A stretch of 64,000 nt of DNA from assembly GCF_009725165.1 (NCBI RefSeq), contig NZ_WNZW01000010.1, positions 62,001-126,000 on the forward strand, given 5' to 3'. Under the pieces are notes generated by a model, which saw nothing but the letters and a program-made list of their open reading frames with translations, searched no databases and was not told the DNA's origin. The first letter of the stretch is position 1. The number at the start of each line of letters is the position of its first letter. The translations under genes and the position numbers were made by a program. This DNA is from Paenibacillus woosongensis (GTDB taxonomy: Bacteria > Bacillota > Bacilli > Paenibacillales > Paenibacillaceae). Positions 1-64,000 of this stretch are shown here, in pieces.

Positions 1-1
1 G

Positions 2-610
2 CCTGTAGATGTGCAAGTCGTTAATGGCGATGGTCAAGAGACAACGGTTACGGGCGGATTTACGTATAATTCTCCACCACCAGCACCAGCACCTGTCATT
101 ACGACCATTACACCTAATACGGGTCAAATGGCTGGTGGATACTTCATAGTTATTAAGGGCGCGAACTTTGATGCTAACACTAAGGTGTCCATTAATAATG
201 TAGAAGTACAGACGGTATTCTATAGCGTAAGTGAAGTGCGAGGAAGGGTACCAGCAGCTAGCGTTAGTGGTCCGGTTGATGTCAGAGTCGTCAACAAAGA
301 TGATCAATATGCTGAAGTGATAGGCGGCTTTACTTATGAAGCCCCACCAATGAAGCCGGCTCCAACAATTACGAGCGTTACTCCAAACACGGGCCCTGCT
401 ACTGGCGGTTCCTTTATATCAATTAAAGGTGCCAATTACGAGGCTGCTACCAAAGTATATATAAATAATATTAATGTTCAAACTATATTCTATTCCACTG
501 GAGAGGTTAGAGCGAGAGTGCCTGCCGGTACGGCAGGATCGGTGGACATTAAGGTGGAAAATAGTGATGGTCAGTCTGTATTGTTAGTTAATGGATACAC
601 GTATCAATGA
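2..610 (+). CDS. IPT/TIG-repeat surface protein, C-terminal part (5' end outside window)
   Basis: The frame is already open at the window edge, so only the last 202 residues are visible. They contain tandem immunoglobulin-like IPT/TIG repeats. Two complete repeats of about 90 residues start at ITTITPNTG and ITSVTPNTG, and each carries a GGxFIxIKGANF/Y-like strand and ends in GGFTY or NGYTY. Proline-rich linkers (PPPAPAP, PPMKPAP) separate them. IPT/TIG domains are extracellular beta-sandwiches found in bacterial surface and adhesion proteins. The protein ends right after a repeat, with no LPXTG sorting signal, so any anchor must lie in the missing N-terminal part. A terminator follows at once, then a glycosyltransferase cluster; the idea that this protein is their substrate is inference. 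Confidence 0.8.
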   Translation, partial: PVDVQVVNGDGQETTVTGGFTYNSPPPAPAPVITTITPNTGQMAGGYFIVIKGANFDANTKVSINNVEVQTVFYSVSEVRGRVPAASVSGPVDVRVVNKDDQYAEVIGGFTYEAPPMKPAPTITSVTPNTGPATGGSFISIKGANYEAATKVYINNINVQTIFYSTGEVRARVPAGTAGSVDIKVENSDGQSVLLVNGYTYQ

Positions 611-620
611 TAGTATTAAT

Positions 621-652
621 AGAGTAGGCGTTATTCGCCTACTCTTTCTTTC
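621..652 (+). terminator. Rho-independent terminator after the TIG-repeat gene
   Basis: A perfect 10-bp stem (AGAGTAGGCG at 621-630 with CGCCTACTCT at 636-645) encloses the loop TTATT and is followed by a T-rich run. It separates the TIG-repeat gene from the glycosyltransferase genes. Confidence 0.85.
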
Positions 653-663
653 TGGAGGATCAA

Positions 664-1767
664 ATGGACAAGGTAGGGCTATCACTATGTATGATAGTGA
701 AAAATGAATCTGAAAATATAGTTAAAGCTATCAAAACAGCACAGACTTTTGTTCAAGAAATCATTATTGTAGATACAGGATCAACTGATCAAACACCAGA
801 ATTAGCTCAAAGCTTGGGGGCAAAAGTCTTTAAGATAGAATGGAATGACCATTTCGGAGATATGAGAAACTATTCTATCCAAAAAGCGACACAACCATTT
901 ATTTTAGTTATGGATGCTGATGAATTAATAATTGATGGAGATATGTCATATCTCCAGGAATGCTGTCGCTTAATCTCGCAACAGCCTGGTGCGGCCGGAA
1001 CGGTTATAATGACTAACGAAACAGTTCAGGGGGACGTATCAATAACATCGATTACCCGAATTTTTCCAAATGATCGTCGATATAAGTATGCTGGAAGAAT
1101 TCACGAACAATTGATGTTTGTAGGAAGTCCAATTAAATCCACAATTAATACACAAATAGTAATTAGTCATACTGGATATAGTGATGCTTTAATTCAGGGG
1201 AAGAATAAGCTTGAGCGAAACATACAGCTCTTAAAGAAGGAGCTTCAGGTAAGCCCCGACCAAAGTTATATTTTGTTTCAAATTGGTAGAACATACTATG
1301 TAATGAAGGATTATGTACAGGCTGAGTATTTTTTAAGTAAATGTGTTGAAATCGAATTAAGCTCCTCACATAGGAGTTTCTTGGCTATTGCATTGTTAAC
1401 ATTAGGATATTGTTTCATTCATTTAAAGAAATTTAACGATTTTGTGCGTTGTTATAGAAAAGGTATTGAATATTACCCTGATTATACCGATTTATATTTT
1501 ATGTACGGTGTAGGATTGATTGAATCAAGAAATATTAGTGCCTTCAAGGAAATCCCTGAAGCATTTAAAAAATGTATAGAGTTGGGTGATGCTTCCGACC
1601 TTAAATATGAGACAGTCAGAGGTGTAGGTTCATTTAAAGCTCACTTCAATTTAGGTCTTTACTATGAAATTATCGGAGATTCAACTAAGGCTGTTTATCA
1701 CTATCAACAAAGTAGCGATTTTGGAAATGAGGAGGCTAAAAAACGGATAAGCCAGATATTAAAATAA
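664..1767 (+). CDS. Family 2 glycosyltransferase with C-terminal TPR-like repeats
   Basis: A 367-residue protein with an N-terminal GT-A fold. It begins LSLCMIVKNESENI, followed by the nucleotide-sugar motif IIIVDTGSTDQT and the metal-binding DxD-type VMDADE near residue 92. Residues after about 180 form TPR-like helical repeats, an arrangement seen in SunS/YqgM-like protein glycosyltransferases. It should transfer a sugar from a nucleotide-activated donor in the cytoplasm; donor and acceptor cannot be read from sequence. GGAGG at 654-658 supports the ATG at 664. Coding DNA is AT-rich like the next three genes and unlike secA or the arg genes, so the cluster looks acquired together. The next gene is 15 bp downstream, which implies an operon. 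Confidence 0.85.
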   Translation: MDKVGLSLCMIVKNESENIVKAIKTAQTFVQEIIIVDTGSTDQTPELAQSLGAKVFKIEWNDHFGDMRNYSIQKATQPFILVMDADELIIDGDMSYLQECCRLISQQPGAAGTVIMTNETVQGDVSITSITRIFPNDRRYKYAGRIHEQLMFVGSPIKSTINTQIVISHTGYSDALIQGKNKLERNIQLLKKELQVSPDQSYILFQIGRTYYVMKDYVQAEYFLSKCVEIELSSSHRSFLAIALLTLGYCFIHLKKFNDFVRCYRKGIEYYPDYTDLYFMYGVGLIESRNISAFKEIPEAFKKCIELGDASDLKYETVRGVGSFKAHFNLGLYYEIIGDSTKAVYHYQQSSDFGNEEAKKRISQILK

Positions 1768-1782
1768 GAAAGGAAGAACATC

Positions 1783-3678
1783 ATGATAAGCAATCATACA
1801 ATCTCATTATGCATGATCGTGAAAAATGAAGAAAGAAGTTTGGAAAGATGTCTCCAAAGTGTTCAAGGAAAAGTTGGAGAGATTATTATTGTCGATACGG
1901 GATCAACAGATCAAACCAAGGAAATTGCTAGAAGATATACGGATCGTATATATGACTTCGAGTGGATTGGCGATTTTTCAGCGGCGAGGAATTACGCATT
2001 GGAGTTTGCTTCCTCTGATTATATTCTTCATTTGGATGCGGATGAAACATTAGAAGATCCTAATAATGAACTGATGGGGAACTTAGATAAAGATTTTTAT
2101 TACATTCGTATTAAAAATGATTTAGGAACAGGGTTGGTACTAACACACCAATTTGTAAGACTATTTAGGAATTCACCAGAAATCAGATATAAGGGAGCAT
2201 TGCATGAGCAGGTTCAACTTGACCATAATATACACCAATATGGTTATTTGTCTACTCTAATACTCCATGACGGGTATAAGGACGATATAATTAAAAGTAA
2301 ACAAAAGGCCCAAAGAAATGAGCATATTCTACTTGAAGAGATAAAAAATAACCCTACGGCATTTAACTACTATAATTTGGGGATGCAATACATTGTAGCA
2401 GGGCAATATAATGATGCACTAAATGCCTTAAAGAAATCATATACACTTGCCAATAATTATACTTTTTCGCAAAAAGTTGTTTTAGAGATCATGAAGTGTT
2501 TGCATGAATTAGGACGGTACCAAGAAGCTGTCAAAGTAAGTATGGATGCTGTTGAGCTTTATGAAAATATACCTGATTTTTGGTATCAATTAGGGCTTTC
2601 ATATCTTGAGTGGGGAATGCTGAAGGATGCAGAGGATTCTTTCAATAAATGTCTTGAAATTGGAGAAGAAAAGAGCCAGGAGCTGCTCAATCATTATGAT
2701 GGAACAGGTTCTTATTTAGCTCAAGGACAGCTGGCAAAAGTGAATTTAATGTTAGGAAATAACGAACAAGCCCTTGAGTATATTTTAAGCGCTGCAAAAG
2801 CGGCTCCGAATGTTACAGGTTTTTTTAATATATTCCTATCAATTCTACCAAACGCTAGCCCTAAAGAATTGCTTCAACATGTAATTCATATATGGCCATA
2901 TCAAACAGAGAGGCATGCAAATTTAATTGCTACCCTCTATCAACAAAGGCATCCGTTATTAAATGAATTCATTACTTACCATAATCTTGATGTTGAGTAT
3001 CCAATTTCGACATTACATTATATTTTTGAAAATAACTATGAGCGTGCACTTGCAGAACTAAATCAACAAAGTCAAAAGGGTACAGATCATTTTATTACTA
3101 ACAATGTAATATTACTATCTTTCCTTCTAAATAATCCTAATTTAATATCAGAATTTAAGAACGATATTTCATTATCGGAGAAGGAAGCAAAGTGGTTCAA
3201 AAATATTATTTTAAAGAAGGTACCAACGCAAAGTATACATGTTAATAAAGCTTTGTTGATGATTTGGAAACAGCTCATATTGGATTTGATTCAACTACAA
3301 AAATATGAATTTATTGATCTATTAATTAGTGCGACTAAACAAGCAGAATTTAGGCTTATTATTTCTGAGTGTCTACAGCAATATGGATTTGATGAGCTGG
3401 CTCTTGAAGTACTCATAGAGTGTGATAATAGTCATGTTAATCGTCAGGTTTATATGACAGCTGCAAAGTCTTTAATTAAATTAGGTGCTGCTGAGGATGC
3501 ATTGTTTTATTTGAGCAAGGCAGAAGGAGTTCACTTAGATTTTAATGTCTTATTTGAAAAATGGAGAATAGCATCAACTATTGACAAATTTGAAGAAATC
3601 AAAATTTTACAAAAAATGATTCAGAGCTACCCTGAATCTAGGTGGGCAAAGCGAACCTCAGGAGCAATTCTTGGCTAA
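1783..3678 (+). CDS. Family 2 glycosyltransferase with long TPR tail
   Basis: A 631-residue protein. The N-terminal GT2 domain is closely related to the previous gene: ISLCMIVKNEERSL, IIIVDTGSTDQT, and LDADE near residue 85. The remaining 400 or so residues are helical, with TPR-like motifs such as AFNYYNLGMQYIVAGQYNDA and FWYQLGLSYLEWGMLKDAE. TPR tails on bacterial glycosyltransferases usually bind the protein acceptor, which points to protein rather than lipid or polysaccharide glycosylation; this is family knowledge applied by inference. The two adjacent GT2 genes probably arose by duplication and act in sequence on one glycan. GGAAG sits upstream of the ATG at 1783. AT-rich coding sequence. 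Confidence 0.85.
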   Translation: MISNHTISLCMIVKNEERSLERCLQSVQGKVGEIIIVDTGSTDQTKEIARRYTDRIYDFEWIGDFSAARNYALEFASSDYILHLDADETLEDPNNELMGNLDKDFYYIRIKNDLGTGLVLTHQFVRLFRNSPEIRYKGALHEQVQLDHNIHQYGYLSTLILHDGYKDDIIKSKQKAQRNEHILLEEIKNNPTAFNYYNLGMQYIVAGQYNDALNALKKSYTLANNYTFSQKVVLEIMKCLHELGRYQEAVKVSMDAVELYENIPDFWYQLGLSYLEWGMLKDAEDSFNKCLEIGEEKSQELLNHYDGTGSYLAQGQLAKVNLMLGNNEQALEYILSAAKAAPNVTGFFNIFLSILPNASPKELLQHVIHIWPYQTERHANLIATLYQQRHPLLNEFITYHNLDVEYPISTLHYIFENNYERALAELNQQSQKGTDHFITNNVILLSFLLNNPNLISEFKNDISLSEKEAKWFKNIILKKVPTQSIHVNKALLMIWKQLILDLIQLQKYEFIDLLISATKQAEFRLIISECLQQYGFDELALEVLIECDNSHVNRQVYMTAAKSLIKLGAAEDALFYLSKAEGVHLDFNVLFEKWRIASTIDKFEEIKILQKMIQSYPESRWAKRTSGAILG

Positions 3679-3717
3679 TAATTAATGGATGCCTCATAAG
3701 GCATGTGAGGGGTTAAT

Positions 3718-5457
3718 ATGATTCAAACACTTCGACAGAACGAGCTATTAGCTCGAAATAACCGATTGTCCTTAGCAAGACCTCAACATGTTTGCTTAGA
3801 AGATTCTGCGAAACGCTTATTAAAAGTTACTTACGTAATGACTCATGTGAGTATATGCGGCGGAGTTAAAGTTATTTTTGAACATGCAAACCGTTTAAAA
3901 GAACGGGGGTGGGATGTTGTTATAGTATCCCACTTTCCTAAGCCCGATTGGTATCCTATTCAAGTAGAATACAGACAAATTCCTTTTGGAATAGAATTAG
4001 CCCAAGGTGTTCCTATATGTGATGTCATTGTGGCAACCTACTGGGATCACATACAAGCATGTATCGAAACAGGAATTGCACCCGTTGTTTACTTTGAACA
4101 AGGTGATGAACATTTATTTCATATAGAGCGTTTGTCAGCAGAGATGCAGCTTTTTGTAAAAAAACAGATGCAGCTTCCGGCGTTCATCATGACTGTTTCA
4201 CACCAGGCATCTTCTGCGTTGGAGGAGAATTTTGGTAGAAATTCTGTAGTCATCCCCAATGCAATCGATCATGGAACTTTTAAACAGAAGGATAATACTA
4301 GGGACAAAACTGAAGATCCGTATATATTAATGATGGGAAATGAAAATATTACCTTTAAGGGAATACCTAGAATCATTAGTGCTTTTAAAAGAGTAAAGAG
4401 TGCATATCCTAATTTGCGGCTTTATTGGATTAATCCTAAGCAACCAGATAATACGTGGCTAAATGCTGTTGATCAGGTATATGTTAATCCTCCTCAGACT
4501 CAGATTGCAGAGCTTTTTCAAAATGCGTTTATGTTTGTTTCAGCCTCCGAATTCGAATCCTTCTCGTTACCTGTGCTTGAAGCGATGGCCACGGGCTGCC
4601 CTGTTGTGTCAACGAAAAATGACGGTGTAATGGAATATGGAATAGATAGAGAAAATATAGTTTTTGCGGAAATAGGCAGTGAGGAAGACCTTGTAAAGAA
4701 GATTTTTTTACTGTTGGAGAATCCAGAACTTCGACAAATTATTACAAAAAATGGATTATCGGTATCGCAAAGGTATAATTGGGATGCCAGCATAACAAAC
4801 TTAATGGATTATTTAACCCATGTCTCCGAGCATAAGTTAGTTCCGATCCAAGAAGCCGAAGATTGGATCATAAATATGGATGAACGTAACTTTATTCATT
4901 CAAATGATCTAATTAAATTCAAAAATGCATTGCTGTATGCTCCAGATGACTATATATATATTCCTGTTATTTATGATTGGGTAGAGCAGCATCCAATCGC
5001 CCGTTGGGAGCTTGCAGCTTCTCGAAAAACCCCAACAAACATGAGGTCATTACGAATTTACACACCATCTATTGGTTCTAATAAAACAGAATCTATGATA
5101 CTAGGTGAGGGAATTCAGCATGTTATAGAGAAAAAATATGAAGAAGCCTTAAATTGCTTTATCCAAGAGTATGCGACTTTGCCAGAAGAATGGAAATCTG
5201 CATGCAGTAAGTGGATAATTCTTTGTTTAATTGAATTAGGCCGAGATAATGATGCGATTAAAGTTATTAAGGATGCATTAAATGCGTATGAGGGATTTAC
5301 TGACGCTTATTACTTATACTTCCTACTATTAAACCTTCATAACATGGAGAATGAAGCTAGTAATATCCATGACGTTATTAATATGTTAGGAGATAGTATG
5401 GGGGAAAACGAATGGTTTTATGATCTTGAGACTAAATTAAGAAAATATACTTGCTGA
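3718..5457 (+). CDS. Family 4 (group 1) glycosyltransferase with C-terminal helical extension
   Basis: A 579-residue protein. Residues from about 38 to 380 form a GT-B fold: the N-terminal VMTHVSICGGVKVIFEHANR resembles GT4 acceptor-side loops, and FESFSLPVLEAMATGCPVV is the retaining GT4 donor-binding E-x7-E motif. The last 180 residues lie outside the catalytic fold and contain TPR-like segments (HVIEKKYEEALNCFIQEY), matching the tails of the two GT2 genes upstream. That shared tail supports a common acceptor. GAGGGG lies upstream of the ATG at 3718. The FkbM methyltransferase gene begins 13 bp downstream. Confidence 0.82.
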   Translation: MIQTLRQNELLARNNRLSLARPQHVCLEDSAKRLLKVTYVMTHVSICGGVKVIFEHANRLKERGWDVVIVSHFPKPDWYPIQVEYRQIPFGIELAQGVPICDVIVATYWDHIQACIETGIAPVVYFEQGDEHLFHIERLSAEMQLFVKKQMQLPAFIMTVSHQASSALEENFGRNSVVIPNAIDHGTFKQKDNTRDKTEDPYILMMGNENITFKGIPRIISAFKRVKSAYPNLRLYWINPKQPDNTWLNAVDQVYVNPPQTQIAELFQNAFMFVSASEFESFSLPVLEAMATGCPVVSTKNDGVMEYGIDRENIVFAEIGSEEDLVKKIFLLLENPELRQIITKNGLSVSQRYNWDASITNLMDYLTHVSEHKLVPIQEAEDWIINMDERNFIHSNDLIKFKNALLYAPDDYIYIPVIYDWVEQHPIARWELAASRKTPTNMRSLRIYTPSIGSNKTESMILGEGIQHVIEKKYEEALNCFIQEYATLPEEWKSACSKWIILCLIELGRDNDAIKVIKDALNAYEGFTDAYYLYFLLLNLHNMENEASNIHDVINMLGDSMGENEWFYDLETKLRKYTC

Positions 5458-5470
5458 GGGGTTGGCCTAA

Positions 5471-6253
5471 ATGTTCGGAACATACATTGGTAATGATAAA
5501 ATGCTTGTTAAACTTGCTTATAATGGATTTCTTACAATCTCATCGAAAGACTTAAGTCTTATGCCAACGTTGGTACTGACAGGAATGTTTGAAGTTCCAC
5601 TAACCAAATACTTTTTAACTAATATAAAACCAGGCCAGACAGTAGTCGATGTAGGAACAAATGTTGGTTATTTCACTGTTTTGGCTTCGAAATTAGTAGG
5701 AAATCAGGGTAGTGTAATTGGTTTTGAGGCGAATCCTGAATTAGTTTTAAATGTAAAAGATAATCTTGCAATGAACTGGCTTACTGAAAACGTAAAAATT
5801 ATTAATAAGGCGGTATATTCAAAGAATACAAAAATAAAATTTCATATTTCGGAGAAGTTTCATGGATATTCTTCAATACATGAAAAGCCTGAAGACGAAA
5901 ATCTAATAGATTCCTATACAGCGAATGAGGTAACTGCGGTTTCATTAGATTCAGAGTTATACGATATCGAGCAAATCGACCTTCTTAAAATAGATATTGA
6001 AGGAGGCGAATACCAGGCATTTCAAGGAATGATGGGATTAATTGAGAAGAAAAAAATCAAAAAAATTACTTTTGAGTGGAATAAACCAATGCTTGGTGAT
6101 GAGACTGAGTCGTTCTTAATGTTAATTAGCGATTTGCAGAACCGTCTGGGGGGGAGACTTTACTTGATAGACCAAGAAGGGAATCCAGTACCTACAACAT
6201 TAAAGGAAATCTCAAGTGTTGATTTCTATCCATTTGCATTAATAGAGTTTTAA
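5471..6253 (+). CDS. FkbM-family SAM-dependent methyltransferase
   Basis: A 260-residue protein with the class I methyltransferase fold. The SAM-binding glycine loop is VVDVGTNVGYFTVLASKLVG, the acidic ribose contact is GFEANPE, and the FkbM-type motif DLLKIDIEGGEYQAFQGM follows. FkbM enzymes O-methylate sugars and polyketides. Placed last in a glycosyltransferase cluster, the likely job is to methylate or cap a sugar of the glycan. GAGGGG upstream of the ATG at 5471 supports the start. AT-rich; the island ends here and the next gene is housekeeping. Substrate unknown. Confidence 0.8.
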   Translation: MFGTYIGNDKMLVKLAYNGFLTISSKDLSLMPTLVLTGMFEVPLTKYFLTNIKPGQTVVDVGTNVGYFTVLASKLVGNQGSVIGFEANPELVLNVKDNLAMNWLTENVKIINKAVYSKNTKIKFHISEKFHGYSSIHEKPEDENLIDSYTANEVTAVSLDSELYDIEQIDLLKIDIEGGEYQAFQGMMGLIEKKKIKKITFEWNKPMLGDETESFLMLISDLQNRLGGRLYLIDQEGNPVPTTLKEISSVDFYPFALIEF

Positions 6254-6385
6254 CCCTGTTTCACCCCTCCCCTTCCAGGGTAATAAAAACTAAGCGCATT
6301 TCTGCCTCTGCTGGCTAAATGGGTCATTCCGCTTTTTGCGACAAGATTTTACAATAAATTAACAGTAAAACCTTTTCTTTTCCAA

Positions 6386-6415
6386 TTGACACGATTTAAG
6401 CTGGAGTGGTATAGT
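6386..6415 (+). promoter_or_regulatory. SigA-type promoter of the cold shock gene
   Basis: TTGACA at 6386-6391 and TATAGT at 6410-6415 are 18 bp apart, a good vegetative promoter. The transcript would have a 5' leader of about 50 nt before the csp start, with the ribosome site AAGGGA at 6455-6460. Confidence 0.7.
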
Positions 6416-6470
6416 CAGAAATGTGAGCTTGGTTCACACTCTTATTTGATAATGAAGGGAATGTTAGTGG

Positions 6471-6668
6471 ATGCAAGGTAAAGTGAAATGGTTTAACGCA
6501 GAGAAGGGTTATGGCTTTATTGAGACTGAAGAAGGCGCGGACGTGTTCGTACACTTCTCGGCTATTCAATCCGAAGGCTTCAAAACGCTGGAAGAAGGAC
6601 AATCTGTAGAGTTCGAGATCGTTGAAGGCGCTCGCGGACCGCAAGCGGCTAACGTAATCAAATTATAA
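6471..6668 (+). CDS. Cold shock protein (CspA/CspB family)
   Basis: A 65-residue single OB-fold protein, full length for the family. RNP1 is KGYGFIE at residues 12-18 and RNP2 is VFVHF at 25-29; both bind single-stranded RNA or DNA. It begins with the usual GKVKWFN strand. Cold shock proteins act as cytoplasmic RNA chaperones that melt secondary structure in mRNA. Single-gene unit: its own promoter lies upstream and a strong terminator downstream. The number of paralogues cannot be judged here, so no CspB/C/D letter is assigned. Confidence 0.95.
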
Positions 6669-6732
6669 TCATCCGGCAGAGCCGACCTACATATAACGGT
6701 ACGATGGTTAACAATTGAAGATTCGCTAGCAT

Positions 6733-6763
6733 AGACCCGGGGCAACCCGGGTCTTTCACTTTT
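6733..6763 (+). terminator. Terminator of the cold shock gene
   Basis: AGACCCGGG (6733-6741) pairs perfectly with CCCGGGTCT (6746-6754) around the GNRA-type tetraloop GCAA, followed by a T-rich run. Very stable. Confidence 0.9.
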
Positions 6764-6863
6764 CCCGGCAAGCGTTTACATATAGCAGCATACTGATCAG
6801 CAGATTCAAGAAAAACGGCCAGGCATACTCAGCGGGCGCTGCACCAAATTGTCACAGAACTGC

Positions 6864-6907
6864 AAGACTAGCACTGGCGGCCTGCGCCATGGGCTTGGTC
6901 TTTTTTT
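6864..6907 (+). terminator. Second hairpin with T-run before hpf
   Basis: AAGAC (6864-6868) pairs with GTCTT (6898-6902), with an inner TGGCG/CGCCA stem around GCCTG, and a run of seven T at 6901-6907. It looks like an imperfect intrinsic terminator 100 bp beyond the csp terminator; no gene is visible between them. Confidence 0.5.
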
Positions 6908-6932
6908 AGGCTTTAATCCTGCGTTTACACTT

Positions 6933-6961
6933 TTTACATTGCCTTAACACCATGGTATAAT
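6933..6961 (+). promoter_or_regulatory. SigA-type promoter of hpf
   Basis: TTTACA at 6933-6938 and a perfect TATAAT at 6956-6961 are 17 bp apart, directly ahead of the AAAGGAGGA ribosome site at 6975-6983. In Bacillus subtilis the orthologue also answers to SigB and SigH; no clear site for those was seen. Confidence 0.7.
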
Positions 6962-6990
6962 AAAGGTGCAAAGCAAAGGAGGAGTGCCCT

Positions 6991-7539
6991 ATGAATTTTA
7001 GTATTCGTGGACAGCAAATTGAAGTGACTGACGCACTGCGAGATTACGTAGACAAGAAGCTCAGTCGACTTGACAAGTACTTTGAAGCACCCCCTACCTC
7101 AGAAGGCTACGTCACGTTAAGTGTCGTACGCGGTTTGCATACGGTGGAGGTTACGATTCCTCTAACCGGCGTCGTGCTTCGCGCTGAGGATCGCAGTGAT
7201 GACATGTATGCATCGATTGATGCAGTCGTGGACAAGCTCGAGCGCCAAATACGCAAGCATAAGACGAAGATCAATCGCAAGTTCCGTCAGGAAGGCAGTC
7301 TGAAGAGCCTGTTCGTTGAGAATGGCGGTTCTGTCGCCGTGGATGAAGCGGACAGCGATGATCTGGAAGTCGTCCGCACGAAGCGGTTTACAATGAAACC
7401 AATGGACGTAGAAGAAGCCATACTGCAGATGAATATGGTCGGCCATAATTTCTTTGTATTTTCCAACATCGATACGAAAGAACTAAACGTCGTCTATAAA
7501 CGGAATGACGGGAAATATGGTTTGATCGAGCAGGATTAG
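6991..7539 (+). CDS. hpf: Ribosome hibernation promoting factor, long form
   Basis: A 182-residue protein. The N-terminal 100 or so residues match the RaiA/HPF fold (FSIRGQQIEVTDALRDYVDKKLSRLDKYF), which binds the 30S decoding region. After a linker comes the C-terminal dimerisation domain of long HPF (VVRTKRFTMKPMDVEEAILQMNMVGHNFFVFSN). Long HPF pairs two 70S ribosomes into inactive 100S particles in stationary phase. AAAGGAGGA at 6975-6983 fixes the ATG. It lies just upstream of secA, the common order in Bacillales. Confidence 0.95.
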   Translation: MNFSIRGQQIEVTDALRDYVDKKLSRLDKYFEAPPTSEGYVTLSVVRGLHTVEVTIPLTGVVLRAEDRSDDMYASIDAVVDKLERQIRKHKTKINRKFRQEGSLKSLFVENGGSVAVDEADSDDLEVVRTKRFTMKPMDVEEAILQMNMVGHNFFVFSNIDTKELNVVYKRNDGKYGLIEQD

Positions 7540-7607
7540 TATAACGTATCCAATCACGACGATTGTATGAATGGCATGGTAATTCTTGCAATTGAACTTA
7601 GGGAAAC

Positions 7608-7640
7608 GAGCCTTGTCCGCCCGCGGATGGGGCTCTTTTT
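7608..7640 (+). terminator. Terminator of hpf
   Basis: GAGCC (7608-7612) pairs with GGCTC (7631-7635), with an inner TCCG/CGGA stem, and is followed by TTTTT. It separates hpf from secA. Confidence 0.8.
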
Positions 7641-7745
7641 AGATATTGGAATGCCGCAGGAAACGTGACGGCGCGTGTTGCGGCATGCCTTACAAACTGT
7701 TACAATTTAGGTAAATCATTTGTTTAGCCGTGAAAGGGGTTAACT

Positions 7746-10253
<2,508 letters not shown>

Positions 10254-10330
10254 AGTACGCAGAATGACTCTTGCAGCAGGCTAGAGCATCCTGAATCCTC
10301 AAGTACATTTGGGAAGGTGAATGAACAACG

Positions 10331-11447
10331 ATGATCGACCCGAGCATTAAGCAGGATATGCGGGAAATCGCAAAGAAACTATCCAATCTTAGGGGGTCTC
10401 TTTGACTTAGATCTCAAGCATGAAATGATTGCCAACTACGAGGACAAGATGGCAGCCCCGGATTTCTGGGACGACAATGACAAAGCGCAAGGCATCATTG
10501 CCGAGCTGAATGCCATCAAATCCTCGGTAGACCAATACGAAGCGCTGCAGCGGGAGTATGATGATACGGCGTTGATGGCCGAACTCGCCGAGGAAGAGGG
10601 CGACGAAGAGCTTGCGGCCGATATCGGCGGCTCCGTTGAAGCGCTGCTGAAGAAGCTGGAGGATTTCGAGCTCCAGCTATTGCTCAACTCGCCGTACGAT
10701 AAGATGAACGCTATTCTGGAGCTGCATCCTGGAGCGGGCGGCACCGAGTCACAGGACTGGGGCCAAATGCTGCTGCGAATGTATACCCGCTGGGCGGAGA
10801 AGCATGGCTTCAAGGTCGAGACGCTGGATTATCTTCCAGGTGACGAGGCGGGAATCAAAAGCGTTACGCTGCTGGTCAAAGGATACAACGCCTACGGCTA
10901 CCTGAAGGCTGAGAAAGGGGTACACCGTTTGGTGCGAATTTCTCCGTTCGATTCTTCGGGGAGAAGGCATACCTCATTCGTATCCTGTGACGTCGTACCG
11001 GAAATTACGGAGGACGTGGATATCGAAATCCGGTCAGAGGATTTGAAGATCGATACGTACCGTGCAAGCGGGGCCGGCGGACAGCACATCAATACGACGG
11101 ATTCCGCCGTACGGATTACTCACCTGCCGACAGGTATCGTGGTGACGTGTCAGAATGAACGTTCCCAGATCAAGAACAGAGAGCGGGCCATGACGATGCT
11201 CCGTTCCAAATTGGTCGAACGCAAGCTGGAGGAGCAGCAAAAGGAATTGGACGAAATCCGCGGCGAACAGTCGGATATCGCCTGGGGCAGCCAAATCCGA
11301 TCCTATGTGTTCCATCCTTACAGTATGGTGAAGGATCACCGCACATCGGTAGAGTCCGGTAACGTAGGGGCCGTCATGGACGGGGAGCTTGATCCGTTTA
11401 TCGATGGATATTTGCGCAGCCAAATCAAGACCGAGCCCAAAAACTAA
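10331..11447 (+). CDS. prfB: Peptide chain release factor 2, made by programmed +1 frameshift
   Basis: Zero-frame reading starts at ATG 10331 (GGAAGGTGA at 10312-10320) and encodes 24 residues ending NLRGSL before an in-frame TGA at 10403-10405. A +1 slip at CTT-T continues with DLDLKHEM to the TAA at 11447, giving 371 residues, the usual RF2 length. The RF2 stop-recognition tripeptide SPF ([14 protein letters not shown]) and the peptide-hydrolysis GGQ motif ([15 protein letters not shown]) are both present. RF2 terminates at UGA and UAA, so the internal UGA couples its synthesis to its own level. Gene callers often truncate it to an internal ATG near 10425. Confidence 0.97.
10391..10405 (+). 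promoter_or_regulatory. RF2 recoding site (+1 frameshift)
   Basis: AGGGGG at 10391-10396 acts as an internal Shine-Dalgarno three bases before the slippery CTT (10400-10402), which is followed by TGA and then C. This is the conserved arrangement of bacterial RF2 frameshift sites. Confidence 0.95.
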
Positions 11448-11465
11448 GTTATAGATTGAGACAAG

Positions 11466-11502
11466 AATTCCTACACTAGCGTTAGCGTGTAGGAATTTTT
11501 TT
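11466..11502 (+). terminator. Terminator of prfB
   Basis: AATTCCTACAC (11466-11476) pairs with GTGTAGGAATT (11487-11497), followed by a run of T. Strong intrinsic terminator. Confidence 0.9.
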
Positions 11503-11525
11503 GGAGCCAAATAAGGAGGATTACC

Positions 11526-12446
11526 GTGCCATCAAAGTCACGCAAACGCAGACCAGGGGACTATATCCCGCTAAGCGGCCCGTTCCGGCATGCGCTTGAT
11601 ACGTTCATGATCCTGATCGGGGCCTTCATCACCGCCATGGCCTTTAACCTGTTTCTCGTACCCGCTCATATTGCTTCTGGCGGCGTTTCCGGGCTGTCGA
11701 TCATCGCTAAGTCGCTGTTTAATATTGAACCAGCATATACCCAGTGGATGCTGAATATCCCGTTATTTACTGCAGGATATTTACTGCTGGGAAGATATTA
11801 TGCGCTCCGTTCGCTGCTGGGGACGGTATTCCTGCCGTTGTTTGTGTTATTGACCAAGGATTGGGCGGCACCTACGACGGATCCGCTTCTAGCCTCCTTG
11901 TATGGAGGGATCGGTGTCGGCTTGGGACTGGGTCTTGTTTTTCGGGGCCGGGGCTCTACTGGAGGGCTGTCCATCGCGGCGCATATTATTCAGAAATACA
12001 GCGGGCTAAGCCTATCCCTTTGCGTGGTGCTGATGGATGGGCTGGTCATAGTCCTGGCCGGCTTCGTCTTGTCGCCAGAGCGGGCGCTGTACGCCTTGAT
12101 CGGGCTTTATATTACAGGGAAGTTCATCGACGTGGTGGAGCTAGGCTTCAATTATACGAAGGTGGCTTATATTATAGCCGATAAGACCGATGAGATTGCG
12201 GATGCCGTATTGCATCATTTGGACCGGGGGCTCACCAAGCTGTCCGCGCAGGGCGGCTACACTGGAGATGATCGGACGGTGCTCATGGTTGTGGTCGGGC
12301 AGAGTGAAGTGACAAGTCTGAAAACGCTAGTGCAGACAATCGAGCCGACGGCGTTTGTCATCATTACCAATGCCCATGAGGTGCTGGGGGAGGGATTCTC
12401 GCTGGGCCGGGGGAGCAAATATAATAAATCGAAGAATCCGGGGTAA
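11526..12446 (+). CDS. YitT-family membrane protein (DUF161 plus DUF2179)
   Basis: A 306-residue protein starting at GTG 11526 after AAGGAGGA (11513-11520). The first 200 residues hold about five hydrophobic segments, including MILIGAFITAMAFNLFLVP and GGVSGLSIIAKSLF typical of YitT/YpjC/YvjA proteins. The last 90 residues form the soluble DUF2179 domain (KVAYIIADKTDEIADAVLHHLDRGLT ... TNAHEVLGEGF). Several Bacillus paralogues exist and their molecular role is not settled, so no gene name is given. It stands alone between the prfB terminator and its own. Confidence 0.85.
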   Translation: MPSKSRKRRPGDYIPLSGPFRHALDTFMILIGAFITAMAFNLFLVPAHIASGGVSGLSIIAKSLFNIEPAYTQWMLNIPLFTAGYLLLGRYYALRSLLGTVFLPLFVLLTKDWAAPTTDPLLASLYGGIGVGLGLGLVFRGRGSTGGLSIAAHIIQKYSGLSLSLCVVLMDGLVIVLAGFVLSPERALYALIGLYITGKFIDVVELGFNYTKVAYIIADKTDEIADAVLHHLDRGLTKLSAQGGYTGDDRTVLMVVVGQSEVTSLKTLVQTIEPTAFVIITNAHEVLGEGFSLGRGSKYNKSKNPG

Positions 12447-12464
12447 GGCCTGGGTTCTTTTTTT
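12432..12464 (+). terminator. Terminator of the YitT-family gene
   Basis: AAGAATCC (12432-12439) pairs with GGGTTCTT (12452-12459) and is followed by seven T in all. The stem includes the stop codon region of the gene. Confidence 0.75.
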
Positions 12465-12493
12465 GCATATTGCTTCAGTTATCCATTTGTGCG

Positions 12494-12511
12494 GAATAAA
12501 TAATTATGCAT
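12494..12511 (+). promoter_or_regulatory. ARG-box-like AT-rich operator candidate
   Basis: The AT-rich stretch at 12494-12511, starting GAATAAATAATT and ending ATGCAT, resembles the weakly conserved ArgR/AhrC ARG box and lies just upstream of the argC promoter. Inference from resemblance and position only; a second box was not clear. Confidence 0.35.
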
Positions 12512-12516
12512 GGCGG

Positions 12517-12545
12517 TTGTATTTATATAAGTATAATCGTATAAT
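12517..12545 (+). promoter_or_regulatory. SigA-type promoter of the arginine operon
   Basis: TTGTAT at 12517-12522 and TATAAT at 12540-12545 with 17 bp between. A second TATAAT at 12532-12537 is too close to this -35. The leader of about 75 nt shows no T-box. Confidence 0.6.
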
Positions 12546-12625
12546 AATACATATTTTCTTTTCGGATCGCAAGTGAGCAGGGAACGTTTAGAAACATACC
12601 GAAAATAGGGAGAGGAAGAGAGGTT

Positions 12626-13690
12626 ATGACGGTGTCTGGAGATGCAAGCAAAGTAAAGGTGGCTATTGTCGGTTCCACGGGGTATGGAGGTGTGGAGCTG
12701 ATTCGTTTTTTATTGGGACATCCGCTGGCGGAGATCACCTCTGTCATTTCGGCATCAAGCGCCGGGGTACCGATTACGGATGGATTTCCGCATTTATCGG
12801 AAATCCTGGTTCAGGACCTGGACGGAGTAGACCCGGAGGAAATAGCCAAGAAGGCGGATTTCGTATTTACGGCAACACCGTCCGGAGTAAGCAGCAAGCT
12901 CGTGCCACAGTTGCTGGAGGCGGGGCTTAAGGTTATCGATCTATCTGGAGATTTTCGCATCAAGGATGGTTCGGTCTATGAGGCCTGGTACAAACACGAT
13001 GCCCCGGATGCTGGCGTGCTGGAGCAAGCGGTATACGGGTTAAGCGAAATTAACGGCGACGATGTCGGCGGCTCGGGATTCATTTCAAATCCGGGATGCT
13101 ACCCGACGGCTACGCTGTTGGGATTGATCCCGGCGCTAAGTGCAGGCTGGATTGATCCAGCGACAATTATTATTGACGCGAAGTCCGGGGTTTCCGGCGC
13201 CGGCCGCGGCACCAGCCTGATGACGCATTATGCGGAGATCAACGAGAATTTCAAGGCTTATAAAGTCAACAAGCATCAGCACATTCCAGAAATCGAGCAA
13301 AGTCTGTCGCAAATTGCGGGAGAGCAGGTGACCGTCACATTTACGACGCAGCTGGTGCCGATGACGCGGGGGATTATGTGTACGATGTACGCTCAGCTCA
13401 AGGGAGCTTATACCGATGAGGATTTAACCGAGCTGTATCGCCAGTATTATGAAGGCAGACCGTTCGTGCGGATTCGCGAGGCGGGCAAATGGCCGGCGAC
13501 GAAGGAAGTATTCGGTTCGAACTATTGTGATATCGGCTTTGCCGCAGATCCTCGTACGGGAAGATTAACGATTATATCGGTTATCGATAACGTCGTAAAA
13601 GGTGCAGCAGGTCAGGCCATTCAGAATATGAATCTAATGATGGGTTGGGATGAGACGACGGGACTTAAGCTCAGTCCAGTTTATCCGTAA
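12626..13690 (+). CDS. argC: N-acetyl-gamma-glutamyl-phosphate reductase
   Basis: A 354-residue protein. The N-terminal NADP-binding loop is VAIVGSTGYGGVELIRFL. The catalytic cysteine lies in SNPGCYPTATLLGLIPAL (about residue 158). The C-terminal substrate domain has the HQHIPEIEQ histidines. It reduces N-acetylglutamyl phosphate to the semialdehyde in arginine biosynthesis. First gene of an uninterrupted seven-gene operon; a SigA promoter and a possible ARG box are upstream. GAGAGG precedes the ATG. argJ begins 18 bp later. Confidence 0.97.
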   Translation: MTVSGDASKVKVAIVGSTGYGGVELIRFLLGHPLAEITSVISASSAGVPITDGFPHLSEILVQDLDGVDPEEIAKKADFVFTATPSGVSSKLVPQLLEAGLKVIDLSGDFRIKDGSVYEAWYKHDAPDAGVLEQAVYGLSEINGDDVGGSGFISNPGCYPTATLLGLIPALSAGWIDPATIIIDAKSGVSGAGRGTSLMTHYAEINENFKAYKVNKHQHIPEIEQSLSQIAGEQVTVTFTTQLVPMTRGIMCTMYAQLKGAYTDEDLTELYRQYYEGRPFVRIREAGKWPATKEVFGSNYCDIGFAADPRTGRLTIISVIDNVVKGAAGQAIQNMNLMMGWDETTGLKLSPVYP

Positions 13691-13708
13691 TCGCGAGGGG
13701 AGAAAGCC

Positions 13709-14944
13709 ATGGGAGAGGTTAGCAAGTTTACTGTAGTTACTGAGGGAACGGTTACGACGCCGCAGGGTTTCCGGGCAGGGGGACTGCATTGTGGCCTGAA
13801 AAAAACATCGCGCAACGATCTCGGCGCGATTGTGTGTGAAGTGCCTGCCGTAGCAGCAGCCGTGTATACATTAAATGTATTCCAGGCTGCGCCGCTTAAG
13901 GTGACGCGCGACAGCCTCGCCTCTAGCAGCCAGCGGCTGCGGGCGATCGTCGTGAACAGCGGCAACGCCAATGCCTGCACAGGCAAGCAGGGCGAGGACG
14001 ATGCCTACGCGATGCGCGCAGCGGCGGCGGAAGCCTTCGGGCTGCGGCCGGAGGAAGTCGCCGTGGCGTCCACGGGCGTCATCGGCGAGCTGCTGCCGAT
14101 GGAGCGCGTGAACGCCGGGATTCATGGACTTCCGGCAGTGGTAGCGTCGGGAGCCGACGGGGCGGAGGAATTCTGCCAAGCCATCCTGACCACGGACCTC
14201 GTGAAGAAAGAGGTATGCGTGAAGCTGAACGTGGATGGACGGGAGGTCAGCATCGCCGGAGCCGCCAAAGGCTCAGGCATGATTCACCCGAACATGGCGA
14301 CTATGCTTGGCTTTGTCACGACCGACGCGGTTATCGATGCCGAAGCGCTGCAGGCGCTGCTCCGCAAGGTGACCGATGCCACCTTCAATATGATCACGGT
14401 CGACGGCGATACGAGCACGAACGACATGCTGCTTGCGATGGCGAGCGGGCTGGCGGGAAATGAGCCGCTGACACCGGAGCATCCGGCATGGGAGAGCTTT
14501 GCAGCTGGCTTCGGCTATGTGTGCGAGGTGCTCGCCAAGGCGATCGCCCGCGATGGCGAGGGAGCGTCACGGCTCGTCGAGGTGAACGTGGAAGGCGCGG
14601 TCAGCGATCTGTCGGCCCGGGCTATTGCGAAGACGATTATCGGCTCCAGCCTGGTGAAATCGGCTGTATTTGGCGCCGATGCGAACTGGGGCCGCATCAT
14701 CGCGGCGGTAGGACGCGCTGGCGAGCCGGTGAACCCGGAGACGGTGGACATTTCGCTCGGCAGCATTCGTGTGCTGACAGGCTCCCGGCCGATTCCATTC
14801 GATGAGGACGAGGCGCTTGCTTATCTGCAGGGGGACACCGTGGTTATCCATGTCCACCTGCATAACGGCGAAGGCCAGGCTACGGCCTGGGGCTGCGATT
14901 TAACCTATGACTATGTACGGATAAATGCGGCATACCGCACTTAA
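13709..14944 (+). CDS. argJ: Bifunctional ornithine acetyltransferase / N-acetylglutamate synthase
   Basis: A 411-residue precursor. ArgJ cuts itself before a threonine in the motif GSGMIHPNMATMLGF (about residue 198) to form alpha and beta chains. The enzyme moves the acetyl group from N-acetylornithine to glutamate, recycling acetate, which explains why no argA is present; whether it also uses acetyl-CoA cannot be read here. DGDTSTNDMLL and the C-terminal GCDLTYDYVRINAAYRT are conserved. Codon use is markedly GC-rich in the first half. Confidence 0.96.
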   Translation: MGEVSKFTVVTEGTVTTPQGFRAGGLHCGLKKTSRNDLGAIVCEVPAVAAAVYTLNVFQAAPLKVTRDSLASSSQRLRAIVVNSGNANACTGKQGEDDAYAMRAAAAEAFGLRPEEVAVASTGVIGELLPMERVNAGIHGLPAVVASGADGAEEFCQAILTTDLVKKEVCVKLNVDGREVSIAGAAKGSGMIHPNMATMLGFVTTDAVIDAEALQALLRKVTDATFNMITVDGDTSTNDMLLAMASGLAGNEPLTPEHPAWESFAAGFGYVCEVLAKAIARDGEGASRLVEVNVEGAVSDLSARAIAKTIIGSSLVKSAVFGADANWGRIIAAVGRAGEPVNPETVDISLGSIRVLTGSRPIPFDEDEALAYLQGDTVVIHVHLHNGEGQATAWGCDLTYDYVRINAAYRT

Positions 14945-15003
14945 CTTCGGGTTTTTCGACACATAATGATACTTCATGAGAATCGGAGAGGGGTTTTGGA
15001 GCG

Positions 15004-15843
15004 ATGAGAACAGCGCTGGATAACAGTAATACGGCAAGCAATCCGCTTGCGGCAAACGGAACGTTTGTAATGAAATGTGGAGGCAGCACGCTCGCAGAGC
15101 TTCCGGATTCCTTTTTCGAGGATCTGGTGAAGCTGCAGCAAAGCGGAGTGCAGCCGGTTATCGTCCACGGGGGCGGGCCGGCGATTTCCGACAATCTGAA
15201 TAAGCTCGGCATTGAAACGAAGTTCGTGAACGGGCTGCGATATACGTCTGAGGAAGTGCTGGACGTCGTAGAGATGGTGCTGGCCGGAAGCATCAACAAA
15301 GGCATCGTGCGCCGTATTGGGCAATCCGGGGGCAAAGCGTTAGGTTTATCTGGCATAGACGGTCAACTGATCACCGCGCAGCCGGTAGCGGCTAGTGCAG
15401 AAGTCGGGCTTGTCGGCGACGTTACCAAAGTCGATGCCGCTCTGATCGAAGGCGTAATCCAGCTTGGATTTATGCCGATCATCGCGCCGCTTGGCGTGGA
15501 TGCGGCGGGCCAGCGTTACAATATCAATGCGGACACGGCAGCCGGGGCGGTGGCGTCGGAGCTCGGCGTGGAGCGAATGATCGTCGTGACGGATGTGCCG
15601 GGCATTCTGAAGACCATCAACGGGGAAAAAAGAGTACTGCCGACCGTAACCGTGCAGGAAATCGAAGACATGATTCAGACCGGTGAAATTTACGGTGGCA
15701 TGATCCCGAAAGTCCGGGCTGCGATTGCCTGTATCCATGGCAAGGTGCAGGAGGTCGTCATCGTGGACGGCAGTGAACCGGGGATCTTAAGCCGCGTTCT
15801 GTCCGGCGAGGAAATCGGGACGAAAATTGTGCGGATGCAGTAG
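15004..15843 (+). CDS. argB: Acetylglutamate kinase
   Basis: A 279-residue amino acid kinase. The phosphate-binding start FVMKCGGSTL and the GGGPAIS loop are followed by GLVGDVTKVD and NINADTAAGAVASEL. It phosphorylates N-acetylglutamate with ATP, the second step of the pathway. The chosen ATG gives an 18-residue leader before the conserved strand; an internal ATG at 15070 sits inside that strand and is too short. GGAG lies close upstream. Operon position three. Confidence 0.95.
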   Translation: MRTALDNSNTASNPLAANGTFVMKCGGSTLAELPDSFFEDLVKLQQSGVQPVIVHGGGPAISDNLNKLGIETKFVNGLRYTSEEVLDVVEMVLAGSINKGIVRRIGQSGGKALGLSGIDGQLITAQPVAASAEVGLVGDVTKVDAALIEGVIQLGFMPIIAPLGVDAAGQRYNINADTAAGAVASELGVERMIVVTDVPGILKTINGEKRVLPTVTVQEIEDMIQTGEIYGGMIPKVRAAIACIHGKVQEVVIVDGSEPGILSRVLSGEEIGTKIVRMQ

Positions 15844-15920
15844 CATGGCATTTTAGACTGCGTTATAGTTAATAGAGTGAAATGAAGAGATTTTATCCAA
15901 ATGAGTAGGAGTGACAAGCG

Positions 15921-17156
15921 ATGGCACAAAGTGATCTTAAAGAAGCAAAGGCATCCAAGGCGGCGGACGCGAAAGCAAAGAGCGCGCTGTTTCCAAGCTA
16001 TGCCCGCTATCCGATCAGTCTCGTCAAAGGGCATGGCAGTTGGCTGTGGGATGACCAGGGAAATCGTTATCTCGACTTTATGAGCGGCCTTGCGGTCACG
16101 AATCTGGGGCATGCTCCCGAGAAGGTTACGGCCAAGGTCAAAGCTCAGCTGGATGAGCTATGGCATGTATCGAATCTGTTTCATATTCCACAGCAGGAGA
16201 AGGCTGCGCAGCTGCTGACGGAGGTCACTTGTGCCGATGTCGTGTTTTTCTGCAACAGCGGAGCGGAGGCGAACGAAGCAGCCATCAAGCTGGCGCGTCG
16301 CTATCATCAGAAGATCAAAGGAACCGGCCGTTATGAAGTGATCACATTCCAGCAATCGTTCCATGGACGGACGCTGGCGACGCTGACGGCTACGGGGCAG
16401 GATAAGGTGAAGGACGGCTTCCTGCCGCTGCCGGAAGGCTTCAAGACCGTACCGCTGCATGATATGGCCGCGCTAAAGGAAGCCATCGGGCCGAATACGG
16501 CGGCGGTCATGCTGGAGATGATTCAGGCCGAGGGCGGCGTATATCCGGTTGATCCTGAATTCGTTCAAGAGCTTGCCGCGCTGTGCAAAAAAGAAGGACT
16601 TCTGCTGATCGTAGACGAGGTGCAAACCGGCATGGGCCGTACGGGCAAATGGTTTGCGCACGAGCACTACGGCATTGAGCCGGATATCTTCACCTCCGCG
16701 AAAGGCATTGCGAGCGGACTGTCCGTCGGGGCAATGCTCGCCAAGGAATACCTGCGCGAAGCATTCACGCCGGGCAGCCATGCGACTACATTTGGCGGCA
16801 ACCCGGTAGCGGCCGCGGCGGTCATCGCAACGATCGAGACGATGCTGGAGGACAGCATTCCGCAGCGCGCGGACGAGATGGGCAAATATTTGCACGAACG
16901 TCTTCAAGAGGCGTTCAAGGATGAACCGTTCGTGAAGGCTATCCGCGGCAAAGGCCTGCTGATCGGCATCGAATGCGCAGAGCCGGTAGCGGACCTGGTT
17001 ACCGAAGGCCAGAAGCGGAAACTGCTGTTCGTCACTGCCGGTCCGAATGTCATTCGCCTGCTGCCGAACCTGAACGTGAGCCAGGAGGAAATCGATCAAG
17101 CCGTCGATACGCTGGCAGGGATCATTTCCGCTTATACATCCAAGGAGGAAGTGTAG
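15921..17156 (+). CDS. argD: Acetylornithine aminotransferase
   Basis: A 411-residue class III PLP aminotransferase. It shows FCNSGAEANEAAIKLAR (cofactor phosphate pocket), FHGRTLATLTATGQ, DEVQTGMGRTG and the PLP lysine in FTSAKGIASGLSVGAM. It converts N-acetylglutamate semialdehyde to N-acetylornithine with glutamate as donor. AGGAGTGA upstream supports ATG 15921. The stop is one base before the argF start, so translation is likely coupled. Confidence 0.95.
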   Translation: MAQSDLKEAKASKAADAKAKSALFPSYARYPISLVKGHGSWLWDDQGNRYLDFMSGLAVTNLGHAPEKVTAKVKAQLDELWHVSNLFHIPQQEKAAQLLTEVTCADVVFFCNSGAEANEAAIKLARRYHQKIKGTGRYEVITFQQSFHGRTLATLTATGQDKVKDGFLPLPEGFKTVPLHDMAALKEAIGPNTAAVMLEMIQAEGGVYPVDPEFVQELAALCKKEGLLLIVDEVQTGMGRTGKWFAHEHYGIEPDIFTSAKGIASGLSVGAMLAKEYLREAFTPGSHATTFGGNPVAAAAVIATIETMLEDSIPQRADEMGKYLHERLQEAFKDEPFVKAIRGKGLLIGIECAEPVADLVTEGQKRKLLFVTAGPNVIRLLPNLNVSQEEIDQAVDTLAGIISAYTSKEEV

Positions 17157-17157
17157 T

Positions 17158-18123
17158 ATGAGTCTAATAGAGGGAACGAAGAAGAATGCATTTAATCTGA
17201 AGGGCCGCGATTTCATCGAGCTCAGCGACTATACAACGGAAGAAATTCAATATTTGCTTGACCTCGCGATCGAGATTAAGGATAAGCAGAAGAAGGGCGA
17301 GGTCTACCATCCGCTAAAGGGGAAAACCGTCGGGCTTATTTTCGAGAAGTCTTCCACGCGGACGCGGGTATCCTTCGAGGTTGGCACCTACCAATTGGGC
17401 GGGCACGCCTTGTTCCTGAGCAAGAATGATATCCAGCTTGGCCGCGGCGAGACGATCGCCGATACGGCGGCCGTCATGTCGAGATATCTGGACGGTATTA
17501 TGATCCGTACCTTTGGTCATGAGAATGTCGTCGATTTGGCTCGTTATTCGACCGTTCCGGTCATCAACGGGCTTAGCGACCTGGCGCATCCTTGCCAGGT
17601 GCTGGCGGATTTGCAGACCATTTATGAGCATAAAGGAACCCTCAAAGGCCTGAAGCTGGCCTACATCGGCGACGGCAACAATATGGCTCACTCCCTGATG
17701 ATCGGCTGTGCAAAACTCGGGGTTCACATCTCCGTGGCGAGTCCGGAAGGCTACGAGCCGGATGCGCAAATTACGGAGCAAGCCCGGCATATCGCGAAGG
17801 AGACGGGAGCGGCTGTCGAGGTTGTCCGTGATCCGAAAGCGGCGGCAGCGCAGGCGGATGTCATTTACACAGACGTTTGGGCAAGCATGGGCTTCGAGGA
17901 AGAGCAGAAGGCGCGCGAGGCGGCGTTTGCTGCGTATCAGGTCAATGAAGAGCTGGCGCAGCATGCGAAGCCGGATTATTTGTTCATGCACTGCTTGCCG
18001 GCCCATCGCGGCGAGGAAGTGAGCGAAGGGGTTATCGACGGCAAGAACTCGATTATTTTTGATCAGGCCGAGAACCGTCTTCATGCCCAGAAAGCGCTGA
18101 TGGCAGCGCTGATCGGTTCATAG
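17158..18123 (+). CDS. argF: Ornithine carbamoyltransferase
   Basis: A 321-residue protein. The carbamoyl-phosphate motif is EKSSTRTRVSFE, then HPCQVLADLQTI, the ornithine loop DVWASMGFE and the active-site HCLPAHRGEE. It joins ornithine and carbamoyl phosphate to citrulline. AAGGAGGAA before the start overlaps the end of argD. No carAB genes lie in this operon, so carbamoyl phosphate must be made elsewhere. Confidence 0.96.
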   Translation: MSLIEGTKKNAFNLKGRDFIELSDYTTEEIQYLLDLAIEIKDKQKKGEVYHPLKGKTVGLIFEKSSTRTRVSFEVGTYQLGGHALFLSKNDIQLGRGETIADTAAVMSRYLDGIMIRTFGHENVVDLARYSTVPVINGLSDLAHPCQVLADLQTIYEHKGTLKGLKLAYIGDGNNMAHSLMIGCAKLGVHISVASPEGYEPDAQITEQARHIAKETGAAVEVVRDPKAAAAQADVIYTDVWASMGFEEEQKAREAAFAAYQVNEELAQHAKPDYLFMHCLPAHRGEEVSEGVIDGKNSIIFDQAENRLHAQKALMAALIGS

Positions 18124-18167
18124 ATTTCAAATCGGAGCTATAAAAAGTAACAGGAGGATCATTTAAT

Positions 18168-19403
18168 ATGGCAAAAAATAAAATCGTGCTCGCCTACTCT
18201 GGCGGCTTGGATACATCGATCATTCTCAAATGGCTTAAGGAAACGTACGATGCCGAGATCATTGCTTTCACGGCGGATATCGGCCAGAAAGAGGAACTGG
18301 ACGGCCTGGAAGCCAAAGCGCTGGCTACCGGGGCTTCCAAAGTATATATTGACGATCTGCGCGAGGAATTCGCCAAGGATTTCATCTACCCGATGTTCCA
18401 GGCTGGCGCAATGTACGAAGGGCAATATTTGCTCGGTACGAGCATCGCCCGCCCGCTGATCGCCAAACGCATGGTTGAAATCGCCCGTGCGGAAGGCGCT
18501 ATGGCTATCGCCCATGGCGCTACAGGCAAAGGGAACGACCAGGTCAGATTCGAGCTGGCTGCTGCTGGTCTCGCTCCGGAAATTCAGGTGATCGCCCCTT
18601 GGCGCCTCAGCGAGTTCCGCGACCGCTTCCCGGGCCGCGCGGAAATGATTGCGTACGCCGAAGAGCACGGCATTCCGGTTACCGCCTCTGCCGCAAAATC
18701 CTATTCTATGGACCGCAACCTGCTGCACATCAGCTATGAGAGCGGCGTGCTCGAGGATCCTTGGTACGATGCGAGCGGCGAGGAGAGCAAGGATATGTAC
18801 CTGCTCAGCGTATCCCCGGAGGATGCTCCGGATCAGCCGGAGTATTTGGAGCTGGAATTCGAGCAGGGCAACTGCGTCGGCTTGAATGGCCAGCGTCTTG
18901 ACCCGCTTGGCGTGATGGAGAAGCTGAATGAGCTTGGCGGCAAGCACGGCATCGGCCGGGTAGACATGGTCGAGAACCGTTTCGTCGGCATGAAGAGCCG
19001 CGGCGTATATGAGACGCCGGGCGGTACGATTCTGTTTACAGCGCATCGCAAAATGGAATCCCTCACGATGGACCGCGAAGTAATGAATTTGCGCGACAGC
19101 CTGATTACCCGTTACAGCACGCTCGTATACAACGGTTTCTGGTTTGCGCCGGAACGTCTTGCACTGCAGGCGCTCGTGACGGAGAGCCAGAAGAACGTGA
19201 CCGGAACTGTGCGCGTGAAGCTGTACAAAGGGAACATCATCGGGGCCGGCGTCAAGAGCCCGGTCAGCCTCTACAATCCCGACATCGCCACGATGGAGGC
19301 CGATCCGACCGAAGCTTACGATCAAGGGGATGCAACCGGCTTTATCCGCCTAAATGCGCTCCGCCTCAAAGTAAGCTCCGGCGTAGAGCAGAACAACAAG
19401 TAA
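18168..19403 (+). CDS. argG: Argininosuccinate synthase
   Basis: A 411-residue protein with the N-type ATP pyrophosphatase loop AYSGGLDTS at residues 8-16, the [14 protein letters not shown] citrulline/aspartate region, and the synthase domain ending in [16 protein letters not shown]. It condenses citrulline and aspartate with ATP. AGGAGG upstream fixes the ATG. The spacing to argH is under 40 bp. Confidence 0.97.
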
Positions 19404-19440
19404 TTGAAGCTACGTTTGAAACAGATAAGGAGTGAATCAG

Positions 19441-20856
19441 GTGAGCAAGCTGTGGGGAGGCCGCTTTACGAAGCAGACCAACAAACTAGTTGAAGAATAT
19501 ACCGCATCCATCGGGTTCGACAAGGCGCTGGCGGAAGAGGATGTGCAGGGAAGCCTGGCGCATGTGACGATGCTGGCTAAGTGCGGAATCGTTCCTGAAG
19601 AGGATGCGGCGAGAATCAAGGAAGGATTGCAGTCCGTCCTTGAAAAAATCCGCCGCGGAGAGCTTGAGTATTCCGTCTCGGACGAGGATATTCATATGAA
19701 TATCGAGAAGAATCTGATCGAGGAAATCGGACCGGTCGGCGGCAAGCTGCACACGGGCCGCAGCCGTAACGATCAGGTGGCCACGGATATGCACCTGTAT
19801 TTGCGCAAGCGGGTCGTCGAATTCGTGGGGCTGCTGCATGACCTGCAGGAGGCCCTGATCGGGCAAGCGAAGGCCAATCTGGATACAATCGTACCAGGCT
19901 ATACCCATTTGCAGCGGGCTCAGCCGATTCTGTTCGCTCATCATCTGCTTGCTTACGTCTCGATGTTCCAGCGGGACATCGAACGCCTGCAGGACAGCTA
20001 CAAGCGGATTAACGTCCTGCCGCTCGGCGCGGGGGCTCTGGCGGGAACGACTTTCCCGATCGACCGCCATTTCGTGGCCGAGCAGCTGAATTTTGGCGGC
20101 GTCTACGAGAACAGCCTGGATGCAGTCAGCGACCGCGACTTCATCCTGGAGTTTCTGGCGGATGCATCGATCCTGATGATGCACTTGTCCCGTTTGAGCG
20201 AGGAATTGGTTATGTGGAGCAGCACCGAGTTCCGCTTTATTGAGCTGGACGATGCGTTCTGCACGGGCAGCAGCATCATGCCGCAAAAGAAGAACCCGGA
20301 TGTGCCTGAGCTTGTGCGCGGGAAGACAGGCCGCGTCTACGGCAACCTGATGGGCCTGCTGACCGTCCTGAAGTCCCTGCCGCTCGCTTACAATAAGGAC
20401 ATGCAGGAAGACAAGGAAGGCATGTTCGATACGGTGGCAACGCTGCAGGGAGCGCTGCAATTGTTCGCTCCAATGATTGCTACAATGAAGGTGAACAAGG
20501 AGCAGATGCGCGAGGCCGTCAACAAAGACTTCTCCAATGCGACCGACATCGCCGATTTCCTGGCCAACAAGGGATTGCCGTTCCGTCAGGCTCACGAAGT
20601 GATCGGCAAGACGGTGCTGTATTGCATTCAGCACAATAAATATTTGCTGGATCTCTCCCTTGAGGAATTCCAGCAATTCTCGCCGCTGTTCGACGACAGC
20701 ATTTACGAGGTGCTGCAGCCGGAGACGGTCGTTAATGCCCGTAACGTCTACGGCGGTACGGCGACCGGCCAGGTGAAGGCCGCGATTGGCCGGGCTGAGG
20801 AGAAATTGCAGGCGACCGGTCAATGGGTGCAGGAATATTTGGCTAAGAGCAAATAA
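19441..20856 (+). CDS. argH: Argininosuccinate lyase
   Basis: A 471-residue protein of the fumarase/aspartase superfamily, with MSKLWGGRF at the start, [16 protein letters not shown], and the signature [15 protein letters not shown] holding the catalytic serine loop. It cleaves argininosuccinate to arginine and fumarate. I place the start at GTG 19441 because AAGGAG (19427-19432) is 8 bases upstream; the earlier GTG at 19432 overlaps that ribosome site. Last gene of the operon, followed by a strong terminator. Confidence 0.96.
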
Positions 20857-20890
20857 TAATGATGCATTTAAAGCATTTATGAAATGATCA

Positions 20891-20930
20891 AGAGCAGATT
20901 TTGCCCCTGGGGCAGGATCTGCTCTTTTTT
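20891..20930 (+). terminator. Terminator of the arginine operon
   Basis: AGAGCAGAT (20891-20899) pairs with ATCTGCTCT (20917-20925), with an inner GCCCC/GGGGC stem and a run of T to 20930. Confidence 0.9.
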
Positions 20931-21002
20931 ACGACTAAATGGGGTTTACAAAGAAAATCAAATGAATTTACAGTAAATTATCATTTATTTTCATGAAAAG
21001 TA

Positions 21003-21029
21003 TAAAAAAATATTGAATTTTGTCGAAAT
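21003..21029 (+). promoter_or_regulatory. SigD-type (flagellar/chemotaxis) promoter candidate
   Basis: TAAA at 21003-21006 and GTCGAAAT at 21022-21029 are 15 bp apart. The SigD consensus is TAAA-N15-GCCGATAT; the -10 matches at 6 of 8 positions. Chemoreceptor genes are classic SigD targets, which fits the gene downstream. Confidence 0.5.
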
Positions 21030-21042
21030 ATAGATATATAGA

Positions 21043-21064
21043 ATGATTGACTAAGGTCAATCAT
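21043..21064 (+). promoter_or_regulatory. Perfect 9-bp palindrome upstream of the chemoreceptor gene
   Basis: The arm ATGATTGAC (21043-21051), spacer TAAG and arm GTCAATCAT (21056-21064) form a perfect inverted repeat 120 bp before the mcp start and just downstream of the SigD-like promoter. Operator-like; no T-run follows, so it is not a terminator. Confidence 0.5.
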
Positions 21065-21186
21065 GACAGGGTATCTAGTCATTCCGAGCTATGATAGAAC
21101 AAAAAAGGTATGTAACGTCCATTGAAGCAAAGAGTAATTAGGTGAGGAACGGGTATCTGCATAATGGATTTTGAGAGGAGACAACA

Positions 21187-23184
21187 ATGAGAAAGATATG
21201 GTCCAACTTACGGCGAGTCATCGAGATCAACTCGCTGCGGAATCGTCTGCTGCTTGCATTCACGATTATGCTGGTCATTCCTAATATGGTGATTATGGGA
21301 TCTAGTCTGACAAGCGCCAAGCATGAAATGGAATCTAAGATCGGGAATGCATCCAAAACGAGCGTCGAGCTGATGAATGAAGCGCTGAATGCTTATATAG
21401 AAGCGCAGGTACAGAACGTCGAGCAATTGGTCATGCAGATGAATTCCAAGCAAATCGATGAAGGATCGCCAGAGGTACAAGCGATGCTGGAGCTGTTCAT
21501 GGCGAAGCATCCTGGGCTTGAGCTGCTTACCGTAGGCAACAATAACAAGGCTTTTATGAAGGCGCCAGACCCAGGCCCGCATGAATATGATCCCACAGAT
21601 AGGGACTGGTACAAGGCCGCACTTGCCGATCCACAAAAGACAGTCATTATCGATCCTTTTAAGTCGTCGACCACAGGACATCATAATTTGTATATCAGCC
21701 GCGCTCTTCCAGATGGGCAGGGAGCTATGACCGTATCCTTTAACATGGAAGCCATCAACGAGTTCACCCGGAACGTGCAAATCGGCAGTGAAGGATTCGT
21801 ATATATATTCGACCGCAGCAACAAGATTACATACCATCCGCAGTACGAGCCTGGCGATGATGCTGTAGGAGAGCATATTTCGAGAATTCAGGCCATGGAT
21901 TCGGGATTTATCGATTACAAAAGCGAGCTGACGGGCAAGCCGCAGAGAGCTTACGTTCTGACGAACGAGCTGACGGGTCTTAAAATCGTCGGGGTTCTGG
22001 AAATTAGCGAATTCGATAAAGCGATTGTCCCGATTGTCTGGACATCTGTGATCGTGCTATGTATCGCGCTCATCGTTTCTGGCCTCGCGCTATTTCTGAT
22101 TATTCGCAGCGTAACGCGTCCTATTGAGCAGCTGAACGCCTCCGCAAAGCGCGTGGGAGAAGGTTATCTCAATGAAGAAGTATCAATTAAGCGGAAGGAT
22201 GAAGTCGGACAGCTCGCCGGGAACTATAACGAGATGGTCGCTTCGATTCGCGGAATGGTGATGGACGTCGCGGAAATCTCCAGCCAGCTTGCCGCTTCCA
22301 GCGAGGAGCTGACAGCCGGGACTGAGCAGAACGCAAAATCAGTCGAGCACGTCGTGGATCTGGTTCAGGTGTCCTCCGAGGGAGCCGAGAGACAGGCCAG
22401 CGTCTCGCTGGAGAGTGCCGATACGATGGAGGAAATGTCCCAAGGCATTTATAAAATCGCCGAAGCGTCGGGAGCGATTGTCGATTCCTCGTCCCAGACG
22501 GTTGAGGATGTGCGTTACGGCAGTGAAAAGGTAGAGCAGGTCGGCCTGCAAATGGAGGAAATCCGGCGTTCTACAGAGCAGTCAGCCGAGCTGATGCATA
22601 AGATGAACGAGCTTAGCGCCCATATTGCCGGGATGAGCTCAGCGATTTCGGATATCGCCGTCCAGACGAATCTGCTGGCGCTGAACGCGGCGATTGAAGC
22701 GGCGCGTGCTGGTGAGGATGGCCGCGGCTTCTCCGTCGTGGCGGGCGAAGTGAGGAAGCTGGCTGAACAGTCCAGGGAGACGGCGGAGCAAATCGGCGAG
22801 GATATCGTGCAAATGACGAGCTTGGTAGAGAAGGCCTATGCAGTCATGAACGGCGAGGTTGCAGATAACGTCAAACGCGGCATAAGCGTCACTACCGATG
22901 CGCAGAATGCGTTCCGGCAAATCGAGCAATCGACGCGTCATATTACGGAGCAGATTCACGATGTTTCTGCGATTACGCAGCAAATGTCAGCGAGTGCCGA
23001 GGAGATTGCCAATTCCGTGAAGCATATCTCGGAAACCTCGCAGCAGAGTCTCGACTCCTTCCAGAGCGTAACGGCCGCGACGCAGGAGCAGCTGGCCTCG
23101 ATGGAGGAAATTTCGTCAGCCGCAGAGGGCTTGGCCCGTATGGCGGCGGATATGCAGACGAAGATCGAGCACTTCAAGGTCTAA
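21187..23184 (+). CDS. Methyl-accepting chemotaxis protein with dCache sensor
   Basis: A 665-residue receptor. TM1 lies at about residues 18-38 ([18 protein letters not shown]). An extracellular dCache_1 domain follows ([24 protein letters not shown] ... [20 protein letters not shown]), then TM2 near 282-305 ([21 protein letters not shown]), HAMP, and a cytoplasmic coiled coil. The hairpin tip contains [21 protein letters not shown], which binds CheA and CheW. The dCache YxxDWY-like motif suggests a small amine or organic ligand, which cannot be named. Preceded by a SigD-like promoter and palindrome; single gene. Confidence 0.93.
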
Positions 23185-23215
23185 TCTCCTTATAGCAGCG
23201 CCCAGAGTATCTAAT

Positions 23216-23284
23216 TGCACCCTTAGAATAATGTTGGGAGAACCATCCTGGTCCAACCAATGAAATTCTAGGGGTGCATTTTTT
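23216..23284 (+). repeat. Nested hairpin with T-run, copy 1 of 2
   Basis: TGCACCCTTAGAAT (23216-23229) pairs with ATTCTAGGGGTGCA (23265-23278) with one wobble, followed by six T. Inside are GTTGG/CCAAC (23233-23237, 23253-23257) and ACCA/TGGT around TCC. It probably serves as the mcp terminator, but copy 2 at 23659-23734 repeats the same architecture, so it may be a conserved RNA or a small mobile palindrome. Confidence 0.7.
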
Positions 23285-23403
23285 ATGCGATGCTAGCTAT
23301 AGGCTGGAAGATCAATGAGTCTCTTGTAAGAGGAGAATATGTATAGAAAGAGCTTTTTAGGATAAATAGATGAGTTACAAAATCCATTTTAATCGTCCAA
23401 CTT

Positions 23404-23596
23404 ATAATAAATGGATTAATAGTAGTTAGTTTCTGCGGTAAAGAAGGGGATGTAGATTTAAATGGATTTCATGTCTCTAAAAGAAGAGAAACTGCCAATA
23501 ACGGTCTGGGTGCTTGATTGTAGGTGCATAAAATCCATCTAATCCCGGGAAACACTTGTCTAGAGCATCATTAGATGCATGAATTCCATTTAGTGC
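23404..23596. repeat. Four-unit interspersed palindromic element, copy E1
   Basis: Two direct units with core AAATGGATT begin at 23409 and 23460 (51 bp apart). Two inverted units with cores CCATCTAA at 23535 and CCATTTAG at 23586 follow (51 bp apart). The whole forms an interrupted hairpin of about 187 bp. An extra inverted core, AATCCATTT, lies at 23381. Subfamily A; compare 41876-42064 and 44225-44416. No convincing ORF is present here. Confidence 0.65.
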
Positions 23597-23658
23597 ACGA
23601 CACAGCATAGTGAACAACAGCACCTTATATACAATGAACTAAAGATGGGGAGCAGCAG

Positions 23659-23734
23659 CGTGCACTCTTTAGAATAGACATTGGAAACCAAACTGGTTTG
23701 TCCGGTGAATTCTGAGGGTGCGCTTTTCTTTTTG
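23659..23734 (+). repeat. Nested hairpin with T-run, copy 2 of 2
   Basis: GTGCACTCTTTAGAAT (23660-23675) pairs with ATTCTGAGGGTGCGC (23709-23723), allowing wobbles and one bulged T, then TTTTCTTTTT. Inside are ATTGG/CCGGT and AAACCA/TGGTTT around AAC. Stem positions differ from copy 1 in ways that keep pairing. It precedes the sugar-uptake operon by 105 bp. Confidence 0.7.
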
Positions 23735-23839
23735 CAAAATTAGATATTCTGAAAATATTGAATGATTTTGAGCAATTGTCTCCTGTAGCTCTACGGGACT
23801 CTCCATCTATACTAAAAGTAAGAAAAGGAGAGTGAACAC

Positions 23840-24796
23840 ATGGAACGAACAACACCTTTAGCTAACGGGACGCCTGAGCGTAAAAAGCCATTTCTCAAGC
23901 GTTGGGACTCTCCCATTGCAGGATATCTGTTTATTTCCCCGTGGCTGATCGGGTTTTTGGCGTTGACGGCCTACCCGATGCTGTTGTCCCTATATTATTC
24001 CTTCACCAACTATACTTTAATGAAACCGATCGAATGGGTCGGTATGGAAAACTACAACCGCATCTTTACGGCAGACGAGAAATTCGTCCAATCGGTCAAA
24101 ATCACGTTTTATTACGTTCTGGCTTCGGTGCCGCTGAAGCTCATTGCCGCGCTGCTTGTGGCCATGCTGCTGAATAAGGCGGTGCGCGGGATTTCAGTTT
24201 ACCGGACGGCCATTTATTTTCCGTCCTTGATCGGGGGAAGTATCGCCGTTTCCCTGCTTTGGAAAAACATCTTTGGCGTGGACGGCTTCTTCAACAAAGT
24301 CCTGGGCGTTTTCGGCATTCCAGGCACAGGCTGGGTGACGAACCCGGATACGGCGCTCTGGTCGCTGATCGTATTGTCCGTATGGCAGTTCGGCTCTTCG
24401 ATGGTTATTTTCCTCGCCGGTCTGAAGCAGATTCCGACTGATCTGTATGAAGCTTCCTCGGTGGATGGAGCGGGCAAGCTTAGACAGTTTTTCAATATTA
24501 CGCTGCCGATGCTGTCGCCAACCTTGTACTTTAACCTGATTATGGGGGTCATTAACTCCTTCCAGGTGTTTACGCCAGCGTACGTCATTACGGCCGGAGG
24601 CCCAATGAACTCCACTTATGTGTATGCGCTTTACTTGTATGAGCGGGCGTTCAGCCGTTATCAGCTTGGATATTCCTCCTCCTTGGCCTGGATTATGCTG
24701 CTGATGATCGTTGTTGCCGCTGTAGCCATTAACGTGACATCGAAATACTGGGTGTTCTACGAATCCGACAGCCAAGGAGGGAAAAAGAGAAAATGA
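23840..24796 (+). CDS. Sugar ABC transporter permease (MalF/UgpA type)
   Basis: A 318-residue inner-membrane protein with six predicted helices. It opens with the typical IAGYLFISPWLIGFLALTAYPMLLSLYYSF. The EAA loop that docks on the ATPase is DLYEASSVDGAGKLRQFFNITLPMLSP. It belongs to the CUT1 family for oligosaccharides. AAAAGGAG precedes the ATG. No ATP-binding subunit is encoded in the cluster; in Bacillales a shared MsmX-like ATPase usually supplies it. Context (alpha-glucuronidase downstream) suggests aldouronates or xylo-oligosaccharides as substrate, which is inference. Confidence 0.9.
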   Translation: MERTTPLANGTPERKKPFLKRWDSPIAGYLFISPWLIGFLALTAYPMLLSLYYSFTNYTLMKPIEWVGMENYNRIFTADEKFVQSVKITFYYVLASVPLKLIAALLVAMLLNKAVRGISVYRTAIYFPSLIGGSIAVSLLWKNIFGVDGFFNKVLGVFGIPGTGWVTNPDTALWSLIVLSVWQFGSSMVIFLAGLKQIPTDLYEASSVDGAGKLRQFFNITLPMLSPTLYFNLIMGVINSFQVFTPAYVITAGGPMNSTYVYALYLYERAFSRYQLGYSSSLAWIMLLMIVVAAVAINVTSKYWVFYESDSQGGKKRK

Positions 24797-25638
24797 CCCA
24801 ATCAAAATGGAAAGGCTTAACTCGTCATGCAATGCTCATCATATTCAGTTTGATTATGGTCTACCCGGTCATTTGGTGGATCGGCGCTTCCTTGAAAAGC
24901 AACCAGGAGCTGAGCTCCCCGTCGCTTTTCCCGACCGTACCCCAATGGTCCAACTACGTTAAAGGCTGGCATTCGGTTCCCGGCTTTACGTTTACCGATT
25001 TCTATATCAATACCTTCTATTTGATTATCGCGGTGATTATCGTGACGGTCATTTCCAGTACACTGGTCGCTTTTGGATTCGCCAGACTGGACTTCCCGCT
25101 GCGGGGCTTCTGGTTCTCGCTGCTCATGCTCACGCTGATGCTGCCAGGACAGGTGCTTATTATTCCGCAGTATGCGATGTTCCACCAGTTCGGCTGGGTC
25201 AATACGTATTTGCCATTTATCGTACCCCACGCTTTAGCCGGGGGGGCAGGAGGAACCTTCTTCGTATTCCTGCTGATCCAATTCATTCGCGGTATTCCGC
25301 GGGAGCTGGATGAGTCGGCAAAAATCGATGGCTGTAACTGGTTCGGAATCTATTGGAGAATCATCATGCCGCTGATGAAGCCATCGATCGTTACCGTTAT
25401 CATCTTCTGCTTCCTTTGGAACTGGGATGATTTCCTCGGTCACCTGCTGTACATTAACTCTGTAGATAAATACACGGTAGGCCTGGCTCTGCGGATGATC
25501 AACGACTCTCAGGGCGGCGCGGAATGGGGACAATTGCTAGCTATGTCGCTTGTGTCCATCCTGCCGGCAACGCTGCTGTTCAGCTCCGCTCAGAAGTACT
25601 TCGTAGAGGGCGTAGCTACGACTGGAATTAAAGGCTAG
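24793..25638 (+). CDS. Sugar ABC transporter permease (MalG/UgpE type)
   Basis: A 281-residue partner permease. It overlaps the first permease by ATGA, so the two are translationally coupled. Helices include LIIFSLIMVYPVIWWIGASLKS at the start, and the EAA loop is IPRELDESAKIDGCNWFGIYWRIIMPLMKP. It ends EGVATTGIKG, the usual MalG-like C-terminus. With the previous gene it forms the membrane channel. A cre-like site and a terminator follow. Confidence 0.9.
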   Translation: MTQSKWKGLTRHAMLIIFSLIMVYPVIWWIGASLKSNQELSSPSLFPTVPQWSNYVKGWHSVPGFTFTDFYINTFYLIIAVIIVTVISSTLVAFGFARLDFPLRGFWFSLLMLTLMLPGQVLIIPQYAMFHQFGWVNTYLPFIVPHALAGGAGGTFFVFLLIQFIRGIPRELDESAKIDGCNWFGIYWRIIMPLMKPSIVTVIIFCFLWNWDDFLGHLLYINSVDKYTVGLALRMINDSQGGAEWGQLLAMSLVSILPATLLFSSAQKYFVEGVATTGIKG

Positions 25639-25650
25639 CCAGCAAGGAAC

Positions 25651-25664
25651 ATAATCGTTTACAA
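25651..25664 (+). promoter_or_regulatory. Candidate cre (CcpA) site
   Basis: CATAATCGTTTACA matches the CcpA operator consensus TGWAANCGNTTWCA at 12 of 14 positions, failing only at the first two. It lies between the permease stop and the intergenic terminator, ahead of the kinase gene of a sugar-uptake cluster. Carbon catabolite control would be expected there. Confidence 0.4.
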
Positions 25665-25667
25665 TGA

Positions 25668-25704
25668 AAAAACATTGAGGCTTATACAGCTTCAATGTTT
25701 TTTT
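25668..25704 (+). terminator. Terminator between permease and kinase genes
   Basis: AAAAAACATTGA (25668-25679) pairs with the complement TCAATGTTTTTTT (25692-25704) around a loop containing GGCTTATACAGC. T-run on both readings, so possibly bidirectional. Confidence 0.8.
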
Positions 25705-25739
25705 AGATGATGAACGCCTATGGAAAAGGGGACGTCCTT

Positions 25740-27479
25740 ATGACTAATCCATTTAAAAGATACCGCATTGATCTTCTGTTCATCCTTTGCTTCGGCGGCC
25801 TGATCACGCTCGTGCTGGCCAGTACGGTATGGATCAGTTATGCCATCTCCTCCCGCGAGCTGGCCGAGAATACGTCTTATTACCAGAAACGGCTGCTGGA
25901 GGAGCTGAACAATGAAATTACGGGCAGGCTTACATCGATTGAGCAGGTCTCTCTGACGACTTCCAGAGATAACGATTTGCTTGCATTCCTGTCAGGCAAG
26001 GATGACATGTTCGACCGCTACCGCAGGTCGATGGGCATCAAGCAGGCACTGGCCCATCTGACCTATTCGATTCCGCAAATCCAAGCGATCGATTTGTTCC
26101 TGGAGCAGCCGCAATGGGGAGACCATCAGAGCTATATCCAGTTTCACCAGCTGGAAGCGGCGGAGGAGCAGCCCTGGTATGCCGCTCTGGAGAAGAACGA
26201 CTTCGCCTGGTCAGAGGAACATCAGATTTCAACTTTTAAGGGAGAAGCGTCCGTGCTGAGCTTTTCACGGAAAATTTATTATAATACACGGTTTATGGGC
26301 ATTCTGGTCGTTCATGTGAAGGCGGATTGGATCCGGAGCATGCTCGAGGGATACTCGCAGGATTCGAACCGCATCTTATTGGATAGGAACGGCAGGGAAC
26401 TGCTCAGCATCGGGAAGTCCTTGCAGGAAGCCGGTCTGGTGGAGTCCGATCCGCGGTTTACGGGCGAGTCCGGCGTGTTCCGTCTTAATACGCAGCCGCA
26501 CAGCGTCGAGAATCTCATCGTTTATTCCAAGGTGGCGGATTCCGACTGGATGATCGTTGAGATCACGCCATGGAAGCAAATTACGGCAGGCAGCGTGAAG
26601 CTGGCCGGGGCGATTATTTCTATCGGCATTGGCGCCTTGCTGCTGGCCTTCCTGCTGACGCTCTGGTTAAGCCGGCAATTTATGAAGCCGATGGCCCAGC
26701 TTGTCAAGGCGATGAAGACTTATGTCGTTGGCGGAGCGCAGCCGGAGCTCACGAGCGATTATACCAATGAATTCGGCGTGCTGTTTGCGGGATACCGCAG
26801 GCTGAATGAGCGGATTGAGGCGCTTTATTTGTCGCTTGCCGAGCGTTACGAGCAGCAGCGCAAGGCCGAAATTGAAGCGCTGCAGGCGAATATCAACCCG
26901 CATTTTCTCTATAATACGCTGGATCAGCTGAATTGGATGGCGATCGCGGAAGGCCAGGACAAGATGAGCCGTATCCTGGAGCTGATGGGCCGTATGTTCC
27001 GCATCGGCTTGTCTCATGGAGAAAGCTTCATTACGATTGGTGAAGAGCTTACGCACGTCGGTTGTTATTTGGAAATCCAGCAGTTAAGATGGGAGGACGG
27101 GCTAGAATACGAGGTGCATGTATCCCAAGAATTGCAGAAGCTATTTATTCCGAAGATGACGCTCCAGCCCTTTGTAGAAAATTCGATCATCCACGGGTTC
27201 AATTCCAGACAAAGCGGCAAAATCGTCATTCAAGTGACAGAAGAGGGCGAACACATCCGCATCGTCATCAAGGACGATGGAATCGGACTTTCCCATAATC
27301 ATGATAAGGGGAATAACCGGCGCAAGGGCGGGTATGGCATACGGAACGTAAGGGAAAGATTCTCGGCTTATTTTGGCGAAGCCTTCGATATTGCGCTTGC
27401 CGACGGCGAGCATGGAGGGACGGTCGTATCGATTGTGTTCCCGCGGCTGGAGGAGGCGCCGGGCAAAAGTGAAAGATAA
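25740..27479 (+). CDS. YesM-like sensor histidine kinase
   Basis: A 579-residue membrane kinase. TM1 is near residues 12-35, an extracellular Cache-type sensor follows, TM2 is near 285-310 (LAGAIISIGIGALLLAFLLTLWL), then HAMP. The His_kinase domain has EALQANINPHFLYNTLDQL with the phospho-acceptor histidine at residue 388, and the ATPase has FVENSIIHGF and GIGLSHN. I choose ATG 25740 because AAAAGGGG (25724-25731) sits 8 bases upstream; an upstream in-frame ATG at 25707 lacks such a site and lies at the end of a terminator. It should signal to the YesN-like regulator at 29118. Confidence 0.9.
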   Translation: MTNPFKRYRIDLLFILCFGGLITLVLASTVWISYAISSRELAENTSYYQKRLLEELNNEITGRLTSIEQVSLTTSRDNDLLAFLSGKDDMFDRYRRSMGIKQALAHLTYSIPQIQAIDLFLEQPQWGDHQSYIQFHQLEAAEEQPWYAALEKNDFAWSEEHQISTFKGEASVLSFSRKIYYNTRFMGILVVHVKADWIRSMLEGYSQDSNRILLDRNGRELLSIGKSLQEAGLVESDPRFTGESGVFRLNTQPHSVENLIVYSKVADSDWMIVEITPWKQITAGSVKLAGAIISIGIGALLLAFLLTLWLSRQFMKPMAQLVKAMKTYVVGGAQPELTSDYTNEFGVLFAGYRRLNERIEALYLSLAERYEQQRKAEIEALQANINPHFLYNTLDQLNWMAIAEGQDKMSRILELMGRMFRIGLSHGESFITIGEELTHVGCYLEIQQLRWEDGLEYEVHVSQELQKLFIPKMTLQPFVENSIIHGFNSRQSGKIVIQVTEEGEHIRIVIKDDGIGLSHNHDKGNNRRKGGYGIRNVRERFSAYFGEAFDIALADGEHGGTVVSIVFPRLEEAPGKSER

Positions 27480-27589
27480 TCGGACGATTTTATAATAAAT
27501 TGTGCATCTCTCTTATATTCCAATCTACAAGGAATTGATAGGATAAAAAGTGACTACAATACATTTATCTTTTTAGGGGGTAAGTCAAC

Positions 27590-28897
27590 ATGATGAAATG
27601 GAAGCGATTGCAGATTGTTGCGGCATTGCTGGTATGTTCCTTGCTGCTGGCAGCTTGCGGCGGCAAAGGAGATAACACAGGAGCAACGGCTGGCAATACT
27701 CCGGCTGCATCCAATTCAGCTTCAGAGAAAGTAAAATTGCGGGTGATGTGGTGGGGATCCCAGCCACGCCACGAAGCTACGCTGAAAGCGCTAGAATTGT
27801 ACACCGAGAAAAATCCGCACGTGACCTTCGAGCCTGAATACTCGGGGATGGACGGCTATCTCGATAAACTGTCTACTCAAGCGGCAGCGCACAACGAACC
27901 GGATATTTTCCAAATGGATCCGGGCTGGATTTCCGACTGGACGTCCCGCAACCAATTGGAAGCGCTGGATGGCAAAGTTAATCTGACTGACTTGACGCCA
28001 AGCCTTCTGCCGATTGGCCAAAAAGACGGCCAGCAATACGGCGTACCGCTCGGCTCTGTAGCATTCGGTATGATCTACGACAAGGCTGCTTTGGAAAAAA
28101 TGGGCGTAGCTGCACCACAATACGGCTGGACGTGGGATGATTTCTTCGCCCTGGCGGAAGAAGTGAAGCCTAAGCTCGCTAAAGGCCAATATTTCACACT
28201 CGACTATGCCGGCAACTACTTCATGTTCAGCGCCTATCACTATGCTAAAGGCAAAGGCACGCTGATCACCGAAGACGGTAAATTCAACATCGACGAAGCG
28301 ACATTCCTGGAGTGGACGAAGAAATTCGAACAGCTGCGCAACGACGGCCTGATCCCTCCAGCGGATTTGAACGCATCTGACAAAGAAATGGATCCGACAG
28401 CTGACCTGCTGGTTAACGGCAAAGTATTGTTCCGTTACTCTTTCTCCAACAACTACACGACTTGGGACAGCATGAAAGAAGGAGCATTCGATCTCATCTC
28501 TATGCCACGTGCTGAAGAAGCGGGCGGCTGGCTGAAGCCATCCATGTTCCTCAGCTTGTCTCCAAACTCGAAGCATAAGGAAGAAGCAGCGAAATTCATC
28601 GATTGGTTCATTAACGATCCAGAGGCAGGAACAATTCTTGGAACGGCTCGCGGCGTGCCTGCCAACGCGAAAATTGCAGAAAGCCTGATTCCGAACCTGC
28701 CGGAAGGCGAGAAAGTAGGCATGCAGCTGATCGACGCAACGACTCCGGACGGACAAACGTTTACGACGGGGCCGGAAGGCTGGGTTAACTTCATTGATAA
28801 AGATTTCCCGCTTGTGCGCGATGAGCTGAGCTTCGGCAGAACGACGCCAGAGAAAGCTTACGAGTCCTTGAAAAAAGCTGCGCAAGAATACGAGTAA
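27590..28897 (+). CDS. Extracellular sugar-binding lipoprotein
   Basis: A 435-residue family 1 solute-binding protein. The lipoprotein signal MMKWKRLQIVAALLVCSLL ends in the lipobox LAAC with the lipidated cysteine at residue 23. The mature part begins with a low-complexity linker (GGKGDNTGATAGNTPAASN), followed by the typical VMWWGSQPRHEATLKALELY. It captures the oligosaccharide outside the membrane for the two permeases. AGGGGG lies 9 bases before the ATG. Separated from the permeases by the kinase gene, an order also seen in aldouronate clusters. Confidence 0.92.
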   Translation: MMKWKRLQIVAALLVCSLLLAACGGKGDNTGATAGNTPAASNSASEKVKLRVMWWGSQPRHEATLKALELYTEKNPHVTFEPEYSGMDGYLDKLSTQAAAHNEPDIFQMDPGWISDWTSRNQLEALDGKVNLTDLTPSLLPIGQKDGQQYGVPLGSVAFGMIYDKAALEKMGVAAPQYGWTWDDFFALAEEVKPKLAKGQYFTLDYAGNYFMFSAYHYAKGKGTLITEDGKFNIDEATFLEWTKKFEQLRNDGLIPPADLNASDKEMDPTADLLVNGKVLFRYSFSNNYTTWDSMKEGAFDLISMPRAEEAGGWLKPSMFLSLSPNSKHKEEAAKFIDWFINDPEAGTILGTARGVPANAKIAESLIPNLPEGEKVGMQLIDATTPDGQTFTTGPEGWVNFIDKDFPLVRDELSFGRTTPEKAYESLKKAAQEYE

Positions 28898-28915
28898 ACT
28901 TAATTTTAAATGCGT

Positions 28916-28987
28916 GTTTAAAAAGTAAGATTCGATGTCGCATGAGCTGCCTGATTTACTTCGTGATCAAAGAATGACTTTTTGAAC
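28916..28987. repeat. Inverted repeat with a 50-nt loop after the binding-protein gene
   Basis: GTTTAAAAAGT (28916-28926) and ACTTTTTGAAC (28977-28987) are complementary at 10 of 11 positions. It may act as a weak terminator or mRNA 3' stabiliser that keeps the binding-protein message abundant. Confidence 0.4.
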
Positions 28988-29001
28988 AACCTCTAAAAAA
29001 A

Positions 29002-29043
29002 ACGTCATGCCTGAGGGGCTTAACAGCTTATCAGGCATGACGT
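29002..29043. terminator. Perfect 13-bp hairpin between binding-protein and regulator genes
   Basis: ACGTCATGCCTGA (29002-29014) pairs perfectly with TCAGGCATGACGT (29031-29043) around GGGGCTTAACAGCTTA. Seven A precede it (T on the minus strand) but no T-run follows on the plus strand, so it resembles an attenuator or transcript-end stabiliser more than a classic plus-strand terminator. Confidence 0.5.
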
Positions 29044-29117
29044 ATTATCATCATTATAAGATTAGCAAATTGAACATCATGCGCAAACATCATGTTGCAA
29101 GAGGAGGGGCTCTACAG

Positions 29118-30734
29118 ATGTGGAAGATTGGAATCATCGACGACGACCGTGCGGTGCTGCAGGGAATTCGGAGAGCGATACCTTGGGACGAGCTGAATGC
29201 AGAATGGGCGGGTGAGGCGCTGAACGGAGAAGAAGGGCTGGAGATGATTCGGTCGGCTTCACCCGATATTGTCATTACGGATTTGTATATGCCCGTGATG
29301 AACGGGCTAGACATGATCGAGCAGCTGCGGCAAACCGGGTATGCGGGCAAAGTCATCATCCTCAGCGGATATTCGGATTTTGAATATGCCCGTCAGGCTT
29401 TGCGTCTGAACGTAAGTGATTACCTATCCAAGCCGGTCAGCGTTCCTACCTTGAAGTCCGTACTGGGCCAGGCCATTGCCGATCTCGAGAAACAGGAAGA
29501 GAAGCGCATGAAGCAGGATGAATTGCTGCAGAAGCTGCGTCTTTACGAACCATTTGTCGAGAAGGAATGGGTTAAGTCGGCAGCGGCGGGCACCCTGCAG
29601 AACTCCCGTCTGGATACGGAGATTCCAACGCCCTATCGTCATTGGGCCGACTGCGATCATACCGTTCTCGGCATTGAATTGGTCCGTGATCAGCGGGCAA
29701 CGAAGCTGAGCTTGCCGGACTGGAGCCTCCTTCGATTTGCAATCAGCAACATTATTTGCGAGCTAACCCAGGAGGCCTTTGCCTCCTTTGAATATACCGA
29801 TTTGCATACGAACCGCTCCGTCGTCATCATTCACAGCGACCGTACGGAGCCAGATGGGCAGCTGCGCCAGAGGCTGGAGCAGCTTGGCGTCCGCCTGATC
29901 GATTGCGTCCAGAGCTATTTGAAGCTGAAGCTCCGCATCGGAATTGGCGAGCGCAAGAGCAGCATCAGGGAGATCGGCAATTCGACGGAAGAGGCCTTCC
30001 GCGTCATTGATCTGAATCCCCAGCCCGCGGTTTCCGGTTATGATCTGTATGTCTTTGCGCAGGAACTGCACAGCGAAGGCACAGGAACGCCAATCCGGCC
30101 CGTGAAGCTGTATTTGGAGCTGGCCGGAGCCATCCGGACATCGCAGGAGAATCAGGCGCGTAAAATTATTTTGGATTACATGACGCGCTTGGAGAAAGAA
30201 GAAGGCATCACGAAATCATACGTCGGCATGCTGGCAGGCGAGCTATGGGGAATTATCGCCTTTGCTTTTTATGAAATGGGGACGGTGCTTGACGATATTT
30301 TCTCGAATGATTCCATCACTCGGGAAATCGCCGATTTGAAGCGCCCCTCCGAGCTGGCCGAATGGCTTAGCGCCAAGATCGGCATTGTGTTCAGCAGCCG
30401 CGAATGGGGCGGCAACGGCAAGCACCGGCAGGCTGTCGACTTCATGATGGAATATATCCACGAGCACTATGCCGAGGATATTACGCTGGCCGGGCTGGCG
30501 GATAAAGTGTATATTTCGCGCAACTACCTGTCGATGATTTTCAAGAATATTACGGGCGAGACGTTTAATAATTATTTGACAAGAGTACGGATCGAGAAGG
30601 CCCGGGAACTGTTGATGGAGAAAAAAGCATTGGTTTACGAAGTGGCGGAAATGGTCGGATACAAAAACGTTCCGTATTTCAGCACCGTGTTCAAGAAGAT
30701 CACGGGGATGAACCCGACGGAAATCGTGAAATGA
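29118..30734 (+). CDS. YesN-like response regulator with AraC output domain
   Basis: A 538-residue protein. The receiver domain starts WKIGIIDDDRAV, the phospho-acceptor aspartate is residue 55 in VITDLYMPVMNG, and the conserved lysine is in DYLSKPV. A long middle region follows, and two AraC-type HTH motifs end the protein (DITLAGLADKVYISRNYLSM and VAEMVGYKNVPYFSTVFKK). I choose ATG 29118 because GAGGAGGGG is at 29101-29109; upstream in-frame ATGs lie in the hairpin region. It should be phosphorylated by the kinase at 25740 and activate the uptake and glucuronidase genes. Confidence 0.9.
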   Translation: MWKIGIIDDDRAVLQGIRRAIPWDELNAEWAGEALNGEEGLEMIRSASPDIVITDLYMPVMNGLDMIEQLRQTGYAGKVIILSGYSDFEYARQALRLNVSDYLSKPVSVPTLKSVLGQAIADLEKQEEKRMKQDELLQKLRLYEPFVEKEWVKSAAAGTLQNSRLDTEIPTPYRHWADCDHTVLGIELVRDQRATKLSLPDWSLLRFAISNIICELTQEAFASFEYTDLHTNRSVVIIHSDRTEPDGQLRQRLEQLGVRLIDCVQSYLKLKLRIGIGERKSSIREIGNSTEEAFRVIDLNPQPAVSGYDLYVFAQELHSEGTGTPIRPVKLYLELAGAIRTSQENQARKIILDYMTRLEKEEGITKSYVGMLAGELWGIIAFAFYEMGTVLDDIFSNDSITREIADLKRPSELAEWLSAKIGIVFSSREWGGNGKHRQAVDFMMEYIHEHYAEDITLAGLADKVYISRNYLSMIFKNITGETFNNYLTRVRIEKARELLMEKKALVYEVAEMVGYKNVPYFSTVFKKITGMNPTEIVK

Positions 30735-30749
30735 AGAAGAGGTGGCAAA

Positions 30750-32831
30750 ATGAACAGCAATTATGATTTGGCATGGCTGCGGTACGGCGGAGCGTCCGTG
30801 GAACGTTCGGCAGCGATTCAGCTATTTGAAGGGTATTTGAGCAATATCGTGGCAGCGGGCGAAGGGTCCTCGCCGTTGTTCCGCACAGCGGTGCAAGAGT
30901 TGACGGAGGGTCTAGCCAAGCTGACAGGCAAGCAGCCTGCGGTAGAGCCGAATGCAGCCGCGGACCGCTTTGTGGCTCTAGGAACCATCGGCGGTGCCGG
31001 CAATCCTCTGCTTAACGATTCGGTGGAGGGAGCGGAGGCGGCTCGCCTAGGGGAAGAAGGGTATATCATTCGCAAGGCAGCCCGTGAAGGCAAGGATTAT
31101 ATTCTTATTGCCGGGGGATCGGATAAGGGGCTGCTTTACGGTGTATTTCATTTCCTGCGCCTGCTGCAGACGGCGGGTCAATCTCCCGATGGGCTGAATT
31201 TGGTCGAAGCGCCGAAGTATCAGCTGCGGATGGTCAACCAGTGGGATAATATGGACGGAAGCATTGAGCGCGGATATGCGGGCCAGTCGATATTTTATCA
31301 GGACAGCAAAATCGTCTCCGACCTGACTCGCGTACGGGAATATGCCAGATTGCTGGCCTCCGTTGGCATTAACGGTATCGCCATTAATAACGTGAACGTG
31401 CACGAGGTAGAAACGAAGCTGATTACGCCTGAGCTTCTGCCTGACGTTGCCCGGGTTGCTGATGTATTCCGCGAGTACGGCATTCGCCTCTATCTCAGCG
31501 TGAATTTTGCCGCGCCGATCGAGCTGGGCGGCACGTCCACGGCTGACCCGCTGGAGCCAGCGGTACAGGAATGGTGGAAGCAGCGGACAGCGGACATTTA
31601 TCGTTATGTTGCCGATTTTGGCGGATTCCTGGTCAAAGCGGATTCGGAGAACCGCCCGGGGCCATTCACCTATGGACGGGATCATGCGGACGGAGCCAAT
31701 ATGCTGGCTGAAGCGCTGGAGCCTTACGGCGGGCTCGTATTGTGGAGATGCTTCGTCTACGATTGCCATCAGGACTGGCGGGATCGCAAAACCGACCGGG
31801 CCCGCGCGGCATACGACCATTTCAAGCCGCTTGACGGCAGATTCAAGGACAATGTCATTCTGCAAATCAAGAACGGCCCGATGGACTTCCAGGTTAGAGA
31901 GCCGGTATCGCCGTTGTTCGGAGCCATGAAGCAGACAAATCAGATGCTGGAGTTTCAAATCACCCAGGAATATACGGGACAGCAAAGGCATGTATGCTAT
32001 TTGATTCCGCAGTGGAAAGAAGTGCTCGAATTCGACACCCTCTGCGAGGGAGAAGGCAGCAAGGTGAAGGATATCGTTGCCGGGCAGGTTCATCCGTATA
32101 AACATAGCGGGATTACAGCGGTATCCAGCATTGGCGATGATTATAACTGGACGGGCCATTATCTCGCCCAATCCAATCTGTATGGGTACGGCCGGCTGCT
32201 TTGGAATCCAGAGCTGAGCGCGGAGGAGATTGCTGAGGAATGGACGAGCATGACCTTTGGCGTGAACCAGGATGTGGCGAGTACGATCCTGGACATTCTG
32301 ATGGAATCCTGGCCGACCTATGAGAGCTATACGTCCCCGCTGGGCGTGGGCTGGATGGTTGTGCCGCATTATCACTACGGACCTGACGTGGACGGCTACG
32401 AATATTCCAAGTGGGGAACGTACCATTTCGCGGACCGGGACGGCATCGGTGTAGACCGGACCCTGGCTACGGGTACGGGATATTCCCACCAATATGTTGG
32501 CGCTAATGCAGCATTGTATGATAGTCTGGAATCTTGTCCGGATGAGCTGCTGCTATTTTTCCACCATGTTCCTTATACCTATGTGCTGAAATCTGGCAAG
32601 ACCGTTATTCAGCATATTTACGACACGCACTTTGCGGGAGTGGAGCAAGTGGAGAAGTGGATCGCACGCTGGGATGCTTTGGAATCCAAGCTGGATCCGC
32701 AGCGCTTCGCCCATGTGAAAGAGCGTTTGCTGGAGCAGCTTGAGAGCGCCAAGCACTGGCGGGATGTCATCAATACCTACTTCTACCGCAAATCGGGCAT
32801 CAAGGACCAGCATAATAGAGTAATTTACTAG
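30750..32831 (+). CDS. aguA: Alpha-glucuronidase, glycoside hydrolase family 67
   Basis: A 693-residue protein without signal peptide, so cytoplasmic. It opens DLAWLRY, as GH67 enzymes do. The acid/base candidate is E300 in [10 protein letters not shown]; the paired general bases are D379 (NGPMDFQ) and E407 (ITQEYTG). The spacings 79 and 107 equal those of E285, D364 and E392 in the Geobacillus stearothermophilus enzyme, as I remember it. GH67 removes 4-O-methylglucuronic acid from imported aldouronates. It follows the regulator by 15 bp (AAGAGGTGG site), so they are co-transcribed. This gene defines the likely function of the cluster. Confidence 0.95.
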
Positions 32832-32872
32832 TAGTTGTTTTGGCACGAGATAAGAGGAAGTGTCATCCATGG

Positions 32873-32925
32873 AGAACCCTGAACCCCAACTTCGGTTGGA
32901 ATTCGGGGTTCTTTGCGTTTTTATT
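32873..32925 (+). terminator. Terminator of the glucuronidase cluster
   Basis: A long hairpin with outer AGAACCC/GGGTTCT, inner CCAAC/GTTGG and a TTCG tetraloop, then TTTGCGTTTTT. Confidence 0.85.
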
Positions 32926-32953
32926 TTACGGTTATCGCCTCATTTCGTATGAT
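32925..32953 (+). promoter_or_regulatory. Promoter of the bactofilin-like gene
   Basis: TTTACG at 32925-32930 and TATGAT at 32948-32953 with 17 bp between. It begins right at the end of the upstream terminator and predicts a short leader that suits a start at 32976. Confidence 0.5.
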
Positions 32954-32975
32954 GGATGTAACCAAAGTGAGGTGG

Positions 32976-33710
32976 ATGAAATTGGAGGAACGGTTAGCAA
33001 AGGATATAAGAATAAATGGGATGGGCCAGGTGCCAGGCGGCAATTATGGAAAAATCAATACCGATGGCGCCGCGACAATCCAAGGGGAAGTGAGATGCGC
33101 TTCGTTTACAGCGAACGGATCATTGAAGCTGACGAATTCGATATACGCAGAGCAGTTTCGCCTAAATGGAACGGGCCGTAGTTCGGGGACGATTGCCGGA
33201 GGGAAGCTGCGTGTGGATGGAACGATGAAGCTGGATGGCGATGTGAGCTTTAGCAGCATCAACATTAACGGGATGCTGCAGGCCAGGGGCGGAGCGGTTG
33301 GTGAACAAGCACATATCGACGGCGGGATGAAGCTGGACGGGTCGGCACAATACGAAACACTGAAGGTCCATGGCCTCCTCCAGGTCTGCGGGAGACTGCG
33401 CGCAAGAGAATTGGATATCGTGATGGCCGGAGCATGCCGTGCTAGTGAAATTAGAGGCGAGCGCATCAGCGTCCGCAAAAGGCTGGGGGCTAGCCGTGTG
33501 TTAGCCTGGCTGTCGTCTTCATTAGCACCCTGCTTAACAGCCGAGCTGATTGAGGGAGATGACATTGTGCTGGAGGCCACCAAAGCGGGGGTTGTCAGGG
33601 GAAATACGATACGGATCGGTCCGGGCTGCGAGATAGACCACGTGGAGTACAGGGTACATTACGAGGCAGATCCTGGTGCGTCGGTAGGCAGGGCAGGACA
33701 GGCGCCCTAA
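32976..33710 (+). CDS. Bactofilin/polymer-forming cytoskeletal-like protein
   Basis: A 244-residue protein rich in short glycine-turn beta repeats (INGMGQVPGGNYGKINTDGAA, LRVDGTMKLDGDVSFSSININGML, AHIDGGMKLDGSAQYETLKVHGLL). This is the pattern of the right-handed beta-helix of bactofilin and CcmA-like proteins. They polymerise at the membrane or act as scaffolds. The start is uncertain: ATG 32976 fits the promoter and GAGGTGG but with short spacing; an upstream reading begins inside the terminator, and ATG 33021 is possible. The C-terminal 90 residues are less repetitive. Function inferred only. Confidence 0.65.
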   Translation: MKLEERLAKDIRINGMGQVPGGNYGKINTDGAATIQGEVRCASFTANGSLKLTNSIYAEQFRLNGTGRSSGTIAGGKLRVDGTMKLDGDVSFSSININGMLQARGGAVGEQAHIDGGMKLDGSAQYETLKVHGLLQVCGRLRARELDIVMAGACRASEIRGERISVRKRLGASRVLAWLSSSLAPCLTAELIEGDDIVLEATKAGVVRGNTIRIGPGCEIDHVEYRVHYEADPGASVGRAGQAP

Positions 33711-33779
33711 GGCGTTCCCGTCCGCTTAAACTATTTTTGCCTGACCGGAAATCATGCTGTGATATTTCGTTGATCGCCG

Positions 33780-35081
33780 TTATTCCGCTTCGATGTAGCC
33801 TTTGCGCCCGGCGGCGTATCCAAAGAGGATCGTCAGCAGGGACAGTGAGGTAATCGTTGCCAGCGGCACCGTCCAGTTGCCGCTTTGGTCGTGAATGAAG
33901 CCGAACAGGGTCGGGCCGACGGCGGCTAGCAGGTAGCCGAGGGATTGCGCCATGCCGGACAGTCCGGCCGCCTGATCTGCGGTTCGCGACCGCAGTGCGA
34001 AGAACAGGATGACAAGGCTGAAGGTGGTGCCGCAGCCAAGTCCGATAGCCATAATAAACAGCGGGGCCAAAGCCGGGGAACCGAGCCATACTCCGCCGAA
34101 GCCGAGCAGGAACAGCGCGGAAGAGCCGGCGGCTAGTCCTTTCTGGCTTTGCGTTCTTGAAGCGATGAGCGGCATCAGGAATGAGCCAGCCATACTGGCG
34201 ATTTGCATCAGAGAGAGCATCCAGCCGGCTGTTCCGGGAGCCATCCCCTGCTCCTGGAGAATTTCCGGCAGCCATGAAATGCCTATGTAGAACATGATCG
34301 ATTGAAAGCCCATAAAGATCGTTACTTGCCAGGCAATGGCCGATTTCCAGACGGCTCCCGTCTTGCGGTAGGAGCTCGCGCCTTTCGCTCTGCTCTTATC
34401 GCCGCTGCGGCGCAGCTGCGGAATCCAGGCCAATGCCGTCGCGGCCGACAGGATCACCCAGTAGACGAGAGCGCCTCTCCATCCGGCGTTCCGCGAGAGC
34501 GGGATGCTGATTCCTGAGGCGATGGCCGCCCAGCCATTCATGGATGAGGTGTACAGGCTGGTCATCAGGCCGATGCGATGGGGGAAATCGCGTTTGATCA
34601 AGCCGGGCAGCAGCACGTTGCAGACGGCAATCGCGCTGCCGATCAGTGCGGTGCCGAGAAACAGAGCCGGATTATTCGGCATGGAGCGCAGCAGGATTCC
34701 CGCGGTCATGATAATCATGCAGAAGAACATGGTGCGTTCCATACCGAACCGCCAGCCCAGCTTAGGAGCAGCAAGGGCGAAAATAGAAAAGGCGATCAGC
34801 GGCAGCGTGGTCAGCATTCCTGCTGCGGTATGACTCAGTCCCGTACCGCTCTGGATCTCGCCAATCAGCGAGCCCACACCGGTCAGAGGCGAACGCAGCG
34901 TCGCTGCCGTAAGCAGGATGGCTGCAATCAGCAGGGCCGCTGCACCAATCCGTCGTTCGGCCGGACGGTTGCCGGATTTGGGGGTTGCACCAGAGTTATA
35001 ACTGGAGTCCGGGTCGGAGGAAGAGTGTGTGTCAGCTTCACTTGCTGATAATACAGGTGCGTCGTTTTTTGTTTTTGTCAT
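33780..35081 (-). CDS. MFS transporter, CynX/NimT family
   Basis: A 433-residue membrane protein with about 12 helices. The family mark near the start is LLTAATLRSPLTGVGSLIGEI, and the central motif is LLPGLIKRDFPHRIGLMTSLY. CynX-type carriers have been linked to cyanate and 2-nitroimidazole export or import, but substrates are mostly unknown. I choose ATG 35081 (MTKTKND) because AGGAGGAG lies 10 bases upstream; a TTG at 35105 overlaps that site. The first 40 residues are a hydrophilic, Ser/Asp-rich cytoplasmic leader. Convergent with the bactofilin-like gene. Confidence 0.85.
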   Translation of the reverse strand: MTKTKNDAPVLSASEADTHSSSDPDSSYNSGATPKSGNRPAERRIGAAALLIAAILLTAATLRSPLTGVGSLIGEIQSGTGLSHTAAGMLTTLPLIAFSIFALAAPKLGWRFGMERTMFFCMIIMTAGILLRSMPNNPALFLGTALIGSAIAVCNVLLPGLIKRDFPHRIGLMTSLYTSSMNGWAAIASGISIPLSRNAGWRGALVYWVILSAATALAWIPQLRRSGDKSRAKGASSYRKTGAVWKSAIAWQVTIFMGFQSIMFYIGISWLPEILQEQGMAPGTAGWMLSLMQIASMAGSFLMPLIASRTQSQKGLAAGSSALFLLGFGGVWLGSPALAPLFIMAIGLGCGTTFSLVILFFALRSRTADQAAGLSGMAQSLGYLLAAVGPTLFGFIHDQSGNWTVPLATITSLSLLTILFGYAAGRKGYIEAE

Positions 35082-35223
35082 AGCTGTAGTACTCCTCCTG
35101 ATCAATGTTGCCGTGCTTATTAAAATTGGCTTAACCTTAACATATGAAAACTTTTACAAGCAATAGTCAAGTTAGGGAAAAAGCCTAATATATTTCCTCG
35201 TGGTAAAGTGAATCCCTTTGCGT

Positions 35224-36693
35224 TTAAAAGCTTGGCCCGTTTACGCCATCCTCCAGCAGGAGCTTTGGAGCCGTGCCGTGCGAGCCCGGCGTTGAGGGTG
35301 CCGGAGTGTTTCCCGTGTTTTCAGGTGCAATGGCGATGACGGTAGGCTGAGGCGGATAGGTATCCCGGGATAACTTGACTTTGCTTACGGGTTTGCCGGA
35401 TATTTTTTTGATCCGGTAGGATTCGACAATATAGCCAGGTTTGCCTTCGATAATCTTTTCTTCAGTTCCGGGAGCAAGGGAGGGATTGGCAACGTATTTC
35501 GTAGGGGCGGGAATCGTCCGGGTAGTGAGGGATTCGACATCATAAGTGATGTCGCCCGGCGCATCGCCGAACAGCTTAACGGTCAACTGGTCGTCTTTCA
35601 CCCGGGAATGAATGAGGAGGTGGCGCCCGGTCGTATTTTTGAAGCGGAAATTGATATATCCCCTCGCAAACGTGGCATCCAGACCTTTAGCAACGTAACT
35701 GACGGGCAGCGTGTGATTGCGTCTCTCTACGATATCCAATCCGGCCAGAATAACGGCATTGTAGAGTGTGCTGGACACTTGGCAAATGCCTCCTCCGACA
35801 CCAGGAACGAGCCTGCCGCCAAAAATGACCGGGGCCTCCCGGAAGCCGTACTTGTCCTCCGCAGTCTTAATGACCTGCTCGTAATTAAAGGTTTCCCCCG
35901 GAGCCAATACCATTCCATCGATTGTGCGTGCTGCTGCTTCAATATTATGCCGCCGACCTTCCCCGCTTCCGTGCAGACCGGTCGTGAACTCGGTGATCTT
36001 CCGCTCGATGCCCTGCTGGTGCAGGCTCTCCAGGGTCACCTTGGGCCGGAGGGTGTAGAGCGGTACTTCAAGAACAGGCAGCCCCTGCTTGGCCTGGCGG
36101 GTTCTCTCATCGGGTATGCTCTCTTGGTGCAGAGCCTTCAGACTGCGCTGCTGAATCATGGCTCCAAAAGTAATCCAATCGATCCGGCTGACGGAGCGCT
36201 CTGGCAGATAAGTGATTTTGTCGGCTTGGGAAATGAGGCGCACGGCATCGGTAGGGCTGCCGAAACGGCTCTGCTCCCACTGTGGCGTAAACAGCCTGCG
36301 CAGTTTTTTTTCGTCCAAATTTACATGCAGTTCCCAGGGCTTGGGGAAATGCCACCTGGCCTTCGCCCGTTCCCATAGAGAACCTTCAAACAATCGGTCA
36401 AGCTCGTTGTAGAAATGGGAGGCGTCATATTGCACGCCAAGCTCTTTCCATGTTGAATTGACTTTGGTTTGCTGTACCGTAACGACAACCTTCTCTTGCT
36501 CCATTTTCAGGATCATTTCCTCTACCAAAGCCACGGCTTTGTCCCGTTTCAAACTGCCGATATCCAATCCATTTATCGAGACGCCGGGCGGCACGGTATC
36601 CCGGCTGGCATATACAAATATAGCTCCAAAGACAACAGACCACAGAAGCAGAACGCAAGAAAACAAAATAGTTACAAGGTGCAATCTCTTCAT
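35224..36693 (-). CDS. VanW-family protein with G5 domain
   Basis: A 489-residue exported protein. After an N-terminal membrane segment (HLVTILFSCVLLLWSVVFGAI) comes a YoaR-type putative peptidoglycan-binding domain (FGAIFVYAS ... VPPGVSINGLDIGSLKRDKA). The VanW domain follows (GLHGSGEGRRHNIEAAARTI, APGETFNYEQV, GVGGGICQVSSTLYNA), then a G5 domain near residues 395-465. Such proteins act at the cell wall; their biochemistry is not settled. ATG 36693 is chosen over 36699 because GGAAAGGAG lies about 7 bases upstream. Not linked to a vancomycin resistance cluster here. Divergent from ftsE. Confidence 0.85.
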   Translation of the reverse strand: MKRLHLVTILFSCVLLLWSVVFGAIFVYASRDTVPPGVSINGLDIGSLKRDKAVALVEEMILKMEQEKVVVTVQQTKVNSTWKELGVQYDASHFYNELDRLFEGSLWERAKARWHFPKPWELHVNLDEKKLRRLFTPQWEQSRFGSPTDAVRLISQADKITYLPERSVSRIDWITFGAMIQQRSLKALHQESIPDERTRQAKQGLPVLEVPLYTLRPKVTLESLHQQGIERKITEFTTGLHGSGEGRRHNIEAAARTIDGMVLAPGETFNYEQVIKTAEDKYGFREAPVIFGGRLVPGVGGGICQVSSTLYNAVILAGLDIVERRNHTLPVSYVAKGLDATFARGYINFRFKNTTGRHLLIHSRVKDDQLTVKLFGDAPGDITYDVESLTTRTIPAPTKYVANPSLAPGTEEKIIEGKPGYIVESYRIKKISGKPVSKVKLSRDTYPPQPTVIAIAPENTGNTPAPSTPGSHGTAPKLLLEDGVNGPSF

Positions 36694-36786
36694 GCGCATC
36701 TCCTTTCCAATTCGAGAACATGGCAGCGTACAAACATATATATGATGAAATTCTGGAAACTTTCGGCCGTTCAGGGTACTCAAAAG

Positions 36787-36802
36787 GTAACATATTTGTT
36801 AC
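36787..36802. promoter_or_regulatory. Small palindrome between vanW-type gene and ftsE
   Basis: GTAACA, TATT and TGTTAC form a perfect 6-bp dyad at 36787-36802, in the divergent region about 95 bp from the VanW start and 115 bp from ftsE. A candidate binding site; the protein is unknown. Confidence 0.35.
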
Positions 36803-36915
36803 AATAAAAAACGGGCTGATGAAATAACTCAGCTTTTAAAGGAATTGGCTGGAAAGTGTCGAAATGAAATACAGCAGCCTACAGACTAAGGAATCAAGGT
36901 TTAGGACGTGATGAA

Positions 36916-37602
36916 TTGATAGAAATGCAGGATGTTTATAAGACCTATCCGAATGGAACTCACGCCCTTCGCGGCGTCTCGGTTCAGATAGACCGCAATG
37001 AATTCGTATATGTCGTCGGTCCCTCTGGTGCGGGGAAATCGACTTTCATGAAGCTCATATATCGCGAGGAAGTACCCACGAAAGGACAAATTTCCGTCAA
37101 CGGCTTCAATATCGGCAGGCTGAAACAGCGGAAAATCCCTTATGTCCGCCGCAATATCGGCGTGATCTTCCAGGATTTCCGGCTGCTGCCCAAGCTGACC
37201 GCTTACGAGAACGTAGCCTTTGCGCTGGAAGTCATCGAAGCGCCGAAGAAAGTCATCAAGAAGCGTGTGATGGAAGTGCTTGATCTCGTCGGACTCAAGA
37301 ACAAGGCAAACCGCGATCCGTCCCAGTTGTCGGGGGGAGAGCAGCAGCGTGTGGCCATCGCCAGGGCGATCGTCAACAATCCGTCCGTAATTATTGCGGA
37401 CGAGCCTACCGGAAATCTAGACCCGGAGACTTCATGGGGGATTATGCAGCTGCTCGATGAGATCAATTTCAGGGGTACGACGATTGTGATGGCTACCCAT
37501 AACAAAGAGATCGTGAACAGCATGCGGAAGCGGGTTATCGCTATCGAGCACGGGCAAATTGTTCGGGACGAACAGAGAGGGGAATATGGTTATGAGTTTT
37601 AA
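36916..37602 (+). CDS. ftsE: Cell division ATP-binding protein FtsE
   Basis: A 228-residue ABC ATPase. Walker A is GPSGAGKST, the signature LSGGEQQR, and Walker [13 protein letters not shown]. The start is TTG 36916, giving [14 protein letters not shown], which matches the family N-terminus; AGGA at 36903-36906 is close upstream. With FtsX it forms a membrane complex that activates cell-wall hydrolases during growth or division. Its last 11 bp overlap ftsX. Confidence 0.96.
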
Positions 37603-38506
37603 CACCCTCCTTCGTCACTTTCGGGAAGGTTCGAAAAATGTTTTCCGCAACGGCTGGATGTCGGTAGCTTCCGTTACGTCCATCGTTGTGTCGTTATTTA
37701 TTTTAGGTGTATTCATTTTATTAGTGCTTAACGTTAATGCGTTCGCGGATGATGCGGACAGCATGGTGCAAATCAAGACGTACCTGAATTCCAACGTCGA
37801 TGACAGCATGCGGCAGAAGCTGCATAACGATATCGCGGCGATGGAGGAAGTGAGTAAGGTAACCTTCATATCCAAGGCGGAGGGGCTTAAGGACTTCCGT
37901 GAACAGCTCGGGGAAGAGGGCAAGGACCTGCTCGAGGGATATGACGAAAATACGAATCCAATTCCGGATACGCTGCAGGTGGAGGTCGTTGAACCGACGA
38001 CGGTTCCGTTCGTCGCTTCCAAGATCGAGCAGCTCAACACGAAATATCCGGATGAACCGATATATAAAGTAAGATACGGGCAAGGAACGACGGAGAAGCT
38101 GTTCAAGATAACCCGCGCCGTTCGCAATATCGGCTTTGCCTTTGTTGCAGGCCTCGGCCTGATGGCCATGTTCCTGATTTCCAATACGATTCGCGTAACG
38201 ATATTGGCCCGTCGCCGGGAAATCGGCATCATGAAGCTGGTGGGTGCGACGAATATGTTTATTCGTTGGCCGTTCTTTGTGGAGGGTGCGCTGATCGGAC
38301 TGATTGGCTCGGTAATTACCGTCGGCGTTCTATTTTTCGGATACAACCAGCTGGCCATTTCGGTTAAAGAGGACATCACATTGGCTTTCCATCTCGTTTC
38401 GCTGGATGAGGTCGGATTCCAGATCGGGGTATTGTTGATCGGGCTGGGTCTGCTCATCGGAATATGGGGAAGCACAGTTTCTATACGCAGATTTCTTAAA
38501 GTGTAA
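37592..38506 (+). CDS. ftsX: Cell division protein FtsX
   Basis: A 304-residue membrane protein. It has an N-terminal helix (VASVTSIVVSLFILGVFILLVL), a large extracellular loop with the FtsX_ECD fold, and three C-terminal helices containing NTIRVTILARRREIGIMKLVGAT. The loop binds a partner hydrolase outside the cell. The start at ATG 37592 has AGAGAGGGGA at a good distance; the frame is open upstream but unlikely to be used. The next gene probably encodes the partner. Confidence 0.95.
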   Translation: MSFNTLLRHFREGSKNVFRNGWMSVASVTSIVVSLFILGVFILLVLNVNAFADDADSMVQIKTYLNSNVDDSMRQKLHNDIAAMEEVSKVTFISKAEGLKDFREQLGEEGKDLLEGYDENTNPIPDTLQVEVVEPTTVPFVASKIEQLNTKYPDEPIYKVRYGQGTTEKLFKITRAVRNIGFAFVAGLGLMAMFLISNTIRVTILARRREIGIMKLVGATNMFIRWPFFVEGALIGLIGSVITVGVLFFGYNQLAISVKEDITLAFHLVSLDEVGFQIGVLLIGLGLLIGIWGSTVSIRRFLKV

Positions 38507-38636
38507 TTGAATTGATAGAAAAGCAGCGTTAAGAAGAATTGGACGACTACATCCGGGAATGGCAAGGGATCGGTGCTTTTCTTAAGCCAGAAATGATGAA
38601 TGCAAGAACAAAATGAAGAAGGATGGGGAAGCGAAG

Positions 38637-39857
38637 TTGAAAAAGTGGATTTCCGTTGTAGTCGTTGTCGCTTTAGCCGTTATTATCTTCCAGCCTGACA
38701 ATGGGTATGCTAAGAGCAAAACAATAAACCAAATCGATAAAGAGCTGAAGCAGTTGCAGGAGCAGGCGAAGAAGGCCAAGCAGCAGCAGGAAAAGGCCGC
38801 CCAGCAGAAGCAGGAAGCTCAGCATTACGTTAACAAGAACAAGAATTATCTCAATGAAGTTCTTAGACAGATGGATGTCGTGAGCGCGGAGCTGGCCAAA
38901 ATCTCCTTGCAGATTCATGATACGGAAGAGAATCTCAGAGAGACAGCGGTCAAGCTGAGCGAGACGGAGACGCGGATTGAGGAGCGTTCTGGTCTGCTGG
39001 ATTCCCGCGTACGTTTGATGTATACCGACGGGGCGGTATCGTATCTCGATGTGCTGCTGTCATCAACCAGCTTCACGGATTTCCTGGAGCGGGCCGACTC
39101 GCTGCAGGCGATCGCGAATCAGGACCAGCTCTTGCTTAAGGAGCATAAGCAGGACAAGCTGCTGATTGAAGAGCAGAAGGCTCAACTGGAGCAGGATTAT
39201 GCGAAGGTCAAGCAGTTGTACGCGGATGCGGAAGCCCGCAGAAGCGAGCTGCAGCAGAAGGAAATCGAGAAGCAGCAGCTGATTGCGAAGTATCATGCCG
39301 AGATCGAGGAATCGGATGATATCAGCGAGGAGCAGGAGAAGCTTCTCGTAGAACTGGCCACGAAGCGCGCGGCTCTGGAGAAGGAGAAGAACAAGCTCAA
39401 GGCTGCGCAAGTGTATACTTATAAGAAGAGCTCCTCTTCCGGCTCCGGCGGATTTAAAGGAAACGGCGGCTCGATGGCGCTGCCGGTCAGCGGTGCGCGC
39501 TTGTCCTCCAACTATGGCACCCGGGTTCACCCCATCTCAGGACAGGTGAAGAAGCATACGGGAGTGGATCTTGCGGCTCCGCAAGGAACGGATATCCGGG
39601 CGGCTGAAGGCGGCGTGGTTATCGTTGCCGAGTGGTGGAGCGGCTATGGCAACACGGTGATCATTGATCACGGGGACAACGTCTGGACGCTGTACGGACA
39701 TATCCGCAACGGCGGCATCAAGGTCGAGAAGGGCGATAAGGTCAAGCGCGGACAGAAGATTGCCGAGGTGGGCAGCACAGGAAACTCCACAGGACCGCAT
39801 CTGCACTTTGAAGTGCGGATCAACGGGAGCCCTGTAGACCCATCCCCGTATTTGTAG
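38637..39857 (+). CDS. EnvC/LytM-like M23 endopeptidase with coiled coil
   Basis: A 406-residue exported protein. The signal peptide is KKWISVVVVVALAVIIF. A long coiled coil follows (residues about 30-260, rich in Q, E and K), then a Ser/Gly linker and an M23 peptidase domain with zinc motifs HTGVD and GPHLHFEV plus GTRVHPISG. It should cut peptidoglycan cross-bridges. The TTG start at 38637 is preferred because GGATGGGGA lies 7 bases upstream; an ATG at 38613 lacks a site. Directly after ftsEX it resembles EnvC or PcsB in role. Confidence 0.9.
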   Translation: MKKWISVVVVVALAVIIFQPDNGYAKSKTINQIDKELKQLQEQAKKAKQQQEKAAQQKQEAQHYVNKNKNYLNEVLRQMDVVSAELAKISLQIHDTEENLRETAVKLSETETRIEERSGLLDSRVRLMYTDGAVSYLDVLLSSTSFTDFLERADSLQAIANQDQLLLKEHKQDKLLIEEQKAQLEQDYAKVKQLYADAEARRSELQQKEIEKQQLIAKYHAEIEESDDISEEQEKLLVELATKRAALEKEKNKLKAAQVYTYKKSSSSGSGGFKGNGGSMALPVSGARLSSNYGTRVHPISGQVKKHTGVDLAAPQGTDIRAAEGGVVIVAEWWSGYGNTVIIDHGDNVWTLYGHIRNGGIKVEKGDKVKRGQKIAEVGSTGNSTGPHLHFEVRINGSPVDPSPYL

Positions 39858-39911
39858 CGGAATCGTTGGACATTTGTATCCAGCACTTATAAAATAGTAT
39901 TATGCGTTTAT

Positions 39912-39949
39912 AAACGGATACCGTCTATTCAGGACGAATATCCGTTTTT
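39912..39949 (+). terminator. Terminator after the ftsEX-peptidase genes
   Basis: AAACGGATA (39912-39920) pairs with TATCCGTTT (39939-39947), with an inner CGTC/GACG stem, and a T-run follows. Confidence 0.85.
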
Positions 39950-40057
39950 CCTTCTTTACTCGTTGTATATATTCCGTACAAGCTAAACATATACTATGAT
40001 GGTTATTACAGGTGGGCTTCGGGTCGGCCGGATTAAACAGAGGCGGTGATTTTACTG

Positions 40058-41521
40058 ATGTTCAAAGGACGCACAGTTACTTTACTCGTATTGGTCGCTA
40101 TGGTGGTTAGTAGTCTTCTCACCGTGACTTTGACGGGCCAATGGAGCTTGGCTGGCTCGGGACAGCTGTCCAGTGGCTTGTTTGCGGATATCGGCGGACA
40201 GCCGAAGAGCGATATTAAGAAAATCGAGACGGCGCTTGATCTGGTAACTAAGAACTATGTGGAAAAAGTGGATCGCAGCAAGCTCGTGGATGGCGCCATC
40301 AATGGCATGATGAATGCGCTGGATGATCCCTTCTCTTCATATATGGCCGGGGCAACGGCTCAGCAATTTTCCGAACAAATCGAAGGATCCTTTACGGGAA
40401 TCGGCGCGGAGGTATCGAGTGAGAACGGCAATGTCGTCGTCGTGTCGCCCATCAAGGGTTCTCCGGCGGAGAAGGCCGGCATCAAGCCAAAGGACATTTT
40501 GTTGTCGGTGAACGGCGAATCGTTTGAAGGTCTTACCCTGAATGAGGCCGTAGCCAAAATCCGCGGCCCTAAAGGAACGGAAGCCAAAATCAAAGTGAAG
40601 CGTGCCGGAGTAGCGGAAGCTCTGGAATTTACGATTGTACGCGCCGATATCGCTCTGGAAACGGTGTATGCCCGGATGGAGAAGGATCATGTCGGGGTTA
40701 TTGAAATTACGGAGTTCTCAATGAATACGGCGAACCGCTTCAAGAAAGAACTGGAGGCATTGGAGCAGCAGGGGATGAAAGGTCTGGTCATCGACGTGCG
40801 GAATAATCCGGGCGGTGTGCTGCCGATCGTCATCGAAATGTCGGAGCTGTTTGTGCCAAAAGGCAAAGGAATCGTTCAGGTAGAAAATAAGAACGGGCGC
40901 CGTGACGCCACATTATCAGAAGGCTCAGGCAAACCTTATCCGATCGTCGTAGTAACGAATAAAGGCAGTGCCAGCGCTTCGGAGATTTTGGCGGGGGCGC
41001 TGCAGGAATCAGCGGGAGCGAAGCTGGTCGGGGAACCGACTTATGGCAAAGGTACTGTCCAGTCGAGCTACTCCCAGGAGATGGGCGACGGCAGCATGCT
41101 CAAAATCACAATTGCCAAGTGGCTGACACCAAACGGAGAGTGGATTCACAAGAAAGGAATCCAGCCGGATATCAGCGTATCCCAGCCGGATTACTTCTCG
41201 GTAGCTCCGATTAACAAAGAGAAGACTTTCAAATTCGATACGCTCGGCGAAGATGTGAAGAGCGCGCAAGTCATGCTCAAAGGTCTCGGGTACGATCCGG
41301 GCCGGGTAGATGGCTATTTTGACAAGAATACGGAGCGTGCGCTGAAGAAGTTCCAAAGCGACCAAGGAATACGCGCGGATGGCGAATTGGATGCCAAGAC
41401 AGCTGAGAAGCTGGAGAGCAAGTTGATTGAGCTGATCCGCGATCCGAAGAATGATGCACAATTGAACCGTGCCCTGGAGGAAATCCGGAAGGAAATAACC
41501 CAAGCGGCGTCGAAACCATAA
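40058..41521 (+). CDS. S41 carboxyl-terminal processing protease (CtpB-like)
   Basis: A 487-residue protein. N-terminal membrane anchor (LLVLVAMVVSSLLTVTLTG), PDZ domain near residues 95-175 (GIGAEVSSENGNVVVVSPIKGSPAEKAGI), S41 protease with the serine in GSASASEILAGALQ and the lysine in GEPTYGKGTVQ, then a C-terminal peptidoglycan-binding domain (VKSAQVMLKGLGYDPGRVDG). CtpB in Bacillus activates the SpoIVFB pathway; whether this one does cannot be told. The start ATG 40058 follows AGAGGCGGTG. An upstream GTG at 40046 overlaps that site. Confidence 0.9.
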   Translation: MFKGRTVTLLVLVAMVVSSLLTVTLTGQWSLAGSGQLSSGLFADIGGQPKSDIKKIETALDLVTKNYVEKVDRSKLVDGAINGMMNALDDPFSSYMAGATAQQFSEQIEGSFTGIGAEVSSENGNVVVVSPIKGSPAEKAGIKPKDILLSVNGESFEGLTLNEAVAKIRGPKGTEAKIKVKRAGVAEALEFTIVRADIALETVYARMEKDHVGVIEITEFSMNTANRFKKELEALEQQGMKGLVIDVRNNPGGVLPIVIEMSELFVPKGKGIVQVENKNGRRDATLSEGSGKPYPIVVVTNKGSASASEILAGALQESAGAKLVGEPTYGKGTVQSSYSQEMGDGSMLKITIAKWLTPNGEWIHKKGIQPDISVSQPDYFSVAPINKEKTFKFDTLGEDVKSAQVMLKGLGYDPGRVDGYFDKNTERALKKFQSDQGIRADGELDAKTAEKLESKLIELIRDPKNDAQLNRALEEIRKEITQAASKP

Positions 41522-41550
41522 GAGGGCTGATTTCAGCCTTCTTTTTTCTT
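41520..41550 (+). terminator. Terminator of the ctpB-like gene
   Basis: AAGAGGGCTGA (41520-41530) pairs with TCAGCCTTCTT (41533-41543) with one wobble, followed by a T-run. The stem starts within the stop codon. Confidence 0.8.
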
Positions 41551-41803
41551 AGGATGGATTGTTGATGGGCCGTCAAGGTGATTGTCAGAGAACGTTAGGA
41601 TGATTGCTGGAGACTGGCTCAATTAGCAGGGTGTTATGATGGGTCCTGAAGAGCAATAAATGGTAGGGACCTATGTTATTGCAGGAGCGTTAAAAGGTGG
41701 GGGCGGTATGATGGCTGCCACTGGAGCCGTTAGGACCTTGCTGATCAAAACTTTAGAATGACTGCTAGTGGAGTTAGGATACTTGATGGGGCAACTTTAG
41801 GGT

Positions 41804-41878
41804 GGTTGCCGGGGTAACTGTCAGGACGGTTGCTGGAGTAACTGTTATAATGGTTAGCTGGAGTAACTGTTAGAATTT
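41804..41878. repeat. Degenerate 24-bp tandem repeat
   Basis: Three units with the core GGAGTAACTGTTA start at 41804, 41828 and 41852. Weaker similar words run back to about 41560. It lies in a gene-free stretch of 813 bp (41522-42334) with no credible ORF. Confidence 0.6.
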
Positions 41879-42064
41879 AAGTGGATTTGTTGTATTTAAA
41901 AGCTGCACTTTAACGTTTAACGTATAATTAGCTGGATTTCCTGTACTTAAAATGTGCCTTGCAGGACAGTAAAGTAACAAACAGTGGTTTAGATACAGAA
42001 AATACAGCTATTTTTATCAAATCGGCGCAAAATGATAAAATAGACACAAGTAATACAGTTAAAT
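41876..42064. repeat. Four-unit interspersed palindromic element, copy E2
   Basis: Direct units begin TTAAGTGGATTTG at 41877 and TTAGCTGGATTTC at 41928 (51 bp apart). Inverted units end ACAGCTA at 42010 and ACAGTTA at 42061 (51 bp apart). Total span 186 bp. Unit 2 and the reverse complement of unit 3 share TAGCTGnATTTyCTGTA. Subfamily A. Confidence 0.75.
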
Positions 42065-42094
42065 CGCGAAGTAGAGCTGAGCTGAACTCAGCTG

Positions 42095-42270
42095 AGCAGA
42101 TCTAAGTAGATCTAAGAAGATTTAAGTAGATCTAAGAAGATTAAAGTAGACCAAAGTAGACCAAAGTAGACCTAACAGACCTAACAGACCTAATAGACCT
42201 AAGTAGACCTAAGTAGACCTAAGTAGACCCGGGTAGTCATGAGCAGCCATGAGTAGTCATGAGTAATCTT
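42095..42270. repeat. Ten-bp tandem repeat array
   Basis: About 17 units of a 10-bp word (AAGTAGATCT, then AAGTAGACCT, then variants such as GAGTAGTCAT) run with almost constant phase; a few units near 42175-42195 are 9 bp. It directly follows element E2 and ends 65 bp before the MinJ-like gene. Confidence 0.8.
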
Positions 42271-42334
42271 GGAAAGTTATGAATGATTGATACTGAATGT
42301 CCTTTTGTAAAACGGATGGGAGCGTGAATACCTT

Positions 42335-43696
42335 TTGGATACCGTGCTTGAAGTTCTGTGGATGCTGGCTGAAGCGGCAGGGCAGCTTCTCTTGCAGCCG
42401 TTCTATTATATTGCGATTATTCTAATGATGCTTATTTATAGACGTCAGGTGCTGCTGGAGCGCAAGCTGTTTCATGTCAGGCTGCACAGTTGGGGCGTAC
42501 AGACCTGGCGTACGGTTCTGGGAGGACTCTTGGCAGGACTCTTCGTTTCGCTTGTCTCGCTGTTTACCGGTATGACTTTAACGGTGGAAGGAATTATCTG
42601 CATTTGGGCTGTTACGCTGCTCCTCCTGTTATTCCGCGTCCGCTACTTATGTCTGGCTTATGCAGTGGGGCTGCTTGGCATAGCCCAGTTTATTATTAAT
42701 TTGGCTCCGGGCTTGCAAGGCCAGGGATGGACTGCTGAGATATTGCGCGTGATCCGGGAGCTTAATATCCCGGCTCTTTTATGCCTGGTAGCCGTGCTGC
42801 ATGTAGCTGAAGGGTTTCTGGTGCGCTGGCAGGGGGCATCCTTTGCGGGGCCGTTGTTTTTTGAAGGGAAGCGCGGCAAGCTGGTTGGCGGCTACCAATT
42901 GCAAAGCTTGTGGCCGGTTCCGCTGTTTCTGATGATACCGGCGCACACGACGGGGGCTATGCTGCCATGGACTCCGTTATTCGGCGGGGAAGCCTGGCAG
43001 GAAGGCTTTCAGTGGATTGCATTACCTATTATGATTGGCTTTTCGGAGGTAACTACGGGACTGCTGCCGCGGGCTAAAGCAAAGGTGTCTTCTGGCCGTT
43101 TGCTCGGCTATGGGACGATTATGCTGGTGTTGGCGCTGTTAAGCGCATGGTGGAGTCCGCTGACGATTGCCGCTGCGCTGGCGGCCATTCTTTTACATGA
43201 AGGACTGGTTTGGCTCAGCCGTTTCGAGGAGCAGAAGCGCAGTCCGCTGTTCGTCCATCCTGTTGACGGGCTCAGAGTGCTAGCGGTGCTGCCGGGAAGC
43301 CCTGCCGAGGAGCTTGGCATCCAGGCTGGCGAGACGATCATCAAGGTGAACGGCACTCCGGTGGCTACGAAAGAGGAGCTTCATGCCGGGCTGCGCATGA
43401 ATCCCGCCTTCTGCAAGCTGGAGGTGCGCAACCTCGCGGGCGAGAGCAAGTTCCTGCAGCGCGCAATTTACGCAGGCGAGCACCATCAGCTGGGCGCCAT
43501 TCTGGCGCCGGACGATCAAGCGCCTGTTGCTGTGCGGATGCGGCCGATCGCGCTTTTGCATCTGCTCCGCCCGCGCCGCGAGGGAGAGTCGTTCCGTGGC
43601 GGCGCTAGCCGATCTGCCGGAAGGCAAAGGGGCAAGAAGCTGGCGGACAAGCCGCAGCCGCCCCAGCAGGAGCTGGGGGCCGAGACGGAAGGCTAG
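42335..43696 (+). CDS. MinJ-like PDZ membrane protein
   Basis: A 453-residue protein with about eight membrane helices (IAIILMMLIYRR, LLAGLFVSLVSLFTGM, VTLLLLLFRVRYLCLAYAVGLLGI and others), followed by a cytoplasmic PDZ domain near residues 305-375 (LRVLAVLPGSPAEELGIQAGETIIKVNGTPV) and a basic, low-complexity tail. This architecture matches MinJ (YvjD) of Bacillus, which links DivIVA to MinCD at cell poles and septa. In B. subtilis minJ lies near ctpB and ftsEX, as here. The start TTG 42335 is uncertain: GGGAG is about 12 bases upstream. Identification rests on architecture plus context. Confidence 0.75.
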   Translation: MDTVLEVLWMLAEAAGQLLLQPFYYIAIILMMLIYRRQVLLERKLFHVRLHSWGVQTWRTVLGGLLAGLFVSLVSLFTGMTLTVEGIICIWAVTLLLLLFRVRYLCLAYAVGLLGIAQFIINLAPGLQGQGWTAEILRVIRELNIPALLCLVAVLHVAEGFLVRWQGASFAGPLFFEGKRGKLVGGYQLQSLWPVPLFLMIPAHTTGAMLPWTPLFGGEAWQEGFQWIALPIMIGFSEVTTGLLPRAKAKVSSGRLLGYGTIMLVLALLSAWWSPLTIAAALAAILLHEGLVWLSRFEEQKRSPLFVHPVDGLRVLAVLPGSPAEELGIQAGETIIKVNGTPVATKEELHAGLRMNPAFCKLEVRNLAGESKFLQRAIYAGEHHQLGAILAPDDQAPVAVRMRPIALLHLLRPRREGESFRGGASRSAGRQRGKKLADKPQPPQQELGAETEG

Positions 43697-43740
43697 CGTT
43701 TAGCCTAGCGGGAGCCGTGGACCTGCAGCGGGTTCGCTGA

Positions 43741-43915
43741 GTTTTCAGGGCTTATAGGCGGTGCAGGGTTTTCGGGCTTATCGGTTATGAGGCTTATATG
43801 ACCTGTTGGGCTTATGAGGCTTGGCTTATCAGGTTAGTGGCTTGAAGAGCTTATCTGGTCTATAGACTGATAAGGCTTAGATAAGGCTTGTAGGGTTGTA
43901 GACTTGAAGACTGGA
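43741..43915. repeat. Degenerate GGCTTAT-type repeats
   Basis: The word GGCTTAT or GAGGCTTA recurs about ten times at irregular intervals between the MinJ-like gene and its terminator. No ORF. Probably decayed tandem repeat. Confidence 0.5.
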
Positions 43916-43929
43916 TAGAAGCTGCAAAG

Positions 43930-43966
43930 GGCAGTTCAGAGGCATTCCTCTTGAACTGCCTTTTTT
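43930..43966 (+). terminator. Terminator after the MinJ-like gene
   Basis: GGCAGTTCA (43930-43938) pairs with TGAACTGCC (43952-43960), with GAGG/CCTC inside around CATT, and TTTTTT. Lies 230 bp beyond the stop codon. Confidence 0.9.
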
Positions 43967-44224
43967 AGTGTGTGCGTTTTATGCGGGAAATGGATTGCTT
44001 GTCGATTTAACAGCTGGTATTTTCAATAAGTCTCGTCTTGGGGAAGATCAGGGTCGTTTGCAAGTTGCGAGTTCCAATAAAACTGCGAAAATACAGGATT
44101 TTATCTTATTGAGGTACATATTAGGCGAAAATGATGCAAAAGCGGCCCGGTCCCCTAAAAAAAGTGGAGTCTTTCACTCTAATAAACTAGTCTACTGATT
44201 ATGACTAAATGGCCACGATGAGGT

Positions 44225-44416
44225 AACTAGATGTATTTCATGCAGTTAGTTCATCGATTTTGACCGTGTTAGAGGGAACTAACTGCAAAAACTGCATTTA
44301 GTTTTAAGCAATTTCGACGAGTTAGCTTTATTCGGGTAAACTAGCTGCATGTTTTACACTTAGCGCAAGTATTTTCTTTAAAAAAGCTTATCTAGCTGTA
44401 TAAAATACATTTAGTT
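44225..44416. repeat. Four-unit interspersed palindromic element, copy E3
   Basis: Units begin CTAGATG at 44227, CTAACTG at 44279, CTAGCTGCAT at 44341 and CTAGCTGTA at 44392; the last two end CTTAG (44363) and TTTAG (44414). Intervals are 52, 62 and 51 bp and the span is about 189 bp. Each unit is itself nearly palindromic, so the orientation of units 3 and 4 is ambiguous. Subfamily A. The rest of the gap (43967-44224, 44417-44593) shows nothing I can support. Confidence 0.65.
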
Positions 44417-44593
44417 TAAAATTGACCGAGTAAAACCAAAGGGCTGGACGGCAGTCACCAACGCCCGGCAATTTTCTAACAAACCCCAATGCCAACAGCC
44501 GAAAGGCGGGATATCACGAGGATTGCCGAGAGTCGCTAGCTGTTTATTAGCTCGGTCGTTCTGTGCTTGCGTTGCTCGAGTTAGGATATAAAC

Positions 44594-44634
44594 AAAAAAA
44601 CGCACCGCGAGCAATATGATGTGCACGCGGTGCG
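44594..44634 (-). terminator. Terminator of the motAB operon
   Basis: CGCACCGCG (44601-44609) pairs with CGCGGTGCG (44626-44634). Read on the minus strand it is followed by seven T (44594-44600). Placed 36 bp after the motB stop. Confidence 0.9.
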
Positions 44635-44669
44635 AAGGAAAGTCATATGAAATGAACAAGCTAAGCTAA

Positions 44670-45536
44670 CTATTGCTGTAGCTGGCGCAGCACAGTGATT
44701 TCGACGCGGCGATTTTTCTGGCGCCCGGCTTCGGTGGAGTTGTCGGCATCGGGACGGGTGTCCGCATATCCGGCATATTGAAACCCGTTCGGGTCGAGCT
44801 TCTCTGTGTCGACGAAATAGCGAAGCACGGACAAGGCTCTGGCTCCAGACAACTCCCAGTTATCCTTGTATTTCGAGGCATGGACGATCGGCAGATTGTC
44901 CGTGTGCCCTTCGATGCTGATGACCGTGTCAAGCGTGCCGAACAGGCTGGCGAGCTTGGCCAGCGTTTTGGCTGAGCCTTCCTTGAGTTCGGCTTTGCCT
45001 ACGTCGAACAGGAAGCGATCGCTTAATGTGATGGAGATGCCCTTGGGCAGATCGGCTACCGTGATTTGATCCTCCAGTCCGTTATCTTTTATATAAGCTT
45101 CGATCATTTTCATTAAATTGAGCAGCTCCTCCTCCTGCTTGCGGAAGGCGAGCTCACGCTCTGTAAGCGGTCCTTGCGGGGATGCTCCCAGCGTCGGGTC
45201 GCTGCCTTGGTTTTGATCGGGGCCCTGAGCGTCCTTGCCGTTGTTTCCCTTCTGATTCGTACCGAGCTCTCCTTCGGATGGAGGGTTGCGATGCGTGAAG
45301 CGGTCGGCCGAGCCGAGAATCCCGCTGCCATTTTCCAGAACCGAGTCCCCGCTTTTGAACGTCTGCTGCAGTGAAGCGGTCACCTCTTCATATTTTTCAA
45401 TATCAAGGCGGCTCATGGCATACATAATCACAAAGAAAATCAGCAGCAGTGTGATCAGGTCGGCATAAGTAATCAGCCAGCGGTCCTTGGTCTCTGCTCC
45501 TTCTCTTCGGCGTTGTCTGTTGTTGCGCTGCCTCAT
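44670..45536 (-). CDS. motB: Flagellar motor stator protein MotB
   Basis: A 288-residue protein. A basic N-terminal leader precedes a single helix with the proton-path aspartate region RWLITYADLITLLLIFFVIMYAMS. The C-terminal OmpA-like peptidoglycan-binding domain has ISIEGHTDNLPI and NWELSGARALSVLRYF. It anchors the stator in the wall. The start overlaps the motA stop by ATGA, so they are coupled. Bacillus species may have a second stator (MotPS); the aspartate-containing TYADLITLLL fits either, so MotB is favoured but not proven. Confidence 0.9.
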   Translation of the reverse strand: MRQRNNRQRRREGAETKDRWLITYADLITLLLIFFVIMYAMSRLDIEKYEEVTASLQQTFKSGDSVLENGSGILGSADRFTHRNPPSEGELGTNQKGNNGKDAQGPDQNQGSDPTLGASPQGPLTERELAFRKQEEELLNLMKMIEAYIKDNGLEDQITVADLPKGISITLSDRFLFDVGKAELKEGSAKTLAKLASLFGTLDTVISIEGHTDNLPIVHASKYKDNWELSGARALSVLRYFVDTEKLDPNGFQYAGYADTRPDADNSTEAGRQKNRRVEITVLRQLQQ

Positions 45537-46369
45537 AGGTCATTCTCCATAAAGGAAGTTGATGATGAAGACCTGGACGAAGACGAAGCAGAAGCTGAAG
45601 GCGCAGAAGCTGGCAGGCCGTCGTTGATACCGGCCAAGAAGGACTCCATTTTCCGCCGTACGAGCAGCGGATGATCTCCATTTTGCACGGACAATACGCC
45701 TTCCAGGATCATTTCCATGCGGCTGATATCGTCTTCTCCGCGAGCTTTGATCTTGGAGGCGATCGGCAGGAAGATGAGGTTGGCGCTGGCGACCCCGTAA
45801 AGTGTAGCTGTAAAAGCCAAGGCGATCGAAGGGCCGAGTGCCGTAGGCTCCGTCAGACTGCCCAGGACATGGATGAGCCCCATGACCGTGCCAATGATCC
45901 CCATCGTCGGGGCATAACCGCCGGCGGATTCGAATATTTTGGCATAGCTTTCGTACTTCTGTTGTGTCGCATCCATTTCGTATTCCATAATCTGCTGCAC
46001 CATTTCCCGGTCCGTGCCGTCCACGACAAGCTGAATCCCTTCGCGCAAATAGGCGTCGGAATGATCGATAATTTTCTTCTCCAGGGAGAGAACGCCTTCG
46101 CGTCTCGCCGTCATAGCCATATCGACGATGTCTTCAACCAGTTGCCCCGCGCTCGCGTTCGCGGATGTAAAAGCGAGCTTCAAAGCCCGGGGAATCGTCT
46201 TTAATCTGCGCAGAGGGAAGCTGATCATAACCGCGGCAAACGTGCCGCCGAAAACGATCAGAGCAGCCGTAAGCTGCATGAGGCCACCGACCTCCCCGCC
46301 CTCCCATAAAAATCCGCCGATCAAGGCGGCCAGTCCAATGATAATGCCGATAATTGTTGCGATATCCAT
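45533..46369 (-). CDS. motA: Flagellar motor stator protein MotA
   Basis: A 278-residue protein with four helices (IATIIGIIIGLAALIGGFLWEGG near the start). The cytoplasmic loop contacts FliG (PRALKLAFT, EGVLSLEKKI). Helices 3 and 4 include GYAPTMGIIGTVMGLIHVL and GPSIALAFTATLYGVASANLIFLP. With MotB it conducts ions to drive the flagellum. I choose ATG 46369; a longer frame exists upstream but has no similarity to the family, and AGGAG is 14 bases upstream, a weak site. No SigD site was found upstream. Confidence 0.92.
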   Translation of the reverse strand: MDIATIIGIIIGLAALIGGFLWEGGEVGGLMQLTAALIVFGGTFAAVMISFPLRRLKTIPRALKLAFTSANASAGQLVEDIVDMAMTARREGVLSLEKKIIDHSDAYLREGIQLVVDGTDREMVQQIMEYEMDATQQKYESYAKIFESAGGYAPTMGIIGTVMGLIHVLGSLTEPTALGPSIALAFTATLYGVASANLIFLPIASKIKARGEDDISRMEMILEGVLSVQNGDHPLLVRRKMESFLAGINDGLPASAPSASASSSSRSSSSTSFMENDL

Positions 46370-46554
46370 AGATTTGTCGACAGCTCCTATCCTATACTTA
46401 CCGATTGCATCCAGAGGATGAAAAAGGTATAATGACATGGGAACACCCATTCCTATTTTGCGTAATTGTGGAATTGGGAATTCGGGTTCTGAGAACATTT
46501 GGCTTGTCATTTACGTATTCTTTTCTTAAGTATATAGATTTGGGTTAATATTAT

Positions 46555-46580
46555 AAGGAGGCTTTTGTCCTCCTTTTTGG
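46555..46580 (+). other. Hairpin upstream of uvrB
   Basis: AAGGAGG (46555-46561) pairs with CCTCCTT (46569-46575), followed by TTT. It looks like a short terminator or leader hairpin in the divergent motA-uvrB gap; the sense of its use is unclear. Confidence 0.45.
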
Positions 46581-46643
46581 AAATAATGAAGATATTTTCA
46601 TTCCCTAGTATTTCATTTTAGACGATAAGGGTGATGTTGGACA

Positions 46644-48638
46644 ATGAGTGATATTGTCTTTAGCAACAATAAATTCGAGATTGTTTCCGATTTCTCTCCC
46701 CAGGGCGACCAGCCGTCGGCTATCGACCAGCTGGTAGAGGGTGTTAAGCAAGGCAAGCGCCATCAGACGCTGCTCGGCGCGACGGGCACCGGGAAGACGT
46801 TCACGATTGCCCATACGATTGCCAGACTCGGTCGCCCGACGCTTGTGATCGCCCATAACAAGACACTGGCAGCTCAGCTTGCGAGCGAGTTCAAAGATTT
46901 TTTTCCGAACAACTCCGTAGATTACTTCGTTAGTTACTATGACTACTATCAGCCTGAAGCCTATATCCCATCCTCCGACACCTATATTGAAAAAGACTCC
47001 AGCATTAACGAAGAGATCGACAAGCTTAGACACTCGGCGACGAGCTCGCTGTTCGAACGGCGCGATGTCATCATCGTAGCCAGTGTGTCCTGCATATACG
47101 GTCTCGGTTCGCCAATGGAGTACCGCGATCTCGTGCTCTCTTTGCGGGTAGGCATGGAGCGGCCGCGCAATCAGATATTGAGCCGTCTGGTGGATATTCA
47201 GTATCAGCGGAACGATATCAACTTCGTGCGGGGCACGTTTCGGGTGCGCGGCGATGTCCTGGAGATCTTCCCGGCTTCCAAAGGGGAGCAGGCGGTGCGG
47301 GTCGAGTTCTTCGGCGATGAGATCGAGCGGATCACGGAAATCGACGTGCTGACCGGGGAATTGGTGGGGGAACGCGAGCATGTGGCTATTTTCCCGGCCT
47401 CTCACTTCGTTACCCAGGAAGAGACGATGCGCATTGCGATCCAGAATATCGAACGGGAATTGGAGGAGCAGCTCGAGCTGTTCCGCTCGCAGGGCAAGCT
47501 GCTGGAAGCGCAGCGCCTGGAGCAGCGTACGCGTTATGATATTGAAATGATGAAGGAAGTCGGTTTTTGCTCAGGGATCGAGAACTACTCCGGTCCGCTG
47601 ACTTTCCGGGAGCGCGGGGCTACTCCATATACTTTGCTGGATTATTTTCCGGACGATTTGCTGATCGTGGTGGATGAGTCGCACGTTACCTTGCCGCAGA
47701 TCAGGGCGATGTACAACGGTGACCAGGCGCGGAAAACGGTGCTTGTTGAGCATGGGTTCAGGCTGCCTTCGGCGCTGGATAACCGTCCGTTGAAATTCGA
47801 AGAGTTCGAGGAGAAGGCGAATCAGCTGATTTATGTGTCTGCGACGCCCGGCCCTTACGAGATTGAGCATACGGATAAAATGGTGGAGCAAATCATCCGC
47901 CCGACCGGGCTGCTTGACCCGATCATTGAGGTCCGTCCGACGAAGGGGCAAATCGACGATCTGATCGGCGAGATCCAGGATCGCCTGGAGAAGGACGAGC
48001 GGGTGCTGGTCACGACGCTTACGAAGAAGATGGCCGAGGATCTGACGGATTATTTAAAAGAAATCGGCATTAAGGTGCGCTACCTGCATTCTGACATCAA
48101 GACGCTGGAGCGGATGAGCATCCTGCGGGATCTGCGGCTGGGCACCTTCCATGTGCTTGTCGGCATCAACCTGCTGCGGGAAGGGCTCGACCTGCCTGAG
48201 GTGTCGCTGGTAGCGATACTGGATGCGGATAAGGAAGGCTTCCTGCGCTCGGAGCGCTCTTTGATCCAGACGATTGGCCGGGCTGCCCGGAACTCCGAGG
48301 GCCGTGTGCTCATGTACGCTGACCAGATTACGGAGTCGATGGACAAAGCGATCAAGGAGACGGAACGCCGCCGTGCGATTCAGATCGCCTATAATGAGAA
48401 GCATGGCATCACACCGCAGACGATTCGCAAGAAGGTGCGTGATGTCATCGAGGCGACGCGTGTGGCCGAGAGCAAGAGCGAGTACCTGGCCGACGTAGGC
48501 AAAGGCAAGATGTCCAAGCGCGATCGCGAGGCGATGATCGGACGCCTGGAGGCGGAGATGAAGGAAGCGGCGAAGAACCTGCAATTCGAACGCGCCGCAG
48601 AGCTGCGCGACGCTATTCTCGAGCTCAAGGCGGAGTAA
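46644..48638 (+). CDS. uvrB: Excinuclease ABC subunit B
   Basis: A 664-residue protein. Walker A GATGTGKT is near residue 40. The beta-hairpin region [10 protein letters not shown] threads damaged DNA. Helicase motifs DESH and GRAARN are present, and a C-terminal UVR domain ([26 protein letters not shown]) contacts UvrC. UvrB verifies lesions in nucleotide excision repair. AAGGGTGATG precedes the ATG. uvrA follows 35 bp downstream as a two-gene operon. Confidence 0.98.
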
Positions 48639-48673
48639 TATATTTTAAGCTAGTATCAAGGAGATGAAATCTA

Positions 48674-51532
48674 TTGGCCATTGAGAATATAGTCATTAAA
48701 GGCGCCAGGGCGCACAATTTAAAAAATATAGATATTACGATTCCGCGCGACAAGTTCGTGGTGCTAACCGGGCTCAGCGGATCAGGAAAATCCTCATTGG
48801 CATTCGACACGATTTATGCGGAAGGACAGCGCCGCTATGTAGAATCCCTTTCCGCCTATGCGCGCCAATTTTTGGGGCAGATGGAGAAACCGGATGTGGA
48901 TTCCATCGAAGGCTTGTCCCCGGCGATTTCAATCGACCAGAAGACGACGAGCCGGAACCCGCGCTCCACGGTAGGTACCGTGACGGAAATTTACGACTAT
49001 TTGCGCTTATTATTCGCCAGGGTTGGACATCCCCATTGTCCCGAACACGGCATCGAAATTACCTCGCAAACCGTAGAGCAGATGGTGGACCGGATTATGC
49101 AATATCCGGAGAGAACGAGGCTGCAGATTTTGTCGCCCGTCATTTCTGGCAAGAAGGGCGAGCATAAAAGCTTGTTCACGGAAATCGCCAAGCAGGGCTT
49201 CGTACGGGTGCGAGTCGACGGTGAGCAGCGTGACCTGTCCGAAAATATTGAGCTGGAGAAAAATAAGAAGCATTCGATCGAGGTGATCGTGGACCGGATC
49301 GTCATTAAGGAGGACGTGCGAAGCAGGCTGGCGGATTCGATCGAGACGGCTCTGAAAATGTCTGGGGGACAGCTGCTCGTCGACATCATCGGCCAGGAGG
49401 AGCTGCGGTTCAGCTCGAATTTTGCCTGCCCGATCTGCGGTTTCAGCATTGAGGAGCTGTCTCCGCGGATGTTCTCCTTTAACAGTCCGTTCGGCGCCTG
49501 TCCGGAATGTGACGGGCTTGGGGCGAAGATGATTATTGACCCCGATCTGCTCATACCGAATCCGAACAAGAGCATTGAAGAAGGCGCGTTCGAGGCTTGG
49601 GCGGGAAGCACGTCGAACTATTATCCGCAATTTCTCAAATCAGTGTGCGAGCATTACGATATTCCGCAGGACGTGCCGGTCAGCGAGCTGAATAAGGAGC
49701 AGATGGATACGCTGCTCTACGGCACGGGCAGCACCAAAGTCCGTTTCCGTTATACGAACGACTTCGGCATGAGCAAGGACGCCTTTGTCACGTTTGAAGG
49801 AATCGTACACAATTTGGAGCGCCGTTACCGGGAGACGTCTTCCGAAGGCATTCGCGAGTTTATTGAGGAATTCATGGGCTCCAAGCCGTGCGGGACTTGC
49901 AAGGGACATCGTTTGAAGAAGGAGAGCCTGGCAGTAACGATCAATGAACGGAACATGGCTTATGTGACCAGTCTGTCGATTGGAGAGGCACGGGCTTTCT
50001 TTGATAATCTGAGCTTAAGCGAGAAAGAGACGACGATTGCCCATATGATTCTCAAGGAAATCAACAGCCGTCTCGGCTTCCTGGTCAATGTCGGCCTCGA
50101 CTATTTGACAATGAGCCGCGCAGCGGGAACGTTGTCCGGAGGCGAAGCCCAGCGCATCAGACTTGCTACGCAGATCGGGTCGAGCCTGATGGGGGTACTT
50201 TATATTCTGGACGAGCCGAGCATCGGGCTGCATCAGAGAGACAACGACCGGCTCATTTCTACGTTGGCCCATATGCGCGATCTAGGCAACACGCTGATTG
50301 TCGTGGAGCATGACGAGGACACAATGATGGCTGCTGATTACATTATCGATATCGGCCCTGGCGCCGGCATGCATGGCGGACAGGTTGTCGCTCAAGGGAC
50401 GCCGCAGGAGGTAATGGACGATCCGAACTCTCTGACCGGCCAATACTTGAGCGGCAAGAGGTTTATTCCGGTTAATACGGAGCGCCGGAAGCCGAACGGC
50501 CGCTGGTTGGAAATCAAGGGCGCCAAGGAGAATAATCTTAAGAATATTAACGTGAAATTCCCAATTGGTGTGTTCAGCGCCGTGACGGGTGTGTCTGGAT
50601 CGGGGAAATCGACGCTCGTAAATGAAATTTTATATAAAACGCTCGCCCGCGATTTGAATCGCGCTAAGGTACGTCCGGGTCAATACCGGGAAATCAAAGG
50701 GCTGGAGCATGTCGAGAAGGTCGTTGATATTGACCAGTCGCCGATCGGCCGCACGCCGCGGTCGAACCCGGCAACGTATACAGGCGTATTTGATGATATT
50801 CGCGATCTGTTCTCCCAAACGACGGAAGCAAAGGTTCGCGGCTACAAGAAGGGGCGCTTCAGCTTCAACATTAAGGGAGGGCGCTGTGAGGCGTGCCGCG
50901 GAGACGGGATTATCAAGATCGAGATGCACTTCCTTCCGGATGTGTACGTGCCTTGTGAAGTATGTAAAGGAAAACGATACAATCGCGAGACGCTTGAAGT
51001 GAAGTACAAAGGCAAGAGCATTGCGGACGTGCTGGAAATGACGGTAGAAGTGGCAACGGACTTCTTCCAGAACATTCCGAAGATTCACCGCAAGCTGGAG
51101 ACTCTGCTTGATGTTGGGCTTGGCTACATCAAGCTGGGCCAGCCGGCGACGACGCTGTCCGGCGGGGAAGCCCAGCGGGTGAAGCTGGCTTCCGAGCTGT
51201 ATCGCCGGAGCACGGGCAAGACGATCTACATTTTGGACGAGCCGACGACCGGGCTGCATGTCGATGACATCGACCGCCTGCTCAAGGTGCTGCACCGGTT
51301 GGTTGATTCTGGCGAAACCGTGCTTGTGATCGAACATAATCTCGACGTGATCAAGACGGCGGATTATCTTATCGATCTAGGCCCCGAGGGGGGCAGCGGC
51401 GGCGGTACCATTATCGGCACAGGCACGCCGGAGGAGCTCGCCAAGAATGAGCAATCCTATACGGGGCGTTACCTGAAGCCGATCCTGGAGCGCGATACGA
51501 AGCGAACCCGGGAGCTGCAGCTTCAAGGCTGA
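48674..51532 (+). CDS. uvrA: Excinuclease ABC subunit A
   Basis: A 952-residue protein with two ABC modules. The first Walker A is [14 protein letters not shown]; the second is [14 protein letters not shown] near residue 640. Zinc fingers are [21 protein letters not shown]... and [19 protein letters not shown]...CEVCKG. Signature motifs [12 protein letters not shown] and [12 protein letters not shown] complete it. UvrA finds DNA damage and loads UvrB. The start is TTG 48674 with AAGGAG at 48658-48663. Confidence 0.98.
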
Positions 51533-51586
51533 TCAGCGATAGCCGAAGAGATTGGCAGGAGTACAGCATAGAGTTATATGGAATAA

Positions 51587-51627
51587 CCCTCTGAATCACT
51601 TTAAGTGGTTTAGGGGGCTTTTCTTTT
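51587..51627 (+). terminator. Terminator of uvrBA
   Basis: CCCTCTGAATCAC (51587-51599) pairs with GTGGTTTAGGGGG (51605-51617), with wobbles, around TTTAA, then TTTTCTTTT. Confidence 0.85.
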
Positions 51628-51805
51628 GTCTAAACTGTGAAAGTCAAGGAAAGTGGTTACTTTAATTCAGTAAACCACGCCAAAATATTGTCTAAATTGT
51701 GACAAATTCATTTTTTATTTGCTGTTCCCCTTGCATCCAAACCCTGGGGAAGATAACATATAGGGAGATGTGTATATACGTGATTTTTAAGAAGGGGGTT
51801 ACGGC

Positions 51806-52018
51806 ATGCGACTGCTCGCAGAAGCGGCAGAGAATACATCAAACTTCAACGGGTTCGATATTTTTATGCTGCTGTTTACAGTAATTATTTTTATCGGCGT
51901 GGTTCGGCTGATGGTCGCTCGTCCGAAGAAGAATTTGTTTGCAATCGGTTTCGGCATCATAAGTTTGCTCGTTTTCCTGGCATCGGATGCTGTGATGATT
52001 AGCGGCTGGTTTAAATAA
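51806..52018 (+). CDS. Small two-helix membrane protein of unknown function
   Basis: A 70-residue protein. Two hydrophobic segments (IFMLLFTVIIFIGVVRLMV and LFAIGFGIISLLVFLASDAVM) flank a short basic loop RPKKN. It resembles in size and layout small Bacillales membrane proteins such as the DUF2759 group, but I see no decisive motif. AAGGGGG sits 8 bases upstream of the ATG and a terminator follows, which supports a real gene. It is flanked by uvrA and a repeat array; function unknown. Confidence 0.7.
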   Translation: MRLLAEAAENTSNFNGFDIFMLLFTVIIFIGVVRLMVARPKKNLFAIGFGIISLLVFLASDAVMISGWFK

Positions 52019-52033
52019 ATACAAAATGAGCAG

Positions 52034-52071
52034 AAGACACTTTGTTTCGTTACGGGAACAGGGTGTTTTTT
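52034..52071 (+). terminator. Terminator of the small membrane protein gene
   Basis: AAGACACTTTGTTTCG pairs imperfectly (wobbles, one bulge) with CGGGAACAGGGTGT and is followed by TTTTTT. Confidence 0.75.
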
Positions 52072-52153
52072 CAATTTCATGTGAGATGAGAATTATGGAA
52101 GTCGGTACCCGTGTGTTTGGCAAGTGGAAGGAAGCATTCGCAGGTTAGCGTTG

Positions 52154-52449
52154 TCCGTTAGTCTATAAATCCGTAAGTCCGTAAATCCGTAAATCCGTAA
52201 GTTCGTAAGTCCATAAATCCGTAAATCCGTAAATCCGTAAATCGGTAAGTTCGTAAGTCCATAAATCCGTAAATCCGTAAGTTCGTAAGTTCGTAAGTTC
52301 GTAAGTTCGTAAGTTCGTAAGTTCGTAAGTTCGTAAGTTCGTAAGTTCGTAAGTTCGTAAGTTCGTAAGTTCGTAAGTTTGTAAGTCCGTAAGTTCGTAA
52401 ATCCGTAAGTTCGTAAGTCCGTAAGTCCGTAAGTCCGTAAGTCCGTTAC
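52154..52449. repeat. Eight-bp tandem repeat array
   Basis: About 37 uninterrupted 8-bp units, TCCGTAAR in the first part and TTCGTAAG in the middle, with rare TCCATAAA and TCGGTAAG variants. The phase is kept throughout. Blocks of five to six units are themselves repeated near the start, which suggests slippage or unequal exchange. No reading frame uses it. Then 52450-52552 holds 7-bp CCCCGTA repeats. Confidence 0.9.
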
Positions 52450-52552
52450 CCCGTCGCCCGTCGCCCGTACCCCGTACCCCGTACCCCGTAGCCCAATACC
52501 CCGTTAACCTGTTACCTGGTAGCCCGTTCGCCTGATACCTCCGATACCCCGA

Positions 52553-52741
52553 GTCTAACGAATCTCATTCACGTTATTTGTACATATTTGCGTTGATTCT
52601 GAATCTAACGAATGTCAGCCACGCTATTTGCGGTTTAACTGCTGTTTGGAGCGGTAATAGACTGAAATAACGTTCCCTGGATTCGTTACATTTTGAAAGG
52701 GGTGACTTTTCTACAAATAGCGGTTGTGAGATTTGTTAGAA
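52553..52741. repeat. Four-unit interspersed palindromic element, copy E4
   Basis: Direct units TCTAACGAATCTCA at 52554 and TCTAACGAATGTCA at 52604 (50 bp apart), each ending in a TTATTTG or CTATTTG word. Inverted units ending ATTCGTTA (52688) and ATTTGTTA (52738) follow, also 50 bp apart. Span 187 bp. Subfamily B, with 59613-59801 as the second copy. It lies beyond the 3' end of the broken cellulase gene, next to TCTCAGTC-like repeats (52745-52800). Confidence 0.8.
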
Positions 52742-52897
52742 AATCTCGGCCTCGGTCTCAGTCTCACTGCTCAGTCACGTTGCTCGGTCTCGGGGTTTGC
52801 AGGTTCAGAATCACAGTTTGCCTGCCGCTTGTGATCAGCAGTAATAAGTAATTGTCGCTGACGAAATGGTGAACGATTCGTCTCGAGGTTTTAGAAA

Positions 52898-54610
52898 TCA
52901 TTGACCGACCGGCAGCCATTCCAGCCAATCGATGACGATAGTGCCGCTTATGACCTCTATTTTTAAATCGAACTCTCCGCTGGAGGATATCGTTTGCTGC
53001 CCCGCCGAGATGATGCTCCAATCTTGTGAGGACACGTTGATGGTCTGGTGCCTATAACGATCCGTATGCACAACGAGTTCAGCAATCTCGTCGATACCCT
53101 CGTGAGTACCCTTGTCAGCACTCTCGGTCAAGGCGCGCAGCTTGATTTGCAGCGTGTAAGCGGCGGGAGACTCACACAAGAACGGGTATGCGACCCAATC
53201 TCCCGCAGTAAGTGTCACGCAGAGGCGATGCTCTTCGTTCCATTCCTCTTCCGGCTTCAAATGATAATTTGGCGTACCATCCTGGGCCATGAGGAACCCG
53301 ACGTGGATGCCGTCATCTGGACGAAATACGTTAGGCTGCTCCTTGGACGTTAAAGCTTGCAGGCCAGCTTGCTCTCTTTCGCTGTCAGCGGTGGCGCCCC
53401 AGCTAATGTTTTGGCCCCGATGACCATAATGCTCGGCAGGCATGCGAAGCGGCAGCTTACGCTGAACGGCTCGCAGCACGCCTGGGAGATAGTCGCAGTT
53501 GCCAAGCAGAATGTTGTCCAGGTATTCGTTAAGGATGGCTGCTGAAGCTGCTTGATCCGGTTTCTCGCCGCTGCCATCCACACAGTTCAAAATAAGATCC
53601 CAGTGATGTGGCCGGCGGATGGAGCAAGGGGAGTTAACTGTGTCGAGTTTTTTCCAGGTCCAGAAGTTCCATGAAATATGATGATCCTCATATAAACCAA
53701 AGGCTCCAGCATACCAGCCCAAGCTGTTCTCACCGCCTTCACCCATGTATATAGGCATGTTCAGCATTTCCCGCTTCTCTAAATAGGGGGCGATTCCTTC
53801 CTGGTCAGGACTGCTCCAGTACTTGTGGAATTGCAGCAAAAGATTGTCGTCGAACATATCTTCGGCGGTAAACATCGACCAGTCGGTTGCCTAATGGGCG
53901 CCTTCAATGATAATCATATGCTTGTCGTCGACCTCGCGGATCGCGGCGGTGATTTCCTTGTAGAGCGGCATGAGCTTGCCGTTATGCATGTTGAACCATT
54001 CCGGAAGCGGCTCGTTCAGCAGATCGTAGCCGCCGACGATCCATTCATCCTTATAACGGTCGGCTAGCATTCTCCACAGCTCGACGGTACGCCGCCAGTA
54101 ATCCTCGTTAGTGAACAGCTCCGGCTGATCATGTTCGGAGTCGTCGATATTCGCTCCCGTTTGCCCGCCTGGTGCTCCGTGCAGATCAAGGATGACGTAC
54201 AGGCTGTATTTTTTGCACCAGCCAATAAAACGATCGATTAAAGCGAGGGTATCCGGGTTGAATCTTACAGGATCGCCCTCCTCCAGCAGCCAGCGCGCAT
54301 TGATTGGCAGTCGAATGGAGTTCAAGCCCTCCGCAGCGATTTGGCGCACGTCATCCTCGGTTATAAACCGTTCGCGAAACGTAACCCAAAATTCCTTGGC
54401 AACGGCTTCTCCGATCAAGTCCGTGATGAGCTTCTCGATTCGTCTTGGCCGATCGGCGTTGGTCGGCGGGAACTTCCACATATAACCTTCCGGCAGCAGC
54501 CAGTTTCCCAGCCCCACGCCGCGCAGCAGCAGCTCCTGCCCGTCTCCGTTCACAATTCGCTGGCCTTCGGCACGCAAGTAGCCTTTTACCCGTCCATCGT
54601 CTCTGTACAT
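52898..54610 (-). pseudogene. GH5 cellulase-like gene interrupted by one in-frame amber codon
   Basis: ATG 54610 (MYRDDGRVKGYLRAEG, with GAAAGGTGTGA upstream) opens a GH5 domain: VGLGNWLLPEGYMWKF, the acid/base glutamate in DLLNEPLP, and later the nucleophile candidate in IYMGEGGEN. At 53893-53891 the frame hits TAG, exactly where the text reads EGAH-stop-ATDWSMF. A tryptophan (TGG) is expected, so a single G-to-A change explains it. The same frame then continues 327 codons to 52898, ending in a CBM6-like carbohydrate-binding region. Nothing else is broken. No signal peptide is seen, so it is probably cytoplasmic. Could be a recent nonsense mutation, a sequencing error or readthrough. Confidence 0.85.
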
Positions 54611-54806
54611 TGCTTGCTCACACCTTTCGGTTGAAGTTGAGGTAGTCAAAGTGGACATTCAGCCTTAATATAGTCCTAATTTTGCCGGTTTGGGTAGGTC
54701 TCGAATTTCGGGTACGATTTTTCGGGTGGAAGAGAAAAAGACTCCTGTATTCTACCGGAGCCAATGGTATAGACTATATTATTTTTATGTAAGCTAAGAA
54801 TAAGGA

Positions 54807-54842
54807 AACCCATCGCATAGGATTTGTTCCTAACGATGGGTT
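54807..54842 (-). terminator. Terminator after the peptide/regulator cassette
   Basis: AACCCATCG (54807-54815) pairs with CGATGGGTT (54834-54842), with TAGGA/TCCTA inside. On the minus strand it is followed by a T-rich stretch, 57 bp after the stop of the 39-codon ORF. Confidence 0.65.
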
Positions 54843-54898
54843 ATTTGATGCAATTTACTAATGTAACTGAGATGAACTATTAGGGTCAGGATTCAACT

Positions 54899-55018
54899 CT
54901 ACGTTCCGTGCAGTGCTGAATTGCTCGTTATTTTACTGTCTGATGAGTATTGGGTAGGAATAAATAAAGTAAATGCAAAGCTAGCTGTCAAAAGAAGTAA
55001 CAGGATTTTTTTCTTCAT
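54899..55018 (-). CDS. Candidate secreted signalling peptide precursor (39 aa)
   Basis: A short ORF read by hand. It begins MKKKILLLLL and continues with a hydrophobic segment to about residue 20, then a polar tail ending SNSALHGT before TAG. AAAAGGAG lies 9 bases upstream of the ATG, a perfect ribosome site placed inside the 3' end of the regulator gene. The ORF overlaps that gene by 38 bp in another frame. Length, basic start, Sec-like core and small polar C-terminus match Phr, PapR, NprX and AimP precursors, which are exported, trimmed to 5-10 residues and re-imported by Opp. The mature form is unknown. An in-frame ATG six bases upstream is possible but too close to the ribosome site. Confidence 0.7.
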   Translation of the reverse strand: MKKKILLLLLTASFAFTLFIPTQYSSDSKITSNSALHGT

Positions 55019-56372
55019 TCTCATAAACTCCTTTTACTATAGTTTTATATTTTAGCAAGGTTTCTTGGGATGCCATATCTCTATATCGTTCGAATAATCC
55101 CATACATTTAAGCATACACTTTTTGTTATTTATATAGGAGGATTTTTCAAGTCCTTTTAGCAAATTCACGAACCCCGCGGTGTAAATTTCCTTCTTAAGA
55201 TAATAGTAAGCTAAATTGTGTAATAATAGAGACAAAAGGTTTTCGCTATAATGGTTTTTGTTGATATCAACAGTCTTGTCCTTATTCACATAAGCTGCAA
55301 GTTCAGACTCAAAATGCTTAAGAATATGATCTACATTGAAATGGTATTGATTAGCTGCTTCCATAATATTAAATAAAGCTGGGATAAGTTCATTTTGTTC
55401 TTTTTCGATATATGCAACGTACTCTGGGAGTACACTGGTATCACCACACATTAGCTTAATCACATATGTATTGGCCTTTGCCCATTCCAGAAAGACACCT
55501 TTCCAGTGCCGGGTGTTCTCATCATCTTCTTTAACCCAGCTAAAATCAGCATAGTAGGAGGTATAGTGTAGTGCCTGCTTATAATCTCTTCGTGCATCAC
55601 AAACATCAGCGTGAAATAAGTTGGCCAATGCTATATATGTAAACAGCGGCCTGCTAGGTTTAGATTTTTCTTGAATCTTCACAGGTCGCGCCGTGAAGTA
55701 TAAAGTTCTGGCCAAATAACCCAGTCTGTTTGCTATCATTTCTACTTTATCCCACTGGTGTAAAAAACGGTATACATTTCCTAAGTCTCTCAAAGCATCT
55801 AATTGAACAAGTTCATCCAATCTTTCTACATAGGGCTCGAACAGAATAGCTGCTTTATAATTATCCTCTTGATTGCTTCCCAAGCGGATTGAAAATAGTC
55901 GATATTGGCAGAAGGCGAGCCGTTCTGAATGCTGATGCTTCTCGCTTAGAGCCACATTTTCAAACAATAGTTCTGCTGCTTTGCGCTTGTTCTGCTGGTA
56001 AAGGTCTTCCGCTACATCGAATAGAAGGGGAGAGTACATCAGATTATCCATTAACAAGCTGATCACTTGCTTCATACAGTCCAATTTATCGAGATCTGCA
56101 CAGCGGTATAAGAACGGCTTGAATCTTCGCCAGTTGGGAATGTTTTGGCTCAAATGGTCTTTAATATATTGCTCGTAAAAATATCCCTCAGGGTAATTCA
56201 TGACCCTTGTAAGGCGGTCCAAATGATCTACTGTTAATGTTTTGTTTTTATTTAATATGGAACTCAGTGTGCCTGCGTTAATATTGGAGCTACTTGCTAA
56301 TTTCCTTAGATTCATATTTTCCTGGTTCATGAAATCGACGATATGCTGGAGAACTGAAGATGTATAGCTCAT
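54981..56372 (-). CDS. HTH plus helical-repeat transcription regulator (RRNPP-like)
   Basis: A 463-residue protein. Residues 1-65 are an XRE-type HTH (LRKLASSSNINAGTLSSILNKNKTLTVDHLDRL). The other 400 residues are a continuous helical array with TPR-like pairs (AFCQYRLFSIRLGSNQEDNYKAAILFEPY, AYYYLKKEIYTAGFVNLLKGLEK). That layout is shared by NprR, PlcR, PrgX and AimR, which bind a short peptide in the TPR groove and so switch DNA binding. The start ATG 56372 has AAGGATG close upstream, better than ATG 56381 inside that site. AT-rich coding DNA. The peptide ORF overlaps its 3' end. Targets are unknown; the divergent U32 gene is a candidate. Confidence 0.75.
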   Translation of the reverse strand: MSYTSSVLQHIVDFMNQENMNLRKLASSSNINAGTLSSILNKNKTLTVDHLDRLTRVMNYPEGYFYEQYIKDHLSQNIPNWRRFKPFLYRCADLDKLDCMKQVISLLMDNLMYSPLLFDVAEDLYQQNKRKAAELLFENVALSEKHQHSERLAFCQYRLFSIRLGSNQEDNYKAAILFEPYVERLDELVQLDALRDLGNVYRFLHQWDKVEMIANRLGYLARTLYFTARPVKIQEKSKPSRPLFTYIALANLFHADVCDARRDYKQALHYTSYYADFSWVKEDDENTRHWKGVFLEWAKANTYVIKLMCGDTSVLPEYVAYIEKEQNELIPALFNIMEAANQYHFNVDHILKHFESELAAYVNKDKTVDINKNHYSENLLSLLLHNLAYYYLKKEIYTAGFVNLLKGLEKSSYINNKKCMLKCMGLFERYRDMASQETLLKYKTIVKGVYENEEKNPVTSFDS

Positions 56373-56482
56373 GCAAATCATCCTTCTTCAGTATTTCTTG
56401 TCAAACTGTAAGTGTTTAGAAAATGGAAAGGCCCTTGTCTTCGAAATATGTCTTTTTATTCTTTGATTTCTAGTATATTACA

Positions 56483-56511
56483 AATATAAACAATATTTGA
56501 TGATTGGTCAA
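56483..56511 (-). promoter_or_regulatory. SigA-type promoter of the regulator gene
   Basis: On the minus strand TTGACC (56511-56506) and TATATT (56488-56483) are 17 bp apart, giving a leader of about 105 nt. The 332-bp divergent gap 56373-56704 is AT-rich; I could not pick a clear plus-strand promoter in it. Confidence 0.55.
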
Positions 56512-56704
56512 TTCTATTTAATAAGATGTTTATATTATGTCATAATTTGATCTCAAGCTATACGAAAGAAGTTCATCCTTTGGAAGGGATTAAAGCTAGA
56601 GTCTGCAGGGAATGTCTGATAAAATAAATAAGTTATCGTCGTTTCAATTTAAATTTAAGGGAAATCAATATACGAGGGCCGCTCGGCCGCTCGGGGAGGA
56701 ATAT

Positions 56705-59290
56705 ATGAGCAGCACAACATTAACGCGGCAGGACGTGGAACTCTTGGCGCCGGCGGGCGATTGGGACTGTATGCGGGCCGCGGTGGCGAATGGGGCGGAC
56801 GCGATTTTTTTTGGAGTCGAGAAATTCAACGCCAGAGCCCGGGCGAACAATTTTCGCATGGACGAGCTTCCGGAGATTATGGCCTTTTTGCACAGCTACG
56901 GGGTTAAGGGATTCCTGACTTTTAATATTCTCGTATTCGAGGATGAGCTGCGGGATGCGGCGGAGTTGATCGAGGCCTGCATCGATGCGGGCGTAGACGC
57001 GGTGATCGTGCAGGATTTGGGACTGGTCAAAATGATTCGCGAAATGTCGCCGGACTTTCCGATTCACGGCTCGACCCAGATGACGATTACTTCGCCGGAA
57101 GCAGTCGAGTTCACGAAGCCATGGAATATGGAACGTGTCGTGCTGGGCCGCGAGAACAATTTGAAGCAAATCCAGAAAATCGGAGAACAGGCAAAGCTGC
57201 CGATGGAAGTGTTTGTTCACGGGGCGCTTTGCGTATCGTATTCGGGACAATGCCTGACCTCGGAGATGTGGGGCGGGCGCTCCGCGAACCGGGGGGAATG
57301 CGCTCAGGCCTGCCGTCTCCCGTATGACCTGATCGTGGACGGGGAGCAGAAGCCGATGGGGGATGTGGCGTATTTATTGTCTCCCAAAGACCTGGCAGCG
57401 ATTGATTTGATGCCGGAGCTGATCGAGGCGGGTGTGACGTCTTTTAAAATCGAAGGCCGCTTAAAAAGCCCGGAATACGTAGCTAACGTTGTGAGCAAAT
57501 ACCGCAAGGCGATTGACCGTTATTTTGACGGGGAGGATGCCCGGCCGTCGAAGGAAGAGGTTCGGGAGCTGCAGCAGAGCTTCTCGCGGGGCTTTACGCA
57601 TGGATTCCTGGAGGGCACGAACAATAAGAAGCTCGTAGAGGGCACGTTTCCGAAGAGCCGGGGCGTGTATTTGGGCCGGGTGGAGCAGGTGCTGCGCGAC
57701 GGCGTTGTCTGCCGCCTGGAGGCTCCTGTGAAGCGCGGAGACGGGATTGTCTTCGATGCCGGGGATCCGACGAAAAAAGAAGAAGGCGGACGTGTCTATG
57801 ATTTGCGCCGCAAAGGTGTGAGGCTGGAAGGCGAAGCGGACGAGAAGTGGATCGTCGATATCATACCGGGACGCAATGACGTCGATCTGCGCAAGGTTCA
57901 CGTCGGCGACCGCATTTGGAAGACGAGCGATCCCGCGCTGGATAAAAGACTGCGCCAGACGTTCGAGACGGACAAGCCATACCGGGTATTCCCGGTGCAT
58001 GTCCGCGCTGCAGGGCGGGCTGGCGAGCCGCTGGCGACCTTCTGGACGGATGTGCAGAAGGGAACAACGGTGCGCGTCGACTCCGAGCTGCTGCTCGAGA
58101 CGGCGCAAAAACGGCCGATGGACGGCGCCCTGCTCGAAGAGCAGTTCGGCCGTCTCGGCGGCACGCTGTTTCAGCTCGAGCAGCTGGATGCATCGCTGCA
58201 TGGCGATGTGATCCTGCCGATGCGAGAGCTGAACAGCATCCGCCGGCGCGCAGTGGAGCTGCTCGCCGGCGAACGGCCAAAGCCGCCCGTTTACGTGAAA
58301 CGGGCGGACGCCGCCACCGCCGCCACAGCTGTGCTGGGCGCGGCGGGCGCTGGCGCACCACGCGCAGCGGGTGCGCCTGAAGGCGGCGGCGCGGGCTTGG
58401 CCGCGCGCCGCGCCTTGCGCGGTGAAGCGGAGCTCACCGCGCTGTGCCGCAGCCTGCCGCAGGTGCAGGCTGCGCTGGAGGCTGGCGTAGGGATGATCTA
58501 CGCCGACTTTGAATTCATCAAGCAGTTTCCGGCAGCGGTGGAAGCCGTTCGGGCTGCTGGCAAACGAATCGCGCTCGCGACGCCGCGCATCCATATGCCG
58601 GGCGAGAACGGCTACCATAACAACATCCTGCGGCTTGAGCCCGATGCGGTGCTGGTGCGCAACACCGGGGCGCTGTACTATTATTTGCGCCACCGGCAGG
58701 AGAATCCGGACTCGAAGCATCCGCAACTGATCGGCGACTTCTCGCTGAATATTGCCAACCACAAGACCGTGGAGCTGTTTCTGGAGACCGGCTGCGATAT
58801 CGTTACGCCATCCTACGATCTCAACATCCAGCAGATGGTGGATTTGCTGGGCAACAGCCAGAGCCTGGCTGGTAATATGGAGATCGTCATTCACCAGCAC
58901 TTGCCGATGTTCCATACGGAGCATTGCGTCTACTGCACCTTCCTGAGCGAGGGTACGGACTATACGAACTGCGGCCGCCCATGCGAGCAGCATAGAGCAT
59001 CCCTGCAGGATCGTATCGGCATGTCCCATCCGGTTCGTGTTGATGAAGGCTGCCGCAATACGGTATATAATGCGATCGAGCAGTCGGGTGCGGAATATTT
59101 GCGGAACTTCCTGGAGCTTGGGGTACGGAGCTATCGTGTCGAATTCTTGGAGGAAACGCCGGAGAAGGTGCATGAGGTCATCCGTCTCTACACCCAAGCC
59201 CTACGCGGTGAAATTAGCGGCACCCAGGTATGGAAGACGCTCAAGGCGACGAACCAGCTCGGCGTGACGCGTGGACAGCTGATCAAGTAA
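56705..59290 (+). CDS. Double U32-family protein with DUF3656 (RlhA-like)
   Basis: An 861-residue protein. The first U32 domain starts VELLAPAGDWDCMRAAVANGADAIFFG and has the cysteine set CVSYSGQCLTSEMWGGRSANRGECAQACR. A DUF3656 region covers about residues 430-540. An Ala/Gly-rich linker of very high GC (near 58300-58430) leads to a second U32-like domain with HCVYCTFLSEG and NCGRPCEQH. U32 proteins were called collagenases, but E. coli RlhA hydroxylates 23S rRNA, so the role may be RNA modification. I choose ATG 56705 (GGGGAGGA just upstream); ATG 56612 would add 31 unlike residues. Followed by a terminator. Confidence 0.85.
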   Translation: MSSTTLTRQDVELLAPAGDWDCMRAAVANGADAIFFGVEKFNARARANNFRMDELPEIMAFLHSYGVKGFLTFNILVFEDELRDAAELIEACIDAGVDAVIVQDLGLVKMIREMSPDFPIHGSTQMTITSPEAVEFTKPWNMERVVLGRENNLKQIQKIGEQAKLPMEVFVHGALCVSYSGQCLTSEMWGGRSANRGECAQACRLPYDLIVDGEQKPMGDVAYLLSPKDLAAIDLMPELIEAGVTSFKIEGRLKSPEYVANVVSKYRKAIDRYFDGEDARPSKEEVRELQQSFSRGFTHGFLEGTNNKKLVEGTFPKSRGVYLGRVEQVLRDGVVCRLEAPVKRGDGIVFDAGDPTKKEEGGRVYDLRRKGVRLEGEADEKWIVDIIPGRNDVDLRKVHVGDRIWKTSDPALDKRLRQTFETDKPYRVFPVHVRAAGRAGEPLATFWTDVQKGTTVRVDSELLLETAQKRPMDGALLEEQFGRLGGTLFQLEQLDASLHGDVILPMRELNSIRRRAVELLAGERPKPPVYVKRADAATAATAVLGAAGAGAPRAAGAPEGGGAGLAARRALRGEAELTALCRSLPQVQAALEAGVGMIYADFEFIKQFPAAVEAVRAAGKRIALATPRIHMPGENGYHNNILRLEPDAVLVRNTGALYYYLRHRQENPDSKHPQLIGDFSLNIANHKTVELFLETGCDIVTPSYDLNIQQMVDLLGNSQSLAGNMEIVIHQHLPMFHTEHCVYCTFLSEGTDYTNCGRPCEQHRASLQDRIGMSHPVRVDEGCRNTVYNAIEQSGAEYLRNFLELGVRSYRVEFLEETPEKVHEVIRLYTQALRGEISGTQVWKTLKATNQLGVTRGQLIK

Positions 59291-59422
59291 GCTGGCTGAA
59301 GTTAACCATCCAACTACGTGAAGCGACGAATTGAATAAACCAACTAAAGTAAACTGGGCGGCTCAAGCCAAGTGCACGACGAAGGGCAAGCTAGCCGACC
59401 GATCTATAGGAAATAACTAACC

Positions 59423-59466
59423 AAAGCCCCTCTGACGCTTCGAAATTAAGCGGAGGAGGGGCTTTT
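59423..59466 (+). terminator. Terminator of the U32 gene
   Basis: AAAGCCCCTC (59423-59432) pairs with GAGGGGCTTT (59456-59465), with CGCTT/AAGCG inside, then T. Confidence 0.85.
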
Positions 59467-59612
59467 AGAATTGATAAAAAGTAGAAATTTTGGAGCTTTC
59501 GTCTGTTCTTGTCGCTGGAACTTATTAAGCAAGTTCTGCAGTGATAAGGCCAGGTGTTCCCTGTGTGGGCTTATCCCACATGCACTTCGAAGGAGGCGAC
59601 CGCCTGTCAGCG

Positions 59613-59801
59613 GTCTAACGAATCTTAGCCACGTTATTTGTACATATTTGCGATTATTTTGAATTTAACGGTTATCATCGACTCTATTTACGGTTTATCT
59701 GCTGTTTGGGGAAGTGAAGTGTAAAATAACGTTACCTGCAACCGTTACATTTACCCAAGGGCTTATTTTAACCAAATAATGATTGTGAGATTCGTTAGAG
59801 A
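59613..59801. repeat. Four-unit interspersed palindromic element, copy E5
   Basis: Direct units TCTAACGAATCTTA at 59614 and TTTAACGGTTATCA at 59664, inverted units ending ACCGTTA (59747) and ATTCGTTA (59797). Intervals are 50 bp on each side and the span is about 186 bp, as in E4. Units 2 and 3 both changed GAAT to GGTT relative to E4, which preserves their pairing. Subfamily B. Confidence 0.8.
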
Positions 59802-59806
59802 GTCGC

Positions 59807-60168
59807 GGTCAGTCTCAAGATCAAGGTCACCATCAGGGTCTAAGCCTTGGTGTCGCATCTCCCTAGGAGTCACGTCTTGCTGTTGCGCCCCGGTGTCGTA
59901 TCTCAGTGCTTCGTCTCAATGTCACATATCCGAGGTTTCACGTGTGTCTCACTTCGTGCCACAGTCTAGGTCCAGGTATCGCGTTTGCCTCGCCTCGTGC
60001 CACAGTTCTAGGTCAGATCTAGGCCCCTGCCTCACTTTAACTCTATGTCCTGCCCGGGTGCTTGCAAATTCGCTCTCATGCTTCACGACTTGCGCTCAGC
60101 AGCAAAGTCTTGCTACAAGATGGCGAAGTCTCTACCTTACGATGAGCGTCCCCAAACATCTACCACAA
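59807..60168. other. Gene-free, repeat-like stretch after E5
   Basis: Repeated short words such as GTCTCA and GTGTCG. A 26-bp segment with core TCGTGCCACAGT occurs twice (about 59949 and 59989). I see no supported gene; the ORFs here have no ribosome sites and protein-like features are lacking. Confidence 0.5.
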
Positions 60169-60807
60169 TTATAGCGTGGCAATGATTTTACCTGCAGAAA
60201 TGGCTGTGGTATAGTCGGCGGGCGTTCCGGTATGGTCATAACCCGTCGGCCAGAATATCGTAGCTTCCGGCGGAGAAGAATTCGCCGCCGACAACGTCGT
60301 CCAAGCGCCGCTGCTGTCCTTGTAGCTGAAGCAATCGCACACGACGGCGTCGTGGCGGGTCGTCCATTCTGGAAGCGGGTCAGGCACAATCTCGAATTTC
60401 TGATCACAAGTGGCAACAACAAGCCTGGCAGTGGTCAATGCACCGAAGGGTTCATCCTCAGCCAGGAAGGTCTTCACGACCTCGCCGGCAACCTTGAACT
60501 CCAGCTGGCCGTCGCAATTCAGGGATAGTTCGATCGGCACCACCGATCCTCCCTTTATCATCCACGGCCCCCCATCGTTGGCAAATCCGGTATTCCAGAA
60601 CCAGTGCCAGTTGTCATTTGCTGCTTCTGCGGGTTTGGTGGATAGTCCGCATTCGTAATGGACATTTGCGCCAAAGACACCCAAGTAGAAGTTGATGAAG
60701 CCTACATTTTTCTCGAAAGTTGCACTCTTGGGCAGCTGAATGGTAGTTCTTAGCCCATACACACCCACATCCGTTGACCATCGCAGAACTTTTGCATACT
60801 CTTCCAT
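60169..60807 (-). CDS. Unknown 212-residue protein
   Basis: A single ORF with AGAGG 8 bases before the ATG. It has no signal peptide or membrane segment. It is rich in aromatic residues and short beta-type stretches (GFINFYLGVFGANVHYECG, HWFWNTGFANDGGPWMIKGG, IELSLNCDGQLEFKVAGEVVKTF), which suggests a beta-sandwich fold such as a lectin or carbohydrate-binding module. I do not recognise the family. Three or four cysteines are present. It ends beside repeat element E5, and the upstream flank is AT-rich and gene-poor. Confidence 0.6.
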   Translation of the reverse strand: MEEYAKVLRWSTDVGVYGLRTTIQLPKSATFEKNVGFINFYLGVFGANVHYECGLSTKPAEAANDNWHWFWNTGFANDGGPWMIKGGSVVPIELSLNCDGQLEFKVAGEVVKTFLAEDEPFGALTTARLVVATCDQKFEIVPDPLPEWTTRHDAVVCDCFSYKDSSGAWTTLSAANSSPPEATIFWPTGYDHTGTPADYTTAISAGKIIATL

Positions 60808-61262
60808 AACTACAACCTCTTTTCGTATATTTTTTGGATAAAGGAGGACAAGCTGTCGCCATGCTGAGGTAGTATTGTCCTTTCATGAATTAAGGAAATT
60901 ATAGAAGGCGTTTTACAACCGTCGTTTAGTACTTTCGAAGTTTTAGCGGGAGATACTTCTTTTTTATATGCATAAAAAGCCTTGATTATATCCAAAGGGG
61001 ACTAAACTTGTTTTAGATTAAAAGATTTAACGGAGTTACACTTTGAAGATCCTCTTATTTATATAAACCAAATACAGAATCGATAATAATACAGTCAGAT
61101 GGACCAGTAGATTTCCATGTCCAGATTAATTCTCACAAGTAATCAAATGTTTTAAAACGAAGATGGTGGTGTGATTTGATAAAATGAATTACATTATGCA
61201 ACAAGAATAGAAAGTGGACATCCCCTTAATGCAAAAATAGATAATGGGTATAACAATGAAGG
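60808..61262. other. AT-rich stretch without a supported gene
   Basis: A minus-strand reading from a TTG at 60995 has no ribosome site and I do not accept it. The word AAGTGGACATCC near 61211 recalls the ends of IS3-type elements, which would suit the fragment that follows. Otherwise nothing I can support. Confidence 0.4.
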
Positions 61263-61490
61263 ATGTTGAAGATGAGTGAACAAGGCAATGGTACAACGAA
61301 ACGTTTAAACAAAGTCATAAAGTATGTTCAAGAACAAACCAAGTTACTTGAGGGGAATGCTAAAGAGTTAAACATTAATCCCGGTACATTACGAAACTGG
61401 GGTGAAAGTATCGAAAGACTGAGAATGAACCTGTTAACGAAGGCGATACTCTTCGCTAGTAATCTAGTAATCGATGAGCAACATCGTTAA
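61263..61490 (+). mobile_element. Remnant of an IS3-family orfA transposase gene
   Basis: A 75-residue reading, MSEQGNGTTKRLNKVIKYVQEQTKLLEG...KELNINPGTLRNWGE, resembles the N-terminal HTH of IS3-type OrfA proteins (recognition helix region with NINPGTLRNW). It is shorter than a full orfA, ends early, and no orfB follows, so it is a decayed copy. It lies at the edge of an AT-rich glycan-gene region. Exact IS name not assigned. Confidence 0.6.
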
Positions 61491-61508
61491 ATCGAAGAGC
61501 TGAAATCA

Positions 61509-61528
61509 AAGGAGCCTAATTGGCTCCT
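61509..61528. terminator. Short bidirectional-type hairpin
   Basis: AAGGAGCC and GGCTCCTT enclose TAATT at 61509-61528, overlapping the end of the glycosyltransferase gene on the minus strand. T-rich flanks are short, so efficiency is doubtful. Confidence 0.5.
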
Positions 61529-62817
61529 TCTTCAATATGTACTGCATATTTCATTTTTAGTTTTACAGCAAAATTACTAATATGATAAATAATAAATGAT
61601 ATAAAAATGGATGAACCTAGATAAACAAAGGGCATTAGAGGTAAATTGTAACGAGCATAAGCAAAGTAGTAGCTATTAATCACAGTAAAATAAAGTATAA
61701 ACAAAAAAATGAAGAATATTTCAGAGCGTTTATTTTTCAGCGAAAAAAGGGAAATTAGAAGGCCAGAAAAACCAATCCCTAACGAAATTTTTTGAAAAAG
61801 TGCTACGAAATCACCCGTTATATTAAATATTGGAATCCAATAAAAGGTATCTTTCCAAAATAAGATGGGCTTAAGAAGTAGATAACTTTTGATCATTGAA
61901 GACGGGTTTGTTTCCCACCAAACTCTCATTCTCTCTTTGGCAAAGATCTCCTCGTATTTAAGTTCATAATAAGCATCTTGCACAGGCATGACTTCTTTAA
62001 CCTTTATTATCACATCATCGTATGATTCGTTGTTCGGATATCCTTCGCCTTGAAATGTTCCAAGAAGTAATGGATCTCCCGAACTACCTGAAAGGGGTAT
62101 GAAGTCATTGAAATGAATATAGTTTCTAATCCACCAAGGAGTTAATAGCAGGATTAAAGTTATAAAAGCTATGGCGGCATACCTGATCATTAATTTCCAA
62201 GGATATTTTTTTGTTAGGTAGTATATTAGCAAAACAAAAGGCATTAGGGCTACCGTGGGCCTTAAAAATAAACAAATAACATAGAATGCCAACAAGCAGT
62301 AAAAATGTCTTCTTAGTTTAAACTTTACATGTAACATAGAAAAATAAACAAAAAAGATAAAACATGCTGTAAATGGTGCCTCTGTCATAACGAGGTTGTC
62401 AGTAACAATGTGAGGCACAGAAAGCGAGAAGATCAGAGCTGATAGAAGGCCAGTCCAAACATTATGTAAATATTTACCAATAAGGTATATTCCGTAAATT
62501 GAAGCCATGCCAAATAACATCATAAAAGTTTTTGTTACGTATAAACCTAAATCAGCAGAACCAAAGACATAAAATATTGTAGCAAGAAAGATGGTAAAGC
62601 CTGGCATAATATGTACTGTAGGAGTTCCTTTTTGATGATAACTAAACACTCCGGTTTGTAACAGATCCTTTGCACTATTGATATATCCTTGATCATCACT
62701 ATTAATGGTCATGCCAATACCGTATTTTGCCATGGTGTAATTTCTTAATATGAACGCAATGCCTAGCACTATATAGATAAGGTATTGATTTTTCCCTAAC
62801 AACATCTTTATCTTCAT
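61516..62817 (-). CDS. GT-C (family 39-like) membrane glycosyltransferase
   Basis: A 434-residue protein with about ten membrane helices. The first periplasm-side loop has the acidic motif INSDDQGYINSAKDLL, like the catalytic DD/DE of PMT/ArnT enzymes, followed by GVFSYHQKGTPTVHIMPGFTIFLA. Further helices alternate with loops such as RNYIHFNDFIPLSGSSGDPLLLG. Such enzymes use polyprenyl-phosphate sugars to modify lipids or proteins outside the membrane. ATG 62817 (KIKML...) is preferred; AAGGAG is 12 bases upstream, and an ATG directly after it has no spacing. AT-rich. Divergent from the acyltransferase gene. Confidence 0.8.
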   Translation of the reverse strand: MKIKMLLGKNQYLIYIVLGIAFILRNYTMAKYGIGMTINSDDQGYINSAKDLLQTGVFSYHQKGTPTVHIMPGFTIFLATIFYVFGSADLGLYVTKTFMMLFGMASIYGIYLIGKYLHNVWTGLLSALIFSLSVPHIVTDNLVMTEAPFTACFIFFVYFSMLHVKFKLRRHFYCLLAFYVICLFLRPTVALMPFVLLIYYLTKKYPWKLMIRYAAIAFITLILLLTPWWIRNYIHFNDFIPLSGSSGDPLLLGTFQGEGYPNNESYDDVIIKVKEVMPVQDAYYELKYEEIFAKERMRVWWETNPSSMIKSYLLLKPILFWKDTFYWIPIFNITGDFVALFQKISLGIGFSGLLISLFSLKNKRSEIFFIFLFILYFTVINSYYFAYARYNLPLMPFVYLGSSIFISFIIYHISNFAVKLKMKYAVHIEEGAN

Positions 62818-63032
62818 TAAGCTAATCATCTCCTTAGAAACTAATAGTATCATAATATTAATCTAGCGTGGTGTTCTTATAATGTTGTTGAGAAGAACTA
62901 TTTATAAAACTGGTAGATCAGACGAAGCAGAGTTGACATTATGCATATAGCTTGGGTTAAGTTTCATGAGATGATTGCGATAACCCGGGAGGTATGAGTA
63001 TAATTTAGAGCAATTACTATTTTTAGAAGAAG

Positions 63033-64000
63033 GTGCTCGATATTATAAATCAGAGGATCATATTTGCAGATATATTGAAGATTATAGCCATCTTTGCAGT
63101 AATTAATATCCATGTATCTGGATCATTCTCTATAGCTAGTTTTACTACAACCAATATCACTAACTGGTGGTTGGATAATGTATTTAACGGGGCTTCGAGA
63201 TGGGCGGTACCAATCTTTTTTATGGTATCAGGGATGCTGTTACTAGAACCGAAGAAAAATGATTCTCTAAAGGTATTTTTCACTAAAAGATTCAATAAAA
63301 TTTTTATTCCGTTTATAGTCTGGGGTGTATTGTATGAATTAATTAAACCCAGGTATACGGGCGTTGACTTTACATTCAAAGAAATGATAAAGGATTTTTT
63401 AGGAGGGTCAATCTATACACACTTTTGGTTTATGTATGCAATTATCGTCATATATATTTTTGCACCAATTTTAAAATCATTTGTTGCAAAAGCTAGCAAA
63501 GAAACTTTGTTATACACTCTGGCCGTTTGGTTCGTATTCGTATCAATATTGCCCCAACTAGAGCATTTATTAAAATTTAATTTTGATTATAGCACGGACA
63601 TATCTTTTATTTGTTCATACGCTGGTTACTTCCTCTTGGGGCATGTGTTATCCCAGTACGAGTTTACGAAACTTTTCAAATCTGTAGTTTATACAGGGGC
63701 TATAATTGGTTTGATATTTGCACCAATATCAACTTACTACCTCACCAAAAAGAACGATGGTAATTATGCAACCTTCTTCAGCAACAATTTGAGCCCTGAT
63801 GTAATCTTAATTGCTGTATCCGTGTTTCTTCTTTTCAAGTCGATAAATTGGGATCGCGTATCTGGGAAAAAGCAGGAAGTATTTGTAAGAGGAATTGAGA
63901 CATTGAGTAAAACTAGCTTCGGTATTTATTTGTTACACTTTATTGTTTTAAATGAGTTGGTACGAAGTGGAATAGGCGTTTTTAAAGTGGATGCTCCATC
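63033..64000 (+). CDS. Acyltransferase family 3 membrane protein (3' end outside window)
   Basis: An open frame of 322 codons running off the window. It reads RIIFADILKIIAIFAVINIHV at the start, then NGASRWAVPIFFMVSGMLLL, FIPFIVWGVLYE and YTHFWFMYAIIVIYIFAPIL, the usual pattern of acyltransferase-3 O-acetyltransferases with the essential histidine in IHV. They acetylate surface polysaccharides or wall polymers. The start is unclear: GTG 63033 is the only standard early start after an upstream TAG at 63024, but AGAAGAAGG overlaps it; ATT 63042 or ATA 63045 would be better placed and fit the family length. AT-rich, part of the right-hand island. Confidence 0.8.
   Translation, partial: MLDIINQRIIFADILKIIAIFAVINIHVSGSFSIASFTTTNITNWWLDNVFNGASRWAVPIFFMVSGMLLLEPKKNDSLKVFFTKRFNKIFIPFIVWGVLYELIKPRYTGVDFTFKEMIKDFLGGSIYTHFWFMYAIIVIYIFAPILKSFVAKASKETLLYTLAVWFVFVSILPQLEHLLKFNFDYSTDISFICSYAGYFLLGHVLSQYEFTKLFKSVVYTGAIIGLIFAPISTYYLTKKNDGNYATFFSNNLSPDVILIAVSVFLLFKSINWDRVSGKKQEVFVRGIETLSKTSFGIYLLHFIVLNELVRSGIGVFKVDAP

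Follow-up and report, generated by a model that had tools for sequence, protein, structure and literature searches.

A probable chromosomal Alo quorum-sensing pair in Paenibacillus woosongensis

The DNA studied here, a window of 64,000 nucleotides from Paenibacillus woosongensis, very probably carries a chromosomal quorum-sensing pair of the Alo type. It consists of a receptor gene, aloR, and a short pro-peptide gene, aloP, which overlaps the 3' end of the receptor gene. The initial annotation had described this as a candidate new peptide quorum-sensing cassette, made up of an RRNPP-like regulator and a pheromone gene that overlaps it. The cassette itself holds up, given the homology to Alo and the presence of the peptide gene in 6/6 orthologues. 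It is not new however: the Alo family was published in 2020, and the receptor aligns over its full length to a receptor linked to the peptide AloP13. Judged by sequence homology, the pair is a member of this already described family, and not a new kind of system.

Table 1 Features of the aloR-aloP locus, in positions of the window
Feature	Position	Strand	Basis or remark
Divergent peptidase U32 gene, conserved neighbour	56705..59290	+	Alternative start ATG 56612
aloR promoter TTGACC-17-TATATT	56483..56511	-	Promoter scan, conservation
Element AAATATTGTTTATATTTGTAATA over the -10 region, candidate AloR operator	56476..56498	-	Identical in 6/6 orthologues
aloR receptor-regulator, N-terminal HTH and TPR superhelix	54981..56372	-	463 aa; homology, model
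Shine-Dalgarno AAAAGGAG, inside aloR	55028..55035	-	9 nt before aloP ATG at 55018
aloP pro-peptide gene, 39 codons, overlapping aloR by 38 nt	54899..55018	-	ORF, conservation, selection
Predicted mature signal SALHGT, last six codons	54902..54919	-	Inferred from AloP13 = last six residues
Terminator hairpin 3' of aloP	54807..54842	-	Folding

The Alo (AloR-AloP) family was described by Voichek et al. from P. polymyxa ATCC 842 (PMC7425212). Its features are given there as a receptor with HTH and TPR, and a pro-peptide of 32-50 aa that lies immediately downstream, sometimes overlapping. The pro-peptides are secreted and processed at the C-terminal end; AloP13 is SHGRGG, the last six residues. A spo0E-like gene is under the control of AloR13, and such a gene is found downstream of 6 Alo systems in P. 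polymyxa. The alo13-alo14 locus consists of adjacent receptors plus a spo0E-like gene. In P. terrae NRRL B-30644, 40 AloR were counted, and essentially all Alo hits were in the Paenibacillaceae. For RRNPP_Detector (PMC10075063), AloR is among the clusters already known, and one more Paenibacillaceae cluster, number 8, is reported. In the accessible portions of published work on AloR/AloP and RRNPP in Paenibacillus (including PMC9765709), no treatment of the window locus was found.

The window holds the Alo features: an AloR-homologous receptor with an N-terminal HTH and a C-terminal TPR region, and a short ORF of 39 aa that starts at -38 from the receptor stop. Since the exact end HGRGG had no match in the 147 loci examined, the published AloP13 pro-peptide was taken as query. 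It was found in 2/60 genomes of the P. brasilensis genus (L077, G041), at 96% and 83% identity. The receptors directly before it match the window regulator with 256 bits (L150) and 251 bits (L151). In a global alignment with the L150 receptor, 152/456 positions are identical (33.3%), at 98% coverage of both. This receptor stands in for P. polymyxa's own AloR13 by virtue of its peptide, which is 96% identical to the published one. As in the published alo13-alo14, L150 also has a second receptor next to the first, and downstream a gene whose product matches the Pfam SpoOE-like domain (52.8 bits). In P. terrae NRRL B-30644, where the published number of AloR is 40, a search with the window regulator at E<=1e-10 gave 41 matches, including partial ones. 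On a plasmid of P. polymyxa ATCC 842 there is a receptor with 43.8% identity, which overlaps an annotated 43-aa hypothetical gene.

The regulator ORF spans 54981-56381 (-). Counted from the first ATG (56381) it encodes 466 aa, and from the ATG at 56372, 463 aa. The HTH and helical repeats noted earlier in these 463 aa were found again. The HTH is matched by phrog_2439 (transcriptional regulator, E 4.1e-7, residues 14-145), and Pfam HTH_26 reaches 20.7 bits, slightly under its cut-off of 22. An AlphaFold2 model of the receptor alone, based on a 25-row alignment (pLDDT 88.8, pTM 0.81), is all helical, with an HTH region (helices 22-29/33-40) and TPR-like helix pairs up to residue 455.

In comparisons of this model with known folds in the PDB, the best TPR match is LGN (Z 18.1), which outranks the quorum receptors though it is unrelated. 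These follow with NprR in complex with NprX (Z 15.3, rmsd 5.8, 279 aligned), RapI (Z 15.0), RapH (Z 13.7), AimR (Z 13.2, rmsd 18.2, spanning the HTH and TPR regions) and PlcR with PapR (Z 12.4, rmsd 11.5). The best rows of a Foldseek search are eukaryotic TPR-type proteins. With unrelated TPR proteins above the quorum receptors, and eukaryotic ones on top in Foldseek, the fold demonstrates TPR only. The model therefore supports a TPR peptide receptor, and would not by itself single out RRNPP.

The product of aloP is MKKKILLLLLTASFAFTLFIPTQYSSDSKITSNSALHGT (39 aa), and its start lies 38 nt ahead of the end of the regulator gene. Both the overlap and the ribosome site 9 bases before the ATG agree with what had been noted before. 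There is an alternative in-frame ATG at 55024, which would give 41 aa, and which is only 3 nt from GGAG. The gene can be followed through six orthologues with receptor identities of 70-100%: the window (L001), P. bouchesdurhonensis (L006), L007, L008, P. ihumii (L009) and P. fonticola (L010). In all six the aloP ATG sits at exactly -38 from the receptor stop, with AGGAG or better ahead of it, and in five of them there is also an earlier in-frame ATG (-44).

Past the overlap, in codons 13-39, dN/dS over these six is 0.26 in the aloP frame. The other two frames there give 0.86 and 1.58, with 4 and 12 stops in all. Within the gene, the signal core (codons 13-22) has a dN/dS of 0.16 and codons 23-35 are looser at 0.58, while the last four codons are constrained, with a pN/pS of 0.18 at saturated synonymous sites. 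The overlap itself (codons 1-12) has a low synonymous divergence (pS 0.26), which is expected where two frames are read and is not decisive alone. One codon was removed from the L007 row of the alignment, and because six sequences are few, all of these selection figures are rough. By its constant position in the six and its substitutions beyond the overlap, aloP is a genuine gene, and purifying selection acts on it in the peptide frame.

The C-terminal hexamers of the six are SALHGT, GGLHGG (twice), FLQHGA, LAQHGG and FTQHGG, or five kinds in six orthologues. The window peptide ends in T, the other five in G or A. By analogy with AloP13, the mature signal of the window is most likely SALHGT.

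The scan of relatives kept 80 of 431, and the nearest named relatives among these are P. bouchesdurhonensis (85%), P. ihumii (72%) and P. fonticola (70%). Among the matches listed, at least one receptor homologue (E<=1e-20) is present in 40/40 genus genomes searched, the window's own included. The window's genome encodes four of these receptors, and an AloP-like ORF accompanies every one.

The receptor sample holds 130 rows from 115/117 loci (among the matches listed), in which one gene can occur repeatedly; the pairs L006/L038, L009/L039 and L010/L040 sample the same place twice. With repeats removed there are 110 receptors, and 109 of these have at least 260 nt downstream. An ORF was called AloP-like if it starts with ATG between -50 and +60 of the receptor stop, has 24-70 aa, K or R in residues 2-8, a hydrophobic core and a Shine-Dalgarno of at least 4 bases. 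The control consisted of 363 other ORFs of at least 200 codons, from the window and the further loci sampled. The 30 loci of P. terrae NRRL B-30644 are outside the peptide filter, and inside the control set and the tree described below.

Among the matches listed, an AloP-like ORF was found at the 3' end of 74/109 distinct receptors, versus 6/363 of the other long ORFs. The filter does have false negatives: for example, the L026 peptide, which ends in NHGGGAL, does not pass. A looser filter finds a peptide for 83/110 distinct receptors, again among the matches listed. In that same set of 83, 61 peptides finish with HG and 0-4 further residues; if I or N is also accepted in place of H, the number is 77. 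Control ORFs passed the looser filter 25 times, and none of these 25 ends in HG plus 0-4. The commonest starts relative to the receptor stop, among the matches listed, are -38 (31), -4 (17), -11 (9) and -44 (8). The initial annotation had proposed looking for homologues without a short ORF, and for selection in the peptide frame. The close orthologues all have the ORF, the distant ones mostly do, and the selection past the overlap is in the frame of aloP.

Some loci are more complex. Tandem second receptors lie 3' of receptor and peptide in L040, L042, L043, L045, L048, L081, L095, L098 and L100. For the second receptors of these nine loci the AloP filter finds no peptide, and they recall the published aloR13-aloR14 neighbours. 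Receptor matches occur in 34 plasmid records, three of them from outside the Paenibacillaceae, labelled Brevibacterium (2) and Arthrobacter (1); these three may be mislabelled, or match only weakly and in part.

The published Alo13 layout includes a spo0E-like gene, and such genes were sought with an HMM grown from two seeds, up to 900 nt downstream on the same strand. They follow 24/129 distinct receptors among the matches listed, the own-genome paralogue L004 being one of these. The window's contig is without a spo0E-like match, and other contigs account for all 4 in the genome. In the receptor tree, the part that holds the window orthologues has 44 rows, of which 0/44 are flanked by spo0E. 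The fork has a support of 91, with several open forks. Opposite the midpoint root are the L150/L151 receptors (AloR13/14 type), L003, L004 and the receptor of a Brevibacillus phage. The tree is a quick build with a midpoint root and several long and open branches, made without seven loci, receptors with less than 700 nt downstream, and incomplete matches. From the 0/44 and the position in the tree, the window copy is an AloR of the larger subgroup, and has no spo0E neighbour.

On contig C47 of the same genome, the paralogue L004/L154 consists of an Alo receptor and peptide and then a Spo0E-like gene, which is the published Alo13-type layout. Brevibacillus phage SecTim467 (L036:1125-2948) encodes a receptor close to AloR13 (295 bits). 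An annotated Spo0E gene immediately precedes the receptor gene, and at the other end a 45-aa ORF overlaps it; this ORF did not pass the AloP-like filter.

A promoter scan of 53500-57500 gave 10 sites versus 7.2 expected. The aloR promoter is one of the two best matches, which both score 10 of 12. Near aloR, a block running from AATTGACC to AAATATTGTTTATATTTGTAATA is common to 6/6 orthologues, while the U32-side half of the upstream alignment aligns in 4. The 23-base element is present once in the window (0 expected). Across the genome, aloR is the one place with an exact copy, and allowing up to 3 mismatches adds no other; a reversed-pattern control also gives one match within 3 mismatches. 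A 17-base part of it agrees with its own reverse complement at 12/17 positions only.

A similar promoter, with a TTGAC start and at most 2 mismatches to TATATTTGTAATA, is upstream of 25/131 receptors, a count that stands without a shuffled control. The 3' half of the element is therefore a family feature. In these 25 genes the shared promoter, TTGAC-17/18-TATATTTGTAATA, reaches beyond the -10 box, suggesting a common operator in the larger AloR subgroup. We infer from this arrangement that AloR may regulate itself through its own promoter. According to PMC7425212, AloR13 acts on a downstream promoter instead of its own.

On the other end of the pair, the hairpin at 54807-54842 (-) folds with -20.7 kcal/mol and a z of -4.65, with 0/200 shuffles as good. 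The terminator that was earlier said to close the pair is in this way borne out by folding. A consensus terminator scan, which returned 2 terminator-like sites versus 4.3 expected in shuffles, does not include it. Judged by eye, the hairpin is at the same place in relatives. A search of 54500-57000 for RNA elements gave no Rfam match up to E 0.1.

The surroundings of the pair are largely conserved. The U32 gene is upstream of the receptor in 6/6 orthologous loci (window species, L006/L038, L007, L008, L009/L039, L040), and in the window the starts of aloR and U32 are some 330 bp apart. In P. ihumii (L039) and P. fonticola (L040) about 1.3-1.4 kb of other sequence lies in between, with the pair and its promoter kept. 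In P. fonticola that stretch (L040:2560-4001) has two small ORFs which, by eye, we take to resemble a MntA/HepT-type pair. On the pair's other side, for the four loci with enough sequence to judge, uvrA is in the window (by its NCBIfam name), L038 and L039; it is not within 4 kb on that side in P. fonticola L040.

The only other gene named between uvrA and U32 beside the pair is GH5/CBM35. This GH5 cellulase/CBM35 gene, at 52898-54658 (-), has an in-frame amber stop at 53891-53893 that is absent there from same-species L005 and from L007, and which is a strain-specific break or a sequencing error. The gene was considered as a part of the system and rejected, since only two of the six orthologous loci, those of the window's species and L007, carry it here. 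L008 gives a weak match over a short length, and L006/L038, L009/L039 and L010/L040 give no match.

Conserved neighbours invite the reading that the divergent U32 gene is the main target of the pair, controlled from the intergenic region between them, and U32 was indeed named as a possible target in the initial annotation. U32 as a conserved neighbour stands, in all six orthologous loci, and so does the short distance between the starts in the window. As a target it fares less well. The spacing grows in L039 and L040, yet the aloR promoter block is there in 6/6 and the U32-side half in only 4; the one genome match of the 23-base element is also at aloR. Control of U32 as the pair's main role is thus unlikely.

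Three other readings concern the nature of the pair itself. The short ORF could have arisen by chance, or could encode a small membrane protein with no part in signalling, the regulator then being an orphan. It is true that 35/109 homologous receptors did not pass the AloP filter (among the matches listed). Yet the position in 6/6 orthologues, the dN/dS, the constrained HG end and the enrichment over controls make this reading very improbable. A hydrophobic toxin peptide with an XRE antitoxin would also put a short hydrophobic peptide beside an HTH regulator, and there are weak matches to NCBIfam HigA (16.1 bits, cut-off 47.7) and phrog_1381 (24.1 bits). These span residues 16-71 at most however, and a toxin-antitoxin pair is not what one would make of the full-length homology to the AloP13-linked receptor, the TPR superhelix and the conserved HG end after a signal core; this reading was rejected as highly improbable. 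Finally, an arbitrium (AimR-AimP) system on a cryptic prophage would have a similar two-gene layout, and the model does match the AimR structure. But in the window, as in two relatives, the pair has uvrA on one side and U32 on the other, and only 2/50,697 phage records match the receptor, both of them Brevibacillus phages at less than 30% identity. Arbitrium has next to no probability and was rejected as well. That no phage genes surround the pair, as had been stated, is correct for the nearest genes (uvrA, GH5/CBM35 and U32), which is as far as this check extends.

This leads back to the Alo pair and to how it would work. The genes aloR and aloP would be co-transcribed leftward from a single promoter near 56483-56511, ending at the hairpin. 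AloP would leave the cell by means of its Sec-type signal sequence, and trimming outside would reduce it to a C-terminal fragment, SALHGT being the likeliest form. This fragment would then return via an oligopeptide permease; the genome has oligopeptide-binding proteins, with 4 matches to SBP_bac_5. Inside, it would bind the TPR groove of AloR and alter how AloR acts on DNA. The likeliest target would be the own promoter of AloR, with further targets elsewhere. For the window pair, the steps of export, cleavage, uptake, binding and transcriptional effect are modelled on the Alo family.

A bolder proposal is somewhat doubtful, and is offered tentatively. This could be an Alo branch uncoupled from spo0E, in which the receptor reads the near-palindromic AAATATTGTTTATATTT over its own -10, forming a self-regulating switch with unlinked targets. 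Since the signal hexamers differ between species, most neighbouring species would not understand one another.

What is added is a defined Alo pair with a predicted signal, a promoter and a terminator, in a branch without a neighbouring spo0E-like gene. Such a gene is the Alo target shown so far, and with it absent, what Alo systems control becomes directly testable. The locus also keeps a single place in the chromosome, and the peptide it encodes varies from species to species. New here would be the branch without adjoining spo0E, the conserved own promoter and the predicted signal SALHGT.

Several known systems look like this pair. NprR-NprX consists of an HTH and TPR receptor with a short exported peptide, and NprR is a fold match at Z 15.3. 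The regulator has no sequence match to it among PDB chains (phmmer, E<=1), and the window peptide scores 14 bits versus a cut-off of 33 for NCBIfam NprX. PlcR-PapR and Rap-Phr are TPR peptide receptors with exported peptides, though Rap is not known to carry a DNA-binding HTH. Here too fold matches exist, and phmmer finds no regulator match among PDB chains at E<=1. AimR-AimP has a receptor and peptide layout like that of the window pair, which unlike it has no phage context among its nearest genes and a neighbourhood that is kept in relatives.

From published Alo systems the window pair differs in having no neighbouring spo0E-like gene, and in the receptor tree it branches apart from the receptors linked to AloP13. 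What it has in common with them is a full-length homologous HTH and TPR receptor, a pro-peptide of 39 aa where 32-50 aa was published, an HG near the C-terminal end (published SHGRGG, here SALHGT), and a home in the Paenibacillaceae.
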